A stretch of DNA of 64,000 nt from Bdellovibrionota bacterium. GTDB taxonomy: Bacteria; Bdellovibrionota; Bdellovibrionia; Bdellovibrionales; Bdellovibrionaceae. The stretch is taken from positions 1 through 64,000 of the forward strand of contig CAUJGP010000028.1 in the NCBI GenBank assembly GCA_963170155.1. The letters run 5' to 3'. The position numbers and the translations under genes were made by a program. Positions within the stretch are counted from its first letter, which is position 1. Every line of letters starts with the position of its first letter. The notes under the pieces are model-generated. The model worked only from the letters and a program-made list of their open reading frames with translations. It made no database searches and was not told the origin of the DNA. This document shows, piece by piece, positions 1-64,000 of the stretch.

Positions 1-165
1 TCTCGGGTGAGCCATATTCACTGATCCTTTGAATGATGTTATATTTATTTTTTTGCACGGCATAAACATCATTTATTTATAGTATTTTTGCAAGCACTAA
101 GAGTGAAAGATGGGGCGCATCACCGAACTGACTCTATATAGACGTTTTAATGTGGCAAAGTTGCC

Positions 166-789
166 TCATAAATACTTTAACAAATGATGCTGCTTTAAAA
201 ATTGAAAAAGTTCTTTTTGCTTCCACATAACCATTTCCTCACTGAGCAACAAAGCGTTCAAAATGCGGATTGGTTCGGAATCATCTATCACAGAATGTTT
301 CTCTAATATTTGAAAATAAAGAGCTTCGTGCATGATGAGAAACAACTTTTGATCCTGCTTTAATTGGTTCCAATAAAATGAAGAAATCAAAATTTTGCCA
401 TTCCTTTGAAGCGCTGCCAATTTCATCTCACAGTGAATGGGAATAAAAAAAGGATAGCTGTCGTTAATAGCTCCCAAATCAATATTTTCTAATATCAGCA
501 TATTGGCCAACACCTTTTCTATGCTTTTCTTAAGAGACTGTGAAAAATTGAATGAAATTTTATCGGCTTTCCGCAAGACAACTTCATAAAAATTTTCCGA
601 ATTCAATAATGAAACATCCTGGCGCAAATCAAAACGAGCACTTTGTTCATAAGAATCCAAAGTTATGGTTTGGTTCACAGTAGGGCAATACAAAACATTC
701 CCACCATTGCCTTTAACAAACCCCGTATTGTGGGCGTAAGCATAACAGGACATTAAAACTGTTATCAAAAACAAAGAAAATCTTACCAT
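166..789 (-). CDS. Secreted protein of unknown function, partner of TIGR02147 gene
   Basis: A 207-residue protein with a typical signal peptide (residues 1-19, hydrophobic, ending in AYA), so it is probably exported to the periplasm or beyond. The mature part has no motif I recognise. Two cysteines (one near residue 35, one in the middle) could form a disulfide. It begins only 3 bases after the stop of the TIGR02147 gene upstream on the same strand, so the two are almost certainly co-transcribed. Such a pairing of a TIGR02147 protein with a small secreted protein is a layout I associate with Bdellovibrio-like genomes. Function unknown. Confidence 0.75.
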   Translation of the reverse strand: MVRFSLFLITVLMSCYAYAHNTGFVKGNGGNVLYCPTVNQTITLDSYEQSARFDLRQDVSLLNSENFYEVVLRKADKISFNFSQSLKKSIEKVLANMLILENIDLGAINDSYPFFIPIHCEMKLAALQRNGKILISSFYWNQLKQDQKLFLIMHEALYFQILEKHSVIDDSEPIRILNALLLSEEMVMWKQKELFQFLKQHHLLKYL

Positions 790-792
790 TTA

Positions 793-1566
793 TCACTTTT
801 CCTTTTTTAATAAAGGGACCAATTGTAAACAAAATAAATACACTTCATCTGGTTCTTTATTCTCAAATTTCACTTGGAACTCATCACGACGCAAGCGAAT
901 CCACTCCTTCATAAGCAAAATATCCTCTTTGTTTCCAGCAAAAGTCACAGAAGTGATCTCTCTTTCATCAATCGATATCGATTCCATTTTCTCGCAAACA
1001 AGTGAAAGTTCCTTTTTGTGAGCCGTTCTTAAGGCTTGAGAAATCGTATCTTCACTGGTGCTGAAATGAGGAGTTTTTGCGTAAACCACCCCATCTTTTT
1101 TCTCTAGCAAACCGTACTGAAACAGCTTTTGGTAAATTTCAGAGGCTCTCTCTGTTGTGAGCCCAAGATTCAATGTTAACGTTTCCACATGAAAATGGCG
1201 GCCTTCTATAATATTCAACAAACAAAGAGCGGCAGCAAACTCCCATTCCTCAATGATTTCAGAATAAATGGCATCATCTAAAACCTCCGAATAACTTTCC
1301 AAAGCTTCCATCACAGATTGTTTTAAATGAGCCTCAATCCACAAACTCTCAAGAAATTTTTTCTTTTCGGCTTCATTTAATTTCAACTTTTGACTGAAGT
1401 TAAGCCATTCACTTTTAGGAATTTGTCTTTTTTGTTTTAAAATTTGAGATAGGGAACCCGGATCAATAGCAAACAACCGTGCCATCATACGTAAAGTATA
1501 GCGAGGATTTTCTTTTTTCTTGGTCTCGTATTTAGCCTTTAACAGCTGGATATGATAGGGTTCCAT
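793..1566 (-). CDS. TIGR02147 family protein (putative DNA-binding regulator)
   Basis: A 257-residue cytoplasmic protein matching the TIGR02147 pattern. Residues 5-60 form a helix-turn-helix-like segment (TLRMMARLFAIDPGSLSQIL followed by a basic KQKRQIP stretch). The middle carries the typical SEIIEEWEFAAAL block and then a second winged-helix-like region (LTTERASEIYQKLFQYGLLEKKDG). TIGR02147 proteins are greatly expanded in Bdellovibrio and Fibrobacter; they are thought to be transcription regulators, but no member's target is known to me. It lies immediately upstream of the secreted protein gene, suggesting co-expression or control of that gene. Confidence 0.85.
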   Translation of the reverse strand: MEPYHIQLLKAKYETKKKENPRYTLRMMARLFAIDPGSLSQILKQKRQIPKSEWLNFSQKLKLNEAEKKKFLESLWIEAHLKQSVMEALESYSEVLDDAIYSEIIEEWEFAAALCLLNIIEGRHFHVETLTLNLGLTTERASEIYQKLFQYGLLEKKDGVVYAKTPHFSTSEDTISQALRTAHKKELSLVCEKMESISIDEREITSVTFAGNKEDILLMKEWIRLRRDEFQVKFENKEPDEVYLFCLQLVPLLKKEK

Positions 1567-1639
1567 AATAGTTCGCTAATATAAATTGAAACCTTTGCCC
1601 CAGGTACTGTTTATAAAGCATAATGCAGCAAATAACCTT

Positions 1640-4180
1640 CTAGCCTGAAAGCAACGATTGAAGTCCCGTCTGACGGATTTTTTGATCCACTGTTTGCACT
1701 GCCAGAGCCAATGCCTTGCGGCTTCCAACAAAAACCACCAGTTTCTTACCCCGGGTTAATCCGGTATAAATTAAATTCCTAAAAAGCATCTTAAAATGCT
1801 GCGTGGCTACAGGTATGATGACTGCTTCAAACTCTGATCCCTGGCTTTTATGAATGGTAATGCTATAGGCTAACTGGAGATCAGTGAGATTCTCCCTTTT
1901 GTATTCAAAAGTTTGCCGATGTCCTGAAAAATATATTTTACAAGTCAATTCGTCTAAATTCATATCCTGAATAAAGCCGATGTCTCCATTAAATACTCCT
2001 AAATCGTAATTGTTGCGCGTTTGAATAACTCGGTCACCAATTCGGTAAATTCTTTCCCCTATCAAAATTTGTTTTTTTTGCTCAGAAGGAGGATTCACCG
2101 CCTTTTGAATCTGCTGGTTTAGATTCACAGACCCCAACGTCCCACGCACCTGTGGCGTTAAAATTTGTATTTCACACTGTCTGCCCAACAACTCAGGAAT
2201 GGTCTTTAGATACAGCCTCAATAGGGTTTCCAAGGCGGTCATTCCCAAATGAAGCGTGGACCAAGGATGAATTTTCTTTAAGACGACACGAAGCTCATCA
2301 ACAGGACCTTGGGCGGCCATCAATTCTGGAATAGGAACATGCATGAATTTTTCAGGGATCTGCAAGATGGTTTCTCTTTGCAAATCTTCTTTATTAAATG
2401 CAGGCTGAAAACAATCTTCTACACGGACAGCACCATTCTCCGTATGCAATCGCCCTTTAATCTGAGAGCCCACTTGTAAAAGTGAATCCACATTTGTCTT
2501 TAAGGTCCCTTTCACTCGGGCAATAAAACGAGCTTGTTCTTGCGTAGCTTCATCCGCATCAACAAAAATGCAATCCATCCCATTTTTTAAAATAGACGAA
2601 TCAGCAATGGGAGATAGGATCTGTGGCACCTCTCCTTGATTGATCTTGTGAGCAAAGCGAATGATAGAAGAAGCCTCGGCTTGCCGGAATACCTTCGTGA
2701 GTTGAAATTTGGGAACCACTCCTGATTCAATCAAATCAAAAAGAACGTTTCCAGCTCCCACGGATGGAAGCTGATCCGGGTCTCCAATAAATAAAACTTG
2801 TGTTGTTTTTGAAATAGCCCGAAGCAATGATGCCGTCAAACTGATGTCAAGCATTGAACATTCATCAATGATGATGAAATCGGCGTCTAGGGGAAACTCT
2901 TCTCCCCTCTTGAAGCCATTCATATTCGGTGTCCACTCTAACAATCGATGAATTGTTTTAGCTTCTAAACCAATAACTTCAGACATCCGTTGAGCGGCTC
3001 GTCCTGTGGGAGCTGCTAAGATAATCCGTTTATGCATTGCCATTAAAAGCTTGACCAAAACTTTTGTAGATGTGGTTTTACCACACCCTGGCCCCCCAGT
3101 CAGAATAGAAAAAGAACAGCGAGAGATTCCCGCAACACTTTGCGCTTGTTCTTCGCTGAGAGAGATTTTTTCTTTTTCACAATACCGATCAATCCAGCCT
3201 TTCACTCTCTCTAAATCAATCGGAATAGAGACCGTGAGCCACTGTTGAATCTTCTGAGCCACGAAAGCCTCATCAAAATACAAAGTTTTCGAATAAAAAC
3301 AATCAATGACAGAATGATCATGAGAAGAGCTCCACACCCTTTTTTTAATTTCATTTGTGCCTAAAAGATCGCGTAAAGTTTCTAGCACTTTTTCGGGCTC
3401 ATCAATGCCCAACAATTCTTTGGTGTTTTTCTGGATTTGATCCAGAGTTAAGTAACAGTGTCCTTCTTCCCTGGAGCTCGCTAAAACATGTTTAATCCCG
3501 GCTTCAATGCGAGGAATACCATTGGGAATAAATCCCATACTCAATGCAATTTTGTCGGCTGAGAAAAAACCAATACCATAAATATCTCGCGCCAAATGGT
3601 AGGGATTCTGAGACACTGTCTCGATCGCCTTGTCTCCGTAAGTTTTATAGATTTTGACAGCAAAAAGCGTACTAATGCCATAGCCCTGCAAAAAAATCAT
3701 CACATCCCGAATGGATTTATGCTCAGCCCAGGATGTTTTAATATCTCCTAGTTTTTTTTCGGCAATACCAGGGACCCTCATTAAAGCCTCAATATTTTCT
3801 TCAAAAACTTCCAGGGTCTTCTCTCTGAAGTGCTTAACAATACGACTGGCTGTTACCGGCCCCACGCCCTTAATCAATCCAGAGCCTAAATACTTTTCTA
3901 AAGCTGCCGTTGTCGCTGGTTTTTTTTCAATGGCCTGAGTGGCCTTAAACTGTTCTCCGTGCTGAGGATGATGAGTCCAATGACCTACAAACTCCATGCT
4001 TGCACCCGCAAAAATTTTTGCTTGATGTACAACCACGGTCACAAGCCGATTAGGTTCGTGAAAAGGGGATATCTTTATGACTGTCCAACCATTTTGCTCA
4101 TTATGAAAAGTGATTCGTTCAACGATACCGGAAATTTTTTCGAGATTAGAATCCAAATGCGATGGGGTTAGATGTTTCAT
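1640..4180 (-). CDS. recD2: ATP-dependent RecD2-type DNA helicase
   Basis: An 846-residue superfamily 1B 5'-3' DNA helicase of the RecD2 type, which acts without RecBC in DNA repair and replication-fork maintenance. An N-terminal OB-like region is followed by helix-hairpin-helix motifs (LIKGVGPVTASRIV near residue 103). Then come Walker A (GGPGCGKTT, near 361), the Walker B DEAD-like IIIDECSML (near 438), the GDPDQLPSVG motif III and the C-terminal motif VI-type segment TIHKSQGSEFEAVIIP (near 778). The length fits RecD2 better than the roughly 600-residue E. coli RecD. The first TTG of the longest ORF is followed directly by ATG, and I take the ATG. The gene starts 3 bases after the ubiE stop, so it is likely co-transcribed. 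Confidence 0.92.
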   Translation of the reverse strand: MKHLTPSHLDSNLEKISGIVERITFHNEQNGWTVIKISPFHEPNRLVTVVVHQAKIFAGASMEFVGHWTHHPQHGEQFKATQAIEKKPATTAALEKYLGSGLIKGVGPVTASRIVKHFREKTLEVFEENIEALMRVPGIAEKKLGDIKTSWAEHKSIRDVMIFLQGYGISTLFAVKIYKTYGDKAIETVSQNPYHLARDIYGIGFFSADKIALSMGFIPNGIPRIEAGIKHVLASSREEGHCYLTLDQIQKNTKELLGIDEPEKVLETLRDLLGTNEIKKRVWSSSHDHSVIDCFYSKTLYFDEAFVAQKIQQWLTVSIPIDLERVKGWIDRYCEKEKISLSEEQAQSVAGISRCSFSILTGGPGCGKTTSTKVLVKLLMAMHKRIILAAPTGRAAQRMSEVIGLEAKTIHRLLEWTPNMNGFKRGEEFPLDADFIIIDECSMLDISLTASLLRAISKTTQVLFIGDPDQLPSVGAGNVLFDLIESGVVPKFQLTKVFRQAEASSIIRFAHKINQGEVPQILSPIADSSILKNGMDCIFVDADEATQEQARFIARVKGTLKTNVDSLLQVGSQIKGRLHTENGAVRVEDCFQPAFNKEDLQRETILQIPEKFMHVPIPELMAAQGPVDELRVVLKKIHPWSTLHLGMTALETLLRLYLKTIPELLGRQCEIQILTPQVRGTLGSVNLNQQIQKAVNPPSEQKKQILIGERIYRIGDRVIQTRNNYDLGVFNGDIGFIQDMNLDELTCKIYFSGHRQTFEYKRENLTDLQLAYSITIHKSQGSEFEAVIIPVATQHFKMLFRNLIYTGLTRGKKLVVFVGSRKALALAVQTVDQKIRQTGLQSLLSG

Positions 4181-4183
4181 CAA

Positions 4184-4897
4184 TTATTTTTGAACTTCTC
4201 CCACGTAAATATAAGCAATACCAAAAGAAAGGGACTTGTATTTCACAGTATGAAAAGCAGCAGACTCTTTCATGAGAGCTACAAATGATTCACGACAAGG
4301 AAATTGCGCCGACGATTTTTGTAAATACTGGTAGGCCTGCTCATCCCCTGTGACCCATCCTCCTATTTTAGGAAGAATCCGTTCAGAATAGAAATGATAA
4401 AGCGCACCCACGATAGGAAAACGCACCTGACCAAATTCAAGAACCAGAACTCGTCCCCCGGCCTTTACAACTCTGGCCATCTCCGAAAGAGCTTTTTTGG
4501 GGTCGGCTACATTGCGAATACCAAAAGAAATACTTGCGCAATCAAAGCTTGAATCCTCATACGGTAAGTCCATGACGTCCGCTAATTCAAAATGAATCTT
4601 CAAATTTTTTCGTTGTGCTTTTTGGGGAGCGTAAGAAAGCATTTCCTCACAAAAATCCGTTCCCGTCACTTCGCCTGCAGGACCCACCTGTTTTTTGAAA
4701 GCAAGTGCTAAATCCCCCGTACCCGTAGCACAGTCTAAAACTTTCTGTCCTTGTTGAATCTGTGCTAACTTTACTAATTGAGAGCGCCAAAGATGATGAA
4801 TTCCCATGGAAAGAACAGAATTAGCTCGATCATATTTATGAGCCACGCTGGCAAACATTGATTTTACAAGTTTAGGATTTTTAGCAGTCGTATTCAT
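4184..4897 (-). CDS. ubiE: Demethylmenaquinone methyltransferase
   Basis: A 237-residue class I SAM-dependent methyltransferase that methylates demethylmenaquinone to menaquinone (UbiE/MenG family). The SAM-binding motif I VLDCATGTGDLALAF lies near residue 54. The family signatures ISFGIRNVADPKKAL and VLVLEFGQ and the C-terminal LSFGIAYIYVGEV are all visible. The start was set at the ATG that overlaps the stop of the DAHP synthase gene by 4 bases (ATGA) and has GAGG just upstream; the longer ORF adds five unlikely residues. The menF/D/H/C/E genes lie just beyond on the other strand. With no ubiquinone genes seen, MenG is the likely role. Confidence 0.93.
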   Translation of the reverse strand: MNTTAKNPKLVKSMFASVAHKYDRANSVLSMGIHHLWRSQLVKLAQIQQGQKVLDCATGTGDLALAFKKQVGPAGEVTGTDFCEEMLSYAPQKAQRKNLKIHFELADVMDLPYEDSSFDCASISFGIRNVADPKKALSEMARVVKAGGRVLVLEFGQVRFPIVGALYHFYSERILPKIGGWVTGDEQAYQYLQKSSAQFPCRESFVALMKESAAFHTVKYKSLSFGIAYIYVGEVQK

Positions 4898-5805
4898 AAA
4901 GGCCTCACACATTGTTTATTAAGACTTTTAAGAAGTGCTCCCATCTGATTCATTAGCTGATTAAAATCATCAAACGTGAGTGCTTGGGGTCCATCTGATA
5001 AGGCTTCATTAGGTCGCGGATGAACCTCTACAATAATCCCATCGGCTCCCGCCGCTGCTGCCGCTAAAGAAAGTGCTGGAACAAAATCTCTAATACCAAC
5101 CGCATGAGATGGGTCAACAAGCACTGGAAAATTGGTATGTTTTTTTAAATAAACCACAGAGTTTAAATCAAGAGTATTCCGTGTCGAAGTTTCAAACGTT
5201 CGAATCCCTCTTTCGCACAAAATCACACGATCATTCCCACCACGAACAATGTAATCAGCGGCCTTAATCCATTCATCCACCAAAGCAGCAAAGCCTCTTT
5301 TTAAAACGATTGGTTTTTGAGTTTTTCCTAGCTCTTTCAATAGCTCATAATTATGCATATTGCGAGAGCCAACCTGATAAACATCAACAACATCATCAAT
5401 GAGTTCGATCTGTCGAAAATCTGTAATCTCCGAACACAGTGGCAACTGAACTTGACGGCAAATGTCTTTAATAAATCCAAAGGCACTGGCCCCAAGTCCC
5501 TGAAAAGAATCAGCACTGGTTCTCAGTTTCCAAATTCCACCCCGCAAGATTGCCGCGCCACATAATTTAACAAACTCCGATGTTTCTAAAAACTGCTCCT
5601 GTGATTCAATAGAACAGGGACCAGCAATCACTGTAAATTGAGAAGGGTCCCCCAACACAAGAGAGCCTATCTTTACAGGGACCCCTTTTTTAGGCTTAAA
5701 AGCGTCTGAATTCATAGCCTTATCCACAGTTGCAGAGCCCTTCTTGAAGAGAGTAGAATCAACACTTTTCTGCGATCCTTTTTGTTTTTCAAATTCCGTA
5801 TCCAT
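4894..5805 (-). CDS. aroF: 3-deoxy-7-phosphoheptulonate synthase (DAHP synthase, AroF/KdsA-like type)
   Basis: A 303-residue enzyme catalysing the first shikimate-pathway step, phosphoenolpyruvate plus erythrose 4-phosphate to DAHP. Key segments are VIAGPCSIES (near residue 62), the substrate loop KLRTSADSFQGLG, the PIVLKRG strand and the metal-binding region VLVDPSHAVG plus IIVEVHPRPNEALSDGPQAL. This is the short, KDO8P-synthase-like type Ibeta class. About 50 N-terminal residues precede the barrel; they are low-complexity and lysine-rich rather than a recognisable ferredoxin-like or chorismate mutase regulatory domain. It is divergent from menF, which draws on chorismate, the product of this pathway. 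The ATG at 5805 is preferred over the adjoining TTG. Confidence 0.9.
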   Translation of the reverse strand: MDTEFEKQKGSQKSVDSTLFKKGSATVDKAMNSDAFKPKKGVPVKIGSLVLGDPSQFTVIAGPCSIESQEQFLETSEFVKLCGAAILRGGIWKLRTSADSFQGLGASAFGFIKDICRQVQLPLCSEITDFRQIELIDDVVDVYQVGSRNMHNYELLKELGKTQKPIVLKRGFAALVDEWIKAADYIVRGGNDRVILCERGIRTFETSTRNTLDLNSVVYLKKHTNFPVLVDPSHAVGIRDFVPALSLAAAAAGADGIIVEVHPRPNEALSDGPQALTFDDFNQLMNQMGALLKSLNKQCVRPL

Positions 5806-5845
5806 CAATGAAATGTCCTAACATAGAATATTTTTAAATACCATT

Positions 5846-5874
5846 TTGAAATTGGGTTTTTGGCAAGGTATAAG
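5846..5874 (+). promoter_or_regulatory. Putative sigma70-type promoter of menF, nearly leaderless
   Basis: TTGAAA (5846-5851) and TATAAG (5869-5874) are separated by exactly 17 bases, a good match to a sigma70-type promoter. Transcription would start about 7 bases further on, at or within the menF ATG at 5880, giving a leaderless or nearly leaderless mRNA. The same bases also contain AGGAG 2 bases before the ATG, an unusually short Shine-Dalgarno spacing, so the site could instead be only a ribosome-binding site with a fortuitous promoter match. Confidence 0.4.
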
Positions 5875-5879
5875 GAGCC

Positions 5880-7154
5880 ATGCCGTTGAACTTTTTTATT
5901 CAAAAAATTTTTTCTAATCCCGGAGCCTTAGTTCAAGACATTGATCATCGTTTTCTATTACTCACTGATGCTTCTTTGAATCCAGAAATTGCCACTTTCT
6001 ACCGCCTAAAAGAAATTGAGTCTTTAACTTTTTTTCAACTTTTCACTCCTACATTTTTCGAGTCTTCAAAAGAACATTTAAAAAACTTCAAGCACTGTCT
6101 ACAAATTGAAAGAGCGGACCTACTGTCACTACTCCAAGGTGCTCTTTATTCTGGAAAAAAAATAAATCAGCAACCAACTCCCGAATGGGAGCTCCAAGAT
6201 CGATCCCTCTTTGATGACGATTTCAATAAAATTCAAGAACACATTCAACAAGGTCTTCTAGACAAAGCCGTGATTATGACGACGGAAAAAAGCCAGTGGA
6301 TCCCATCCCTCCAGGATCAATCTTATCTGCTCCTCAATTTACTCAAATCTTGTCCGTCTCATCTTTACATCTATATGCACTGGAATAACTCTTCTGGCGT
6401 TATTGGAGCCAGCCCTGAGTTTCTATTTCATAGAAAAGAACGTCTCATTCAAACCATGGCGCTTGCGGGAACTCTGGACAAGAAAAAATTTTTTGCCGAA
6501 AACAACATAAGGCCCTTCCTTTTTTCACAGCTGGAAACCACTCAATTCCTGGAAGACGAGAAAGAACTTGAAGAGCATCAACTCGTTGTTGAAGATCTCA
6601 AAGAAAAATTGAGTGTCTTTACAAATCAAATACACATTGACAACCCACGGGTTCTTGAACTCCCTCACCTCTTCCATCTTCAGACGGAAATTCGAGCTGA
6701 ACTTCCACAAAATCCTGACTCAGACGTTTTTGATCACCATTTAATGGAACAACTGCATCCATCTTCAGCTCTGGGGTTGAAATCAAAAAGCACTCACTGG
6801 CATTGGCTCAAAAACCTCAAAGGACATCAAAAATTAAATCATTTTGGCGCCCCCCTTGGAATTCAAACACCCAATGGGTATTTTTGCATCGTGGGTATCA
6901 GGAATCTAGAATGGGATGCTGAGGGCTCTTATCTCAGAGCGGGCTGTGGAATCGTAGTGCAGAGTCGCTCTGACAGCGAATGGCAAGAACTTGAAGCAAA
7001 ACGAGAATCTGTAAAAGCTCTTTTAGGACTCAAAAATAAAATACAAAATACCTTCGTTGAACCTAAGGCGGAAACACCTTCTGATCATAATACTTCATGG
7101 GTACAACAATCATCTCTCTCACCTGCTTTGCGCAACCCCACTGTGAGCAATTGA
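5880..7154 (+). CDS. menF: Isochorismate synthase
   Basis: A 424-residue chorismate-binding enzyme converting chorismate to isochorismate, the entry to menaquinone synthesis. Family motifs are GASPEFLFHR (near residue 177), ALAGT, EELEEHQLVVEDL, the HPSSALG block (near 292, HPTPAVGG in typical members) and the C-terminal RAGCGIVVQSRSDSEWQELEAK (near 352). The N-terminal 150 residues are weakly conserved, as usual in MenF. The last 40 residues are a polar tail rich in Ser, Pro and Thr that the enzyme core does not need. menD follows after one base, consistent with a menF-menD-menH operon. Confidence 0.9.
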   Translation: MPLNFFIQKIFSNPGALVQDIDHRFLLLTDASLNPEIATFYRLKEIESLTFFQLFTPTFFESSKEHLKNFKHCLQIERADLLSLLQGALYSGKKINQQPTPEWELQDRSLFDDDFNKIQEHIQQGLLDKAVIMTTEKSQWIPSLQDQSYLLLNLLKSCPSHLYIYMHWNNSSGVIGASPEFLFHRKERLIQTMALAGTLDKKKFFAENNIRPFLFSQLETTQFLEDEKELEEHQLVVEDLKEKLSVFTNQIHIDNPRVLELPHLFHLQTEIRAELPQNPDSDVFDHHLMEQLHPSSALGLKSKSTHWHWLKNLKGHQKLNHFGAPLGIQTPNGYFCIVGIRNLEWDAEGSYLRAGCGIVVQSRSDSEWQELEAKRESVKALLGLKNKIQNTFVEPKAETPSDHNTSWVQQSSLSPALRNPTVSN

Positions 7155-7155
7155 A

Positions 7156-9012
7156 GTGAGCTTTCAAATGGATCCTAATTTCACAATGAACCCCATGGCT
7201 CTAAAGCAGCCCTCTTCACAATCATCAACAACGGATCCAATCAAAGGTTCATCCCACAAAGAGCAACCAAACGCAGGGCTACAAATACAGCCCCCTCTCT
7301 CCAATATCCTCAAAGCTTCCAACGTGATTGATAAAGTTCTTTCCATGGGTATTCGAGATTTTTGCCTCTGTGCTGGAGCTCGAAATAGCCCGTTCATTAG
7401 TCTTTTAGATGAAAATAATGCTCTTCTGTCACAACTTTCTATTCAACTTTATCATTTTTTTGATGAACGAGCGGCCGGTTTTTTTGCTCTTGGATGCGCT
7501 CGGAGACAGCAAAGACCCGTTGCGATTATCACCACCAGTGGAACCGCTGTGGCAGAGCTTCTACCCGCGGTTATCGAAGCTTATTATACAAAAACACCGT
7601 TGATCCTGATCACTGCAGATCGACCCACTCCTTACCGAGGAACAGGAGCCCCTCAATCCATTGAGCAAATTGGTATCTTTTCCCACTATACACCAACAAA
7701 TCTTGATCTCTCGGACTCATTGGAGCCCTTAAAATCGCTTTTGTGGGATCAACAAACCCCTCTTCATCTGAATATTTGCCTCGATGAGCCTCTGCTCGAT
7801 GAAAATATTCCTCAATGGTCATTACAAAAACTCGAGTTCATACTGAATCAAAGCCCTGGCTATGATAAAAAAATTCTTTCTGCCGAGAGTAAAAATCAAG
7901 AGATCAAGAGTTTATATAAAAACAACTCAATACCTCCATCTGGCGATGAGAAAAATCCAGCAATTCATCAAAAAAATGCCTCTTTTTTTTCTCAATGTAA
8001 ATATCCTTTATTTATTATCTCCGGGTTAAGTGATACTGAAAAATGTTTCGTCCTTGATCAGCTCAAAGATTTTCCCGGGGTTTGGTGGGTTGAATCCCTT
8101 TCGGGATTACGAGGCCACCCTTTTTTGGAAGCCAAACGCATAAAATCCGGTTACCCTTTTTTACTAGCGTTAATCCATCGACACTATTTCGATGGTGTTA
8201 TCCGCGTTGGAGCTGTTCCAACCACTCGACTGTGGAGGGATTTAGAAGATAAATTGATATCACAACCTGTTCTCAGCTTATCCAATAATCCTTTTTCGGG
8301 TTTAGCTCGCTTCTCTGAACAACTATTTTTACATGAGTTAAAAAATGTTTGCGATTTTTATCGCCCCCGATTGAATCAACCTAACTTCATAGGTTTAACC
8401 TCTTCGCTTTGGGAGCAAGATGCTGACTTAGAACAGCAAATCTCCTCTCTGTTAAAGCATCATCCACGCTCACAACTGAGCCTTGTGAAACAGCTTTCTT
8501 CCCTCGTGAGAGAACAACCTCTTTACTTAGGGAACAGCCTTCCCCTTCGCGAATGGGATATGGTGGCTCAGCCCTTTGTTTCTGAATCTGTGAGCGGAAA
8601 TCGAGGTGCGAATGGCATTGATGGTCAGCTCTCTACCTTTTTTGGTTGGCGATCCGAACACACTCATTCATGGGCGCTTTTAGGTGATTTAACAACGCTT
8701 TATGATCTCAATGCCCCTTGGATTTTATCCCAACAAAGATCCCAAAACTGGACTCTGGCTGTTATGAATAACTCGGGAGGACAGATCTTCAAGCCTATGT
8801 TTGGAAGAGAGGCTTTTCTCAATCGCCACAACCTTAACTTTCAATCCTGGGCGCAAATGTGGAATCTCACGTACCATTGCACAGGCCACGACCCAAATTC
8901 ACTGATCCCCTCCCATCTATCAACGCCGCCTCAGATTCTAGAACTCATTCCCTCAGAAGAAGAAAGTGCTTCTTTATATTCAGAATTGGATAAACTTTGG
9001 AAAACTCTTTGA
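7156..9012 (+). CDS. menD: SEPHCHC synthase MenD (thiamine diphosphate enzyme)
   Basis: A 618-residue thiamine-diphosphate enzyme joining isochorismate and 2-oxoglutarate (2-succinyl-5-enolpyruvyl-6-hydroxy-3-cyclohexene-1-carboxylate synthase). The N-terminal catalytic region has CAGARNSPFISLL and FFDERAAGFFALG, which carries the ThDP-activating Glu near residue 103, followed by TTSGTAVAELLPAVIEAYY. The C-terminal cofactor-binding segment is GDLTTLYDLNAPW (near 511) through NNSGGQIF (near 538). The start is GTG, one base after the menF stop. The first 45 residues are a polar extension not typical of MenD, so an internal start is possible. menH begins inside its 3' end. Confidence 0.93.
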   Translation: MSFQMDPNFTMNPMALKQPSSQSSTTDPIKGSSHKEQPNAGLQIQPPLSNILKASNVIDKVLSMGIRDFCLCAGARNSPFISLLDENNALLSQLSIQLYHFFDERAAGFFALGCARRQQRPVAIITTSGTAVAELLPAVIEAYYTKTPLILITADRPTPYRGTGAPQSIEQIGIFSHYTPTNLDLSDSLEPLKSLLWDQQTPLHLNICLDEPLLDENIPQWSLQKLEFILNQSPGYDKKILSAESKNQEIKSLYKNNSIPPSGDEKNPAIHQKNASFFSQCKYPLFIISGLSDTEKCFVLDQLKDFPGVWWVESLSGLRGHPFLEAKRIKSGYPFLLALIHRHYFDGVIRVGAVPTTRLWRDLEDKLISQPVLSLSNNPFSGLARFSEQLFLHELKNVCDFYRPRLNQPNFIGLTSSLWEQDADLEQQISSLLKHHPRSQLSLVKQLSSLVREQPLYLGNSLPLREWDMVAQPFVSESVSGNRGANGIDGQLSTFFGWRSEHTHSWALLGDLTTLYDLNAPWILSQQRSQNWTLAVMNNSGGQIFKPMFGREAFLNRHNLNFQSWAQMWNLTYHCTGHDPNSLIPSHLSTPPQILELIPSEEESASLYSELDKLWKTL

Positions 9013-9725
9013 TTATTGCCCTTCATGGATTCTTAAGCCTACCAACGGATTGGGCCTCATGGAAAAATAAAATCAACGACTCACAAGTACAGTTTCAAGC
9101 GATCAATCTATGGACTCACCCTACGCTGAACAGCTCTCTGTCTTTTCAACAATGGACTGAAGCCTTTATCAGCGAAGTTGAAAGCTACACTCGTCAGGGA
9201 ATCCAAATAGAGTTATGGGGTTATTCAATGGGAGGACGGCTGGCTCTTTCAGCTCTTACTCAAGCTCCTTCTTTATTCCAGCGAGCCGTTATTCTATCAT
9301 CCAATCCCGGTATTGAAAACGACGGTGACCGCCCCCTTCGATTAAAACAAGATTTAATATGGTCTCACAAATTCCTCATGCAAGACTGGGACTCGTTGAT
9401 GAAAGAATGGAACCAACAACCCGTTTTTCGGGAGACAGTCACTGAAAGACAAACTCTGTCAAAAACACAACGTCATGAACATGATTTTTCACGATCCGCT
9501 CTTGCGCAAGCCCTTGACCATTGGTCTTTAGCGCGACAGCCAAATCTATGGCCACTGATGAAATCCCTTACGCTGCCAATAGACTGGCATGTCGGATCGC
9601 TCGATGAAAAATATTTATTAATCGCTCAACAGGCAAAAGCAATCAACACTTCCATCAAGGTTACAATTCATGAGAATCAAGGCCATCGATTACTCTCACC
9701 AATAGGACAGGATGAGTCCTTTTAG
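8997..9725 (+). CDS. menH: MenH-like alpha/beta hydrolase (SHCHC synthase)
   Basis: A 242-residue alpha/beta hydrolase, probably 2-succinyl-6-hydroxy-2,4-cyclohexadiene-1-carboxylate synthase, the step after MenD. Visible are the oxyanion segment LHGFLSLPTDW, the nucleophile elbow GYSMGG (Ser near residue 76), a late Asp (HVGSLDEKYL) and the catalytic His in NQGHRLL (near 228). The start is TTG and overlaps menD by 16 bases, which suggests translational coupling. The position after menF and menD makes MenH far more likely than a generic hydrolase. Confidence 0.85.
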   Translation: MENSLIIALHGFLSLPTDWASWKNKINDSQVQFQAINLWTHPTLNSSLSFQQWTEAFISEVESYTRQGIQIELWGYSMGGRLALSALTQAPSLFQRAVILSSNPGIENDGDRPLRLKQDLIWSHKFLMQDWDSLMKEWNQQPVFRETVTERQTLSKTQRHEHDFSRSALAQALDHWSLARQPNLWPLMKSLTLPIDWHVGSLDEKYLLIAQQAKAINTSIKVTIHENQGHRLLSPIGQDESF

Positions 9726-9734
9726 TTGTCCTCT

Positions 9735-10583
9735 TTAATAAGAGGCCAGGGGAATCAATCCATTTTTAAGACAGCGTTCTGAAATAAAACTCTTCAAGGC
9801 CTCGATATCCCCCAAGGGATCCTCAACCGATGGCGAATTCCATTGGTATTCACTGCAATTTTTCCAAACTGGAAACATTTGTTTTTTAGACCACTTATTC
9901 TGCTCCGATAAAATCTGAGGAATTAAAAAACGAGAAAATTCAGAAAACGCTTCTTGTGAAAGAATACGCTCTTGCTGCAGATGCAAGGCTATTTCAACCG
10001 GAGTTACAAAAGCTACATCTTCAGGAGAAAGAGGCTCCACAGCGCCACCTTCCCCTCCATTGGAATAAACCCAGTGAACGAAGGTTAAAACCTGAATAGT
10101 TGAATCTTTCAAAGCCATGCGCACATTGTTGAATGTCCATGGATCCTGTTCTCCATTGTCACCTATTAAAATAAGAACGTCCGGAGACTCTTGGGCGACA
10201 AGATCCAGAATGGTCTTTGTTTTAAATTGGGGATCTTTAATGTTATCTCGAGTTTTTAAATTTTGATAATGTGGAAAATTAAATTGCCTTAAAAATCTGG
10301 AATGTTTGGACTTCATAACAAATGATGGCGCATTTGAGACATAAAAAATATTTGTACCTGAGTGGCTTGCAATGGCATGGTACAAATCAGACATTCCCGT
10401 AAAACTTTTATAATTGATAAAGGCATTCGAAACATTATCTATTTTATCTCGAACATGAGATAATTTAATAGTATCGTCCACATCTGAAACAAGGAGCACT
10501 TTCGATTTTGCTTGCAAGATAAAAGAAACAAAAACAAGAGATAAAAACATCAGTAATGAACGAAATTTAAATTTTAAAAACAT
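9735..10583 (-). CDS. App1-like (DUF2183) exported phosphatase
   Basis: A 282-residue protein with a signal peptide (residues 1-26) and a HAD-like App1/DUF2183 domain. The nucleophile motif DVDDT is at residues 34-38, followed by IFYVSNAP and the acidic ILIGDNGEQDP segment expected for Mg2+-dependent phosphatases of this family. Yeast App1 is a phosphatidate phosphatase; the bacterial exported versions have no agreed substrate. It sits on the opposite strand between menH and menC and ends 9 bases from menH, tail to tail, so it breaks the men gene order without sharing its transcript. Confidence 0.8.
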   Translation of the reverse strand: MFLKFKFRSLLMFLSLVFVSFILQAKSKVLLVSDVDDTIKLSHVRDKIDNVSNAFINYKSFTGMSDLYHAIASHSGTNIFYVSNAPSFVMKSKHSRFLRQFNFPHYQNLKTRDNIKDPQFKTKTILDLVAQESPDVLILIGDNGEQDPWTFNNVRMALKDSTIQVLTFVHWVYSNGGEGGAVEPLSPEDVAFVTPVEIALHLQQERILSQEAFSEFSRFLIPQILSEQNKWSKKQMFPVWKNCSEYQWNSPSVEDPLGDIEALKSFISERCLKNGLIPLASY

Positions 10584-10753
10584 ATTTTAATGTCCCCTTG
10601 TTTGTAAGCTTACAATAAAGTCGTCAATAATTTCTCTCTACCAAAAAAGAAAACACCATGGTATGAAATAAGCCTCTCTCACGCAAGAAAATCTCAGAAA
10701 CATGAAAAGATTTTTATTATTTTTTATTTATAGCTCAGTAAAGGGAAAAGGAC

Positions 10754-11854
10754 ATGACTCTTAAGGTGCATTTTTACCAACTCCCTGCTAACCCTGATTT
10801 TCCAAGAATCCATTCAGGGAGGGGCGCTCTTCTCGCCCTTGAAGATGAAAGCCATTTAACAGGTTATTCTGATCTACACCCATGGACAACGCTAGGAGAC
10901 TTAGATCTTGATCAACAACTTCAAAAGCTTCAGCAAAATAATCCAACTTTACAAACTCAACTTTCATTAAATTATGCGAAGCGTGACCTCCAATCCAAGC
11001 AAACCCAAACGAAGTCCATCCACTTTCTCAAAAATATTAAAAATCATCACCTTATTTTAAAAACATTGCGAACGAGCCAGGATTTAGAAGACTATTTGCT
11101 CACAGCCCAGGCTCAATTTTATAATGCATCCAATGCCTCTCTCTCTCCTTCTTTTTCCAATCTTGAAACTCCAGAGAACATCCTGGCCATCCCCTTGCGA
11201 CTGAAGATGAAACTTACAACGGACACGATATCTCAAACATTGAGCCTTATTAATGAAACATCTCGTCTCTATCCCAATGTGCTTTGGCGACTTGATGCCA
11301 ATAGCATTTTCAATTTTAAAGAAGTTTTGAATCTATGGAACCAACTATCAACAGAAGCAAAAAATAAAATAGATTTAATTGAAGATCCGTGTCCTTATTC
11401 TCAACAATCATGGAAAAAGCTAGAAGATGAAGGCATCCCTCTGGCGATTGATTTTGAAATCAATCGCTGGAAAACCACCATGGATCTGAATCCCTCCCCT
11501 ACTCCTTCTAAAAAGACCACCTTTGTTCTCAAGCCAGCGATCCACGACATGGAGGAATGGAAAATTTTTTTAAAAAATAACCCCCATCCTTTTTTCATCA
11601 CGAGTTACTTAGATCACCCCGTTGGATTACTCCATGCTCTTTGGACCGCAGAATCTTTTCAAGACATTTTTCCACAACAAATGCAAACCTGCGGACTTAA
11701 TTTTTCTTTTTCTAACCCTCAACTTAAAAAGTTCTGGCCAGGTCTCACTTTAGAGGACCTGAACACTTCTTATTGGCGAGGGGAAGCTTCTATTGGTATT
11801 GGTTTTTCTCACCTTTTACAGGATCTCTCATGGCAAACACTTGGAACTCTTTAA
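10754..11854 (+). CDS. menC: o-Succinylbenzoate synthase
   Basis: A 366-residue enolase-superfamily dehydratase converting SHCHC to o-succinylbenzoate. The catalytic pattern is visible: the KxK pair in LRLKMKL, metal ligands in LWRLDAN, LIEDPC and LAIDFEI, and the second-face lysine in FVLKPA. The barrel ends near residue 300. About 55 N-terminal residues plus the long linker make it slightly longer than E. coli MenC (320 residues). It overlaps menE by 25 bases, and the pair forms its own transcription unit starting after the intervening phosphatase gene. Confidence 0.88.
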   Translation: MTLKVHFYQLPANPDFPRIHSGRGALLALEDESHLTGYSDLHPWTTLGDLDLDQQLQKLQQNNPTLQTQLSLNYAKRDLQSKQTQTKSIHFLKNIKNHHLILKTLRTSQDLEDYLLTAQAQFYNASNASLSPSFSNLETPENILAIPLRLKMKLTTDTISQTLSLINETSRLYPNVLWRLDANSIFNFKEVLNLWNQLSTEAKNKIDLIEDPCPYSQQSWKKLEDEGIPLAIDFEINRWKTTMDLNPSPTPSKKTTFVLKPAIHDMEEWKIFLKNNPHPFFITSYLDHPVGLLHALWTAESFQDIFPQQMQTCGLNFSFSNPQLKKFWPGLTLEDLNTSYWRGEASIGIGFSHLLQDLSWQTLGTL

Positions 11855-13056
11855 TTCAAACCCACCAACCTTATCTCCACCTGAATCCCTCATTACCCTC
11901 TGGGCTCCGTGAAGAACTTCATTCTTTAACAACAACACACGCTCGAAAAATGAAACAAAATTTAGTTTGGATTTTAAGTTCCGGCACCAACTCCTCTCAT
12001 CAAAATAACTACAAACTCATCGGATTAACCCATCAAGCTTTTTTAGCGTCAGCGACTTCCGTTAACCAACATCTTCAAGTCACTCACCAAGACTCTTGGC
12101 TCAATGTCTTACCCCTTTTTCATGTGGGCGGACTAAGCATTTTATATCGATCCTCATTGGCCGCCATCCCCTGCTTTAATTTGTGGGAAACTCACTATAA
12201 ATGGAACCCTCTCTCCTTTACGAAAACTATTGAAGATACAAAAGCGACATTGACTTCCCTTGTCCCCACTCAAGTTTATGACTTAATTTCGCAAAATCTT
12301 CCCTCACCAACCTCATTGAGAGCTGTCTTTGTAGGGGGATCCCATCTTTCTGAAACTCTTTACCAACAAGGGTTAGCCTTAGGATGGCCACTCCTTCCAA
12401 GTTTTGGAATGACAGAAGCAGCCTCACAAATTGCCACAGTTCCTTTAGAAAGCCTCAATGTTCAAAAAATATCGTCGCCTACAACATTTTCTCCTGATAA
12501 GGCCACACCCACTCTCTCTCCTCCCTTGAAGCTTCTTAATCATATTCAAGCACGCGTTGATTCCTCAGCCCAACTCGCCATCCAAGGTCCCAGCATCTGT
12601 GAGGGTTATTACTTCATCTCTGAGGGAAATCCTTCAACTTGGCACTCTGCCACGGATGCTGATGCCTGGTTTAAAACTCAAGATTGTGCGAAAATAGAAG
12701 GGGAATATCTCACTCTTCTCGCTCGCGTTGATGAACTCATCAAAATTCGAGGAGAACTCGTAAACCTTGCTCACCTGAGAAATAAACTTCAAAAACTCTG
12801 TCATCAACTGAATGTGAATTTTGAATGCACTCTTTCTGCCGCTCCGGATCCCAGACTGGGCTATAAACTTATTCTCGTGGGCAATACAACTCCTAAGAAC
12901 CTTGCCTCTCTTTTTGCTCAGTTCAATGCTCAAGTGCTTCCATTTGAAAAGCTGTCTGATTATTGGGGGCCGGTGAGTCTTCCTAAAAATGATCTTGGTA
13001 AAATTTTACATCCACTTATAGTGGAACAATGGATAAAACGCGAAAAGGATAAATAA
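11830..13056 (+). CDS. menE: o-Succinylbenzoate-CoA ligase
   Basis: A 408-residue ANL-superfamily adenylate-forming enzyme activating o-succinylbenzoate with CoA. The AMP/ATP-binding loop is SSGTNSSHQNNYKLIGLT, the central segment VLPLFHVGGLSIL is diagnostic for MenE, and the A5 motif is FGMTEAASQIA. The hinge segment is LLARVDELIKIRGELVN, and the catalytic lysine lies in LPKNDLGKI near the C-terminus. The longest ORF begins at 11773, but that would add 19 residues overlapping menC by 82 bases; the ATG at 11830 starts at the usual MenE N-terminus. menB and menA are not in this window. Confidence 0.9.
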   Translation: MANTWNSLIQTHQPYLHLNPSLPSGLREELHSLTTTHARKMKQNLVWILSSGTNSSHQNNYKLIGLTHQAFLASATSVNQHLQVTHQDSWLNVLPLFHVGGLSILYRSSLAAIPCFNLWETHYKWNPLSFTKTIEDTKATLTSLVPTQVYDLISQNLPSPTSLRAVFVGGSHLSETLYQQGLALGWPLLPSFGMTEAASQIATVPLESLNVQKISSPTTFSPDKATPTLSPPLKLLNHIQARVDSSAQLAIQGPSICEGYYFISEGNPSTWHSATDADAWFKTQDCAKIEGEYLTLLARVDELIKIRGELVNLAHLRNKLQKLCHQLNVNFECTLSAAPDPRLGYKLILVGNTTPKNLASLFAQFNAQVLPFEKLSDYWGPVSLPKNDLGKILHPLIVEQWIKREKDK

Positions 13057-13214
13057 AAATTATTATTTGTATTGAGTTATCTGATAAAAACAACCCTTTG
13101 ATAAGCTTCGGTTTCAAATTGATCTCAAACGGTAATCGGCTTTCAAACCAAAATCCAACAGCATATAAAAAAATTTGTAGATGGGCCTTTGTTCATTAAA
13201 ACATTGTCACTCAT

Positions 13215-14732
13215 TCAAGCGGGACTGCCTTGGGGAAGAGGGCTAGCAATATTTTTATGGACAAATTCCTGACCATCAAAACGAAAAATTTGAGCTTCAT
13301 TATCCATGACGGTTACAAGACACACGGGTCGTCCCCAGATCTTGTAAACATTACGAAGAGTTTGTGACATATAATCAGGCTGTAAATCAATACCCTCATA
13401 CAAATGCTCCAAGAGCAATTCTCCCCGGTTTTCAAAATTAGCGTTTTGAACACGGATGATCGGCTGGCCAAAGTTAGTCAGCTGAAAAAGCAATTTTGCC
13501 TTAATCGCTTTGAAATCTCTGGTGTCAATTTCAAACCTCTGGGTTTTTTCATTAAATCGATACACGAAAAATTTATTTTGCACGCAAAAGTCTTCGGTCA
13601 TGAATTCATCTAAAAAAGTCACGTCATTATAAATTTTTCGAACTTCAAAGATCTTCTGCCGACCTAAACCCAGTTTACGGTCCCAATGTTTCTTTTCTTT
13701 GATGTCGTCACACTCTTCCCATTCACGACCAAATTGACCTTTGTTCCATCGATCTTCGATATTTCGCATGAGTTCGATACCGATTTTATAAGGATTAAAA
13801 CCATTGGGTTGCATAGCCACGGTTCCACTGTGATGATCCGCGAAATCGATAATTTCAGAATCATTGAGGATATGCTCTGTCATTATTCTTGAGTGCCAAT
13901 AACTCGCCCATCCTTCATTCATGACCTTAGTCATACCTTGTGGCGCAAAATAATAAGCTTCATCACGAATAATGGACAAAACATCCTGTTCCCAATCCTC
14001 AAGAGGTGCGTATTGCAAAAGAAATTTCAAAACATCACGCTCAGATTCCACTGGAAATTTTCTCTGGCTTCTTTCCAACTCCTCATGGCGTTTCTTTTGC
14101 TGATCCCGAACAAATTCCGGTGGATTGATATAGTCACGCATGTAAGGCCTGGTGACTTTCAGTAAATGAGATTCATTTTCAGGTTTGGAATTTGATTCTT
14201 CTTTGGATCGCGAAGTGGGTCTCTCGACATAAGGACTATGACGATCAATTAAATTTTCCAAGCTCAGGCATACATCGATAAAATTCTCCACCCGATCTTG
14301 GCCATATCGATCAATATACCTTCGGATGCGAGTGGCGTGATTCGCCATTTGGTCCATCATCTTACGATTGGTTTTAGAAAACCAAATATTATTCTTAAAG
14401 AAATCACAGTGGCCGTAAACATGAGCCATCACTAATTTCTGATCCATCAATAAATTGCCTTCCATCAGATAGGCATAGCAAGGATCCGTGTTAATCACCA
14501 TTTCGTATATCTTTGAAAGGCCATATTCGTAACTTTTGGAAAGGTGTTCGTACTCCATGCCGAATTTCCAATGAGGGTATCTGACCGGAAATCCCCCATA
14601 AGCGGCAAATTGATTGATTTGATCATAAGTAATGATTTCGAAAATCGTTTCAAAATAATCAAGGCCACAATTGGCAGCGACTTTCGCGATTCGTAATCTG
14701 GCCTTTTCAAGCTCCGGTGTTAAATTAGCCAA
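13215..14732 (-). CDS. spoVR: SpoVR family protein
   Basis: A 505-residue SpoVR/YcgB family protein. Family hallmarks include YGGFPVRYPHWKFGMEYEHL, YAYLMEGNLLMDQKLVMAHVYGHCDFFKNN, MNEGWASYWHSRIM and NPYKIGIELMRNIEDRW. In Bacillus SpoVR is involved in spore-cortex formation; in non-spore-formers such as this one the role is unresolved, although the gene is nearly always beside PrkA and YeaH. Here it is the last of three genes (prkA, yeaH, spoVR), with only 2-base gaps, so the three are one operon. Confidence 0.93.
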   Translation of the reverse strand: MANLTPELEKARLRIAKVAANCGLDYFETIFEIITYDQINQFAAYGGFPVRYPHWKFGMEYEHLSKSYEYGLSKIYEMVINTDPCYAYLMEGNLLMDQKLVMAHVYGHCDFFKNNIWFSKTNRKMMDQMANHATRIRRYIDRYGQDRVENFIDVCLSLENLIDRHSPYVERPTSRSKEESNSKPENESHLLKVTRPYMRDYINPPEFVRDQQKKRHEELERSQRKFPVESERDVLKFLLQYAPLEDWEQDVLSIIRDEAYYFAPQGMTKVMNEGWASYWHSRIMTEHILNDSEIIDFADHHSGTVAMQPNGFNPYKIGIELMRNIEDRWNKGQFGREWEECDDIKEKKHWDRKLGLGRQKIFEVRKIYNDVTFLDEFMTEDFCVQNKFFVYRFNEKTQRFEIDTRDFKAIKAKLLFQLTNFGQPIIRVQNANFENRGELLLEHLYEGIDLQPDYMSQTLRNVYKIWGRPVCLVTVMDNEAQIFRFDGQEFVHKNIASPLPQGSPA

Positions 14733-14734
14733 AT

Positions 14735-15835
14735 TTATTTCCCTTTCCCCAGGAAATCTCGAATGGAATCCAAGATCTTATCCCGACTTTCAATTTGACT
14801 TAAAATAATCCGTTCATCGTCTGGAAATTCTTTTTGCAAATCTTTTAAAAACTGACCACTCCCATATTTACTTTCCACTTGTCCGTAACAAAAAACGTTA
14901 GAATTAGGAAGAAAAAACTCCGTGAGCAATTTTAAGCAATAGCGAGTGTCTTCACTGCTCCAATTGTCCCCATCGCTAAAATGAAATGGATACACATTCC
15001 ATTCATGAATTGGATAATCCATTTCAATGATATTCTGGCATAATTTGTAAGCTGAACTGATCAAAGTTCCACCTGATTCACTCGTGCGAAAAAAAGTTTC
15101 TTCATCCACTTCTTTTGCCGCTGCATCATGAATGATAAATCGAGTCTCAAGCCCCTTGTAATGTTTTTTCAACCAAGCATTGATCCAAAAACTTTCAATC
15201 CTCACGATTTCTTTCTGCTCTTCTCCCATAGAACCCGAAACATCCATCATGTAAATAACAACAGCTTTTGTTTGTGGTTTAACAACCTTTTTATAAGTCC
15301 GGTATTCTAAATCCCTGCGAATAGGAATAATGACTGGGTCTTCGGGATTATATAATCCCGAAGAGACATAACGTTTCAAAGCATTTTTATAAGAGGATTT
15401 AAAATGCCGTAAAGACTCGGGTCCCACAGGAGCCAATCCGGTGTATTTAGTTTTCACGCTATCGATATTTTTATTTCCCTTGGGAAGAATGCGAGGTAGT
15501 TCCAATTTCTCGCCTAGAATGTCAGCCAGCTCCTCGATGGATAATTCCACTTCCAACAAATGCTCGCCAGGTTCACTTCCTGCTTGGCCTTGTCCACTGC
15601 CATCTCCAGGCTCACCAACCCCATCTCCTGATTTACCGTCACCTTGGCCAACCCCTCCTCTTTGTTTGGGGCCATACCGAAAAGTTGGGATATCGATATG
15701 AGGAAGTGGGATTTTTACGAACTCTTTTTCACGCTTCCCAATCATTTCACCATGACTGACGTATTTTTTTAAGTCCTCTTTAACCCTTCCTTTAATGATG
15801 TCGCGAAAGCGATTGTGATCTTCCTTGATGGCCAT
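14735..15835 (-). CDS. yeaH: YeaH/YhbH (DUF444) von Willebrand A-like protein
   Basis: A 366-residue DUF444 protein. The N-terminal [21 protein letters not shown] block is followed by a Gly/Asp-rich disordered linker (residues 58-90). A von Willebrand A-like domain carries the MIDAS motif MDVSGSMGE (near residue 197). YeaH works with the PrkA kinase in stress and stationary-phase responses in enterobacteria. It is the central gene of the prkA-yeaH-spoVR operon and starts 1 base after prkA. Confidence 0.93.
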
Positions 15836-15836
15836 G

Positions 15837-17912
15837 CTATTTATTCTTCACATCTCCACGAGCGAAAATACTAGCCACATAATGCAAAACATCCGTAGCC
15901 GAAATTTCATCGTAGCCGAAATCCTTGATTAATCGCGTTTTTACGATATCGATCTTTTCTTGAGTGCTCTTGTCTGTGACGGAAGACACCAATGATGTCA
16001 GCTTGATACTGTCCTTCTGATCTTCAAAAAGTTTTAATTCAAGCGCTTTGTGTAAACGCTCGTTCATTTTATAATCAAACTTTTTACCTTCAATAGCGAG
16101 GGCCCCGATATAATTCATGATCTCTCGCCTGAAATCATCTTTTCGGGATTCTGGAATATCAATCTTCTCTTCAATGGAACGCATTAACGGCTCATTGGGC
16201 TCTTCATCTTGCCCCGTAAATTGATTGCGTACTTTTTCTTTCTGAGTGTAAGCCTTTACATTATCAATGTAATTTCCGCAAAGACGAGCCAACGCGGACT
16301 CATCAGCGCTAATGGCTCTCTGTACTTCGGCCTTGATAATTTCTTCGTATTCCTGCTTCACCACGCTCAATAACTCTCTATACTCATTTTTTAACTCTTC
16401 ATTAGACAAAAGAGAATGGTGCCTCAGCCCAGACTCAAGCTCATTCATGACCATAAAGGGGTTAACAGAACCTTTGTTGTTTTGTTGAGCGGCAACAATG
16501 GCATTCGATAACTTATCTTGAATATAACGAGGAGAAATACCATCCAACCCTTCTCGCACGGCTTCTTTTCGAAGCTCCTTCACATTATCCTCAGTATAGC
16601 TGGGTAACGTTTTTCCATTGTACAATTTTAACTTTTGAAGCCTAGTCAGGTTAGCCTTTTTGGGTTTTTCAAGCCTTGTCATAATCGCCCACATAGCCGC
16701 CATTTCAATGGTATGAGGAGCAATGCTAATGCCACGCATTTTTTGAGAGTTAAAATCTTTTTTATAAATATTAATCTCGTCTTTCCATCGTGTAATATAA
16801 GGGATATCAATTTTAACCGTACGATCACGAAGAGCTTCCATAAACTCATTATCTTGCAATCGACGGTATTCAGGTTCATTCGTATGACCGATGATCACTT
16901 CATCAATATGTGTTTGAGCAAACTTTTTAGGTTTAATGCGATGCTCTTGCGAAGCGCCCAAAAGATCGTAAAGAAAAGCAACATCAAGCTTGAGAACTTC
17001 GACGAACTCTATGATTCCTCGGTTAGCCACATTGAACTCACCATCGAAATTAAAGGCTCGTGGATCTGAATCAGAACCATATTCAGCAATTTTACGATAA
17101 TTAATATCACCCGTTAATTCTGTAGAGTCTTGATTTTTTTCATCCTTAGGCTGAAATGTTCCAATCCCCACCCGATCCGTTTCACTTAAAAACAAACGTC
17201 TCACTCTCACATAAGAAAGAACTTTTTTAAGGTCACCTTGAAAACGATCTATCAACGAATTAAAAATATAGCGACTGGGAGGACAAAGCTCACCCTCGAT
17301 ACTCACACGGAAAGAGCCTTCCTGCCCTTTGTTTAAAGCCTCAACAATTTGAGTTCTCAACTCTTCTGGAATCAGCAACAAGGGCTCTTCGTGCATGGGA
17401 CTTGGAAAAACCTTAACTCCCTTACCTAAAAGGCCATCCAGCTCACCGTTGTCATCATGCCATTCAAATGTATAAAGTGCACCAGTGTCTGTTTTGGAAT
17501 AAGCTTCAACCCCTTTTTTAATTAAACGGCAAATGGTTGATTTTGCGCTTCCCACAGGTCCATGCAATAAAATAACCCGCTTCTCTGTCCCATAGCCCAG
17601 AGCCGCTGCTTTCAACACATTCACTAATTTCATGAGCGGAATATCCAAACCAAAGACAGCATCTTTTCCATTATTTTTTGCATCATCAAAAAATTTATAC
17701 CGAATCACTTGTTTTTTAAAATCAATGTACTCCTCAGTCCCCGCCTCAATAACCATGTCGTACATTCTTTGAAAGGAGTTGCGAGTGACCCTAGGATTCG
17801 CTTTTACAAGCTCAAGATACTGATCAAAAGTGCCTACCCAATTCGATTTGGCTAACGGGTTTTCTTTTTGCCAACTGGAAACGATAGTATTGAAATCAAA
17901 ACGATTGGCCAT
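15837..17912 (-). CDS. prkA: PrkA family serine protein kinase (AAA+)
   Basis: A 691-residue PrkA protein, with an N-terminal AAA+ domain and a C-terminal kinase-like region. The Walker A loop [15 protein letters not shown] is near residue 117, and [26 protein letters not shown] and [13 protein letters not shown] are family blocks. YeaG/PrkA phosphorylates itself and unknown substrates under nutrient stress; the AAA+ part has also been reported as protease-like in Bacillus. The RBS is AGGAGAG ahead of the ATG. It is the first gene of the operon with yeaH and spoVR and is divergent from a HAMP-domain gene. Confidence 0.95.
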
Positions 17913-18160
17913 GAATAACTCTCCTTACCTGCACCCAAAGTCATTTTCCATAGCGGGAGCAAAACTCTTTTTAAGTATGCCCATTTATTAGAGCCAAGGG
18001 AAATGGAGATTTGAGTGAAACCTAGGACCTAGACCTTAAACCAGACTATCGTCCGATTTCACCTCTCAAGATCCAGAAAACCCTTTTCTTTATTATCAAT
18101 TTCCATTCAGCTTAATCTAAGAATGTGTTTCAAAAGAATTAATCTGCTTTACTGCTTTGC

Positions 18161-18190
18161 TGGACTTAGGTTTAAAGTATTTTAAGTCCA
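18161..18190. promoter_or_regulatory. Inverted repeat in the prkA/HAMP-gene divergent region
   Basis: The 336-base stretch between prkA and the plus-strand HAMP gene (17913-18248) has no ORF. It contains a perfect 8-base inverted repeat, tggactta (18161-18168) and taagtcca (18183-18190), with a 14-base A+T-rich loop, followed by a short T-rich run. As both flanking genes point away, it is better placed as an operator or 5'-leader structure than as a terminator. No other clear signal was seen in the stretch. Confidence 0.3.
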
Positions 18191-18248
18191 AACTCTTTTT
18201 ACGCACACTCTCACTCAATGAAAAAAATATTTTACTGAAGGATAAACC

Positions 18249-18716
18249 ATGTCAAAACAAGAATCTGAATCCAACTCCGGTCGATCCATTTTACGCTTTT
18301 TGATATTCCCTAAAAAACAATTGAAGTACGCTGGAATGCATTTTCTTATTGTCAGTTTTTCTATTCTAGCCATCAATGCGTTCTCTTATTACAAATTCAC
18401 GCAACTTTTAAGTTCTACCGATAGCAGTCGTCTGCAGTTTCTCTTAGCGGAATATACTTACTTCATCTCAACAGTTTCGTTGGCTACCCTTTGCATCATG
18501 GGGTTTTTGTCATTTTTTCTTGTTATTGTATTTTTGCATCGCTTCGTCGGTCCTGTAAAACCATTGGTTCGCCATTTAGATTGCATTTTGCAAGGTGATT
18601 ACACCCACCGCACCTATTTGCGTCCTGAAGATGAAATCAATGAAATCGCGCTCAAGCTAAACACCGTATCCGAACATTTGCTTAAATTAGAAATGGAACG
18701 CAACAAAGCCATTTAG
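18249..18716 (+). CDS. HAMP-domain membrane protein without output domain
   Basis: A 155-residue inner-membrane protein. Two membrane helices (about residues 30-48 and 73-100) are separated by a short periplasmic loop of about 25 residues. A HAMP segment follows: HRFVGPVKPLVRHLDCILQGDYTHRTYLRPEDEINEIALKLN, with the P and DE residues of HAMP. The protein stops soon after, with no methyl-accepting, kinase or cyclase domain, so it could only act through partners or as a dimerisation element. It is divergent from prkA and is a single-gene unit. Confidence 0.8.
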   Translation: MSKQESESNSGRSILRFLIFPKKQLKYAGMHFLIVSFSILAINAFSYYKFTQLLSSTDSSRLQFLLAEYTYFISTVSLATLCIMGFLSFFLVIVFLHRFVGPVKPLVRHLDCILQGDYTHRTYLRPEDEINEIALKLNTVSEHLLKLEMERNKAI

Positions 18717-18756
18717 ATAACATGACTCAGTGATACCAAGATAAGGTAAATTTATT

Positions 18757-19386
18757 TTACAATTTAATTTGTTTGAATCCAGACGGTACTTTGACTTTCC
18801 AAACAGTCTCTGGGAAGTCTGATCTCTCAATGAATTTTTTAATTTGAATTTGCACTTCGAAATCTTGGCCAAGGATGACGATTCTTTTACTTTGCTCTTC
18901 CTCGCGTTCCCACTCTAGTTCAACTCCTTCGGGAGTTTTACAAAAACTGAGGAAACCGTCATCAGCTTGACAATCCCACTCAGGATAGGAAGTTTCAAAA
19001 AAAGCAGCCGATAAAATTCTCGGATCTACCTTTATTTTTAAAGCCGCATAAATAGATTTTTCTGAAACCGATCCGTAGAAAAACTTTTTTTGCTTAGGAA
19101 GAAGACATTCAATATTATTTTCTTTCATGGCGATTGAGGCCAAGGCCGCTCCTAAGCTCGTCGTCACTTCCATTCTCATATTTTGAGGTTTTTTAGCTAA
19201 AACATCCAAATTCACAACATGAGCTTCGCCAGAGACTCGATTCTTGATCATCGCCTTGGCTTCCCACTGCCCACCAACAACTTTTTGTATATCAATCTCC
19301 ACCGGTGGTTCACTCTTATAAAAAGATTGACAAGAAATAAGAACACTCATGCTTATAAAAAATAAAATAATTTGTTGTTTTCTCAT
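18757..19386 (-). CDS. LolB-like outer-membrane lipoprotein
   Basis: A 209-residue lipoprotein whose signal peptide ends in LISC (lipidated Cys19). The mature part begins with a strand-rich segment (GGQWEAKAMIKNRVSGEAHVVNLDVLAKKPQNMRMEV), like the LolA/LolB or DUF4292 barrel, and has alternating hydrophobic strands throughout. LolB inserts lipoproteins into the outer membrane; similarity here is by overall pattern only, so the precise role is unsure. It lies downstream of a TPR lipoprotein gene on the same strand, a layout common for DUF4292/LolB-like genes, about 95 bases away. Confidence 0.6.
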   Translation of the reverse strand: MRKQQIILFFISMSVLISCQSFYKSEPPVEIDIQKVVGGQWEAKAMIKNRVSGEAHVVNLDVLAKKPQNMRMEVTTSLGAALASIAMKENNIECLLPKQKKFFYGSVSEKSIYAALKIKVDPRILSAAFFETSYPEWDCQADDGFLSFCKTPEGVELEWEREEEQSKRIVILGQDFEVQIQIKKFIERSDFPETVWKVKVPSGFKQIKL

Positions 19387-19481
19387 TTCAACAATGTCTC
19401 GGATTGTTTCTTTGTTTGCAACTAAAAATGGTGCGTCCTTGCTACGGTGAAATGAAAGTCATTGGCATTAACAACTCTCGC

Positions 19482-21365
19482 TCAATCCTTGGGAGGAATA
19501 GGGCCTAAAACAGCCGCCGGCAATCTGGGCTCTTTTGTGGCTGATTCCAGCAATGTTAACTTCTCTTCAATTTTTCTTAATTTTTCTTTATCTATTTCTG
19601 ATTTCAAGGCCCGTCTGTACATTTCCTTTGCCTTCTCATGAAGGCTAAATTGAGCGTAAGCATCTCCTAAGTGTTCCGCAATCACGGCTTCATTAGGCTG
19701 TGAGCCCAGAGCTGTTTCAAGCCACGGAATGGCTTCCTTCACACGTCCTTGTTTGTAGAGAACCCATCCCAAAGTATCCATAATAAAAGGATCCTCAGGA
19801 GAAAGTTTATGAGCTCGTCGTGCTAAATCTTCTGCCTGCGTCAAGTGGATGGATTCTTCGGCATAAGTGTACGCCAAATAATTGATGGCCTGCGTATGCT
19901 TGCCATCAAGTTCAATAATCTTTTGCATCACTTTGATGGTTTCTTCTTTTTGCCCTAACTTATCGTTAAGAGTGCCATAGTAAAATAAAATGTTAGGATG
20001 ATCGGGAAATCTTTCTAATCCCTGATTCACAGTAACTAAAGCCTCTTTATACTGACTCAGGGTATCCATAATCGCCCCATAAAGGACAAACATTTGTGGA
20101 TTTTCTGGTTTTGCTGCAATGGCTTTATCCAATACATCTTTTGCCGCACTCAAGCGATCTTGCTTTCTTAAAATGGCAGCCGCGTGAATAGCGCTTTCAC
20201 TATAAAAATTGCTATCAACTGGAATTTCTTGAAAATATTTTAAAGCTTTATCATCTTCTTTCATCTCTTCATGAAGCGCTGCCAAATAAAATCTCACCTT
20301 GTCTGATTCCGGTGCTAAATTGAGTGTCTCTTGAAACTTAGCAACAGCCTGCTCGTATTTTTTTTGCTCCACATAAATGAGCGCGATTTTTACTTTTACT
20401 GTAATTAGGTCTTCTCCAAATTCTTCAAGGATCAAGAGTTGTTCCAAAGCTTTATCGTACTCTTGTTTGCTCAAATACATTTGTGATAAAGCACCTGCAA
20501 TATTAGAATGAGGCCCATTTTCTCTCTGAAACTTGACGTAGACATGAGTTGCTAACTCTTGCTTCCCTAAACTTTCGTACAAAATCCCTAACGCTACCGC
20601 AGCATCATAGAAATCAGATTTCCTCAATAATGAACGCTTGTAAGCGGCTTCAGCTTCCGCATTTTTTTTCATTTCCTGATAAACACGACCCGAATAATAT
20701 TCAACCAAGTATCTATTTGCGTAGTCCTCGTCATTGGCAAGCTTCGAAAAATAGGTCAATGCTTTTGCATATTGTTTTTTTTCTGCATAAACAGCTCCTA
20801 AATAAAGCGGAGCTTCCTCGTTGGTGGGCTCTAACGTTAAAACTTTCTCATACTCCTTAATGGCACCATCATAAGCTTTAATGGATGAATATAAGCCTGC
20901 CAGCAACAAATGGGCATCAACCCGTTTTTCATCCAGTTTAATTGCTGTTTCACAATAATTGATCGCTTCTGACACTAAACCGCTTTTGATAGATTCCACT
21001 GCTAATTTCAAATACACAGTGGTTGATTCTGGATCATAAACCAATACCGTCTTATAAGACTCCATGGCTTTTCGAGAGTTTCCTTCTAATGAGTAAGTCT
21101 CTCCCATGGTGAAGTAATAATCAGCTTTAGTACGAATATTCACAGGAAATTTTAATGAGTCCACTAACTCATTCTCATGACCAGGGGGGGAAAATCGTTC
21201 TGGTGCTCTATTCAAATCATTTAATGAAGACTCATGATAAATAGCCTGATTGTCTTTATTAGAGCTAGCGCAACCAATCATAAAAACAATGAGCATAGAG
21301 ACAAATAAAAACCCTGATGCTTTCAGGGACTTCTTTTTATCAAATGTAGAACTCAACTTGATCAT
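19482..21365 (-). CDS. Tetratricopeptide-repeat lipoprotein
   Basis: A 627-residue lipoprotein. The N-terminal hydrophobic segment ends at MIGC (Cys32), although the first 15 residues are unusually long and basic for a signal peptide. From residue 65 to about 600 the protein is a near-continuous array of 34-residue TPR units, for example YYFTMGETYSLEGNSRKAME and AEHLGDAYAQFSLHEKAKEM. Such proteins scaffold envelope complexes, such as pili, secretion and cell-envelope assembly. It is directly downstream of the GspG-like gene and upstream of the LolB-like gene, all on the minus strand. Confidence 0.85.
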   Translation of the reverse strand: MIKLSSTFDKKKSLKASGFLFVSMLIVFMIGCASSNKDNQAIYHESSLNDLNRAPERFSPPGHENELVDSLKFPVNIRTKADYYFTMGETYSLEGNSRKAMESYKTVLVYDPESTTVYLKLAVESIKSGLVSEAINYCETAIKLDEKRVDAHLLLAGLYSSIKAYDGAIKEYEKVLTLEPTNEEAPLYLGAVYAEKKQYAKALTYFSKLANDEDYANRYLVEYYSGRVYQEMKKNAEAEAAYKRSLLRKSDFYDAAVALGILYESLGKQELATHVYVKFQRENGPHSNIAGALSQMYLSKQEYDKALEQLLILEEFGEDLITVKVKIALIYVEQKKYEQAVAKFQETLNLAPESDKVRFYLAALHEEMKEDDKALKYFQEIPVDSNFYSESAIHAAAILRKQDRLSAAKDVLDKAIAAKPENPQMFVLYGAIMDTLSQYKEALVTVNQGLERFPDHPNILFYYGTLNDKLGQKEETIKVMQKIIELDGKHTQAINYLAYTYAEESIHLTQAEDLARRAHKLSPEDPFIMDTLGWVLYKQGRVKEAIPWLETALGSQPNEAVIAEHLGDAYAQFSLHEKAKEMYRRALKSEIDKEKLRKIEEKLTLLESATKEPRLPAAVLGPIPPKD

Positions 21366-21433
21366 AAGAACTTGATCGGTTGAGTCTCATGAAAGCTTGA
21401 ATTTTTTTGAAACTGTAGGATGAAACCCAGACT

Positions 21434-21892
21434 TTAATGCTTCATTTTTAAGTCAATAATGTAGCCTATGTCATCTCCCTGGAAGCCTATTTGTTCGTTT
21501 CTACTATCATCTTTGAGATCTGGTCCCTTTGACCAGATATATAAGAGTTGCTTTTCATTTTTAATGGCATATTGATAGGCCTGCCCCCAAGGGTCTCGAC
21601 CAATGCTTCCTTTAATCTCATCATTTACCGGAACTGAAGCAATGCTACGATCTCTCCCATAAGCAACTGCAGCCAATACTGAGTTTTGACGTGTCTCTTT
21701 GTTAATTTGAATCTGCCATAGGGAGTAACCAATGACTTTCGATTGCCACTTGGCTCTTTCTTCAGGAGCAAATGGCAAGGTGATGTTGAAACCCCAACCA
21801 ATGAGTCCAAATGTGATCAAAAGACTAGCACAAATAGAAAGTGCCTCTAAAGAGTTATAGTTGGTTTCTTCTTTCTTCCGCTCCAAAAACAA
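21434..21892 (-). CDS. GspG-like (type II pseudopilin C-domain) membrane protein
   Basis: A 152-residue protein with one membrane helix (residues 16-40) and a C-terminal region resembling the major pseudopilin GspG: IGRDPWGQAYQY, LLYIWSKGPDLKDDSRN and QGDDIGYIIDL. The usual prepilin-peptidase signal (Gly-Phe-Thr-Leu-Ile-Glu) is absent. The helix is preceded instead by a charged ERKKEETNYNSLEA stretch, so it is probably not processed as a pseudopilin. It may be an anchored relative serving the TPR lipoprotein that follows. The first gene of a three-gene minus-strand set. Confidence 0.6.
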   Translation of the reverse strand: MFLERKKEETNYNSLEALSICASLLITFGLIGWGFNITLPFAPEERAKWQSKVIGYSLWQIQINKETRQNSVLAAVAYGRDRSIASVPVNDEIKGSIGRDPWGQAYQYAIKNEKQLLYIWSKGPDLKDDSRNEQIGFQGDDIGYIIDLKMKH

Positions 21893-22094
21893 AACCTTTC
21901 TAAAGCTATAAGTATTTGATATTTATCAATTATTTTAAATTGAAAAGCCTCCATTACATTTCTCTGAAATGTTTACTGAAAGAGGAAAGCTTTTCGACTG
22001 ATATTCTATCGGAATTCTAGACCTAAACTTTAGTGATGATGGCAGATTTTTATAATAAGCCTCATAGTAAAATCATTGCACAGCATTAATAAAG

Positions 22095-22166
22095 ATGGAG
22101 ACCCATTCTTGACAAGCTGTGGCGGCAACGGTAGTTTCCGACGGCAACGGAAGAATGGGTCTCCAT
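22095..22166 (+). ncRNA. Perfect 16-bp inverted repeat: structured RNA leader or small RNA
   Basis: atggagacccattctt (22095-22110) and aagaatgggtctccat (22151-22166) are perfectly complementary over 16 bases. The 40-base loop holds two copies of cggcaacgg and a nested hairpin (ttccg/cggaa). A run of seven T begins 6 bases after the right arm. A possible -10 TATAAT sits at 22051-22056. The element fills most of the 343-base gene-free stretch 21893-22235 ahead of the PhaR-type gene. It could be a small RNA ending near 22180 or a 5'-leader regulating phaR. A second small hairpin with a GTAA loop (22211-22226) lies just before the phaR start. Confidence 0.5.
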
Positions 22167-22235
22167 GGGGAGTTTTTTTCGGGTGGCCCAAGTTAAAAAT
22201 GGTTAAAAAAAGAAGGGTAACCTTCTGCCAAAAAG

Positions 22236-22859
22236 ATGGGAGGCACTTTGATTAACCAACCAGATACAAATCATAACGTTATCATCAACAAGCCGAGTTC
22301 AAAGGTTAAGATCATCAAGCGTTATCAAAATCGTAAATTATATGACACGCAACAAAGTTGTTATGTTACACTTGATGATATTGCAAAAATGATTCGAACC
22401 AATGAAGAAGTTATGGTTATCGATAATAAATCCAAAAATGATATCACTGCAGCAACCCTCACTCAGATTATTTTTGAATCAGAAAAGAAAGCCGCTCAAT
22501 ACGCTCCCTTATTTACGCTCCGAGATATCATTCAACATGGCAACGGCAGTATCTCTAATTATCTTGCTAAATTGGGTGCATTTCCTCAAGATTACATGCA
22601 CCAGCAACAAACCCAAGTTCCTATTTTTGAAAACCGCAGTGGTACAGATGATCTTAAGCAAACGTTGGAGAACCGCGTAGCATCTGCAGCTGCCAGAGTT
22701 GCTTCCGATAATACAGTTAAAGCTGCTGTTGAAAAAGCTACGGCCGTTTTACCCACAGGTGCTGCAAACGAAGAAACACCAAGTCTACCAACATCTGCTG
22801 TAGGTCTTACGCCAGGAGCTGGAAACAATAATACTTCTGGATCTTCTAGCAACCACTAA
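22236..22859 (+). CDS. phaR: PHA-synthesis-regulator (PhaR) DNA-binding domain protein
   Basis: A 207-residue protein with the PHB/PHA accumulation regulator DNA-binding domain at residues 28-90 (IKRYQNRKLYDTQQSCYVTLDDIAKMIR). PhaR-type proteins bind DNA and polyhydroxyalkanoate granules and repress phasin genes. Here the C-terminal 70 residues are Ala/Thr/Gly-rich, possibly disordered. No PHA synthase gene is in the window, so the name rests on the domain alone. The ATG at 22236 has only a distant RBS; the TTG at 22248 has GGGAGG 4 bases upstream and could be the true start. A structured RNA region precedes it and a terminator follows. Confidence 0.8.
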   Translation: MGGTLINQPDTNHNVIINKPSSKVKIIKRYQNRKLYDTQQSCYVTLDDIAKMIRTNEEVMVIDNKSKNDITAATLTQIIFESEKKAAQYAPLFTLRDIIQHGNGSISNYLAKLGAFPQDYMHQQQTQVPIFENRSGTDDLKQTLENRVASAAARVASDNTVKAAVEKATAVLPTGAANEETPSLPTSAVGLTPGAGNNNTSGSSSNH

Positions 22860-22938
22860 ACTGTAAGGGAGAAATGAAGGGGCGCACCTTAAGTCTAGGC
22901 TTCTCTTCAACACACTCTCAATATAAAGACTAACGAAT

Positions 22939-22970
22939 GGGCCAGTCCAGAAGACTTGCCCTTTTTTTTT
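22939..22970 (+). terminator. Rho-independent terminator of phaR
   Basis: gggccagtc (22939-22947) pairs with gacttgccc (22953-22961), with one mismatched step and a 5-base loop, followed directly by nine T. It ends phaR transcription. It also overlaps the first codons of the longest murE ORF, which argues that murE starts further in. Confidence 0.85.
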
Positions 22971-22991
22971 ATTCTCGTTAAATTAAAAGTA

Positions 22992-24503
22992 ATGAACGCA
23001 AGTCAATTGATTTCACAATTCAAAGATATTCTCTGCGTTGTCCAAGAGCCAAAAACTCCTCTTATCCTAAAAGGAATTACTTCCAACTCGGAAGAAGTTA
23101 AAGAAGGCTATCTTTTTATTGCAGAAAAAGGTCTCTCAAAAGATGGTCACCAGTATCTCTCATCAGCAATTAAAAATGGTGCTCAAGCCCTCCTCGTGGA
23201 AAATACCGACGCCATTCCAGCCCATTACCAAGGGCTTATCATAACAACTAAAAACACTCGGGCCATGGCTCCTCAAGTGGGAGCGTTTTTTTATAAGCAA
23301 CCTTCTCATCAATTATTCTGTGTCGGTGTCACGGGGACTAATGGAAAAACCTCTGTTACTTACCTTGTTGAACACTTCTTTAATTCAGCTCAAAGACTCA
23401 CGGGAGTCATTGGAACGATCAATCATCATTTGAGTGCTCAAGTATGGCAAACGGAAAACACAACACCCCATTCCATTGAAATTCAAAGGCGAATTAACGA
23501 CTTTGTGCAACTTCAAGCCCAGACCTTGGCCCTCGAAGTGAGTAGCCATGCTCTAGATCAAAAAAGAATCGAAGGCATTGCTTTTGATGTTGGTATCTTT
23601 ACGAATCTCACACGAGATCATCTTGATTATCATTCCACGATGCAAGATTACTTCGAAACAAAACAAAGATTCTTTACAGAAATTCTCGCTCATTCAACAA
23701 AAAAAGATGTTTTTGCCATCATTAACCAAGACGATCCCTGGGGCTTAAAAATGAAAACCCCTCCTCGCTTGATAAAATGGACCTATGGAGCTGATACAAC
23801 TCACAAAAATACAAATGATTTTTATTTTATCCTTAACGAAATGACGTTTGAGAGGACTTCTTTCCGTATTCACACTCCCTTCGGATCAACGATAATGAGT
23901 AGCCCACTCATTGGAGTACACAACATCTATAATGTAATCAGTGCGACAGCGGCAGGCCTCGCTGGAGGCATTTCTCTACAGCATCTAGAATCTGCTTTAT
24001 TGAATTTTAAAGGCATTCCTGGACGACTGCAACGAGTCCCAAACAATAGTCAAAAATCCATTTTTATTGATTATGCCCACAGTCCCGATGCTCTTGAAAA
24101 TGTTCTCCAATCTATTCAAAATATCAAAAAACAATTTCATCTGAATAATAGCAGAATTTTATGTGTTTTTGGGTGTGGTGGTGATCGCGACAAAGGAAAA
24201 CGCCCACTGATGGCTGGTATTGCTGAAAAGTACTCTGATCTCGTCTTCATCACATCTGATAACCCTCGAACAGAAGATCCTTTAAATATTATCAATGACA
24301 TCAAAGTCGGTTTTAAAAATAACACGGCAACATCTTGTGTGGTCGAACCTGACCGCCAGCAAGCCATTACTTTAGCCATCAATGAAGCCAAAAAAGATGA
24401 TATCGTGCTTATTGCTGGAAAAGGTCACGAAGATTATCAGATCATCGGAAAAGAAAAATTTTATTTTTCCGATTTCGAAACCGCCAGAAAGATCCTAATA
24501 TGA
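22992..24503 (+). CDS. murE: UDP-MurNAc-tripeptide synthetase (meso-DAP-adding)
   Basis: A 503-residue Mur ligase adding meso-diaminopimelate to UDP-MurNAc-L-Ala-D-Glu in peptidoglycan synthesis. The ATP loop GVTGTNGKTSVTYLV is near residue 112. The middle domain carries LEVSSHALDQKRI and NLTRDHLDYHSTMQDYFETKQRFF (with the carbamylated-lysine region), and the C-terminal domain has the DNPR motif (near 422) that specifies meso-DAP. The longest ORF starts with a TTG at 22956, inside a terminator hairpin; the ATG at 22992 is chosen. murF overlaps its stop by 4 bases. Confidence 0.94.
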   Translation: MNASQLISQFKDILCVVQEPKTPLILKGITSNSEEVKEGYLFIAEKGLSKDGHQYLSSAIKNGAQALLVENTDAIPAHYQGLIITTKNTRAMAPQVGAFFYKQPSHQLFCVGVTGTNGKTSVTYLVEHFFNSAQRLTGVIGTINHHLSAQVWQTENTTPHSIEIQRRINDFVQLQAQTLALEVSSHALDQKRIEGIAFDVGIFTNLTRDHLDYHSTMQDYFETKQRFFTEILAHSTKKDVFAIINQDDPWGLKMKTPPRLIKWTYGADTTHKNTNDFYFILNEMTFERTSFRIHTPFGSTIMSSPLIGVHNIYNVISATAAGLAGGISLQHLESALLNFKGIPGRLQRVPNNSQKSIFIDYAHSPDALENVLQSIQNIKKQFHLNNSRILCVFGCGGDRDKGKRPLMAGIAEKYSDLVFITSDNPRTEDPLNIINDIKVGFKNNTATSCVVEPDRQQAITLAINEAKKDDIVLIAGKGHEDYQIIGKEKFYFSDFETARKILI

Positions 24504-25930
24504 ACAATTTCATCAGCCTTGAAGACATCCTGAACTCCACCAAAGGTCATTTAATTTCTCATAAATATGATCAATTTACTGCTGTAGGAACGGATACAAG
24601 AGCGTCGCTCAATCAAAAATTATTTATTGCTCTTCAAGGGGGCAACTACGATGCTCACGATTATTTAACACAAGCCGTTGAGGCAGGCGCACAAGGACTG
24701 CTCATTGATCGTTGGAAGGGTGAATGGGCTCCTCTCAAAAACCAGGTCAGCATCATACAAGTCGAAAACACGTTATCAGCCTTACAAAGTTTGGGACAAT
24801 GGCGACGACAACAATGGGGTAAAACAATTATTGCGGTCACTGGCAGCAATGGAAAAACGACAACAAAAGAATTCATAGCGCAAATAATTTCTCGCTATAA
24901 AAAAATCCATTTCAATCAAGGCAGCTTTAACAATCACTGGGGACTCCCCTTAACCCTTCTAGGATTACAGAACGAACATGAGATTGCCATTTGCGAAATG
25001 GGCATGAACCATCAAGGGGAAATTACGGCTCTCGTTAATTTAGCACAGCCCGATATCGTCGGCGTTACAATGATTGGTCGGGCTCATTTGGAAGGCTTGG
25101 GATCAATCCAAGCGGTTGCAGAGGCAAAAGCTGAAATTTATAAAATCAATGAACCAAACTCGATTAAAAAACGCATTTTCAATATGGATAATGAATGGAC
25201 CAAAGCGCTCTTTGACCGCCTCTCTCCCGAAGAGAGCGTATCCGCCCTCACTTTTAGCGCCAAAAGAAATCTCTGCGATGTTCACTTTAAAATAGATAAA
25301 ATGAATTTAGAGGGCCTTACTATTTCTGGTATTATTCAAAAAATCCCAGGGACAGCTCGAATTTCCGTATTTGGGCAACAAAATATTGATAATTTAATGT
25401 TTGCAGCTTGCGCGGCTCTTGCCGTGGGGCTGCAGCCTCATCAAATTTGGGAAGCCCTTCCTCATTGTCAAACCATTTGGGGTCGCAATCAAAGAATACT
25501 TCACTCTTCAGGAACTGAGTTCTTATTTGATGGTTATAATGCCAACCCTGATAGTCAAAAAGCTTTGATTGATAATTTAAAACTTATCGATCACGAGAGG
25601 CCCTTGATCGGCATTTTCGGTGAAATGAGAGAGCTGGGTCAAGAAGCTCCAAAGCTTCATGAAGAACTCGGCGCTTTAGTTGCAACTGTGCCATTTCACT
25701 CCGTCTTTTTTATTGGGCACCATGGCTCTTCATTTAAGGCCGGCTTTGAAAAAGTCTCTCAACAACAAAATAAAAAAGAAAAGCCACTTTTCATTTTTTC
25801 TGAAATCAATGAAGAGCTCATACAAAAAATTCAACCCCTGCTCAATTTTAAACCTTTAATCTCAATTAAGGGCTCTCGCGGGGTTGGATTGGAAAAAATT
25901 TTAACGATTCTCGATAAAAAAACTCCATAA
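24500..25930 (+). CDS. murF: UDP-MurNAc-tripeptide:D-Ala-D-Ala ligase
   Basis: A 476-residue Mur ligase that adds D-Ala-D-Ala to complete the UDP-MurNAc pentapeptide. The ATP loop is VTGSNGKTTTKEF (near residue 113), followed by FNNHWGLPLTLL, ICEMGMNHQGEI and the C-terminal FDGYNANPDS and IFGEMRELG blocks. It is translationally coupled to murE (ATGA overlap). No mraY, murD or ftsW follows, so this is a two-gene fragment of the usual dcw cluster, ended by its own terminator. Confidence 0.94.
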   Translation: MNNFISLEDILNSTKGHLISHKYDQFTAVGTDTRASLNQKLFIALQGGNYDAHDYLTQAVEAGAQGLLIDRWKGEWAPLKNQVSIIQVENTLSALQSLGQWRRQQWGKTIIAVTGSNGKTTTKEFIAQIISRYKKIHFNQGSFNNHWGLPLTLLGLQNEHEIAICEMGMNHQGEITALVNLAQPDIVGVTMIGRAHLEGLGSIQAVAEAKAEIYKINEPNSIKKRIFNMDNEWTKALFDRLSPEESVSALTFSAKRNLCDVHFKIDKMNLEGLTISGIIQKIPGTARISVFGQQNIDNLMFAACAALAVGLQPHQIWEALPHCQTIWGRNQRILHSSGTEFLFDGYNANPDSQKALIDNLKLIDHERPLIGIFGEMRELGQEAPKLHEELGALVATVPFHSVFFIGHHGSSFKAGFEKVSQQQNKKEKPLFIFSEINEELIQKIQPLLNFKPLISIKGSRGVGLEKILTILDKKTP

Positions 25931-25970
25931 ACTCATTTAATCGCGGCACCCATCAATATAAATAGACAGA

Positions 25971-26017
25971 AAATACTTTTATATAAGATTTATTTATAAA
26001 CAAATAAAAGTATTTTT
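25971..26017 (+). terminator. Terminator after murF
   Basis: aaatacttttat (25971-25982) and ataaaagtattt (26004-26015) form a perfect 12-base stem around a 21-base A+T-rich loop. The right arm merges into a run of six T (26012-26017). It lies 40 bases after the murF stop. Confidence 0.7.
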
Positions 26018-26091
26018 TAGGATTTTTATCTTGAGTTCATGTTAAAATAACCGATAGGGAAGGGTGTGGGGAGTCCCTAAGGCAGGAAATC

Positions 26092-26709
26092 ATGTCTACA
26101 AATGATACAATGATAATACAGTCTGGTTCCGATTTTTTCAATTCTCTTGTAAAATCTGGAATTCAAACTCGAGGTCTCAATGTCAGTGCTGGAGTTACGA
26201 ACTATCTTGCACAAATGCTCACTTATTATGTCGATGCCAGAAACCTGCATGAACCTGAATACAATGAATTTGGCAAAAAAAATCCACAAACCTTAGCTGA
26301 GTTATGGTTAACGGCACAATCAGCAGAGCCAGTCATACAAAAAGATCTTCTTAAAAAATTAGGTGATAGAACTTTATATATTTCAGGATTTTTTTCAGAA
26401 TCTCTCAATAAAAGTTTAGTGGATGTGGATTATTATCACTCCATGGGAGTCTCTGCTTACAAAACTTTAGCCAGCCATCAAGAAGTGGCCCAAAAAAGCG
26501 TTTTTTCAGAAATATCAGATCGTTTTATTGAATTCGTTGAAGTGTTCATTGTGATCAGCCAGGATGCCTTCGTTAAAACAGACCAAGGAATTCTTCGTCT
26601 TTATGAAACTTATTTAAGAACCGGTTCTAACCTTGCCAAAGAAAGACTAGAAGCTCTCGGAGTTTTCACAGCTTGGAGTACAAGCCTCAAAAAACTCTCC
26701 GGCCATTAA
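26092..26709 (+). CDS. Conserved-looking cytoplasmic protein of unknown function
   Basis: A 205-residue soluble protein, largely helical, with no signal peptide or membrane segment and no catalytic motif I recognise. The first half (LNVSAGVTNYLAQMLTYYVDARNL) and the aromatic-rich middle (DRTLYISGFFSESLNKSLVDVDYYHSMGVSAY) read as a real, conserved protein, and codon use resembles its neighbours. It is a single gene behind the murF terminator. I recall similar hypothetical proteins in deltaproteobacteria-type genomes but no function. Confidence 0.7.
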   Translation: MSTNDTMIIQSGSDFFNSLVKSGIQTRGLNVSAGVTNYLAQMLTYYVDARNLHEPEYNEFGKKNPQTLAELWLTAQSAEPVIQKDLLKKLGDRTLYISGFFSESLNKSLVDVDYYHSMGVSAYKTLASHQEVAQKSVFSEISDRFIEFVEVFIVISQDAFVKTDQGILRLYETYLRTGSNLAKERLEALGVFTAWSTSLKKLSGH

Positions 26710-26910
26710 AAATAACCTTGTTTATCAAAACCATCGGCACACCTTCATGACAGAAGTCATAACTCTTTGACTTTTCTTTCTAAAAAGATTTTAATCAGTA
26801 AAATCCACTTGGAAACACAAAAGAGCTTTCAGGTAACTTCTGAAATAAATTCTTTGCAACATCAATAAATGCGAAACACCCCAAAACTCCACTGAGGAGA
26901 ATTTTATAGA

Positions 26911-27363
26911 ATGAAACATTCTGATTTTTATAAAAACGGTATCCAATTTGAATGTCAAGGTTCAGGCAAATGCTGCACATCCCACGGTGAATATGGTTTT
27001 GTCTTCCTAACTTTGAAAGATCGCCAAAGAATGGCCCAGCATTTGAAACTCTCAACCCTTCAATTCACCAAAAAATACTGTCAAAAAAGTCGTGGTTTTT
27101 TTCACCTTCGAGAAGACCTTGGCAATCCTGATTGTCTCTTTCTTAAGAACAAGCGCTGTACAATTTATGCAGCACGCCCGACTCAATGCCGCACTTGGCC
27201 TTTTTGGCCTGAAGTTCTCAACGCCAAAACCTGGAGCAAAGATGTGGCCAGTTTTTGCCCTGGAGTGGGAAAGGGAACATTGCATTCAGCAGAAACCATC
27301 CACGCTGCAAAAATAGAACAATATACCTCTGAGCTCGCTTTGTTAAGGGAATCAAAAACATGA
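26911..27363 (+). CDS. YkgJ-type cysteine cluster protein
   Basis: A 150-residue protein of the YkgJ/UPF0153 zinc- or iron-chelating family. The N-terminal Cys cluster (C15, C21, C22 in ECQGSGKCC) and the second cluster (RCTIYAARPTQCRTWPFWP) match the family pattern, whose cysteines bind a metal ion. The function of the family is unknown. It overlaps the following [2Fe-2S] protein gene by 4 bases, suggesting a shared metal-related task. Confidence 0.85.
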   Translation: MKHSDFYKNGIQFECQGSGKCCTSHGEYGFVFLTLKDRQRMAQHLKLSTLQFTKKYCQKSRGFFHLREDLGNPDCLFLKNKRCTIYAARPTQCRTWPFWPEVLNAKTWSKDVASFCPGVGKGTLHSAETIHAAKIEQYTSELALLRESKT

Positions 27364-27659
27364 ATGAGCGTAAATATAAATGTCATTTGTTTATATGTAC
27401 AAATTCTAAAGAAAAAGGGAGTTCCTGTGGCCCAAAACTCAGCGCCACTTTGAGAACTGAACTTAAAAAAAGGATGGATGAGAAGTACCCTGACAAAAAA
27501 GCGCTCTTTCGAATCAACGCCTCAGGTTGTCTCGGTCAATGCGAAAAAGGAATTGCCTGCGTGAGTTACCCAAGTGGCCAATGGATGAACCATTTGACCT
27601 ATTCTGAGAATGACCTAGATCGTTTAGAAGCCTTTGTGCTATCAGAACTGGAAAAATAA
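27360..27659 (+). CDS. Thioredoxin-like [2Fe-2S] ferredoxin
   Basis: A 99-residue thioredoxin-fold ferredoxin. Cys13 and Cys23, with Cys57 and Cys61 (GCLGQC), are the four cluster ligands in the pattern of the Aquifex-type [2Fe-2S] ferredoxins. A further Cys8 and Cys67 are not expected ligands. It is coupled to the YkgJ-like gene before it (ATGA overlap) and lies 4 bases before the DUF1275 gene. Confidence 0.85.
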   Translation: MNERKYKCHLFICTNSKEKGSSCGPKLSATLRTELKKRMDEKYPDKKALFRINASGCLGQCEKGIACVSYPSGQWMNHLTYSENDLDRLEAFVLSELEK

Positions 27660-27663
27660 AACT

Positions 27664-28413
27664 ATGTTTCGCCATCACTTTGATCAAACGCTCGACAATT
27701 GGGTTGTCTTTCATTGGTTCACATTGAGCTTTAGCGGTGGCTGCATCAATGCGGGTGGCTTTCTTGCAACAGGAAAATTTGTAACTCATGTCACGGGTTT
27801 TGCCACGCTCTTTGGAGTGGATATCACGAATAACCAAATCAAAGCCGCGATAGGGATTCTTTCCGTGCCTCTTTTCTTTTTGATAGGGGCTTTTATTGCG
27901 GGCTTACTCATTGATCGACCCATCCATAAAGGCAAAGATCCTCATTTTGATTGGGTCATGGGACTCAGCGCCGCTTGCCTCTTTCTTGCAGCAGGAGGTG
28001 GCGAACTACAGTTCTTTGGAGGATTCAGCGCCGCCGTTGTAGGACTCAAACAAAATTATCTTCTCTTAGTGCTTCTCTGCCTGGCCAGTGGCCTTCAAAA
28101 TGGAGCCATCACATCGTCTTCCGGAAGGTCTGTCAGAACCACTCACTTGACAGGACTCACCACAGATCTTGGATTAGGACTTGCTCGAACGCTCACCTTT
28201 GACCTGAAGAAAAATCTTTTTGATAAAGAAGCCAGAGCTAATTATCTTCGTATTGGATCTATCCTATCATTTATTTTAGGTTCTGGAGTCGGAGCTTGGG
28301 TTTTCATTAAAGTTGGATACAAAGGCTTTATCTTATCAGGTCTCATTGCCTCGTATGCCGCCTGGCATGGACGTAAATCAAAAATAGAGGCCCGCATATT
28401 ACCGCCACCATAA
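27664..28413 (+). CDS. DUF1275 (YoaK-type) membrane protein
   Basis: A 249-residue integral membrane protein with about six transmembrane helices. It carries the DUF1275 signatures LSFSGGCINAGGFL near the start, FVTHVTGFATLFG, and LASGLQNGAITSSSGRSVRTTHLTGLTTDLGL. The family is described as YoaK-like, with no firm transport substrate. The ATG at 27664, just after the ferredoxin stop, is preferred over the upstream TTG at 27634, which lies inside the preceding gene and would add a hydrophilic leader. Confidence 0.85.
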   Translation: MFRHHFDQTLDNWVVFHWFTLSFSGGCINAGGFLATGKFVTHVTGFATLFGVDITNNQIKAAIGILSVPLFFLIGAFIAGLLIDRPIHKGKDPHFDWVMGLSAACLFLAAGGGELQFFGGFSAAVVGLKQNYLLLVLLCLASGLQNGAITSSSGRSVRTTHLTGLTTDLGLGLARTLTFDLKKNLFDKEARANYLRIGSILSFILGSGVGAWVFIKVGYKGFILSGLIASYAAWHGRKSKIEARILPPP

Positions 28414-28435
28414 CCTTGAAATGTCACTCGTGGCA

Positions 28436-30001
28436 TCAATCGACAAAATCAGGCCAAGTATTTTCAGGAAGTTTGAACCATTCAATGGCATCAACGGTCG
28501 CATGAACTTCATAGGCGCGGTATTTTTGATTCCAAAGAGCACTCGACCAATTCGCTAGCTCTGCCAAATAGTTTTGGCGACCATTGGTTTGTAAAAAAGC
28601 ACCTAGTTTTTTATCACGCAATTTCTCGTCTCTCTTAATGAGAAAGCGTAGAGCTTCAATATTCACATAAACAAAATTAACGTCCTTATTATCCAGTGAA
28701 AAAAATTGTAAACCTCGATGCAACAGTCCTGAATAAATGACAGAGATAGGCTCATCCGGGCAGCTTTGGATCACAATCACTTTATCTGCATGTTCCTGAA
28801 AATCGAGTAAAGCTTTCACGTTGGGCCATTCGCAGGTGAGAAAAACAAAATTCAAAGCACGAATAGAAGGTAAAGCTTTTCCATTGATAGGCGCCATCCA
28901 AGGAAAGCTCCAAAGTCCTTCTGGGGTCTCAGTGAGAACTCGGTATTTCATTTCCTGAAAAGCTAAATGAGAAAAATTTTGCAGCTCCAAAGGCGACCAA
29001 TCGTTATCTTTTTTAATAAATAAATCAACTTTGCTCAAATTACTGCTTGCCATATCCAATTCGCTCGCAAGCTTCATTTGAAAAGTAGCCCCAAAACTGG
29101 AATAACCTGTTTTTTCTAGAATTGATCTCCAAAGACTCGCTTCTTCTCTGACGAAGCTCTCCATCTCTGTCAGAGTCAATTCATTCAAAGGTGTGTCTTC
29201 TGTTAAGGACAGCATCTCAATAAATTTTGGAATTGAATTAAAGAAACCTATTTGATCTCCCATGGGGAGAGCTTGAAATGCTTGCCACAATTTGAATGAA
29301 AGCCAATAATTCAAGCTCAACGGCATGAAAAACTCAGCCTTGCGGGTAAAAGAAGGTTCAAGGCATAACGAAGTATAAGCCTCATCCTTAATAGAAGAAG
29401 AGCAATACCCAGACCAGGTTGAAGCCATTAAAGGCCATTGCTTCAAGATCGATTGCCAGCTTTCATCATGCTGATCCCTCACTCCTAAATTCCACATTAA
29501 AAAATCACTCATGACATCTAAGCGAAGAAACCCCAATCCTTGCCCTTTTTGAAATTGCTGTAACCACGATTTCAAATAAGCTCTTTCAAAAATCCATTTT
29601 TTATTGAAAAAAAGATCTTCACCTATCACCACTGAATCAGATGAAAATTGCAGAACAGAAGAACCACCGCTTTGAATAGTCACAGCAATGGGAAGAATGG
29701 GTTTAAAATTGGCTTTCAAGAGACCTTCTAACTGACTTAACCTTTTTTGAAGGTCCTCGTGTTTTTCAATAAAAATCGGTTCCGCTGGAATTTTATTTTT
29801 AGAATTACAATTATAAAAAGTTGTTGTTGATTTTTCTTGATTCATCCATTGAATTTTATCCACAAATGTAGACTCAAAACACAAAGGTTTTCGAGTGATG
29901 AAAGCCAATAAAGTTAGGTCCACGATCAACAATAAAATCAAAAAACTCATCATCCACTGACCTGAGGGTTTTATTTTTTTAAAATAGGAGAGATTGATCA
30001 A
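28436..30001 (-). CDS. Membrane-anchored protein of unknown function
   Basis: A 521-residue protein with one N-terminal membrane helix (about residues 14-36) and a large presumed periplasmic part. No domain is recognised. There are several Cys, many Trp and Phe, and segments such as GQGLGFLRLDVMSDFLMWNLG and WSFPWMAPINGKALPSIRALNF. Its TTG start overlaps the mvaB stop by 4 bases, so it is translated with the leucine-degradation operon, though nothing in the sequence links it to that pathway. It converges with the DUF1275 gene. Confidence 0.75.
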   Translation of the reverse strand: MINLSYFKKIKPSGQWMMSFLILLLIVDLTLLAFITRKPLCFESTFVDKIQWMNQEKSTTTFYNCNSKNKIPAEPIFIEKHEDLQKRLSQLEGLLKANFKPILPIAVTIQSGGSSVLQFSSDSVVIGEDLFFNKKWIFERAYLKSWLQQFQKGQGLGFLRLDVMSDFLMWNLGVRDQHDESWQSILKQWPLMASTWSGYCSSSIKDEAYTSLCLEPSFTRKAEFFMPLSLNYWLSFKLWQAFQALPMGDQIGFFNSIPKFIEMLSLTEDTPLNELTLTEMESFVREEASLWRSILEKTGYSSFGATFQMKLASELDMASSNLSKVDLFIKKDNDWSPLELQNFSHLAFQEMKYRVLTETPEGLWSFPWMAPINGKALPSIRALNFVFLTCEWPNVKALLDFQEHADKVIVIQSCPDEPISVIYSGLLHRGLQFFSLDNKDVNFVYVNIEALRFLIKRDEKLRDKKLGAFLQTNGRQNYLAELANWSSALWNQKYRAYEVHATVDAIEWFKLPENTWPDFVD

Positions 30002-30996
30002 GACATCTCCCCTTTCATTTTAATCGTGGATTTGGATAAATTTGCCAAGCTAACACGAGATGATAGTTTTCGTCCCATGTGCTGAGATAACCATTGATTG
30101 GTTTGAACCAAACGCTCAAGATTCAATCCCGTATTCACGCCCATGCTATTGAACAAATAGACGACATCTTCTGTGGCGACATTTCCCGTCGCTCCCGGGG
30201 CATAAGGGCAACCCCCTAAACCTCCAATACTCGCATCAAAACTCGTAATCCCCATATTGTAAGCTTTTAATATATTCACTAATGCCTGTCCCCTGGTATC
30301 ATGAAAATGGCCAGCCAAGCGAGCCGGCGGAACTAAAGCCAACAAAGGGTGGAGAAGCCTCTCAACATCTCCGGCACTGGCAACTCCAATCGTATCGCCC
30401 AAAGAAACTTCATAAACACCGAGATCCAGCATTCTCTGTACATTCTCAATCACCAAGGAACGATCCACAGCCCCTTCAAAGGGACATCCAAAACAAGTAC
30501 TCAAGTAACCTCGAATTTTAATCTGATGAGCTGTCGCTAACTTTGCAACGACATCGAATCTTTGAAAACTTTCTTCAATGGAGCAATTAATATTTTTCTG
30601 TGAAAAACTTTCGGAGCAAGCCGCAAAAACCGCAATCTCCTGAACTCCTAATCTAAGAGCTGTTTCCATGCCTTTCTCATTGGGAACTAAAACTGAAAGC
30701 TGTACATTTTCAGAAATGATTTTATTTTTTTGATCCACAAGGACAGCCTCTACCAACTCCTCAGAACAAGCCATCGCAGGAACCCACTTCGGGCTCACAA
30801 AAGCACCCACTTCTAATGACTGAGCGCCAGCCTTCACAAGTTGATGTAAAAGCTCCCTTCGCACCTTCACATCAGGGGAATGGGATTCATTTTGCAAACC
30901 ATCTCGTAAACCCACTTCCACAATGCGCACGTTTCCTGGTGAAACCAACGGTGTTAATAAATCTTTTTTCTTTGGGATCTGTACTTTTTGACTCAC
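29998..30996 (-). CDS. mvaB: Hydroxymethylglutaryl-CoA lyase
   Basis: A 332-residue HMG-CoA lyase that cleaves HMG-CoA to acetoacetate and acetyl-CoA, the last step of leucine degradation. The catalytic segments are VEVGLRDGLQNE (Arg-Asp, near residue 30), SLGDTIGVA, AGHFHDTRGQAL (metal His-x-His) and the signature loop GGLGGCPYAPGATGN with the active-site Cys. The gene follows the biotin-carrier gene of methylcrotonyl-CoA carboxylase after about 160 bases, consistent with a liu-type gene set. Confidence 0.93.
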   Translation of the reverse strand: MSQKVQIPKKKDLLTPLVSPGNVRIVEVGLRDGLQNESHSPDVKVRRELLHQLVKAGAQSLEVGAFVSPKWVPAMACSEELVEAVLVDQKNKIISENVQLSVLVPNEKGMETALRLGVQEIAVFAACSESFSQKNINCSIEESFQRFDVVAKLATAHQIKIRGYLSTCFGCPFEGAVDRSLVIENVQRMLDLGVYEVSLGDTIGVASAGDVERLLHPLLALVPPARLAGHFHDTRGQALVNILKAYNMGITSFDASIGGLGGCPYAPGATGNVATEDVVYLFNSMGVNTGLNLERLVQTNQWLSQHMGRKLSSRVSLANLSKSTIKMKGEMS

Positions 30997-31155
30997 TCTC
31001 TTATCCTTTAACGCACTCTCGATATTTACAGCTTTTCAGAACTTCGCAAGGAGGTCATCTTTTTTTTCAAAAACTGAGATTGATAAGAAATCCATGAGGA
31101 CTTAAAAACAATAGAGTAAAAAGAGCCTCGTTTTTTATCCTTTTATCCTCTTTTG

Positions 31156-31554
31156 TCAGCCATCAACAAGTGTTGGCTTCAATTTTACAAGTAATTGCCC
31201 TACAAGAACTTGATCTCCTACTTGAACAAGGATCTCTTCCACAGAAACTTGGGCTTCACATTTTAAAGTGTATTCCATTTTCATGGCTTCCATCACAACA
31301 ACAGCAGTCCCTGATTCAAGATCTTGACCCACCTGGACATCAATTTTAGTCACTTTTCCTGGCATAGGAGCACTAATATGATGATGAGTTGCTTTCCCCT
31401 CATGAGACCGCTTTCTGTCTTTTCCTTTTTGCAAGTCCGAAACAAAAGTTTGTCCTTGGTAGTGAACCCACAGTTTGCCATGAAGAATTTGTGCGTACCC
31501 TTCCATAGATTTCTCAGAACTATTCTTGATTGGTAAAACAATTTTCCGACTCAT
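31156..31554 (-). CDS. Biotin carboxyl carrier subunit of an acyl-CoA carboxylase
   Basis: A 132-residue biotinyl-domain protein: APMPGKVTKIDVQVGQDLESG leads to the biotin-attachment motif EAMKM (Lys92). The first 50 residues resemble the tail of a biotin-transport domain that in fused carboxylases precedes the biotinyl domain. The start was taken at the ATG overlapping the biotin-carboxylase stop (ATGA), with GGAGAG upstream. In most liu clusters this domain is fused to the carboxylase subunit; here it is a separate gene. Confidence 0.9.
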   Translation of the reverse strand: MSRKIVLPIKNSSEKSMEGYAQILHGKLWVHYQGQTFVSDLQKGKDRKRSHEGKATHHHISAPMPGKVTKIDVQVGQDLESGTAVVVMEAMKMEYTLKCEAQVSVEEILVQVGDQVLVGQLLVKLKPTLVDG

Positions 31555-33137
31555 AATACTCTCCAAGGTCCTTCCCACGGGCTGATAGACAAAGCGCTCG
31601 AATTTTCTGAAGCAGAAGATAATGAGGTGGAACCCATTCCTTGTGATCCTATCGGATGTCGTTTTCGCACAGAATCAATGAAAATTTGAATCTCCGGAGT
31701 AATGACCGGAGCTTCCAAAGATTGAGAAAAGTTTTTCTCAAAAAATCTTGTGGTCATGCTTCCGTCGATAAACTCTGGATGAGAAAGAATTTGTCGGAGC
31801 AAAGGAATGTTCGTGTGCACTCCAAAAATCACGCTCTCATCTAGGACCTTCAACATTTTATGGATCGCGGATGAACGTGTTTCATCCCATACAATTAATT
31901 TAGCGATCATAGAATCATAATAAGGAGTCACTTCATCTCCCTCTTCAAAACCATATTCAAAGCGACGACCAAAAGCCTCTGGCCAATGAATCATTCCCAG
32001 TCGCCCTGTGGATGGAACTCCTCCCTGATAAGGGTTTTCTGCATACAAACGACATTCAATACTATGACCTCTTGGAGAACGATTCACAGCAGATTCCAAT
32101 GCCGGTAACCCTTGTGCTGTCAAAATTTGAGCTTTGACTAAATCCACACCCATCACCATTTCAGTAACGGGATGCTCAACTTGCAATCGAGTATTCATTT
32201 CCATAAAATAAAATTGACCTGATTGAAGTAAAAACTCAACCGTCCCAGCTCCGCGATAACCCACCTGTGCGACCAAGCGCACAGAAGCGTCTCCCATAGC
32301 CTCTCGCAAGGCCGGAGTGAGCGATGGCGACGGAGCCTCTTCAATAATTTTTTGATGACGACGTTGAACAGAACACTCTCGCTCATTGAGGTGTTGCACC
32401 TGACCGGAAGCATTCGCAAAAATCTGAAATTCAATGTGTTTCGCATTATCCAAATATTTTTCAAGAAAAACTTTTGATGAGCCAAAAGCCGCCATAGCTT
32501 CTCTTTGAGCGGATTCAATGAGTGAGACGGCTTCCTTAGGTTGATGAATCACTTTCATCCCTCGACCACCACCTCCCGCGGCAGCTTTAACAATCACAGG
32601 AAATCCAATCTTTTCCGCTTCTCGCACTAAAACTTTAATGTCTTGAAGTTCTCCCTCGTAGCAAGGAACCAATGGAATTTTCAATCGCGTCGCGATTTCC
32701 TTGCTGAGAACCTTATCTCCCAAAGTTCTAATCGATTGAGGGGAGGGCCCTACAAAAATAATTCCTGCCTTTTCACAAGCCTCTGCAAAATCAGCATTTT
32801 CTGATAAAAAGCCAAAACCTGGATGAAGAGCATCGGCTTGAACGGATAGCGCTCCTTGAATCATTCTCTCAATAGACAAATAACTTTCTGCTGTGGGCGA
32901 CGGACCAACTTGCACCTTCAAATCTGACATTCGATAAGCTCGCGTGTGCACATCAGCCTCTGAATGAAGAAGAACCGTTTCAATTCCCATTTCTTGACAC
33001 GCATGAATGATACGAACGGCAACCTCTCCTCGATTTGCAATTGCCAATCTCTTGATCGATTTTATTTTTTGCAACTGAGATTGGGGTTGGTCTGAATTTT
33101 GATTTTGCTTATGAGCATGAGTTGGAGTTTTCAGCAT
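31551..33137 (-). CDS. Biotin carboxylase subunit (methylcrotonyl-CoA carboxylase type)
   Basis: A 528-residue biotin carboxylase with ATP-grasp fold: KRLAIANRGEVAVRIIHACQ, HPGFGFLSENADFAEAC, the glycine-rich ATP loop KAAAGGGGRGMKV, HLNERECSVQRRHQKIIEEAPSP and MEMNTRLQVEHPVTEM. It ends after the biotin-carboxylase C-domain and about 65 low-complexity residues, without the biotinyl domain of typical MccA/LiuD (about 660 residues). The ATG at 33137 overlaps the crotonase stop by 7 bases and has GGAG 8 bases upstream. With the beta subunit and hydratase nearby, methylcrotonyl-CoA is the likely substrate. Confidence 0.9.
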   Translation of the reverse strand: MLKTPTHAHKQNQNSDQPQSQLQKIKSIKRLAIANRGEVAVRIIHACQEMGIETVLLHSEADVHTRAYRMSDLKVQVGPSPTAESYLSIERMIQGALSVQADALHPGFGFLSENADFAEACEKAGIIFVGPSPQSIRTLGDKVLSKEIATRLKIPLVPCYEGELQDIKVLVREAEKIGFPVIVKAAAGGGGRGMKVIHQPKEAVSLIESAQREAMAAFGSSKVFLEKYLDNAKHIEFQIFANASGQVQHLNERECSVQRRHQKIIEEAPSPSLTPALREAMGDASVRLVAQVGYRGAGTVEFLLQSGQFYFMEMNTRLQVEHPVTEMVMGVDLVKAQILTAQGLPALESAVNRSPRGHSIECRLYAENPYQGGVPSTGRLGMIHWPEAFGRRFEYGFEEGDEVTPYYDSMIAKLIVWDETRSSAIHKMLKVLDESVIFGVHTNIPLLRQILSHPEFIDGSMTTRFFEKNFSQSLEAPVITPEIQIFIDSVRKRHPIGSQGMGSTSLSSASENSSALSISPWEGPWRVL

Positions 33138-33925
33138 TCCTTTTTCTCCCATGAAGTTTTCCAAAGCGGCGTTCTTTTTTCAAGAAACGATTTTAATCCT
33201 TCTTGCCCCTCAAGACTCACTCTTCGAGCTGCAATTAAAGACGCTGTAAATTCTTTTGCTTGCTCTTCACTGAGTGACAAGACCTGGTTCACAAGAGTTT
33301 TAGTGGCTTGAACAGCTTCTGGAGCCGCCTCTAAAAGAGCATTCACCCAAGAAGCTAAACCAACTTCAAGTTCTTCAACTGTTGTAACCACTTGATGAAC
33401 TAAACCCCATCGAAGAGCTTCATCAGCACTAAATACTTTGCCCGAGATCATCCAAGGAGCTATCAATCCAAGGCTGGATTTTTGCAAAACAAAGCTGCTA
33501 ATCACGGCAGGCGCTAAACCCAATCGTACTTCACTAAAGCAAAATTGACTGGAGTCCAGAGCAATAACCATATCCGAAACAGCCATTAAGCCTAAAGCTC
33601 CACCCATGGCAGCACCTTGAACCACTGTCAAAATGGGCGCTCGACAATTTTGAACAGCTTGGAACATGTCATATAACTTTATGGCATCTTTCTTGTTTTC
33701 TTCAAACGTGTAACTTACCATGGACTTCATCCACTCTAAATCAGCACCAGCGCAAAATACTTTTCCGGCCCCTCGCAGAATCACAACCCGTGTTGTAGCG
33801 GGGATTTCCTTGAATACTGTTGTTATTTCCTCAATCATCTCAGGATTGAAGGCATTACGTAATTCAGGCCGATTGAGGATGACCTCATAAACATTATTTG
33901 TATTTGAAATTTTTATCCACTTCAT
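33131..33925 (-). CDS. liuC: Enoyl-CoA hydratase family, probable methylglutaconyl-CoA hydratase
   Basis: A 264-residue crotonase-family enzyme with NRPELRNAFNPEMI, the oxyanion-hole segment RGAGKVFCAGADLEWM and the second loop VQGAAMGGALGLMA. SEVRLGLAPAVISSFV is typical of methylglutaconyl-CoA hydratases. In context it would hydrate 3-methylglutaconyl-CoA to HMG-CoA, between the carboxylase and MvaB. The start is the internal ATG at 33925 because GGAGAG lies 5 bases upstream; the longest ORF begins five codons earlier. It is coupled to the biotin-carboxylase gene after it. Confidence 0.88.
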   Translation of the reverse strand: MKWIKISNTNNVYEVILNRPELRNAFNPEMIEEITTVFKEIPATTRVVILRGAGKVFCAGADLEWMKSMVSYTFEENKKDAIKLYDMFQAVQNCRAPILTVVQGAAMGGALGLMAVSDMVIALDSSQFCFSEVRLGLAPAVISSFVLQKSSLGLIAPWMISGKVFSADEALRWGLVHQVVTTVEELEVGLASWVNALLEAAPEAVQATKTLVNQVLSLSEEQAKEFTASLIAARRVSLEGQEGLKSFLEKRTPLWKTSWEKKEC

Positions 33926-34069
33926 CGTGTCTCTCCACATGTCCCGTCAGTATTTCATCAGTGTTGCATTCATCCTTATCAATCAGGACTTATCCTTATT
34001 AAGCCCACTCTTGGAAACTATTGAAAAATCCAAAACAAGGTTGCATTGCCCCAACACCATCCACCAGAC

Positions 34070-35680
34070 TCACATTCTGAAAACGCCTTGCTTTCTATCG
34101 CCCCAAGACTGATTCAAACTCGCAGAAATCCCTAGAGCTAATACTCTCCTTGTATCCACCGGATCAATAATTCCATCATCCCACAAGCGAGCCGTGGAAT
34201 AATATGGTGAGCTCTCATTCTCATATTTCTCTAATGTCGGTCGTTTGAACTCTTCTTGTTCTTTGGAACTCAATGATTTTCCTTGAGCACTCAGCTGATC
34301 TATTTTTACGGTTAACAACACATTCGCAGCCTGCTCCCCTCCCATGACGGAAATCCTTGCTTGCGGCCACATCCACAACTGTCGCGGTTGAAAAGCTCGT
34401 CCACACATCCCGTAATTCCCGGCACCATAACTTCCTCCAATAATTACCGTGAATTTAGGCACATGAGCATTCGAAACAGCCATCACCATCTTGGCGCCAT
34501 GTTTAGCAATCCCTTCGTTTTCATATTTCTTACCCACCATAAAGCCGGTGATATTTTGTAAAAAGACCAACGGAATTTTTCTCTGTTCACAGAGCTCGAT
34601 AAAATGCGCCGCTTTCAAAGCGCTTTCACTAAATAAAACTCCATTATTAGCAATAATCCCAACAGGGAACCCCCAAATGTGAGCAAAGCCTGTGACCAGA
34701 GTTTTTCCAAAGTTGGCTTTAAACTCGTGAAGTTTACTGCCATCCACAATCCGAGCGATGATCTCTCGCACGTCAAAAGGTTTTCTGGAATCCGCAGGAA
34801 TCACGCCATAAATCTCTTCTAAAGAATATACAGGGTCTTCCACCGCTTGCATTTTCAAATGATGAACTTGTTTTTTTAAATTAAGATGCGAAACAATAGT
34901 CCGTGCGATTTCAAGAGCATGTTCATCGTCTTCCGCATAATGATCTGTCACCCCGCTAATTTCACAATGAACTTCAGCGCCACCCAACTCTTGGGAAGTG
35001 ACTACTTCCCCTGTGGCAGCCCTTACTAAGGGCGGCCCACCTAAAAAAATAGTCCCATTGTCTTTTACAATAATATTTTCATCGCTCATCGCAGGAACAT
35101 AAGCTCCGCCCGCCGTACAACTTCCCATAACAACACTGATTTGCGGAATTCCCAATGCTGACATTCTTGCTTGATTATAAAAAATACGACCAAAATGTTC
35201 ACGATCTGGAAAGACTTCCGCTTGAAGTGGCAAAAAGGCACCTCCACTATCAACCAAATAAAGACACGGAAGTCCATTTTCCAAAGCTATTTCTTGGGCT
35301 CTTAAATGCTTTTTCACGGTCATAGGAAAATAAGTTCCTCCCTTGACAGTTGCATCATTCGCTACGATCACACACTCCTGCTCGTGGATCCTCCCAATTC
35401 CTGTGATAATTCCCGCACCCGGGGCTTGTTGATCGTACATTCCCCAAGCTGCCAAAGAGGAAAACTCCAAAAAAGCGCTACCGGGATCCACTAAAGCTTC
35501 TATCCGCTCGCGAGCCGTTAACTTTCCTCGGCTTTTGTGCTTATGAATTGCATCTTGACCACCACCCCACTGAATCTCTTCAAGTCGAGTTCGCCACTCT
35601 GAGACGAAACCCATCATTTTCTTTTTATTCTCTAAAAATTCAGAGCTTTGTGGATTGATCAGCGTTTGCAGTACTTCCAT
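34070..35680 (-). CDS. mccB: Methylcrotonyl-CoA carboxylase, carboxyltransferase (beta) subunit
   Basis: A 536-residue carboxyltransferase of the MccB/LiuB type. The blocks [99 protein letters not shown] and the [16 protein letters not shown] loop are characteristic. It carboxylates 3-methylcrotonyl-CoA during leucine breakdown. It is the first carboxylase gene of the minus-strand set; about 145 bases separate it from the hydratase. No isovaleryl-CoA dehydrogenase gene is present in the window. Confidence 0.93.
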
Positions 35681-35703
35681 ATCTATTTCCTTTAATTAAA
35701 AAA

Positions 35704-36348
35704 TCACTTTAAAAGTGGAGTCCATTGAAGTTCAAAATGAAAATGCACCTGACTCAATAAGACATCCCCTTCCAATAAAATCATAACCGGTAAAAAATAA
35801 TCGACACTTCCGTCTTTCATTAGCTTTGCAATAGAAGTTTCAAATTCTGTCGGGTCTAACTCGCATCGCACTGTGCAATCTCCCAATCCTGCATGATGAG
35901 AAATCACCTCTGCCTTTTTTACACGAATTTTGAAATCTCCTAAAGGAGCATGCTTCTCTAAAATCCAACGACCTACTAACTCAGCCATCGCCAATAAAGA
36001 CGACGTTTCCCAATTCATGTGATTCTGTAAATGCTTTAAAGGAGACACCGTCGCTTCGAGCTTATAAGGCTTCCACTCTTTGACCTTGAGATGAAGCCAG
36101 CGAGAAAGAGGTTCCACCCGATGAGAGATTAAGGTAGCAACAGCAGGTGCCACTTCTGGCAAAGCGTCTTCAACAAAATTGACAAGGGCCGTCCAATGCT
36201 CAGTAATGCCGTTCTCAGATAATTTGGTTCGAAATTCACTTTTAACCTCTCGAGCCACACCCGTAACAACATCTTCTACTAATTTTTGCCCTTTTTTACG
36301 CCATAGTCCCAAAGTGTTTTGTAGCTGATTTTTAAAGTATTCTTGCAT
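35704..36348 (-). CDS. Possible DUF4442-like hot-dog domain protein
   Basis: A 214-residue cytoplasmic protein. The C-terminal 110 residues (NHMNWETSSLLAMAELVGRWILEKHAPLGDFKIRVKKAEV and on) resemble the DUF4442 thioesterase-like hot-dog fold, with the helix after a histidine-containing loop and then antiparallel strands. The N-terminal 95 residues are helical and charged and match nothing I know. The start was set at the ATG with GGAG 6 bases upstream, four codons inside the longest ORF. It precedes the mccB gene by 23 bases and may belong to the leucine operon, acting on acyl-CoA. Confidence 0.6.
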   Translation of the reverse strand: MQEYFKNQLQNTLGLWRKKGQKLVEDVVTGVAREVKSEFRTKLSENGITEHWTALVNFVEDALPEVAPAVATLISHRVEPLSRWLHLKVKEWKPYKLEATVSPLKHLQNHMNWETSSLLAMAELVGRWILEKHAPLGDFKIRVKKAEVISHHAGLGDCTVRCELDPTEFETSIAKLMKDGSVDYFLPVMILLEGDVLLSQVHFHFELQWTPLLK

Positions 36349-36480
36349 TTTTAACTCCACTTATCAAAAAGCTTCAGGTAGTTTTGATATTGCCATTCAT
36401 CAAAGAGCACAAAACCGGGAAGCCGTGAGGCTAATCCATAATGAAGTTATCGTCATTGTAATTTTGAGAGGGGTCAAAGT

Positions 36481-36993
36481 ATGAAATATATTAGTACATT
36501 AATCTTTGCTATGGCACTCATTGTCTCATGGAAACTCATCCAAGAAGAAAACCCCATCAACTTTGAAACTCATGCTTCTATTCAATTAAAATTGGTCGAT
36601 GTCATTAAACAAAGTATCCTAGAGGCCAAACCCCAAGCTGAAAATATAGAGGTCTTAAGTGTTTCAACAGAGCCTCTTTCTGATCAAGCACTCAAAGCCT
36701 ATTTTTCTTACAAATACAGCGAACAAGATACGGATTCCGGTGAATGGATTGAACAACAAATCAGCGGAGACGCTGTGTTAAAACGCAAGAACAGGCCTCA
36801 TCTTTCTGAAGATCTCTGGGTCATGGAAAGTGTTCAAACTCAAACCGGCAATTTGACCTTTAAAAATGGCATTGTGATTACTCCCCATGACGACACCACT
36901 CCTGCTGAGTCATCTTTACCACCCGATGCATCGCAAATAAATCCAACACCCATAGAAGCATCTCCATCGACTGATTCAACACCTAATGAGTGA
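36481..36993 (+). CDS. Exported or membrane-anchored small protein of unknown function
   Basis: A 170-residue protein with an N-terminal hydrophobic segment (residues 4-19) that is either a signal peptide or an anchor. The centre is an alpha/beta region; the C-terminal 40 residues are Pro, Ser and Thr rich and probably disordered. No family recognised. A good RBS (GAGAGGGG) precedes the ATG, and the stop overlaps the next gene by 8 bases, so the two are coupled. Confidence 0.65.
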   Translation: MKYISTLIFAMALIVSWKLIQEENPINFETHASIQLKLVDVIKQSILEAKPQAENIEVLSVSTEPLSDQALKAYFSYKYSEQDTDSGEWIEQQISGDAVLKRKNRPHLSEDLWVMESVQTQTGNLTFKNGIVITPHDDTTPAESSLPPDASQINPTPIEASPSTDSTPNE

Positions 36994-38026
36994 AAGTCTT
37001 AATTTTTACTCCATCGATGCAAAAGGGATGGTGTTTGATCAAAATCAGCATCCCCTTCAAGAGCCTGAGTCGATTCAATCTTTTTTTAACTTTCTTCAGA
37101 TCGGCGATGCCTTTCAAATAACCACCCGCCTTCATGACCAAACCATTCTTGTAGAAGCCTATGACGCACCTCTTATTGCAAAACAAATCCATCTTTCAAA
37201 ACATTCTAATAACCTGACCAATGCCTACGACCTCAGTTGGAATTTTGAACTCTCTTCTCTGATCCTTGATGAATGGGATCGCTTTCATGGATTAACCACT
37301 AGTGGCATTCCTTTTGTCATGGATTCAAAAGCCCAGGATCAATTTTTTGATCAACTCGATCACTTTGACGATGATTCTTTTTCCTATGATAATTCCACAT
37401 ATCTCCCAGAACCCTTCTGGATCACAGATTCCTCCCCCAACCAAGAATCCTATTGGACACAAAAATATCAGAATCAAGAAGCGGGGTGGGATTTAGGTGA
37501 CTCTGCCATGGGTCTTAAAGTGTTGTTGCCAAAACTCAAACTCCCCTCTTCTCGAATTCTTGTATTAGGGGGAGGACATGGCCATGATGCTGCACATTTT
37601 GCTCAGCAAGGCCATCATGTCACATTAGTGGATATCAGTCCCGAAGCCATTAAACGCGCAAAAACATCTTATGGCCATTTAGCTCAGCTTCATTTCATAG
37701 AAGGCGATATCTTCCAATTGCCTCACACTATGTACAATCAGTACGATCTTATCTTTGAACATACTTGCTATTGTGCGATTGATCCCACACGAAGGAACGA
37801 ATTAGTTCGACAATGGCGCAGGCTTCTTCATAGTAATGGAACTCTTCTGGGTCTTTTCTTCACAATGCCCAAGAGAATGGGGCCGCCCTTTGGTGGTAGT
37901 GAATGGGAACTCAATCGTCGCCTGCAAAGCCATTTTCAACCTTTAATCTGGCAAAGATTCCGGCAGTCCATCAAGCCCCGCTTAGGCCGAGAGCTTTTAA
38001 TTTATATGCAAAGAAAATCTGATTAA
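36986..38026 (+). CDS. SAM-dependent methyltransferase of the TPMT/thiol-halide type with extra N-terminal domain
   Basis: A 346-residue protein. Residues 155-346 form a class I methyltransferase of the thiopurine/thiol/halide (TPMT-like) group: YWTQKYQNQEAGWDLGDSA, the SAM loop ILVLGGGHGHDAAHFA, VTLVDISPEAI, FEHTCYCAID and FTMPKRMGPPFGGSEWEL. The first 150 residues are an added domain (DUF1285-like in feel, not confidently assigned) beginning SLNFYSIDAKGMVF. Such enzymes methylate small thiols, thioethers or halides. The gene is coupled to the exported protein gene before it (8-base overlap). Confidence 0.8.
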   Translation: MSESLNFYSIDAKGMVFDQNQHPLQEPESIQSFFNFLQIGDAFQITTRLHDQTILVEAYDAPLIAKQIHLSKHSNNLTNAYDLSWNFELSSLILDEWDRFHGLTTSGIPFVMDSKAQDQFFDQLDHFDDDSFSYDNSTYLPEPFWITDSSPNQESYWTQKYQNQEAGWDLGDSAMGLKVLLPKLKLPSSRILVLGGGHGHDAAHFAQQGHHVTLVDISPEAIKRAKTSYGHLAQLHFIEGDIFQLPHTMYNQYDLIFEHTCYCAIDPTRRNELVRQWRRLLHSNGTLLGLFFTMPKRMGPPFGGSEWELNRRLQSHFQPLIWQRFRQSIKPRLGRELLIYMQRKSD

Positions 38027-38289
38027 AAACATCATTCAGGCGCACTGATACAGTCAACAGCTGACGACCCCTCTTTTTCAAGAGTCTTTTAAAATTGGCA
38101 AGCCCCTCTCATTGTATTTCTTTCACTAACAAAAGGCGTATTTGGTCACTTTTATGGTAAAATTTTGTTTATAAACTAGTTTAGTTTAAATACAGACTCC
38201 ATAATTTTTGGCACCGAAATAGCATGGCAATCAAAGGCAAAGACAGTGCATGGGATTACCATCTTTACTTACTTCAAAGGACGTTTAAA

Positions 38290-38823
38290 ATGAGTTTAAT
38301 TAAGAACAGAATAAGCCAAGTCATTGGAGCTATCACACTCATTTCACTCTTTGGATTAGGGTGTGCACAAGATAAAAAAGGGTCATCAACCACAACACCT
38401 GTTCCTATCACCACAAACCCTTACTATCCTAACTGTACGCCTGGTGTCGCCAACTGTTATCAACAGCCAGGAACCCTCGGCGTTCCAGCTCAAGCCTATC
38501 CCTATGGCGCGGGAGCTTGTGCCGCTGGTCAAGTTTATACCGCTTACAATTGTCTTCCCATAGCTGGCTGTCCCGCGAACCATGGAATGTACAACAATCA
38601 ATGCGTACCGGCCATGGCCATAAACACAAATGGTTTTCCAAATGGGTATAATATGCAGAATGGTTATTGGGGTTCATACTATAATTCTTATCCCTATTAC
38701 AATGGAATGCACCCTCATGATATGTACACCTATAGCAACCCCTACGGTTCTCCGAGTTATTATTATTCTGGGTATCCTTACGGTGCCAATCTAGGATATG
38801 GATTCTCTCTTTGGCTCAGGTAA
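38290..38823 (+). CDS. Tyr/Gly/Asn-rich putative lipoprotein
   Basis: A 177-residue exported protein. The signal peptide ends near LFGLGC, an imperfect lipobox. The mature protein is extremely rich in Tyr, Gly, Pro and Asn, with repeated short PYY, YPYG and NGY motifs and about six scattered Cys in the first half, one within PNCTPGVANC. This composition suggests a surface or matrix protein. The longest ORF starts at 38224, but the ATG at 38290 has AAAGGA at the right distance and begins a normal signal peptide. The 263-base stretch before it holds no other gene. Confidence 0.7.
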   Translation: MSLIKNRISQVIGAITLISLFGLGCAQDKKGSSTTTPVPITTNPYYPNCTPGVANCYQQPGTLGVPAQAYPYGAGACAAGQVYTAYNCLPIAGCPANHGMYNNQCVPAMAINTNGFPNGYNMQNGYWGSYYNSYPYYNGMHPHDMYTYSNPYGSPSYYYSGYPYGANLGYGFSLWLR

Positions 38824-38842
38824 AAAGGTCACAAAAGCCTTT

Positions 38843-39607
38843 TTAAATAAACGAATGGCTTAACCATTGATTCTCTCGCGCCATTTTTTGTAAAGCCAAT
38901 TCTGTCTCAAAAATTTCATCCTCTTCTCGAGAACAGCTCACAGCTAACTTCACCCGCTGAGAGCAAGTGATCAACGAGACATCTCCCATTGTATTTCCCA
39001 CACACAGCACAGGGGCGATCCCTTGTGTTTTTTCTAAAAGGGCTTGGGATTTGCCTTCCTTCCAAGTGACCACACCCGACAATTCATCTGTGACCACACC
39101 ATCACACACTTTAGTTTCCACACCAACGACATCATCATAATGAAATCCAAGCAGTTCTGCAAAAGGCTCTACGGCCCACTTGATGGATGCTGTTACAACA
39201 AACACTCTAAAACCTTTGGAACGTAACCATTGAATGAGTTTCATTTGGGCCGGAAATATAGGCCAACTTTTTTGTTTCTTTAGACAATCTCGAGCCCACG
39301 CACGAACTTGACTGAGTGTTTGCCCTTGATTGATCTGAGCCAACCATAAGTAAGCTCCCTGTGGATCTTTTTCTTTCCAGGTTTGATAATAACCCCATGG
39401 ATCCTTGGGCAAATCTTTCAAACAAGAAGATTCAATTTGATATTTAAAAAAAGATTCTCCTGCATCTCGACCCCAAAGCGTCCCATCAGCATCAAAGGCC
39501 GCATAAAAGGGTGGAATATTTTTCTGAATATGTATTTGGATTTCACTTTCAATTGTTTGCAATAATTCAAAACTAAAGTCTTTAAATTTCAATTCCTCTA
39601 ACATCAT
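38843..39607 (-). CDS. HAD-superfamily phosphatase, phosphoserine-phosphatase-like
   Basis: A 254-residue HAD subfamily IB hydrolase. The nucleophile motif is DADGT (Asp39, Asp41), motif II lies in VFVVTAS, motif III in WKEGKSQAL and motif IV in VLCVGNTMGDVSLI. The cap is helical, inserted after the first motif. Members include phosphoserine phosphatases and lipid or sugar phosphatases; the substrate here cannot be read from the sequence. It is a single gene converging with the lipoprotein gene. Confidence 0.85.
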   Translation of the reverse strand: MMLEELKFKDFSFELLQTIESEIQIHIQKNIPPFYAAFDADGTLWGRDAGESFFKYQIESSCLKDLPKDPWGYYQTWKEKDPQGAYLWLAQINQGQTLSQVRAWARDCLKKQKSWPIFPAQMKLIQWLRSKGFRVFVVTASIKWAVEPFAELLGFHYDDVVGVETKVCDGVVTDELSGVVTWKEGKSQALLEKTQGIAPVLCVGNTMGDVSLITCSQRVKLAVSCSREEDEIFETELALQKMARENQWLSHSFI

Positions 39608-39716
39608 AAAACAAACACCTTTTCGCTGGTTTTCTTGATGGACTTCTTTCCTATTTTAAAGATAAGATTTACTTTTACAATATGAATTTATTTAATACAG
39701 CTTTGGGGTACAAAAC

Positions 39717-40199
39717 ATGCTGGGTCATTTTATCAATGCTACACTTGATAATCTTGAAGAAATTTTTTCTTATGAAAATAACAAGCTTCAGGATACTCAT
39801 GCTTCAGAAATCGAGCAAAGTCTGGCGCGTTGGAATAGCCGCTGGAAAAAAGAATCACTTGAGCATTATTTAAAATTGGGCTGGAGCTTTCTTCTGCGTG
39901 ACCCTGAAGTCTCCCACTCCGCCTCTTCTGAAGGAACACTGCTCGGTTATTTTCTCGCACAACCTCTTTTATTTTTAGATGGGCAAACGCAAAGCCTGTG
40001 GATTGAACATATTAGCTTTGTCAATTTATCCTCGAGAGACCAACTCTGTGAATTCGCTTACAAACTCGCTCGTGAAAAGCATTTTCAAAAAGTGTACTTT
40101 CCATCTGATGCCTCTGTGCTGAACTCCATTCATTCTTTTAAAGCCACGCCATGGTCTCCTGGAGTGATGCAAGTTCTTACAACAAAGGCTTCTTTATGA
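39717..40199 (+). CDS. Protein of unknown function upstream of glpD
   Basis: A 160-residue soluble protein. The second half (SLWIEHISFVNLSSRDQLCEFAYKLAREKHFQKVYFP) has the strand-helix rhythm of a GNAT acetyltransferase, but no acetyl-CoA-binding loop is apparent, so I leave it unassigned. Its stop overlaps the glpD start (ATGA), so the two are translated together. Confidence 0.6.
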   Translation: MLGHFINATLDNLEEIFSYENNKLQDTHASEIEQSLARWNSRWKKESLEHYLKLGWSFLLRDPEVSHSASSEGTLLGYFLAQPLLFLDGQTQSLWIEHISFVNLSSRDQLCEFAYKLAREKHFQKVYFPSDASVLNSIHSFKATPWSPGVMQVLTTKASL

Positions 40200-41845
40200 A
40201 GTCCTTTTCACAGATCACTCGCAATGAAAATCTTTTAAAACTCAAAAAAAATAAATTTGATTTAATTGTCATTGGAGGGGGGATCTTGGGGGCTGGAATT
40301 GCCCGCGATGCGGCCTCCCGCGGAATGCAAGTAGCATTGGTTGAGAAAGCCGACTTTGCGTCTGGGACCAGTTCTCGCTCTAGTAAACTGATTCATGGTG
40401 GCATTCGTTATCTCGAAAATTTAGAATTCCATCTTGTCTTCGAAGCATTGAGCGAAAGGGAAAAATTATATGAACTTGCGCCACATCTAGTACATCCTTT
40501 AAGGTTTCTTTTACCCCTTTATGAAAATTCTCGCGTTGGTTTTTTCAAAATGGGGCTCGGTATGTGGCTCTATGACATTTTATCTTTGTTTCAAAGTTCT
40601 CTTCATGAAAAATTAGACCCCACTCTCACCCTTGAGCGTATGCCATGGCTTAAGAAAGAAGGCCTCGTTGGAAGCTATGTTTACTCCGATGCCTACATGG
40701 ACGATGATCGTTTAACTATTGAAACCATTCGCTCGGCTCATGAGAAAGGAGCTGTTGCTGTTAATTATTTAAAAGCAGTAGGAGCTCTGTGGGATTCAAC
40801 GGGTCACCTCATCGGCGTCCAAGCTCAAGAAACATCTCCTCTCTCAGATCATCAACCTGACCATTCTCCTTTTTCTATTTATGGCTCTCATGTTGTCAGT
40901 TGTGTCGGTCCTTGGACTGATGACGTTGGACCGCTTCTTGATAAAAACTGGAAAAAATCTCTTCGACCTACCAAAGGTATTCATCTCACCATCGCTAAAG
41001 ATCGTCTTCCTTTAGAAGAGGCTGTTGTTATGGCTGTAGATAAAGAAAACCGCATCATTTTTGGAATTCCACGTCACGAAATGGTTATCATTGGAACAAC
41101 GGATACGGATTACAAAGAAACGCCCGACACCGTTGTCGCCAACCAGCAAGATGTGGATTATTTACTGAAAGTTGCCAATGAGTATTTTCCGGGAGCTCAT
41201 CTCACAGAAGACGATATTATCGCGACCTACGCTGGCGTGAGACCTCTTGTTGATGATGGAGCAAAAGCAGAAAGCAAAACCAGTCGTGAGCATAAAATTC
41301 TCTCAACAGAACATGGCGTTACATTTGTTATGGGTGGCAAATACACCACTTATCGCCTCATTTCAGAACACGCTATGGAAGAAGTTTTAAAACATTTTTC
41401 AAAGGAAAATCAGGTTTCTTTTGCCATCAACAAAACAGAAGTGCCTTTAAATGCTTTTTGCTCCCCTGAAAATTATCAAAGAGCTCTCAATTTTTGTGAC
41501 TATTGGAGTCGAATCTATCATCTCTCATTGGAAGAAATTAATAAATTAGCGTACCGGCACGGAATGGAAACGGAAGGTTTGCTTCAGAAAAGTTATCAAC
41601 AGGGTTACTCACGCATGGAGATTGAACTTCTTCATTCCATTCATCATACCATGTGCTTGAGTCTCGTGGATTTTTATACTCGACGTTATCCTCTTTTTCT
41701 CTCGGAACCTCATCACGGACTCGAATGGCTAGATGTTCTTGGCCTACTGGCTCAAAGTGAATTGGGTTGGTCTGATCAAGAACGAGAAGATCAAAAATTG
41801 AATGTAAAAAATTACATTCAAAAAGAATTGCAGTGGAAATCCTAA
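40196..41845 (+). CDS. glpD: Aerobic-type glycerol-3-phosphate dehydrogenase (FAD)
   Basis: A 549-residue FAD-dependent dehydrogenase oxidising glycerol 3-phosphate to dihydroxyacetone phosphate, with electrons passing to the quinone pool (menaquinone here). The FAD-binding motif LIVIGGGILGAGIARDAASRG is near residue 23. Further blocks are GTSSRSSKLIHGGIRYLENLEF, VVSCVGPWTD, RPTKGIHL, GTTDTDYKETPD, AGVRPLVDDG and VMGGKYTTYRLI. The C-terminal helical domain is present. The ATG at 40196 overlaps the preceding stop; the longest ORF would add 15 residues inside that gene. Confidence 0.93.
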   Translation: MKSFSQITRNENLLKLKKNKFDLIVIGGGILGAGIARDAASRGMQVALVEKADFASGTSSRSSKLIHGGIRYLENLEFHLVFEALSEREKLYELAPHLVHPLRFLLPLYENSRVGFFKMGLGMWLYDILSLFQSSLHEKLDPTLTLERMPWLKKEGLVGSYVYSDAYMDDDRLTIETIRSAHEKGAVAVNYLKAVGALWDSTGHLIGVQAQETSPLSDHQPDHSPFSIYGSHVVSCVGPWTDDVGPLLDKNWKKSLRPTKGIHLTIAKDRLPLEEAVVMAVDKENRIIFGIPRHEMVIIGTTDTDYKETPDTVVANQQDVDYLLKVANEYFPGAHLTEDDIIATYAGVRPLVDDGAKAESKTSREHKILSTEHGVTFVMGGKYTTYRLISEHAMEEVLKHFSKENQVSFAINKTEVPLNAFCSPENYQRALNFCDYWSRIYHLSLEEINKLAYRHGMETEGLLQKSYQQGYSRMEIELLHSIHHTMCLSLVDFYTRRYPLFLSEPHHGLEWLDVLGLLAQSELGWSDQEREDQKLNVKNYIQKELQWKS

Positions 41846-41931
41846 AATATAATCTTCGCCTTCTTCCACACCCACCGTTCTGTCATGGCTTGACATGAGC
41901 AATCTGCGCTCAAAATAAGCACCTCTTTAAA

Positions 41932-41960
41932 TTGACTCTTGATTTCAAGCACCCTAAAGT
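41932..41960 (+). promoter_or_regulatory. Putative sigma70-type promoter of mreB
   Basis: TTGACT (41932-41937) and TAAAGT (41955-41960) are separated by 17 bases, which fits a sigma70-type promoter reading into mreB at 42005 with a leader of about 38 bases. A second TTGACA lies at 41890 without a good -10 partner. Confidence 0.45.
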
Positions 41961-41989
41961 CATCCCTTAAAAACTTCTTTAGTCACTAA

Positions 41990-43048
<1,059 letters not shown>

Positions 43049-43162
43049 AATAAAAACTGCTCTTATCATTAATGAATTGGCATCATGACGCTGAAAAAGT
43101 TTTGTGGCTGCCAGCAGTGGGTTTTCAATTGAATTCGTAGAGACTACAGAAAGGGCAATGCC

Positions 43163-43663
43163 ATGTCTGACGAGTCTATTAAAGTAAGCGCTCTTTTTTA
43201 TTTTTTAATAACCCTTGATGATAAAATTGCAACGGAAGCAGCGGCAAAAACACTGAAGCTCTTTAATCAAAAATTTAACCCACCAACACCTAAACAGATA
43301 AAATTTATCCCGCGAGAGTCTCTTAGTCCCTCTGAAGAAATGAAAGCTCTTATTCAGTTATGCTTACAAGAATGGCGTCAAATTAAGACTCATTTTCAAA
43401 AAGAAAGAATACAAATCATCAACACGAAGTCGCTTCATTGGCCAGAGCACATTGACTTGAGCCCATGGAAAGAGTTTCAAAAGCAAGCTCCCGAGCAAGA
43501 GTTGATTGCCGTCACTTGGGTGCATGTGCTTGGCGTTTCGGAGTCCTTATTGGCCAGTGCCTTGAACCAAAGTGAAGGAACCATTCGTTATCGTGTGGGT
43601 AATGGGCTTAGCTTACTCGGCCAACTGAATCGACCTAATATTAGCTCTCTACAATTCTCGTAA
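43163..43663 (+). CDS. Sigma-factor-like regulatory protein (region 4 only)
   Basis: A 166-residue protein whose C-terminal 60 residues (ELIAVTWVHVLGVSESLLASALNQSEGTIRYRVGNGLSLLG) look like sigma-70 region 4, the -35 recognising helix-turn-helix. The N-terminal part does not show a clear region 2. The following gene encodes a membrane protein resembling an anti-sigma factor, which strengthens the reading as a divergent ECF-like sigma or related regulator. The pair sits between mreB and a sensor kinase gene. Confidence 0.5.
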   Translation: MSDESIKVSALFYFLITLDDKIATEAAAKTLKLFNQKFNPPTPKQIKFIPRESLSPSEEMKALIQLCLQEWRQIKTHFQKERIQIINTKSLHWPEHIDLSPWKEFQKQAPEQELIAVTWVHVLGVSESLLASALNQSEGTIRYRVGNGLSLLGQLNRPNISSLQFS

Positions 43664-43713
43664 AGGGAGTAAAAAAGAAATGGTAACCTCATGACGATCA
43701 GAAGGACTCTTTA

Positions 43714-44553
43714 ATGAAAAAAGACGCTGACTTTGAGCCTAAAAACCCTAAAAAAAGAGATCTCAGCTCCTTTATGGCCGAACAATTACTTTATGATTAC
43801 GCTACGAAAAAACTAGACCCTAAAAGAGAACAAGCCGTCAAGGAGGCTCTCCAAAATTCACCCACCCTCACCAAAGCCCTTGATGACATCATTTATGGAA
43901 TGACTTACTGTCATCATTTACAAAAAACAAGTTTATCTCCAGAGCTCCTAGACCAATTAAAAAAACCTTTAAATTTCAAATCCAAGTTGAAATGGTATTT
44001 TCATCCACGGACTTGGAATCAAGGCCTCCCCTGGGTTATGGAAGTCATAGGCCTCAGCTTCATTGTCCTTGTTCTATCCTACAGCGTTCCTTGGCCAAAG
44101 TTAGTCACCTACATTAGAGAGAAGTCAAATCGAACATTTTTTCTCACTGAAATTCCAAAAGATAAAACTTATAAATCCACTACTATGGCCTCTCAAATCA
44201 ACCCAGAAGCTTTAATACAAAAATATCTTTCCACCGCAGAACTCAGAACAGTGAATCCAGAATTTACGGCCAATAAATTGGCTAAATTTCTTCCTCAGTT
44301 GGGGGCAAGCATTGAACACCAGGCGCGTAGACAGTCGCCTCATGGAAGTATTTCACCTTTTTTTCGAATTAGTATGCCAAAGAACCAAACAGAAGCCCTG
44401 TTAACCGAACTGAAGTCTCAAGGACAGTTGACCTGGATCGCTCCCCCGTCAGAAAATGAAAAAGGGAGCATGATCTTCGGAATGGAGCTTTGGTTGACAA
44501 AACAAGAACCTAAAAAACCCAAAGCCCCTTCTAAAGATTCAACGGAAGAATGA
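43714..44553 (+). CDS. Anti-sigma-factor-like membrane protein
   Basis: A 279-residue single-pass membrane protein. The N-terminal cytoplasmic part (residues 15-95, AEQLLYDYATKKLDPKREQAVKEALQNSPTLTKALD) resembles the helical bundle of anti-sigma factors. A membrane helix lies near residues 108-125. The rest is a periplasmic domain. No zinc-binding His-Cys motif is visible. It is coupled to the histidine kinase gene that follows (4-base overlap) and lies 50 bases after the sigma-like gene. Confidence 0.5.
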   Translation: MKKDADFEPKNPKKRDLSSFMAEQLLYDYATKKLDPKREQAVKEALQNSPTLTKALDDIIYGMTYCHHLQKTSLSPELLDQLKKPLNFKSKLKWYFHPRTWNQGLPWVMEVIGLSFIVLVLSYSVPWPKLVTYIREKSNRTFFLTEIPKDKTYKSTTMASQINPEALIQKYLSTAELRTVNPEFTANKLAKFLPQLGASIEHQARRQSPHGSISPFFRISMPKNQTEALLTELKSQGQLTWIAPPSENEKGSMIFGMELWLTKQEPKKPKAPSKDSTEE

Positions 44554-46502
44554 ATCAAGTCATTAAAACACATCCAAAAAGATCCTTAAAATCGATCTTA
44601 GCACTCTGGTTTTTATCTTTTGCCATTGTTCCCATCATTTTTTTGACATTTTATTCACAACAAAAATTTCAACAAACCATTGATAATGAATTAGTTTTGC
44701 GGCTCAGAGGAAATTCCTCTGAGATTCAAGTCATTTTGACAGAATACCAAAAGGCCCTAGCCTCACGCCAAACCAAGTATATTAAAGACACCCAGCTTCG
44801 AGGACTATTGGGCAATAAGAATTATTCTGCTGTCTATGAACTCATTCGAAATTGGCTGCAGGAATCAACGGCTTCAGGAATGGCTGTTTATTCTCAATCA
44901 GGACAACTTGTGGCTGAGACCAAAAAAATTCCATCTGAAATCACGGAATCTTCTTCTGGAGGAGCGATCAAAAAGATCCTTCTCCATGAAAAAATCAGAG
45001 CTCAATTAAATCAAAAACAAATTCTTTATCTCCCTGATCATTCTTCTCCACAAATTCTCAATCTATCTTTGATCTCTCCCTTATATTCCAACCAAAATAT
45101 TACCGGTTACTTCAAGCAAACATTAACTTTGGATTCCACATTCCTGAAAAAAATCAGTGAGCGAATGCAAATTCAAGCTATTTTACTTGAACCCAGTGGC
45201 CGCATCATTGTGGGATCTCATCCTGATTTTCTCCTTTATAAAACCGATTTTTTCTCGGAATACCTCAATATACCAAAGTTAAAATCTCTCACGCTCTCTC
45301 TACGAAGCGAACCCTATGGTTTCATTTTCACCAAGATCCCCTGGGGAGACACGCAATTTCAAATGGCACTGGCGGTATCCAAGAAAGAATCCAACAGTGC
45401 CGTACAAAATCTCCGGACCGCTTACTACACTGTCGTGATGATTATGTTCGGCGTCCTAGCGCTGTTTGTTTTTGCAGCTTCAAACTTGGTCTTGCGTCCC
45501 CTTTCAGAACTCATCGAAGCGATTCAAGATATCCATCTGGGGGAAAATATCATTGAATTGCCCATTAAAAGCGACAACGAAATTGGGCAATTGACAACTT
45601 CGTTCAACGATTTAAGCCGAAGAATTCTCTCGGCACAAAATGAACTCAAAAATAAAATCAAAGAACTGGAGTCTGCCAATAGCCATCTCAAAGAAACCCA
45701 GAGCCAACTGGTTCAATCAGCCAAAATGGCCAGCCTTGGTCAACTGGTCGCTGGAGTCGCCCATGAATTGAATAATCCCATTGGTTTTATTTATTCAAAT
45801 ATGTCTTATTTAAGCGATTATTCTAATAAATTACTTAAATTGATTGATCTCGCTGAGAAAAACCCCTCACAACTCTCCGCCCTCAAAGAAGAATTTGATC
45901 TTGATTACATCAAAAAAGATCTTCCTAAACTCATTACCAGCTGTGAAGATGGTGCTCGAAGAACCAAGGATATTGTCATCGGCCTCAGGAATTTCTCCCG
46001 CCTCGAAGAAAAATCCTATAAAGCCATCGATATTCATCAGTCGCTCGATACCACTCTTAATTTGCTAAGCAGTGAATTCAAAAACCGTATTGAAATTAAA
46101 AAAGACTACGGGGATATTCCATTAGTGACTTGTCACCAAACTCAAATCAATCAAGTTTTCATGAATATTCTCTCCAATGCCTTTCAAGCCATTAAAAATC
46201 AAGGAACTGTTTGGATCAGCACAAAAAAGGCTGATCGATCTTCAGAGGTGACGGAACCTGCCATTAGTATTTCTATTCAAGATACAGGCCCAGGCATGCC
46301 TCCTGATATTTTACAAAAAATATTTGATCCTTTTTTTACTACAAAAAGCGTGGGCCAAGGGACAGGTTTGGGATTGGCCATTTCCTACGGAATTATCAAT
46401 GCACACGGTGGTTCTATTAAAGTCACCTCTAAGATAGACACTGGAACTGAATTCATGGTGACTCTACCGATAGAACCTCCTAAAGAAACCCAGCCAGTGT
46501 GA
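44550..46502 (+). CDS. Sensor histidine kinase (Cache-like sensor, HAMP, HisKA, HATPase)
   Basis: A 650-residue membrane sensor kinase. Membrane helix 1 is at residues 14-34, a periplasmic Cache-like domain at about 35-290 and membrane helix 2 near 291-313. A HAMP domain (LVLRPLSELIEAIQDIHLGEN) and a coiled coil follow. The dimerisation domain has the phosphorylated His near 404 (GVAHELNNPIGFI), then N box VFMNILSNAFQAI, G1 DTGPGMPPDI, F box FDPFFTTK and G2 GTGLGLAI. The HELNNP motif marks the NtrB-like subclass. No response regulator is adjacent, so its partner is elsewhere. Confidence 0.92.
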   Translation: MNQVIKTHPKRSLKSILALWFLSFAIVPIIFLTFYSQQKFQQTIDNELVLRLRGNSSEIQVILTEYQKALASRQTKYIKDTQLRGLLGNKNYSAVYELIRNWLQESTASGMAVYSQSGQLVAETKKIPSEITESSSGGAIKKILLHEKIRAQLNQKQILYLPDHSSPQILNLSLISPLYSNQNITGYFKQTLTLDSTFLKKISERMQIQAILLEPSGRIIVGSHPDFLLYKTDFFSEYLNIPKLKSLTLSLRSEPYGFIFTKIPWGDTQFQMALAVSKKESNSAVQNLRTAYYTVVMIMFGVLALFVFAASNLVLRPLSELIEAIQDIHLGENIIELPIKSDNEIGQLTTSFNDLSRRILSAQNELKNKIKELESANSHLKETQSQLVQSAKMASLGQLVAGVAHELNNPIGFIYSNMSYLSDYSNKLLKLIDLAEKNPSQLSALKEEFDLDYIKKDLPKLITSCEDGARRTKDIVIGLRNFSRLEEKSYKAIDIHQSLDTTLNLLSSEFKNRIEIKKDYGDIPLVTCHQTQINQVFMNILSNAFQAIKNQGTVWISTKKADRSSEVTEPAISISIQDTGPGMPPDILQKIFDPFFTTKSVGQGTGLGLAISYGIINAHGGSIKVTSKIDTGTEFMVTLPIEPPKETQPV

Positions 46503-46505
46503 TTT

Positions 46506-47561
46506 ATGAAATTTTTCATAGTTCTTTTCATCTTTTTTTTTCTTGATACTGGAGTAACCGCGGCAGAGCCAAGTTCAATCCCGCAGTCTTCTTCTATTAA
46601 AAAGAACAACACCTCTAAAAAATCACCTCTAAAAAATCAAAAGCGCAAAGCTAAAAAGAAAAAAAACATTCCCCCTATGCCACCACCACCACCTCCACCA
46701 CCCCCTCCTCAAGAAGACATCGCTGAAATTCTTTATCCTGAAAAATTGGGAGAAACTGTTTCACAGGCCGTTGTCCGATTGGCAAACAGAATTGATTCTT
46801 TTTTTGGATCAGAGAGAAGTTTGGATGAAAAAAATGGAAGTACACTTCGGATAGTTCCTTCTTATATCTTTTTTGAACATAAAAAACCCATTGCAGAATT
46901 AGGAGTCAACCTCAATTTAAAATTGATCCATTTAGAACAAAAAGCAAAGCAATTAGAAAAAGCTATTCGAGATGAATTCGTTACCTCGTCTCCTTCAGAC
47001 AATAAAGCTTCCTCGAATGTTCAAAAAGAAAAGGAAAAATCATCCTCTGAAAATGATTGGCATTATAATTTTGAAAGCAAATTAGCCAGTCGTCCCGCCA
47101 TTTACTATTCCGGTAAATTAAGAGCGCGAAAAAACTATACTGGCCATATTTTATTTCATCATTTTTCACTCAGTGCGGGTTGGGATACAGATGACCAGTG
47201 GTCGCAAAAAACAACTTTTACATCTGATAGGGCCATTAATGAAGCTCTTTTATTCCGATTCAATAATGATCTCAGCTGGTACATCACTGAAAAATTATTG
47301 CAAACAAGCCATGGCCCTAGCCTCATCCACACAATCAACAAATATAATTTTGTCTCTTATAACTTTCAGCTTATTTTTGGGAATAATAAAAATAAGCTGG
47401 AGCATTGGAATACAGTCTACAGCATTAATTTTCGTCATGGAACGCCTTCGCAAAAAATTTTCATTGATTTGATCCCGATGTACTCTTATCCCAAAGAAGA
47501 TTATTTTTCAGAAGTTAAAAGTCTTGAGGTTCGATTAGAATATTTTTTCGGGGATCTTTAA
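46506..47561 (+). CDS. Exported proline-rich, beta-barrel-like protein
   Basis: A 351-residue exported protein with a signal peptide (residues 1-19), a Lys/Ser-rich stretch, then an uninterrupted proline run (residues about 57-68). A helical section leads to a C-terminal half with alternating aromatic strands that ends in EYFFGDL, suggestive of an outer-membrane beta-barrel. Family unknown. It follows the sensor kinase by 3 bases and is last in the mreB-downstream set. Confidence 0.6.
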   Translation: MKFFIVLFIFFFLDTGVTAAEPSSIPQSSSIKKNNTSKKSPLKNQKRKAKKKKNIPPMPPPPPPPPPPQEDIAEILYPEKLGETVSQAVVRLANRIDSFFGSERSLDEKNGSTLRIVPSYIFFEHKKPIAELGVNLNLKLIHLEQKAKQLEKAIRDEFVTSSPSDNKASSNVQKEKEKSSSENDWHYNFESKLASRPAIYYSGKLRARKNYTGHILFHHFSLSAGWDTDDQWSQKTTFTSDRAINEALLFRFNNDLSWYITEKLLQTSHGPSLIHTINKYNFVSYNFQLIFGNNKNKLEHWNTVYSINFRHGTPSQKIFIDLIPMYSYPKEDYFSEVKSLEVRLEYFFGDL

Positions 47562-47639
47562 AAGCATTTTGTATTTTTCAAAGGGATTTTTTAAAAAACC
47601 CTTCAGCGTTATTAAAACAATTTTCACCGGATCTCTAAA

Positions 47640-48380
47640 TCAGAGTCGAACCTCAAGAGGCTTTTGGAAGTGAATGCCTTCTTGAGAAACCTCAAAAACA
47701 ACGGCCGTTACTTTCAACCCTTTTTGAGCTGCCTCTTTTAACAGTTGTGCGTAAAGCGGATCGATCTCTTCCGCAGGTTCAAAAAAAACAGTGTCCGTTC
47801 TTTGTATAACAAAGAGAAGCTCAGCAGTAAAACCTCGATGCAGTAGCTCCATTAATTCTACAATATGCTTCTGCCCCCGTTCTGTCACGGCATCCGGAAA
47901 CTGCGCTTTTTTTTCGTTTTTTAAAGTCACATTCTTGATTTCGACAAAATGAACAGGTTTTTTATCTTTGAGATCATCTTGTTTCCATTTTTTGATTTCT
48001 GTTTCTTGGGAAGACCAAAGAGCTAAATCAATTCGAGTATGCTCGTTGATTTTAATCTCAGGCTGACAAGAATCATATCGTTTCCAATGAGGTAACATTT
48101 TGTTTTCGAATAATTCTCGCCCCAGCTTATTGGGCCACGAAGTGTTAACCCCCACCCAACACTGATCCGTCTTAACAGCTTCAAGGGTAAAACGAAGTTT
48201 ACGAGCAGGATCCGATGTTGGAGTGAGAAGGCATTCACTCCCAGGAGTGCTACAGCCTTTCATACTACCGGTATTGGGAACATGAGCAACCACAACACTT
48301 CCATCGAGTTCAACATCAGCAAAAAATCTCTTATATCGTTTTAAAAGTTTACCTTGAAGAAGGGGAGATGGAAATTCCAT
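47640..48380 (-). CDS. sfsA: SfsA family protein (sugar fermentation stimulation, DNA/RNA nuclease-like)
   Basis: A 246-residue SfsA protein. The N-terminal OB-like part has KRYKRFFADVELDGSVVVAHVPNTGSMKGC, and the PD-(D/E)xK nuclease-like core has RIDLALW and VHFVEIKNVTLK. VTERGQKHIVELMEL and GLKVTAVVFEVSQEGI are family blocks. SfsA has been linked to maltose regulation and DNA binding in E. coli. The ATG at 48380 has AGAGG 8 bases upstream; the longest ORF would add nine residues. It overlaps the aat gene by 32 bases. Confidence 0.9.
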   Translation of the reverse strand: MEFPSPLLQGKLLKRYKRFFADVELDGSVVVAHVPNTGSMKGCSTPGSECLLTPTSDPARKLRFTLEAVKTDQCWVGVNTSWPNKLGRELFENKMLPHWKRYDSCQPEIKINEHTRIDLALWSSQETEIKKWKQDDLKDKKPVHFVEIKNVTLKNEKKAQFPDAVTERGQKHIVELMELLHRGFTAELLFVIQRTDTVFFEPAEEIDPLYAQLLKEAAQKGLKVTAVVFEVSQEGIHFQKPLEVRL

Positions 48381-49026
48381 GAGTAAGACCTCTTTTCTGA
48401 CTTTCATGAAGTTTTATTAAAAACTCTTTTTGTGAAATTAACTTGGCTCCAAAACTTTTCGAGATTGGCGTCAGCATTTGAACATCGATCCACGTCAAAC
48501 CTAAGTTTTGTAAATAATTGATCAATTGCCAAAGAGCCCATTTGGAAGCATTCGTTTTTTTAAAGAACATGCTTTCAGCGCTAAAAACATTTTGCACCAA
48601 TACACCATAAACACCTCCCACGATCGCGTTGTCTTCCCAAACCTCTAAGCTATGGGCAAAACCTGCTTGATGAAATTTTTCATAACTTAAAATCATTTCT
48701 TCATTGATCCACGTTCCATCCTGACCTGGCCGTGGAACCTTTGCACACTCTTGGATAACCGTGGAGAAATTTTGATTGATGGTGAAACGCCACTGTTTTT
48801 GCTTTTGAGCGTACTTTTTAAGGCTTCGAGCTATGTGTAGATCTTTAAACTCCAAGATGCCTCGCTCCCAAGGACAAAACCACAATAATGGATATCCTTC
48901 GTGAGGCCACGGAAAAACCCCCTGACTGTAGGCCGCACACAACATTTCAACGGAGAGATCGCCTCCCATTGCAAGAATTCCATCTTCATTAGCCTCTTCA
49001 GGATGCGGAAAAATGGCTTGGCTCAC
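48349..49026 (-). CDS. aat: Leucyl/phenylalanyl-tRNA--protein transferase
   Basis: A 225-residue Aat that adds Leu or Phe from tRNA to the N-terminal Arg or Lys of proteins, marking them for the N-end rule pathway. Family blocks are GILAMGGDLSVEMLCAAYSQGVFPWP, LLWFCPWERGIL, FTINQNFSTVIQEC and GLTWIDVQMLTPISKSFGA. The GTG at 49026 is chosen for the GGGAG 8 bases upstream and because it removes a 14-base overlap with a small upstream ORF. A second RBS-less TTG at 49053 is the alternative. Confidence 0.9.
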   Translation of the reverse strand: MSQAIFPHPEEANEDGILAMGGDLSVEMLCAAYSQGVFPWPHEGYPLLWFCPWERGILEFKDLHIARSLKKYAQKQKQWRFTINQNFSTVIQECAKVPRPGQDGTWINEEMILSYEKFHQAGFAHSLEVWEDNAIVGGVYGVLVQNVFSAESMFFKKTNASKWALWQLINYLQNLGLTWIDVQMLTPISKSFGAKLISQKEFLIKLHESQKRGLTHGISISPSSR

Positions 49027-49039
49027 TTGATAATCTCCC

Positions 49040-49153
49040 TCACAAAGCTTCAATCATTATGAAATCATTTTCTTGCCGAAGCTCTTTCATCACCGGGTAA
49101 AACCGTTCAAGCTCATGAGGTCCATGAGCTTTTACAAAAAGAAACTCTTCCAT
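49040..49153 (-). CDS. 37-residue ORF, possibly the N-terminus of a lost GNAT gene
   Basis: A short ORF begins with ATG one base after the DUF1543 stop and ends 14 bases before the aat GTG, so it fills the gap exactly. Its sequence (MEEFLFVKAHGPHELERFYP, then VMKELRQENDF) resembles the first helix of some GNAT acetyltransferases. It may be a genuine small protein or the remnant of an acetyltransferase gene truncated by deletion. Evidence is weak. Confidence 0.35.
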   Translation of the reverse strand: MEEFLFVKAHGPHELERFYPVMKELRQENDFIMIEAL

Positions 49154-49154
49154 C

Positions 49155-49454
49155 TTAGTCTTCTGTTTTCTTTTGGGGCTTTGGAGCTAAATCACGATGT
49201 TTAAAATTTATGATTTCAGTTTTATTCCCTAAGCTCGCATCATATTCTAGATGAACTCGAAACCCATCAACAGCATGGATTTCTTGCAAACCATCCACAT
49301 GCATTCGCTTATTCTGAAAATCGGGCAGCAACTTCGCCCTTGCTCTTGCATCTTCAAAAGATTCTGCTGATACAAAAAAATTCACATGACTTTCGTAAAG
49401 CCCATCACAGACTTCAGCATCATAAAAGCCACAATGCACTAAATATAACTTCAT
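49155..49454 (-). CDS. DUF1543 domain protein
   Basis: A 99-residue protein of the DUF1543 family, recognised from MKLYLVHCGFYD at the start and the HVNFFVSAESFEDARARAK segment. The family is of unknown function. It leads the small minus-strand run DUF1543, tiny ORF, aat, sfsA. Confidence 0.8.
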   Translation of the reverse strand: MKLYLVHCGFYDAEVCDGLYESHVNFFVSAESFEDARARAKLLPDFQNKRMHVDGLQEIHAVDGFRVHLEYDASLGNKTEIINFKHRDLAPKPQKKTED

Positions 49455-49517
49455 AAAATCTCCTGAAAAATATTTTCAACTAAAAAAACAAAACTTCGTT
49501 GACCATGGAATCAATTT

Positions 49518-50144
49518 CTATTGATTTTCCATCATCATCTCTCTAACCAGTTGGCTCATATCATCTGTTCTTTCTAAAAGACCATCAATGACACCTTGGC
49601 GATCTTCTGCGGTACGATTCTGAGAAAGCTTGAACTTTGCTTCAGTTTCTTCAATGTGAAACTTAAACGAAATAATAGCAGAGGTTAGCGCCGCTTCGTC
49701 TAATAAATCCTCAGGTAATTCAAATTCCCAGGGGTGTGAGCTAGGGTTTTCAAAAAAATTTGAGAGTTGCTTCAAAATTTCCATTTGCTCCGTAAAGGGT
49801 TCCACTAATTCCATTTTACCATGCAAATGAACGACGGCATAATTCCACGTGGGCACGTCTCGGCTTGATTTATACCACTGAGGCGTCACATAAGTATGAG
49901 CACCATGAATCAAGACCGTACTCTCTGGATGATCCTTAAAGTGCATCCACTGCGGGTTTTTCCTAGCCATGTGACCAATAAGAACCTTGTCTTCTCCAGG
50001 ACAAGAACTAAAGATAACCGGGAGATGATTGATAAAAGGTCTCTCGTTTTTTGGATAAGAAATAATCGTGGCAAAACTATTTTGATCAATGAGTTTTTTA
50101 ACTTTTAATTCTTCTTTTTGTAAAAAAGGTGTTGGTAAATACAT
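49518..50144 (-). CDS. PaiB-like FMN-binding negative transcriptional regulator
   Basis: A 208-residue PaiB family protein: MYLPTPF at the start, SFATIISYPKNERPFINHLPVIF, HMARKNPQWMHF, HAYV-like GAHTYVTPQWY, VPTWNYAVVHLHGKMEL and the C-terminal SQNRTAEDRQGVIDGL. PaiB proteins have an FMN-binding split barrel and are described as repressors of protease and sporulation genes in Bacillus; the physiological role here is unknown. Single gene. Confidence 0.88.
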   Translation of the reverse strand: MYLPTPFLQKEELKVKKLIDQNSFATIISYPKNERPFINHLPVIFSSCPGEDKVLIGHMARKNPQWMHFKDHPESTVLIHGAHTYVTPQWYKSSRDVPTWNYAVVHLHGKMELVEPFTEQMEILKQLSNFFENPSSHPWEFELPEDLLDEAALTSAIISFKFHIEETEAKFKLSQNRTAEDRQGVIDGLLERTDDMSQLVREMMMENQ

Positions 50145-50297
50145 GGTCCCTTCTATTCTCTTTTGCCTATTTTATCAATATAATTATCAGCCCTCTTCAA
50201 GAGATCTATCCGACGCTATCTGAAAAATAAAAGAATTCCATGCGGATAACATTGCTTTTATTCACAGTTATCGTACCATTTAAGAAGAGGGGAATCA

Positions 50298-50753
50298 GTG
50301 AGTGTTTTTTTGATATTCTTACTAACGACAGGCTTCAACTCTCATGCTCAAAATTGTGAGCATGACGATCATAATTTTCGTTGTGTTGAATATGTGAAAA
50401 ACTATGACTCTGACACTATCACCGTAAATATTAAAAATGTCCCTGCACTCATTGGAAAAAAAATAAGTGTCCGGGTTAAGGGAATTGATAGCCCAGAAAT
50501 CAAAGGTAAACTACCCTGCGAGAAAGAAAGCGCTCGGACCGCAAAACAACTTGTAGAAAATCTTTTAAAGAGAGCCAAGAGAATAGACTTAACTAACATT
50601 GATCGAGACAAGTATTTTCGCATTTTGGCCGAGGTAAAGATTGACGGTCAAGATCTTGCTCAAACTCTTCTTAAAAACAATTTAGCGTATAATTATAATG
50701 GTGGAACAAAAGAGAAGCTGAACTGGTGTAACAGATTACCCGCAAATAAATAA
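50298..50753 (+). CDS. Exported thermonuclease family protein (SNase-like)
   Basis: A 151-residue nuclease-like protein with a signal peptide (about residues 1-17) and a staphylococcal-nuclease fold: DSDTITVNI, then RVKGIDSPEIKGKLPCEKES with the catalytic Arg, Asp and Glu region, the second arginine block NIDRDKYFRILAEV, and LAQTLLKNNLAYNYNGG. Probably a periplasmic or secreted nuclease. Three Cys are present. A GTG start is preceded by AGAGGGG. Confidence 0.82.
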   Translation: MSVFLIFLLTTGFNSHAQNCEHDDHNFRCVEYVKNYDSDTITVNIKNVPALIGKKISVRVKGIDSPEIKGKLPCEKESARTAKQLVENLLKRAKRIDLTNIDRDKYFRILAEVKIDGQDLAQTLLKNNLAYNYNGGTKEKLNWCNRLPANK

Positions 50754-50835
50754 AAATTGGTAGATTCATCTAGAACTCTATATTAATTGTGCGATTCCGG
50801 TTTAATCATTTCAAAGGGAAAGTGCTGGGCGAAGA

Positions 50836-51519
50836 ATGTTGATCTTTAAAAGTGAAAATTTTCAAAAAAAATATCATCTTTATGTTTATCAACTCATACC
50901 TTCATTCACTCAGGATCCCAGCTCTTTTTTGTCTTTAGATGAATCTACTTTTTTTCAACAAATCACCAACTCGAGAAGGCAAAATGAGTATCTTCAATCC
51001 CGATATGCCCTGAAGAGCTTATTGTCCTCTCGATTGAAAGTGGCTCCTGCGGAAATTCATTTAAAAAAAATTGGCGAAGGCAAACCTGTTTTGGTAGATG
51101 ATTCTCTGTCGTTGGATTTTAACCTCTCCCACACTCAAGATATTTTTGCCATTGCAATTTCAGAACAGGGATTGGTGGGAGTTGATGTCGAAAAGGAACG
51201 CAGCCCTCGACATTTGGAGCGAATCGCGGAACGGTTTTTTTCTCCTCCAGAGACAAGGCTCATTCACCAAGAACAAAATCCCAAGCGCAAGATCGAAATT
51301 TTCATGCGCTTCTGGTCCGGTAAAGAAGCTCTTATCAAGACCATGGCTGGCGGCGTTTTTAAGAATGTTCATGATATTGTTATTGATGAGCATACTTGGA
51401 CAATTAAAAAGCTACCTGAAGGTTCTGGAGATCTTTCCACCTGGAGCCTAGATTATTACGATGCAATTCCTGGTTATGCTTGTAGTGTTGGCTTTAAAGA
51501 TTCCACTCCTAACCGATAA
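50836..51519 (+). CDS. 4'-Phosphopantetheinyl transferase (Sfp-like)
   Basis: A 227-residue Sfp-type transferase that attaches phosphopantetheine to carrier-protein serines. The motifs are present: FNLSHTQD, the metal-binding GVDVEKERSPRHLERIAERFFS and FWSGKEALIKTMAGG. Its gene converges with the nine-gene operon containing two carrier proteins, and is likely dedicated to them, since Sfp-type enzymes serve secondary-metabolite carrier proteins while AcpS serves fatty-acid synthesis. Confidence 0.92.
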   Translation: MLIFKSENFQKKYHLYVYQLIPSFTQDPSSFLSLDESTFFQQITNSRRQNEYLQSRYALKSLLSSRLKVAPAEIHLKKIGEGKPVLVDDSLSLDFNLSHTQDIFAIAISEQGLVGVDVEKERSPRHLERIAERFFSPPETRLIHQEQNPKRKIEIFMRFWSGKEALIKTMAGGVFKNVHDIVIDEHTWTIKKLPEGSGDLSTWSLDYYDAIPGYACSVGFKDSTPNR

Positions 51520-51666
51520 GGATAGGAGATTTTTCCTACTCTGAACACCCACGGAAATTATTCGCGTTCAATATAAAAAGGAACATGTATGTTTTTGCTG
51601 TATTGAACTCAAGTTGAACTACCAAAGAACATTCTACCCGGTAAAAATATTTATACTTGAAGAAAC

Positions 51667-51894
51667 TTAGCCTTTGCTATTTAAAACATTTATTAAATCA
51701 CCCACAGTTTTTACAGGAATAAGATCCTCTTGATTCAGTCTTACATTGAAAGTGTTCTGAAGATCAATCACCATATCAATCAGAATGAAAGAGTCCATCA
51801 CCAGCTCCTGAAGAATAGCCTCATCGGTGACTTTCTCAGAGGGAATCGCTAAAACTTGGCTGATGCGATTTTTAACTTTATTTGCGTCCAACAT
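51667..51894 (-). CDS. Acyl carrier protein (second carrier of the cluster)
   Basis: A 75-residue carrier protein with the phosphopantetheine site MDSF (Ser35) between helices I and II and a typical four-helix pattern (VKNRISQVL, then FILIDMVIDLQNTFNVRL, then VGDLINVLNS). Last gene of the operon, 18 bases after the ferritin-like gene. It differs from the carrier at 54438-54692, so each probably serves a distinct acyl or aminoacyl group. Confidence 0.9.
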   Translation of the reverse strand: MLDANKVKNRISQVLAIPSEKVTDEAILQELVMDSFILIDMVIDLQNTFNVRLNQEDLIPVKTVGDLINVLNSKG

Positions 51895-51912
51895 CTTACA
51901 ACCTCACTATTT

Positions 51913-52476
51913 TTAAAATTTTAGGATTCCACTGATACGCTCTTCGTGCTCTTTTACAGTTTTTTGGTAGACTTCTTTGTCAGCATCAGAGAAGTTCTTC
52001 AAAGTTTTATCTATGTGATCTTTGCCGTACTCTGCTTCCATGTTTTTGAGGGCTTGAGTCACCCATTCAATGTGCCACTTTTCATCTTCTACAATGAGAT
52101 CTAAAGTGCTTTTAATTTCTGGATGCAAGTCTTTAGCTTGACGATGAAGAGCATATTGGCCGATGACCCGCTTCTCAAAAACCAGGGTGATGCCCAAAAC
52201 CTCCATGATATTCGCGGGCATTCCTGCCGCGGATATATACTGATCCTGGTAAGCGGTCTCGAGCTTGATAGGTTCTACGCCAAGATTTTGCAAACAACGA
52301 GTCCAATACCAGGAGTGCTGGCTTTCATCAGCAAAGTGCTTTGTCAAATCTGTTTGAATGGGCCCAGGGGGCAAAGATTTTGCCAGACGCCCAAAGAAAA
52401 GAGCACCGGAAATCTCACTAGTACGGTAGAAGCTTAGGAGCCATCTCTGATTTTCTGTTAATGCCTCAAGTTTCAT
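51913..52476 (-). CDS. Ferritin-like diiron protein
   Basis: A 187-residue helical protein with the complete ferritin-like diiron ligand set: Glu21, Glu51/His54 (ESQH), Glu101 and Glu132/His135 (EKWH). It is closer in pattern to ferritin-like oxidases than to ferritin storage proteins. Its position in the operon, coupled to the SDR gene (4-base overlap), implies an oxidation or hydroxylation in the pathway. It is the second diiron protein there. Confidence 0.78.
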   Translation of the reverse strand: MKLEALTENQRWLLSFYRTSEISGALFFGRLAKSLPPGPIQTDLTKHFADESQHSWYWTRCLQNLGVEPIKLETAYQDQYISAAGMPANIMEVLGITLVFEKRVIGQYALHRQAKDLHPEIKSTLDLIVEDEKWHIEWVTQALKNMEAEYGKDHIDKTLKNFSDADKEVYQKTVKEHEERISGILKF

Positions 52477-53573
52477 GAATGCCCTCCTGAAGATTTTGCG
52501 AATCTAGTTTGAGCTAGATACTGACACGTCTTACGCACTATTTCCTCCATCGGAGGAGTTTGATAATTCACAAGTAAGCCTTGAAGGGCCTCGTTATGAA
52601 CTTCTTTTGCAATAAAGAGTTGGCGACCGAAAGGAGAAATACTAGCTAATCCCTGATTTAAAACACTGCCACCAAAGCCCTTCATATTCATGACCAATGT
52701 GTCGAAGGACTTCTCGTCAGTGAAAAGGGGCTTGAGCAAGCGACGTGCCTTGAACGTCTCATCCTTATTGAATTCTTCAAAGGCGACGTCAATAAAGCGT
52801 CCCAAAGAAATACTTGCGGTCTGATCATAGCAGACATGATAGATTTTGTGAGGTAAGCCTTTGTTTACAACAGCCGTCAAAGACGCTGCGGTGAACTCAC
52901 CATCCACGAGGTGAATGGGAGTTTCTGCTTTTCCAGGCAGAAGCGAAATCAAGCCATAATAAAATAACTTTAATGTATTGTGAATGGCATTATGTTGAAC
53001 GACGGTTCCAGAAACATCATCTGAAATCACTGTGGCCACGCGAGCGATTCTCCATGGAATATGAAAAAATCGAGTCCGCAAAGCTTCTTCCACTTCCCAC
53101 TTGGAGCGTTCATAGTGATTGGCAAATGATGGAAGTGAAATGAAATCTTCATGAATTGGGCCAGCGTTCATGCCAGAAGCGTAAAGAGTGCTAACATAAG
53201 TGAAATTTATCAAATGAGGCAACTCAGAGGCAAATTCCAAAAAACGAAGAGAGGCATCTCGATTCACAGAATTAGCCGTGATCTCATCAATGTTGAAGGC
53301 CGTTTTTGCAGCATTGTGAATGATAGTGGTAATATCTTCTCGGTAAGAATCCAAAGCTTGATTTAAGCCTTCGAGATCTGTGTTAAGAGGAATCACGCGA
53401 GAACGAAAATGGGGAGCGACTGGAACCATTAGTTTTTGGTAGCGTCTTTCTAATTCTTCGCGGGAAGAAGCGCGCACCGGAACAAGAATATCCTCGCTAC
53501 ACTCTTGAAGCAGGTGAAGTAAAAGTTTATGGCCGATATAGCCGGTGGCACCGGTTAAAACAATCTTAGACAT
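52473..53573 (-). CDS. Thioester-reductase-like SDR (male-sterility NAD-binding type)
   Basis: A 366-residue extended SDR with GATGYIG at residues 8-14, the IIHNAAKTAFNI block, VSTLYASG and the catalytic YxxxK (YERSKWE, Tyr near 153). Substrate-lobe features match the NAD-binding-4/thioester reductase group, which reduces carrier-protein thioesters or fatty acyl-CoA to aldehyde or alcohol. In this operon it is a good candidate for reductive product release, since no thioesterase is present. It overlaps the amino acid:carrier ligase gene by 8 bases. Confidence 0.85.
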   Translation of the reverse strand: MSKIVLTGATGYIGHKLLLHLLQECSEDILVPVRASSREELERRYQKLMVPVAPHFRSRVIPLNTDLEGLNQALDSYREDITTIIHNAAKTAFNIDEITANSVNRDASLRFLEFASELPHLINFTYVSTLYASGMNAGPIHEDFISLPSFANHYERSKWEVEEALRTRFFHIPWRIARVATVISDDVSGTVVQHNAIHNTLKLFYYGLISLLPGKAETPIHLVDGEFTAASLTAVVNKGLPHKIYHVCYDQTASISLGRFIDVAFEEFNKDETFKARRLLKPLFTDEKSFDTLVMNMKGFGGSVLNQGLASISPFGRQLFIAKEVHNEALQGLLVNYQTPPMEEIVRKTCQYLAQTRFAKSSGGHS

Positions 53574-54441
53574 TTTGAATCTCCGTCAAAGGCCAATGAG
53601 CGGGGTTCGTTCCGTAACGAGAGATGATGGCAAAAATCCAACGTTCAAGACCAAAAGCAATGCAGGCACTATGAGCAATTTCTCCTTGATATTTAATGCC
53701 AAAATTCTCACCGAAGTAATCTTTATGGAAATTAGTGGAGCCAATAGATAATTCCTTATTGAAAATCATCTCGTGCTTCACGGGGTCCAATTGCTGCATG
53801 ATGAATTTTGGATTGGATTCAGGATTGAAGAACGGATCCGTCGCCACATCCCATTCGATACCTAAATTTAATTTATGTAATTTTTCGGTTACGATATCCC
53901 GGAATTTTTTTACGAACTCGCGAACATAGTCATAAGGACCGAGACAAACGATTTCGCGCATGTTGAAGGACCATTGTCTTTGCAACGGCTTATAGAAGAG
54001 CTCGCGACGGAAGCAATGGGCCCGTGTTGTTAAATGTATGGGCTCTTGAAGATCCTGACCTTGAAGGTGAATATAGAAGTGATAGCAAGCCGCTGGTGTT
54101 AAGCAGTCGCAGACCTTGTCGATCTCCACGAGGTGAACCTGGCCAGAATCATCACAGCGAGGTCCATCAATAAATTTTTCTAAATTACCAGCCTTGTGCT
54201 GATCCAAGGCTACAGGAAAGCTGATCAAGTGGGGGAAAGATTTGAAATAGTCCAACTTATTCAGTTCATGGGCTTGAATAAAGGGAGGAAAGTAAAACTC
54301 GCGGGCCTGAGCTTGATCGGCAATTCTTAAGAACATACCGTCTAGAGCTTTAAAAAGATCTAGAACAGCGCCGCTGAAGTTGGATTGCCCATTAGGAATC
54401 CATCGATAGCCTGGAATCTCCAAGAATTTGATTTCACTCAC
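53566..54441 (-). CDS. Amino acid:[carrier protein] ligase (class II aminoacyl-tRNA synthetase-like)
   Basis: A 291-residue catalytic-domain-only relative of class II synthetases. Motif 2 reads HCFRRELFYKPLQRQWSFNMREIVCLG and motif 3 AFGLERWIFAII. Cys119, Glu163 and Cys260 occupy the three zinc-ligand positions described for atypical SerRS-like amino acid:carrier ligases (Cys-Glu-Cys, similar spacing). There is no tRNA-binding domain. Such enzymes adenylate an amino acid (Gly or Ala in characterised cases) and transfer it to a phosphopantetheine carrier. The carrier gene immediately upstream overlaps by 4 bases, a strong functional link. Confidence 0.88.
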   Translation of the reverse strand: MSEIKFLEIPGYRWIPNGQSNFSGAVLDLFKALDGMFLRIADQAQAREFYFPPFIQAHELNKLDYFKSFPHLISFPVALDQHKAGNLEKFIDGPRCDDSGQVHLVEIDKVCDCLTPAACYHFYIHLQGQDLQEPIHLTTRAHCFRRELFYKPLQRQWSFNMREIVCLGPYDYVREFVKKFRDIVTEKLHKLNLGIEWDVATDPFFNPESNPKFIMQQLDPVKHEMIFNKELSIGSTNFHKDYFGENFGIKYQGEIAHSACIAFGLERWIFAIISRYGTNPAHWPLTEIQNV

Positions 54442-54692
54442 GCCGGACTCCCAAAAAAAGAGGAATAGATGGTGTCAATAGAATTGAAAACACCTGGTTT
54501 GATATTTTTCAGATTAAAACGCGTCCCCTTCATTTTTTCTACTTCTAAGATGAGCTCCATCACGTGGAGTGAGCTCAAGATCCGGGTTTCCAAAAGATGA
54601 GTGTCAAACTTCAATTCAGAGTCCGTCACTTTTTTTGATTTCGTTAAAACCCATTGGCGCAGGACTTCTTTGATTTCTTGTTCGGTTTTCAT
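54438..54692 (-). CDS. Carrier protein, presumed partner of the amino acid ligase
   Basis: An 84-residue carrier protein. The phosphopantetheine site is SSLHVMEL (Ser41), with Ser in place of the usual Asp before the modified serine, followed by LILEVEKMKGTRFNL and the helix III-IV region. Its gene overlaps both the ligase gene and the diiron oxygenase gene by 4 bases, so it is the likely acceptor of the activated amino acid and may present it to the oxygenase. Confidence 0.88.
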   Translation of the reverse strand: MKTEQEIKEVLRQWVLTKSKKVTDSELKFDTHLLETRILSSLHVMELILEVEKMKGTRFNLKNIKPGVFNSIDTIYSSFFGSPA

Positions 54693-55552
54693 AATTCAAA
54701 GTTCTCCTCAATAATTCTACATTTTTTTAAATAATTTAAACTCGCACGAGATGCTGTAGCACGATGTTCTTTAGCTTTTGTACTCTCGAAAGTGCGAGAG
54801 ACTAAATCATAAGGATGAGCCAAACCCATATCGATATAGATGTCGGGATTGTAGTATTCCCTCCATGTGGTCATATAATAATTTTTAATGTATTCGCGAA
54901 CGCCCGCTAAAGTTTCTGTAGACCATTGAGGAGAATAAGTTTTAAACAAGTTATTAAGAATCACGCGACCAAATGCTAAATGACGAGCCTCATCTTCATG
55001 GTGATTGGCGTTGATTTCGCGGGATAAAGCCATCACACGCTCATCGCGAGCTGCCGTGACATTGTAATAATCAACGATCTCTTCGAATACGAAAACTTTA
55101 ATAAAGAACAGGAACTCCTCTTCTCCCTCAGCGTATTCACGGGGAAAAATGAGTTTGCGATCCGGATAGATCTTGCCCGCATACTTTTCGCAGAAAGTAC
55201 CAAAAAAGTACATATGCTTATTTTCTTCGTCGATAAAATGATGAATATAATCTGTCACATCGGCATCATTGTTATCATAAAGACGACGCGACAGACCTTC
55301 GAGCAAAGATTTTTCTCCGTGAACATTTAAACTAAAGAAGTTCACCGTTTCAAAAAAACTCAATGTCTGGCGTTGTTCTTCCGAAAGGGCTTCCCATTCG
55401 GAAGAACCATAAATCGAAATAAGCTCTGGGCTGGTGAACCAATTGCGACGATCCAAGGTTTCAGGAAATTTGATGTGTGTGAAGGGATTGTAAAATCCTT
55501 TGATGGATTGAGCTGTGAGTATTTTTGCAACTTTGGAAATATCTTGACTCAT
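54689..55552 (-). CDS. AurF-like diiron oxygenase
   Basis: A 287-residue helical diiron enzyme of the AurF (p-aminobenzoate N-oxygenase) family. Candidate ligands are Glu80 or Glu85, Glu110/His113 (ENKH), Glu157 or Glu158 (FEEIVDYYN), and His184-Glu188-His191 (HHEDEARH), which matches the seven-ligand AurF pattern including the extra histidine. AurF relatives in other clusters oxidise the amine of carrier-bound amino acids. Here the neighbouring carrier and amino-acid ligase suggest that an aminoacyl-carrier thioester is the substrate. Confidence 0.82.
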   Translation of the reverse strand: MSQDISKVAKILTAQSIKGFYNPFTHIKFPETLDRRNWFTSPELISIYGSSEWEALSEEQRQTLSFFETVNFFSLNVHGEKSLLEGLSRRLYDNNDADVTDYIHHFIDEENKHMYFFGTFCEKYAGKIYPDRKLIFPREYAEGEEEFLFFIKVFVFEEIVDYYNVTAARDERVMALSREINANHHEDEARHLAFGRVILNNLFKTYSPQWSTETLAGVREYIKNYYMTTWREYYNPDIYIDMGLAHPYDLVSRTFESTKAKEHRATASRASLNYLKKCRIIEENFEL

Positions 55553-55553
55553 A

Positions 55554-56504
55554 CTACACCTTCTCCAAAATGACGGCCTGCCAATTCAAACCAAATCCCG
55601 CCATGAAGAGTAAAAGCTTTTGACCCGATTTCACCATACCGTCCCTTTCAATTTGGACAAGATTGACAATGTTGTCAGAGCTGATGATGTGACCGACTTC
55701 TTTAATGGATTTAAAATAAACTTTTTCGAATTCTGTCCCTAAAAGACGAGAAAGAATCACCCAGGCATTGGTGTTGGTATTCTGAGGAACAATCCAATCG
55801 ATATCTTCGATGCCAATGTCAGATTTTTCAAAAAGCTCAGACAAAAGACGATGTGTATAACTAAAGTAGCTTCCCACAGTTTCATCATCGTTCGCTTGTG
55901 CCAAGGCTCCGTTCGTGATGGCGTGGCTGGCAATCAAGCGATAGCCTTTTTCTTCCGTACTCACAATACAGGTGGCCGCTCCATCAGAGATCACGTTATA
56001 AGCTTGTTCGTAAAGAGCGCCTTCTGGAAAACGATCCGCAGTGACACAAAGAATTTTCTTTTGATCTGGTTCTGACAGAATAAGAGCACGGGCTAGACGC
56101 AAAGAGCCCAACATGCTGGTGCAAGCCTGTTGATTCAGGCCTAATACAGCGGCATTTTCCATACCAAAATCAGCTTGTAAGTGACTCGCTGGATAATCCA
56201 TTAAGAACTTTACATCGCGACTTTCTTTAAATTTTGAGAAGGATCCAATATTGCCATTGAGAGGAAGACAAGTGGCATAAATAATCGAACTCACATCTTG
56301 CAATGTATGTTTGATCTGAGAAACGGCCCCCACAGCCAAATCATAGGCCGTTTGATTCGCAGAACTCATGCGGTGAAAAGCAAATCCCGCATCAATAAAT
56401 TGTTGAGCCTCTGTCAGAAGACGACCGTCCTGGAACGACTGTTTGATTGATACATTTTGATCACCCAGGAAGTAAGCTAGATCGTGAACATAGACAGATT
56501 TCAT
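55554..56504 (-). CDS. Ketosynthase III-like protein with altered active site
   Basis: A 316-residue thiolase-fold protein of the FabH (KAS III) group. The active-site Cys is Cys128 (NQQACTSML). The His-Gln-Ala-Asn segment of FabH is replaced by PQNTN (240-244), lacking the histidine. The GN(T/S)SA segment is GHIISSDNI with His272. The usual Cys-His-Asn triad is therefore altered, so the enzyme may transfer acyl groups to N or O nucleophiles or condense an unusual starter instead of normal fatty-acid initiation. The gene lies 4 bases from the methyltransferase gene. Confidence 0.85.
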   Translation of the reverse strand: MKSVYVHDLAYFLGDQNVSIKQSFQDGRLLTEAQQFIDAGFAFHRMSSANQTAYDLAVGAVSQIKHTLQDVSSIIYATCLPLNGNIGSFSKFKESRDVKFLMDYPASHLQADFGMENAAVLGLNQQACTSMLGSLRLARALILSEPDQKKILCVTADRFPEGALYEQAYNVISDGAATCIVSTEEKGYRLIASHAITNGALAQANDDETVGSYFSYTHRLLSELFEKSDIGIEDIDWIVPQNTNTNAWVILSRLLGTEFEKVYFKSIKEVGHIISSDNIVNLVQIERDGMVKSGQKLLLFMAGFGLNWQAVILEKV

Positions 56505-56507
56505 GAT

Positions 56508-57074
56508 CTAAACTCCAATCTTAGGGAAAAAGCGTCCTGTGGATTTAATGTAAGTCTGATATTCTGCACCGAAAGTGGAAGCAGACAGATTTTTTTCTTC
56601 GCGAGCGGCCGTGCGATTCAAAACCAATACACACCAGACTAAACCAATGATTGTGCTCCAGTGGGGAAGCAAAAGAACGGAAGCGATTTGTGCAGTAATG
56701 AAAGATGTATAGAAAGGGTGACGAATATATTTATAAGCACCCCATGTTACAATATTCATTGGTGCATCGTTGTTTTGGTGCCACAGAGCCAATGGAATAC
56801 GATGAGTTCCCATAGTGTAAGAAATCATACCGATAGAAAAAATTGATAAAATGAGAATCATCAACTCGTAAGCAAACAAAGCTGATGACCAGTAAGCTTC
56901 GAACTGAAATAAATCCGCTAAGTGCGCTAACAAAAGAGCCGCATTTAAAAACAAAGGCCCTGCTGTCATCCACCACATGAGGTTGTAACGACCATCTTTT
57001 TTGAAAAAGATGCGAGGAAGAATGCCGATATAGGCAAAGTTAACCAAAATTAGGGCAACAAGAGTTTTGTTCAT
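56508..57074 (-). CDS. Integral-membrane methyltransferase (ICMT-like)
   Basis: A 188-residue protein with about five membrane helices and the isoprenylcysteine-carboxyl-methyltransferase-type SAM-binding tail: YKYIRHPFYTSF near residue 117 and REEKNLSASTFGAEYQTYIKST near the end. Members methylate carboxylates or lipid head groups in the membrane. Its start overlaps the stop of the AMP-ligase gene by 4 bases. In the cluster it may methylate the product's carboxylate or hydroxyl, which would imply a lipid-like product. Confidence 0.82.
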   Translation of the reverse strand: MNKTLVALILVNFAYIGILPRIFFKKDGRYNLMWWMTAGPLFLNAALLLAHLADLFQFEAYWSSALFAYELMILILSIFSIGMISYTMGTHRIPLALWHQNNDAPMNIVTWGAYKYIRHPFYTSFITAQIASVLLLPHWSTIIGLVWCVLVLNRTAAREEKNLSASTFGAEYQTYIKSTGRFFPKIGV

Positions 57075-58717
57075 ACAGTAATCCTTTGTGCGATAAGTAG
57101 TTCTCGAACGAGATTTTTTTTAATTTTTAAAGTCGTTGTTTTTGGCAATGGTTCATTGAGGAAAACAAAACGAGTGGGTCGTTTATAATAGCTCATTTGC
57201 AATGAGGCTATTTGCAGCTTCTTTTGCATCTCCTCTTGGCTGACGTCTTTGCCATTGACGATCACCGCAGTGATAACTTCAGTTCCTTTGGTCGCTCCCT
57301 GGCTTGATTTCATACCGATAACGCAGACTTCTTGAATATCAGGGATACCCCGGAGATATTCTTCGATCTCTTCAGGAGCAACTTTTTTACCGCTACCCAA
57401 AACAATGATATCTTTATTGCGCCCTCGAATACTAAGAAAACCCTCTTCGTCAAATTGACCAACGTCTCCTGTGTTGAACCAACCGTCCGCGGAAAGACAA
57501 GCCAGAGTAGCTTCAGAATTTTTATAATAGCCTTTCATAACGTTACGGCCACGAACCAGGATTTCCTGAGAGACCGGATGCAGCTTCACTTCAAGGCCAG
57601 GAAGAGGTTTGCCAACACTCCCCGGCTTTTTATGTCCAGGACTGCTGCATGAAATCACGGGGGCGGTTTCTGTCATGCCGTAACCTTCAAAAACAGAAAT
57701 GCCGATCCTATCGAAGAAGTCTCCCACATGAAGATCTAAAGCCGAAGCTCCTGAAACAATTTGTCTAAGCTCGCCTCCCAATTTTTTGTGCAGTGGTTGA
57801 AAGAGGAAGGACCTAAATCTCTGGGACGGAATCCATTTTGCTAACTGCAAAGAAGAATAGAACCAAACTCTTTTCAGCACGGAAGAACGAACTTCTCCTT
57901 CAATGCCTTTCTTTAAAGCGCGAAGAATGAGTGGCACAACTAAAATATTGGTGATTTTATGTTGTCGGAAGAAAGAAATGATCTGCTGAGGAATCAAAGA
58001 GTTGCCATAATAGACACTGCCACCATGATAAAGTGGAACCAAAAAACCCGCCATAAGTTCAAACATGTGATGCAAAGGGAGCATTGAAAGCATACGCGTT
58101 TCTGATTTCGCACACATAAGGTGAGTTACTATTTCAATTTGATAGAAAATGTTGTCAAAGGTCAGCATCACAGCCTTCGGATGACTCGTAGTTCCCGACG
58201 TGAAAGACATCAAGAAAATCTCGTCGGCAGACAGGGGTTGAAGAAGAAAAGCTTCTTCGCTCAAAGTATTTTCTGCCATGAGGTCCTCGATAATGAGAAC
58301 TTGTAGCGCACGCTCGGTGGTCTCGGATAATTTTTCAGCTAACATCGTATAATCTTCGCGTAGACAGAAAAGAAATTTGGCTTCAGAAAAATCAGCAATA
58401 AACTTTTGATCGTTTAAACTCAGTCGGATGTCTAAGGGAACAATGATTCCGCCAGCCAAAGGAGTGGAAAAAAAAGCCACAGAAAATTCAGGAGCGGATT
58501 TTGAGAGGATAAGAACTTTATCATTTTTTTGCAGTCCCAAAGACAGGAGCTTGCGAGCCACTTTTTCTGATTGCTCACAAATATCCTGAAAAGATAGGGA
58601 TCTCCAAAAATCTCCTTGAGCCGAAACCGAACGACCCCATAAAGCGGGTTTAGCGCCATACTTTTGTGAGATTTCAACTAAGAAGGACTGTATATTCTTT
58701 TTCTTCACGTTTTCCAT
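57071..58717 (-). CDS. AMP-binding acyl-activating enzyme (fatty acyl-CoA/ACP ligase-like)
   Basis: A 548-residue ANL-superfamily ligase, the first gene of the operon. The phosphate loop is MSFTSGTTSHPKAVML (near residue 180); LPLHHMFELMAGFL, FEGYGMTETAPVISC, DGWFNTGDVG, GRNKDIIVLGSGKKVAPEEIEE and the C-terminal catalytic lysine (TLKIKK) are present. The segments match long-chain acyl-CoA synthetases, so a fatty acid is the probable substrate, activated to CoA or transferred to a carrier. The gene lies about 360 bases from the nearest minus-strand ORF, a region holding the likely operon promoter. Confidence 0.9.
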   Translation of the reverse strand: MENVKKKNIQSFLVEISQKYGAKPALWGRSVSAQGDFWRSLSFQDICEQSEKVARKLLSLGLQKNDKVLILSKSAPEFSVAFFSTPLAGGIIVPLDIRLSLNDQKFIADFSEAKFLFCLREDYTMLAEKLSETTERALQVLIIEDLMAENTLSEEAFLLQPLSADEIFLMSFTSGTTSHPKAVMLTFDNIFYQIEIVTHLMCAKSETRMLSMLPLHHMFELMAGFLVPLYHGGSVYYGNSLIPQQIISFFRQHKITNILVVPLILRALKKGIEGEVRSSVLKRVWFYSSLQLAKWIPSQRFRSFLFQPLHKKLGGELRQIVSGASALDLHVGDFFDRIGISVFEGYGMTETAPVISCSSPGHKKPGSVGKPLPGLEVKLHPVSQEILVRGRNVMKGYYKNSEATLACLSADGWFNTGDVGQFDEEGFLSIRGRNKDIIVLGSGKKVAPEEIEEYLRGIPDIQEVCVIGMKSSQGATKGTEVITAVIVNGKDVSQEEMQKKLQIASLQMSYYKRPTRFVFLNEPLPKTTTLKIKKNLVRELLIAQRITV

Positions 58718-58774
58718 GAATTAATATTAAAGCAAACTCCATTCCTCCATCGTTCGATCAGGAAATGGTCATAA

Positions 58775-58802
58775 ACTGTTTTTAGGATCAAAATAAAACA
58801 GT
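58775..58802. promoter_or_regulatory. Palindrome upstream of the biosynthetic operon
   Basis: actgtttt (58775-58782) and aaaacagt (58795-58802) form a perfect 8-base inverted repeat with a 12-base spacer, 58-85 bases upstream of the first operon gene. This is a plausible operator. No convincing -35/-10 pair was seen in the gene-free stretch 58718-58988, so the promoter position is unresolved. Confidence 0.35.
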
Positions 58803-58964
58803 ACTTGTCTAACATTTATTCAGTGGGAAACTCCTTTGACAGTCTAAGAATATTACTGCTTTAAACTGCAATCTTAGATTTCTAAAAGTTGATTGAGATT
58901 ATTTAAATCATTATTCTACAAAAAGAACCATGACCTTAATTTTATCAGGTGGAGACAGTGAATC

Positions 58965-59020
58965 TTAATTGGTGAGTCTTTTACTCCGCTATTCCAAGTT
59001 GTTGAATTGGACGGGATTTT
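58965..59020 (+). repeat. Imperfect direct repeat, copy A
   Basis: This 56-base segment recurs at 61723-61779 in the same orientation with one single-base gap and about six substitutions. The best-matching part is tattccaagttgttgaattg. The two copies lie about 2.7 kb apart and bracket the toxin-antitoxin-like and small membrane/secreted genes. Confidence 0.7.
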
Positions 59021-59280
59021 CGGCTCGGGCTTGAGCCACGGCCATCGTTTGAGTCAAACCCAATTCGGCAAGCATCGCTTTAGAGATTTGTGTTTGTTTG
59101 TTTTTTCTTCCCGTCTTTCCATGATTCAAACATTACTCGCCATTTGCCAGAGTCTTTGGATTTTTCACTCACATAAAAAAATCTTTTGCTCCGCAGAATT
59201 TTGTTCGACGGATTCGCATTGGGATTCACAACTACAGGAGCCGATTTGTTTTTACTTTTGGATTTAGATTTCGTTGCCAT
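58989..59280 (-). pseudogene. Frameshifted gene for a small basic protein
   Basis: The ORF starting at 59280 encodes about 66 residues: a Lys/Ser-rich start (MATKSKSKSKNKS) and a segment KRFFYVSEKSKDSGKWRVMF. It stops shortly after a run of six A. In the -1 frame, coding continues as ISKAMLAELGLTQTMAVAQA and ends in NPVQFNNLE. The simplest reading is one lost base in the A run. GGAG lies 6 bases before the ATG at 59280. The family is unknown. The last codons lie in the direct repeat. Confidence 0.5.
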
Positions 59281-59308
59281 CGTTTTCTCCATTGTTTAAA
59301 TCGGAAAA

Positions 59309-59553
59309 ACGAATGAGTTCTTTAAGCATGGCACCTACACTACCAACCCTAAAAACACCGAAAAATATTGTAAGTTATTGAAATCTTTCGATGTGACAGG
59401 GCTTAAGCTATTCATGGAGCAAGGGGTGAGTCCATTGGCTCGTCGATTTTAGGTTCGATTAAGACAGAAGACCTTATCCAAAAGCTATCCAATCGTAGCC
59501 TAGGCGTATTTATTAAGAAGCCAACACGAAAGACCAAATCAGCCTCAAAATGA
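59309..59553 (+). pseudogene. Decayed gene remnant
   Basis: Two overlapping reading frames make one continuous protein-like sequence. The first (59309-59452) reads NEFFKHGTYTTNPKNTEKYC and continues to FMEQGVSPLA. The second, in the -1 frame, reads SSILGSIKTEDLIQKLSNRS and ends at a TGA (59551-59553). No start codon or RBS is evident for either. It looks like the 3' part of a frameshifted gene. Family not recognised. No intact gene lies between 59281 and 59630. Confidence 0.4.
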
Positions 59554-59630
59554 GAAAAATTTAATTGTTTTTAGTTGTTTTATATTGATTTTTAAAGCTT
59601 TATTGAGTATTGTCGATAAGAGGAGAGGGT

Positions 59631-60038
59631 GTGACGGCTGAAGTTTGGCTTATAGAGAAATACTACGAGGAGTTTCACGAACGAAAAGACAACGTGTTTT
59701 CCGATGCCGAAGCTGTAGACGTTTATAATCAAACGCAATTACTTCAGCAAAAGTGGCCAAATTGTATTAGAAACCCACCGCCAGAAATTGGAAGTAAGTT
59801 CGGAGTGTTCTATGTAAAGAACGATTGGCCAGGATGTATACTAAGAATTTGCTTTGGCGCCCAGACTGAAAACGGAGTGCAAAAGATTGTGGCTCTTACT
59901 TGCCGAACTAAGCAGGAACTCTCCAAGGGTTCATCAAATGGAACTTCAGAGTGGTACAAACACATGGCTACCGTTGGAGCTGACCGTTGGGATGATTATA
60001 GAAGAGGACTTTTAAAATCATGGAAAATATATCCATGA
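59631..60038 (+). CDS. Hypothetical protein, possible toxin of a toxin-antitoxin pair
   Basis: A 135-residue cytoplasmic protein. The GTG at 59631 is chosen because AGGAGAG lies a few bases upstream; the longest ORF adds seven residues from a TTG. The body has a small alpha/beta pattern with Trp, Arg and Lys-rich strands (FGVFYVKNDWPGCILRICFGA). No RelE or HigB motif is clear. It lies 16 bases before an XRE-type regulator gene, the toxin-first order seen in HigBA systems, which is the only reason for proposing a toxin role. Confidence 0.6.
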   Translation: MTAEVWLIEKYYEEFHERKDNVFSDAEAVDVYNQTQLLQQKWPNCIRNPPPEIGSKFGVFYVKNDWPGCILRICFGAQTENGVQKIVALTCRTKQELSKGSSNGTSEWYKHMATVGADRWDDYRRGLLKSWKIYP

Positions 60039-60054
60039 AAAAGGAAAGGTAAAA

Positions 60055-60588
60055 ATGGGAATACTCGACGCACGAATCAGTCATATTGATTCTGTAAGAA
60101 ATACCATCAAGCTTGTTCTTAACCATTTCGCTAAACAATCTTTATCAAAAGAAGTTGAAAACCATTTATCTGTAGCTGCCGATCTTGCTTTCAGCGATGA
60201 ACTTCTATTTGAGAAATTCCAAAGGTGGCTTGAGGAGAGAACTGATGAGACTCTTTTATTTCATATCAACCGCTTCTTTGAAAAGCGTGACCAAAAACCT
60301 CTAACCCCTTTTGATCGAGACCTTACCTCCAAACGAGAGCAAGTAGAAATGTCGATCAAAGAAAGCGTTCGCAATCGTCAAAAGAAAATTTTTGCTCAAA
60401 GGATAACGAAACTAGCAACCGAAAGGAATCTCCTAACCAACGATCAATTGGGAGAGTTTCTTGGTGTGTCTGGCGAACAAGCCAGGAAATTCAAGGCTGG
60501 AGAAAACAAACCGCAGCTAGCAACACTCAAAAGCATCGCTGACAGTTTCAAGGTATCTGTAGAGTACCTTATTGGGATAAGTGATTAA
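60055..60588 (+). CDS. XRE-family helix-turn-helix protein
   Basis: A 177-residue protein with a C-terminal Cro/C1-type helix-turn-helix (about 118-175): ERNLLTNDQLGEFLGVSGEQARKFKAGENKPQLATLKSIADSFKVSVEYLIG. The N-terminal 110 residues are helical and charged, without an identified domain. It is probably a repressor or antitoxin for the gene just upstream, with which it is co-transcribed. Confidence 0.78.
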   Translation: MGILDARISHIDSVRNTIKLVLNHFAKQSLSKEVENHLSVAADLAFSDELLFEKFQRWLEERTDETLLFHINRFFEKRDQKPLTPFDRDLTSKREQVEMSIKESVRNRQKKIFAQRITKLATERNLLTNDQLGEFLGVSGEQARKFKAGENKPQLATLKSIADSFKVSVEYLIGISD

Positions 60589-60717
60589 AAATCGTCATCA
60601 TATTCTTAAAATACACTTCAACTCTCCGATAGTTGGACGGACATATTCAAGTTGGAAATCTTGGTCTTGTAAATTGGCCTATCGAAGAACTGTACATTAA
60701 TTTAACCGCACTCCGGA

Positions 60718-61236
60718 TCAATTCAGACAGCATTCATCAGCAACATCAGAATTTATTAGCCAATTGAAATTCTGATTATGTTTGTCTTGTTGATTCGAAT
60801 TAAATCCTCCGAAGTCTTCATAATAGTCTTTTGCCACCCTTAATATCGAAAGATTTTCTATATCTTGAAAAACGGTTGTCGCCTTGTCGCTACACTTAAA
60901 CCCAAACTTATGAACAGTGTTTTGAATGGACTTTTTTAAGCTCAAAATTTCAGCGGCCTTTGATTGAAAATCCGAATGCAATGTTGAGACATCGAATTTG
61001 TTTGGAATATAATTGTGAATCCTCGTAGCGTAGTCAATTGCTTCTCCATACGGAGAGATCAAACTATTAACTTTCTCATTTACCTTGTCGTAGCACTCTA
61101 GTCTTTCAATTTTTTTTTGGTTTGCCACAGAAATTCGATTTGCCTCAAACGAAACATTCAACGCAACACCTGCAATTAAAAGGCTTGCGGCTGTGACAAC
61201 GAAATTCCCAACTTCCAAAACCCCTTTACAACTCAT
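60718..61236 (-). CDS. Membrane-anchored protein of unknown function
   Basis: A 172-residue protein with one N-terminal membrane helix (about residues 10-30, FVVTAASLLIAGVALNVSF) followed by a helical, possibly coiled-coil domain. No family recognised. It overlaps the secreted protein gene upstream by 4 bases, so the two form a coupled pair. Confidence 0.6.
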   Translation of the reverse strand: MSCKGVLEVGNFVVTAASLLIAGVALNVSFEANRISVANQKKIERLECYDKVNEKVNSLISPYGEAIDYATRIHNYIPNKFDVSTLHSDFQSKAAEILSLKKSIQNTVHKFGFKCSDKATTVFQDIENLSILRVAKDYYEDFGGFNSNQQDKHNQNFNWLINSDVADECCLN

Positions 61237-61637
61237 TTATCCTTACCTTTATTACTACCTTTTGCTTTGGAAGGAGGCGGACAGCCTTTTGCACAATCTG
61301 AATAAGCCATTTTGACGGGATAACTATTTTGATTTTCATTTCCAGGATAACAAGTCGCCATCAAATACTCTCTAAAAAGGACACTGTCTTTTATATTCAA
61401 TTTTTTTTCAGTCAGAGAGTATGTGTTTATCTCTGCTTGAATTACTTCTTTAACGTTAGACTTATCGGCAGAACCTAGCCTAGCACAAGCAGATTTTACC
61501 GAAGCCCCAAAGCTGGCTTCATTTGAGAGGCGACAGCACTTTTCACATTCACCTGGAGGTTTTAAATGACAAACCTTGTTGGCCAAAGCCAACGAACTAA
61601 ACAAAAGTAATGCGTGTAAGCTCAAGATTATTTTCAT
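61233..61637 (-). CDS. Secreted cysteine-containing protein of unknown function
   Basis: A 134-residue protein with a signal peptide (residues 1-19, ending in ALA). The mature part has at least seven Cys (HLKPPGECEKCCRLSNEASF and others), implying disulfides, and a Lys-rich C-terminal tail. It is coupled to the membrane-anchored protein that follows. Family unknown. Confidence 0.6.
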   Translation of the reverse strand: MKIILSLHALLLFSSLALANKVCHLKPPGECEKCCRLSNEASFGASVKSACARLGSADKSNVKEVIQAEINTYSLTEKKLNIKDSVLFREYLMATCYPGNENQNSYPVKMAYSDCAKGCPPPSKAKGSNKGKDK

Positions 61638-61722
61638 TTTACTATCTTATACATAAGACCTACTTCAGTCTTCAACTATTTCAGCGAATTACCCTTTTGG
61701 CCAAGCTATTCCATCTTAGGTT

Positions 61723-61779
61723 TTAATTGGTGAAGTACTTCACTCCACTATTCCAAGCTGTTGAATTGGACGGGATTTT
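61723..61779 (+). repeat. Imperfect direct repeat, copy B
   Basis: Partner of 58965-59020, in the same orientation. Read on the minus strand it encodes SKNPVQFNSLE then a stop, the same C-terminal residues as the frameshifted gene at 58989-59280 but without its body. This copy is thus a gene-end fragment. It fills most of the 220-base gap between the neighbouring genes. Confidence 0.7.
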
Positions 61780-61858
61780 TTGATTAAAAATCTATCCTCA
61801 AAATTTTTTCGTGAGGGGCATTGGAAATCGCAGAGATTTTAATAATTTTCTGAGTAGT

Positions 61859-62452
61859 TCAGTCGCCAGCTAAATAAATCACCAGCAACCATCCGCCGTC
61901 GGTTTTCTTCAACTCACCACGGAATCCAGTGCCGTCATTATCTGGCTTTGGCGGAAAAGTTTTGTGAGTATCATCGCCAAGAGTTCCAGCCCTAATTAGT
62001 TTCGCCAGCCGTTTGTAATCAGCACTTTTCCAAGAGTTAAAAATAACTTCTCGGCGGTCTTGTAGTCCATCTACTCCAAAACTTAGCATGATGGTTTTAG
62101 AAATGAGTTTATTCAAAAGCGGTTTGTCCTCTTTGTCCAATGCTCCTAGCAGTTTCTTCGTATACAAAGAAAAATCAGCTCTTTTTAAATAAGGCTCTTC
62201 CGCTTTCTTTAGAAAAGCTGAATCACATTTAACTTCTTTAGATTTTATTGTTCCGTCGTCGGCTTGGTGAACCTCGGTGCATTTCCTTGTTGAGTAGTCA
62301 TAAATGACTCCATTCCACAAAATGAGGTCATCCTTATTTTGTGGCATAAAATAGATGCTTTCATTTTGCCAAAGTTGTGAAAGCTGGTTGGATGTATAGG
62401 ATGAATCTGCACACGATGGGATGAAAAATAAAAGAGATAGGAAAACAATCAT
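61859..62452 (-). CDS. Putative lipoprotein of unknown function
   Basis: A 197-residue protein with a short lipoprotein signal peptide (FFIPSC, Cys14) and a mature part of no recognised family. Sequences such as SQLWQNESIYFMPQNKDDLILWNG and the C-terminal TDGGWLLVIYLAGD read as a real small domain. Its ATG overlaps the stop of the decayed VOC gene upstream by 3 bases. Confidence 0.65.
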   Translation of the reverse strand: MIVFLSLLFFIPSCADSSYTSNQLSQLWQNESIYFMPQNKDDLILWNGVIYDYSTRKCTEVHQADDGTIKSKEVKCDSAFLKKAEEPYLKRADFSLYTKKLLGALDKEDKPLLNKLISKTIMLSFGVDGLQDRREVIFNSWKSADYKRLAKLIRAGTLGDDTHKTFPPKPDNDGTGFRGELKKTDGGWLLVIYLAGD

Positions 62453-62856
62453 TTTTTCGGCTCCTTTAGTGCTACAACTTCCACTTTTATTCAGTCAGGG
62501 TCTTCAAAATAAACCGCATAATTCCCGCCAGCCTTGGGATGCTTTTCAGGATAGAGGATTTTTACCCCTCGGAGTTTTAGTTGCTCGGTGATTTTATCAA
62601 TGTGTTACTAGGGTTTTCCGTGGAATGCCATATGATTCAATCCCACTCAGCAACGATGATAAGGAACATCTTTAAACCGTTCCTCCACTTGAATAAAAAC
62701 GATGTAAGTGTCGCCCAGCTTCCAACTCTTACCACCGTCCCAATCTTGATAAAGTTCATAGCCAAAGGACTCCAAAAGCCATCCCCAGAAATAGGCGAAC
62801 TTCTTGAGGTCGCTCACATAAAACTCTACATCGTGGAGGAGTCCGGGCTGACTCAT
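62449..62856 (-). pseudogene. Glyoxalase/VOC-family pseudogene
   Basis: One reading frame runs from the ATG at 62856 to 62449 with four in-frame stops (TGA, TAG, TAA, TGA). Translated through them it gives VOC-superfamily hallmarks: the metal-ligand start LLHDVEFYVSDLKKFAYFWG, GLNHMAFHGKP, and the C-terminal NYAVYFEDPD then IKVEVVAL. Intact members are about 130 residues. It begins by overlapping the gene before it (ATGA). The number of stops means the gene is inactive. Confidence 0.8.
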
Positions 62857-63311
62857 TTAAGGCTCCTCACTTTGAGCTTCCATTGTGAAGATTTTGTTTT
62901 CAACAAAGCCCCATCAACAACATAAACCAGCTCAAATTTCTTTTTTCGCTTTCCGTAGTTCTGGAACTCAATTCGGAAATGTTTGACCACTTCGTGAATA
63001 GGAACAACCAGCTCAATCAAAACCCCTTTGTTTTTCTTGGCATAGCTACGAGCAATCTCTCGGTCATCGGTAAAGTATTGTCTTTCTGTTCGCAAGAGTT
63101 TTTCAAAGGCTTGGACCTGTTCATCCAAAAAGTCAGGATATTGCATTTTCCCCGATGACCGCAGAGCCAGAATCCAATGCAGAAATTTTTTCTGTTCGTT
63201 AAAATAGCTCCGGCGATGGAGATTGAAAACATCCGATACCATTCCACGATAAAGCTTTATCGTGTTAGATTTACTGGCCTTCAGCTGGGCATTGATTTCA
63301 TCTCGTTTCAC
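62853..63311 (-). CDS. Possible ADP-ribosyltransferase-like protein
   Basis: A 152-residue protein. KLYRGMVSD, then YFTDDREIARSYAKKNKGVLIELVVP, resemble the first and central blocks of ADP-ribosyltransferase folds (Tyr-Arg-Gly; Phe-Thr with Ala-x-x-Tyr-Ala), but the last catalytic block is not clear. It is alternatively just a conserved hypothetical. The GTG start overlaps the GNAT stop by 1 base. It shares a transcript with the acetyltransferase and the decayed VOC gene. Confidence 0.5.
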   Translation of the reverse strand: MKRDEINAQLKASKSNTIKLYRGMVSDVFNLHRRSYFNEQKKFLHWILALRSSGKMQYPDFLDEQVQAFEKLLRTERQYFTDDREIARSYAKKNKGVLIELVVPIHEVVKHFRIEFQNYGKRKKKFELVYVVDGALLKTKSSQWKLKVRSLK

Positions 63312-64000
63312 TACTCAATCACTTTCGCATAGTAGTGCATATCCCAAAACTTATCCCGATGGAAAGTTGCTGATTTAAGAGTCCCCTCATGAGCCATTCC
63401 GATTTTTTCCATCACTCGGCTACTTGCTTTGTTTTCAACTTTACAACGAGCCTGGATTCGCTTGAGAGAAAACTCTTTAAAGCAATAGTCCATCACCGCT
63501 TGAGAGGCTTCGGCCACTAATCCTTTTCCCCAGTGTTCCTCCGCAATGGCATAGGCCAGTTCCATCGCTCTTGCAGATTTGGAGGTCCAAAAGCATCCAA
63601 CGGTTCCAATAATTTTCTGGGGATTTTCTTTCAAGGCAATGCCCAGAGGTTCGGGAACTCCCTTGGAATAATAATCAAAAATATAGTCCTTGATACAACT
63701 CAAGCTGTCTTCAATGGACTGGTGGGTCTCCCAAAGAGTGTATTTGCAAACATTTGGATTTTTCGCATAAGAAAAAATACTCTCGGCATCATTAAGCTCA
63801 ATCGGTCGCAGAATAAGTCTTGATGTTTCAAGAGTCGGCGGTTGCCATGTTTTGCTATTATCATAAATAACCGCATCATCCTGTCTCTTGAGGGAAAAGG
63901 TAATGGTTTCAACTTCATCATTTGTTTCATTCAGTAAATAATGGAGTTCCGTTTCTTTCGGGTCAAAAAAGATAAATGAACCCTCTTGAGCCGTTCTTTT
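63311..64000 (-). CDS. GNAT acetyltransferase with N-terminal extension (5' end outside window)
   Basis: The reading frame is open from the stop at 63311 to the window edge, giving at least 229 residues with the start outside. Residues from about 60 onward are a RimJ/RimL-type GNAT domain: LETSRLILRPIELNDAESIF, then AYAIAEEHWGKGLVAEASQA (acetyl-CoA loop) and RIQARCKVENKASSRVMEKIG. The preceding 60 visible residues (beginning GSFIFFDPKETELHYLLNET) are a separate unassigned segment. A shorter ORF with a TTG at 63703 would lack half the GNAT domain and is not the true gene. Confidence 0.8.
   Translation of the reverse strand, partial: KRTAQEGSFIFFDPKETELHYLLNETNDEVETITFSLKRQDDAVIYDNSKTWQPPTLETSRLILRPIELNDAESIFSYAKNPNVCKYTLWETHQSIEDSLSCIKDYIFDYYSKGVPEPLGIALKENPQKIIGTVGCFWTSKSARAMELAYAIAEEHWGKGLVAEASQAVMDYCFKEFSLKRIQARCKVENKASSRVMEKIGMAHEGTLKSATFHRDKFWDMHYYAKVIE

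What the first reader, a model, noticed from the sequence alone, without database searches (positions are those of the whole stretch)
50836..58717. Unassigned biosynthetic operon: aaRS-like amino acid:carrier ligase, AurF-like oxygenase, KAS III, thioester reductase and two carriers
Nine minus-strand genes, most overlapping by 4-8 bases, encode an acyl-activating ligase, membrane methyltransferase, KAS III-like enzyme, AurF-like diiron oxygenase, carrier protein, amino acid:[carrier protein] ligase, reductase SDR, ferritin-like diiron protein and a second carrier. A Sfp-type transferase gene converges on them. Families are seen from motifs; the pathway is inferred. A likely logic is that an amino acid (Gly or Ala by family precedent) is loaded on carrier 54438, its amine is oxidised by the AurF-like enzyme, an activated fatty acid is joined by the KAS III-like enzyme, and the product is released by reduction and methylated in the membrane. 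Related logic with NRPS loading is known for pvf/ham-type signals, but this NRPS-free layout is not one I recognise. A lipid-like N-oxygenated signal or toxin is possible.
Basis: partly seen in the sequence, partly recalled or inferred. Interest (0 to 1): 0.88.

Follow-up and report, generated by a model that had tools for sequence, protein, structure and literature searches.

The report
NRPS-free N-oxygenated lipid biosynthesis operon
This is a real, undescribed natural-product gene cluster, found in the same form in rare bacteria from about nine phyla, that most likely loads an amino acid on a carrier protein, oxidises its nitrogen, joins it to a fatty acid and releases an exported lipid; its product is unknown.

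Summary
The nine genes are real and form one unit. The same set, largely in the same order, occurs in a sister genus (62-91% identity) and in about 27 further loci of roughly nine phyla, and is rare (3 of 369 genomes in its phylum). The ligase is an aaRS-like amino acid:[carrier] ligase with its zinc ligands. Five cluster-bearing genomes that lack it all carry a stand-alone NRPS adenylation domain instead; five that have it carry none; the swap occurred at least twice. This is strong genetic evidence for amino-acid loading. The AurF-like enzyme keeps its metal ligands plus the extra His that marks diiron N-oxygenases. One correction: the 'KAS III' lost FabH's His and Asn and has the Cys-His-Asp triad of CerJ/ChlB3 acyltransferases, so acyl transfer is likelier than C-C joining. 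Co-divergence splits the operon into {AurF, ligase, carrier 1, reductase} and {ferritin-like, carrier 2}, with KAS linked to both. It works like ham/pvf (AurF plus A-T-R NRPS) taken apart, with a lipid arm and MMPL or Lol-type exporters nearby. Product, amino acid and oxidation state are unknown; no paper found describes it.

The parts
57071..58717 (-). AMP-binding ligase (FadD/acyl-CoA ligase-like), presumed fatty-acid activation; first gene of the operon; slot filled by ligases with a FAAL-like (DIP2-like) C-domain in L032 and L050
   Evidence: Pfam AMP-binding 1.9e-66; L004 homologue 63%; FAAL-like replacements
56508..57074 (-). ICMT/PEMT-like integral membrane methyltransferase; fused to an MMPL exporter in L015, L018, L025
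   Evidence: ICMT 3.6e-7; fusion L018:1050-4118
55554..56504 (-). KAS III-fold acyltransferase; C128/H272/D277 triad, FabH His and Asn replaced by Q241 and H272
   Evidence: AF2 model pLDDT 92 and Foldseek to FabH/ChlB3/DpsC, TM about 0.8
54689..55552 (-). AurF-family diiron N-oxygenase with the seven-residue signature E68, E110xxH113, E157, H184xxxE188xxH191
   Evidence: PF11583 2.6e-30; residues invariant in 25/25 operon copies and in all 13 rows of a wider alignment; weak HMM hits to AurF and CmlI structures
54438..54692 (-). Carrier protein 1 (amino-acid carrier), phosphopantetheine Ser41, without the usual Asp before the Ser
   Evidence: Ser41 invariant in 25 copies; lies between AurF and the ligase (or reductase) in the operon family
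53566..54441 (-). aaRS-like amino acid:[carrier protein] ligase (GTG start), zinc ligands C119, E147, C260
   Evidence: Bll0957 structures 3.3e-37; residues; replaced by an NRPS A-domain in five genomes
52473..53573 (-). NAD(P)H thioester reductase (R-domain-like SDR), TGxxGxxG, Y154-x3-K158
   Evidence: NAD_binding_4 1.8e-28; TIGR01746 9.5e-22, below its curated cut-off
51913..52476 (-). Ferritin-like diiron protein, new subfamily; ligands E21, E51xxH54, E101, E132xxH135; Ile128 where N-oxygenases have the extra His; best single marker of the cluster
   Evidence: 28/28 copies; AF2 pLDDT 91; weak Foldseek hits to aldehyde-deformylating oxygenase, PaaA, CmlI, MiaE
51667..51894 (-). Acyl carrier protein 2 (DSF motif, Ser35), presumed fatty-acyl carrier
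   Evidence: PP-binding 5.4e-9; co-diverges with the ferritin-like protein, partial r 0.69
50836..51519 (+). Sfp-type phosphopantetheinyl transferase, convergent here, inside the operon (between reductase and ferritin-like gene) in most relatives
   Evidence: ACPS 4.7e-16; position in relatives; only such gene found in the genome

Best explanation
The operon makes an N-oxygenated, lipidated amino-acid derivative without any NRPS. (1) The aaRS-like ligase charges carrier 1 with an amino acid. (2) The AurF-like diiron enzyme oxidises its amine on the carrier, to hydroxylamine or further. (3) The FadD-like ligase activates a fatty acid that reaches carrier 2, where the ferritin-like diiron protein may modify the chain. 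(4) The KAS III-fold protein, a Cys-His-Asp acyltransferase, moves the acyl group onto the N- or O-nucleophile of the carrier-1 intermediate. (5) The R-domain-like reductase releases an aldehyde or alcohol. (6) The membrane methyltransferase caps it and the lipid leaves the inner membrane. Shown: genes, families, active-site residues, cross-phylum linkage, ligase/A-domain interchange. Inferred: order of steps, substrates, oxidation state, whether KAS joins the two carriers, product.
For: Nine-gene synteny in L004, 62-91% identity, with different flanks. About 27 loci with the same core in about nine phyla. Ligase absent from the operon in L015, L018, L019, L022, L025; those five genomes hold exactly one strong match each to a stand-alone A-domain, and five ligase genomes hold none at 1e-60; the tree needs at least two changes. 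AurF seven-residue signature invariant, extra His diagnostic of N-oxygenases (PMC13061610). AurF-carrier-ligase sets recur on Streptomyces, Tistrella and Agrobacterium replicons, with a nitronate monooxygenase gene in the same run in three of four. KAS C128/H272/D277 match ChlB3 C113/H296/D301. Co-divergence blocks {AurF, ligase, carrier 1, reductase} and {ferritin-like, carrier 2}, KAS linked to both. MMPL exporters next to or fused in several loci, ABC/FtsX/LolA-like set in L004 and L007/L026.
Against: No biochemistry, no product, no substrate. The A-domain specificity residues match no code I know. Carrier-to-carrier acyl transfer rests on active-site analogy at 16-20% identity. Co-divergence blocks partly coincide with gene adjacency, so shared transfer history could produce them. 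The activating ligase co-diverges poorly with the rest. G373 also holds a distant ligase homologue (2.5e-24). Nearly all relatives are metagenome-assembled genomes, so taxonomic labels may include binning errors.
Confidence: 0.55

Rival explanations
1. As above, but the KAS III-like protein makes a C-C bond between an activated fatty acid and the carrier-bound (for example nitro-stabilised) carbon nucleophile, giving a ketone or nitro-ketone lipid.
For: The fold is as close to FabH as to ChlB3/DpsC. DpsC condenses with an altered triad (PMC9573744). A nitroacyl thioester, as the nitronate monooxygenase neighbours of related triads hint, would be acidic enough to need no decarboxylation.
Against: FabH His244 and Asn274 equivalents are Gln and His in 24/24 copies, and the Cys-His-Asp spacing equals CerJ/ChlB3.
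Confidence: 0.22
2. The AurF-like enzyme and the reductase make an amino-aldehyde or nitrone that dimerises to a pyrazine N-oxide or gives a diazeniumdiolate, as in pvf/ham, and the lipid genes build a separate moiety or membrane anchor.
For: Same functional set as HamC plus HamD (A-T-R) (PMC11659414, PMC5878181); co-divergence block {AurF, ligase, carrier 1, reductase}.
Against: No recognisable counterpart of the other ham proteins (heme-oxygenase-like, cupin, cyclase, starter C domain, aminotransferase) among the ten genes; KAS and the lipid genes accompany the block in the complete loci.
Confidence: 0.13
3. The reductase and the ferritin-like protein act on the fatty acyl chain (acyl-ACP reductase plus aldehyde-deformylating-like oxygenase), so the product is a hydrocarbon or shortened lipid and the amino-acid branch is an accessory.
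For: The best Foldseek hit of the ferritin-like model is aldehyde-deformylating oxygenase (E 3.8e-3, TM 0.66).
Against: That hit is weak and followed closely by PaaA, CmlI, MiaE and storage ferritins; the reductase co-diverges with the AurF/ligase block and not with ferritin-like/carrier 2 (partial r -0.07 and -0.04).
Confidence: 0.07

Closest known systems
ham/mgo/pvf clusters (fragin, valdiazen, pyrazine N-oxides)
   Same: Carrier-tethered amino acid oxidised by an AurF-family N-oxygenase (HamC/PvfB) and released by a reductase domain (HamD is A-T-R); ham also adds a fatty acyl group (PMC11659414, PMC5878181).
   Different: No NRPS: ligase, carrier and reductase are separate proteins; acyl transfer by a KAS III-fold protein instead of a starter C domain; two carriers, a second, ferritin-like diiron protein, membrane methyltransferase, lipid exporters; no counterpart seen of HamA, HamB, HamE, HamF or HamG.
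aaRS-like amino acid:[carrier protein] ligases (Bll0957 type)
   Same: Same fold family (3.3e-37 to 3mey), zinc ligands kept, sits beside a small carrier.
   Different: Below the NCBIfam equivalog cut-off (139.5 against 357 bits); tied to an AurF-type oxygenase.
CerJ/ChlB3/DpsC KAS III-like acyltransferases
   Same: Fold and Cys-His-Asp residues; ChlB3 moves an acyl group between two discrete carriers (PMC9573744).
   Different: About 16-18% identity to ChlB3/DpsC structures; FabH-His position is Gln; unknown acceptor.
Triacsin/azaserine/dob hydrazone-diazo pathways
   Same: Carrier-bound N-functional glycine derivative; AurF-like diiron N-oxidase in dob (PMC13061610).
   Different: None of the lysine N-hydroxylase, MetRS-cupin or hydrazone-forming genes is present.

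Membership tests
ham/pvf-type N-oxygenation clusters | AurF-family N-oxygenase | tested here: met
   PF11583 2.6e-30, seven-residue signature invariant
ham/pvf-type N-oxygenation clusters | A-T-R NRPS (HamD/PvfC) that loads and reductively releases the amino acid | tested here: not met
   No NRPS gene; separate ligase (or A-domain), carrier and reductase do the equivalent
ham/pvf-type N-oxygenation clusters | HamA/HamE-type partners (heme-oxygenase-like, polyketide cyclase-like) | tested here: not met
   None among the operon genes by Pfam and NCBIfam
Amino acid:[carrier protein] ligases | Class II SerRS-like core with Cys/Glu/Cys zinc site and small carrier partner | tested here: met
Amino acid:[carrier protein] ligases | Aminoacylation of a carrier with a small amino acid | not testable with these tools
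   Needs enzyme assay; supported only by A-domain interchange
Diiron N-oxygenases (AurF/CmlI) | Seventh His ligand beyond the six of ferritin-like oxygenases | tested here: met
   H184 in 25/25 operon copies and all 13 rows of a wider alignment; criterion from PMC13061610
FabH-type KAS III condensing enzymes | Cys-His-Asn triad | tested here: not met
   Cys kept, His to Gln241, Asn to His272 in 24/24
CerJ/ChlB3-type acyltransferases | Cys-His-Asp triad at aligned positions | tested here: met
   C128, H272, D277 align with ChlB3 C113, H296, D301
CerJ/ChlB3-type acyltransferases | Acyl transfer activity to O, N or carrier thiol | not testable with these tools
   No assay
Thioester reductase domains | NAD_binding_4 with Tyr-x3-Lys and glycine-rich motif | tested here: met
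   1.8e-28; Y154/K158 in 26/26 ungapped; TIGR01746 matched below its cut-off
Hydrazone/diazo pathways (triacsin, azaserine, dob) | Hydrazinoacetate-forming enzyme set | tested here: not met
   None among the operon genes

The most novel reading that the evidence does not exclude
A whole, undescribed class of exported N-oxygenated lipoamino acids (for example N-acyl-N-hydroxy amino aldehydes/alcohols or nitro-lipids), made by a two-carrier, NRPS-free assembly line in which a repurposed tRNA-synthetase charges the nitrogen carrier and a KAS III-fold acyltransferase joins it to a lipid carrier, shared by transfer among about nine phyla of mostly uncultured bacteria.
Probability: 0.42. Interest if true: 0.85.

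Novelty: new variant of a known kind. Interest (0 to 1): 0.72.

Why it matters
It gives one group of the aaRS-like amino acid:carrier ligases, whose cellular roles are largely unknown to my knowledge, a concrete partner set and a testable reaction; it shows the ham/pvf logic in dissociated form, so each step can be assayed with small soluble proteins; and it marks a lipid natural-product family that genome miners would easily miss because it holds no NRPS, no modular PKS and weakly annotated carriers.

Tried and rejected
Single-protein scan of genome contigs with the ligase found nothing; an alignment of the ferritin-like protein worked. E80 was first taken as the AurF first metal ligand; several wider relatives have Ile there while E68 is universal, so E68 is the better candidate and no ligand loss is claimed. 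Sequence search could not tie the ferritin-like protein to a solved enzyme family, and Foldseek gave no hit at E <= 0.001. A reading of the A-domain specificity residues by eye from the motifs (D-L-H-F-F/L-C-L-I-A) fits no code I know, so no amino acid is predicted. No copy of the marker gene on plasmids. The literature searches, ten in all, found no description of this gene set. The promoter and terminator scan gave fewer sites than shuffles and was not used; G+C content is like the surroundings, so no recent acquisition is visible from composition.
Full report
Observation. The region holds nine minus-strand genes in one tight run (58717 to 51667) and a convergent PPTase gene (50836-51519), as described. 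Five of eight junctions overlap by 4 or 8 bases. HMM searches support each family assignment at the level given under 'parts'. Carrier 1 has no Pfam hit, but its Ser41 is invariant in 25 relatives. The PPTase is the only one of its kind found in the genome.

Conservation. In a sister genus (L004) all nine genes lie in the same order at 62-91% protein identity while flanking genes differ. In another family of the phylum (L007/L026) the same genes occur at 36-65% identity with the PPTase inside the operon. A scan of 84,980 species genomes with an alignment of the ferritin-like protein gave 26 loci, all from metagenome-assembled genomes. A script mapped the genes on them: the common order is AMP ligase, methyltransferase, KAS, AurF, carrier 1, ligase, reductase, PPTase, ferritin-like, carrier 2. 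Titles and taxonomy place them in Bdellovibrionota, Pseudomonadota, Myxococcota, Omnitrophota, Melainabacteria, Acidobacteriota, Actinomycetota, Fidelibacterota and Nitrospirota. A further locus was found in a random class sample. The cluster is rare: the AurF query matched 4 of 369 genomes in the phylum, three of them with the cluster, and the ferritin-like query matched 1 of 368 other genomes in the class sample of G370. Composition of the loci and the tree are consistent with a unit that moves between lineages.

Amino-acid loading. The ligase matches the Bll0957 structures at 3.3e-37 and keeps the zinc ligands C119, E147 and C260. Five genomes lack it in the operon: L015, L018, L022, L025 and L019. 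Each of these genomes holds exactly one strong match to a stand-alone NRPS adenylation domain (1e-68 or better); in four it lies within a few kilobases of the operon, and the two scanned pass the curated TIGR01733 cut-off. Five genomes with the ligase hold none at 1e-60, and four of the five A-domain genomes have no ligase homologue anywhere, the fifth only a distant one. The exact probability of such a split by chance is 1 in 252, though three of the five are close relatives; the tree needs at least two changes. I take this as the strongest single piece of evidence that an amino acid is loaded on carrier 1.

N-oxidation. Seven residues (E68, E110, H113, E157, H184, E188, H191) are invariant in 25 operon copies and in all 13 rows of a wider alignment, matching the six metal ligands plus the extra His that PMC13061610 calls characteristic of ferritin-like-diiron N-oxygenases. 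The profile reaches AurF and CmlI structures weakly. AurF-carrier-ligase sets occur on replicons of Streptomyces (two), Tistrella and Agrobacterium without KAS, reductase or ferritin-like homologues detected nearby. In three of these four a nitronate monooxygenase gene lies in the same run, which points to nitro or nitronate chemistry in those relatives; whether the operon here goes that far is not known.

KAS III-like protein. The Cys is invariant but the FabH His and Asn are Gln241 and His272; His272 and Asp277 align with His296 and Asp301 of ChlB3. ChlB3 moves an acyl group between two discrete carriers and CerJ makes esters (PMC9573744). The AF2 model (pLDDT 92) is as close to ChlB3 and DpsC as to FabH. 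Acyl transfer is therefore the better reading; C-C bond formation is kept as a rival.

Two carriers, two arms. Partial rank correlations of identity matrices, given the mean of the other genes, are high within AurF-ligase (0.62), carrier 1-ligase (0.62), AurF-reductase (0.55), AurF-carrier 1 (0.45) and ferritin-like-carrier 2 (0.69), and near zero across the two groups; KAS shows moderate links to both (AurF 0.28, ferritin-like 0.35, carrier 2 0.25). Adjacent genes tend to share history, so this is suggestive only. The ferritin-like protein keeps six ligands with Ile at the extra-His position in 28/28 copies, so it is unlikely to be a second N-oxygenase; its closest structures are aldehyde-deformylating oxygenases, weakly.

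Export. The methyltransferase is fused to an MMPL exporter in three gammaproteobacterial loci, MMPL genes neighbour the operon in L010, L028, L030 and L050, and ABC/FtsX/LolA-like sets follow it in L004 and L007/L026. The window's genome carries a similar Lol-like set elsewhere. This suggests a lipid delivered out of the inner membrane.

Comparison. HamD of the ham cluster is an A-T-R NRPS; HamC, an AurF homologue, oxidises the tethered valine; HamF is a starter condensation domain that acylates (PMC5878181, PMC11659414). The operon supplies the same functions as separate proteins, with a different loader and a different acyl-joining enzyme. It works like ham/pvf but fails the NRPS membership test, and adds a lipid arm. 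I rate it a new variant of a known kind; if the product is a new lipid class the interest would be higher. No paper found in the searches of the held library describes it, but that library lacks most subscription journals.

Noticed in passing
L036:8757-12042, L038:8863-11811, L044:7085-9723: AurF-carrier-aaRS-like-ligase sets with nitronate monooxygenase genes on Tistrella, Streptomyces and Agrobacterium vitis replicons: a reusable amino-acid N-oxidation cassette in other clusters.
   Followed up: partly
L015:904-3987, L018:1050-4118, L025:1015-4080: ICMT-like methyltransferase fused to an MMPL/RND-type exporter in one protein of about 1020 aa.
   Followed up: partly
L018:10777-13623 and L025:10982-13750: Fatty-acid desaturase, PF10118 metal hydrolase and an unassigned protein follow the operon in L018; ORFs of similar size lie at the same place in L025.
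   Followed up: no
L037:10001-10792: A more distant aaRS-like ligase homologue (33%) on the Streptomyces clavuligerus megaplasmid, without an AurF homologue within 10 kb.
   Followed up: no
L008:3287-4162: A lone AurF homologue (28-31%) in a same-order genome, without the other cluster genes on its short contig.
   Followed up: partly
L051:4080-8219 (G000:C6): Own genome holds an ABC-FtsX-LolA-FtsX set like the one downstream of the operon in L004, unlinked to the operon.
   Followed up: partly
L030:13025: The script flagged a second ORF similar to the ferritin-like marker; not checked, may be a spurious match.
   Followed up: no
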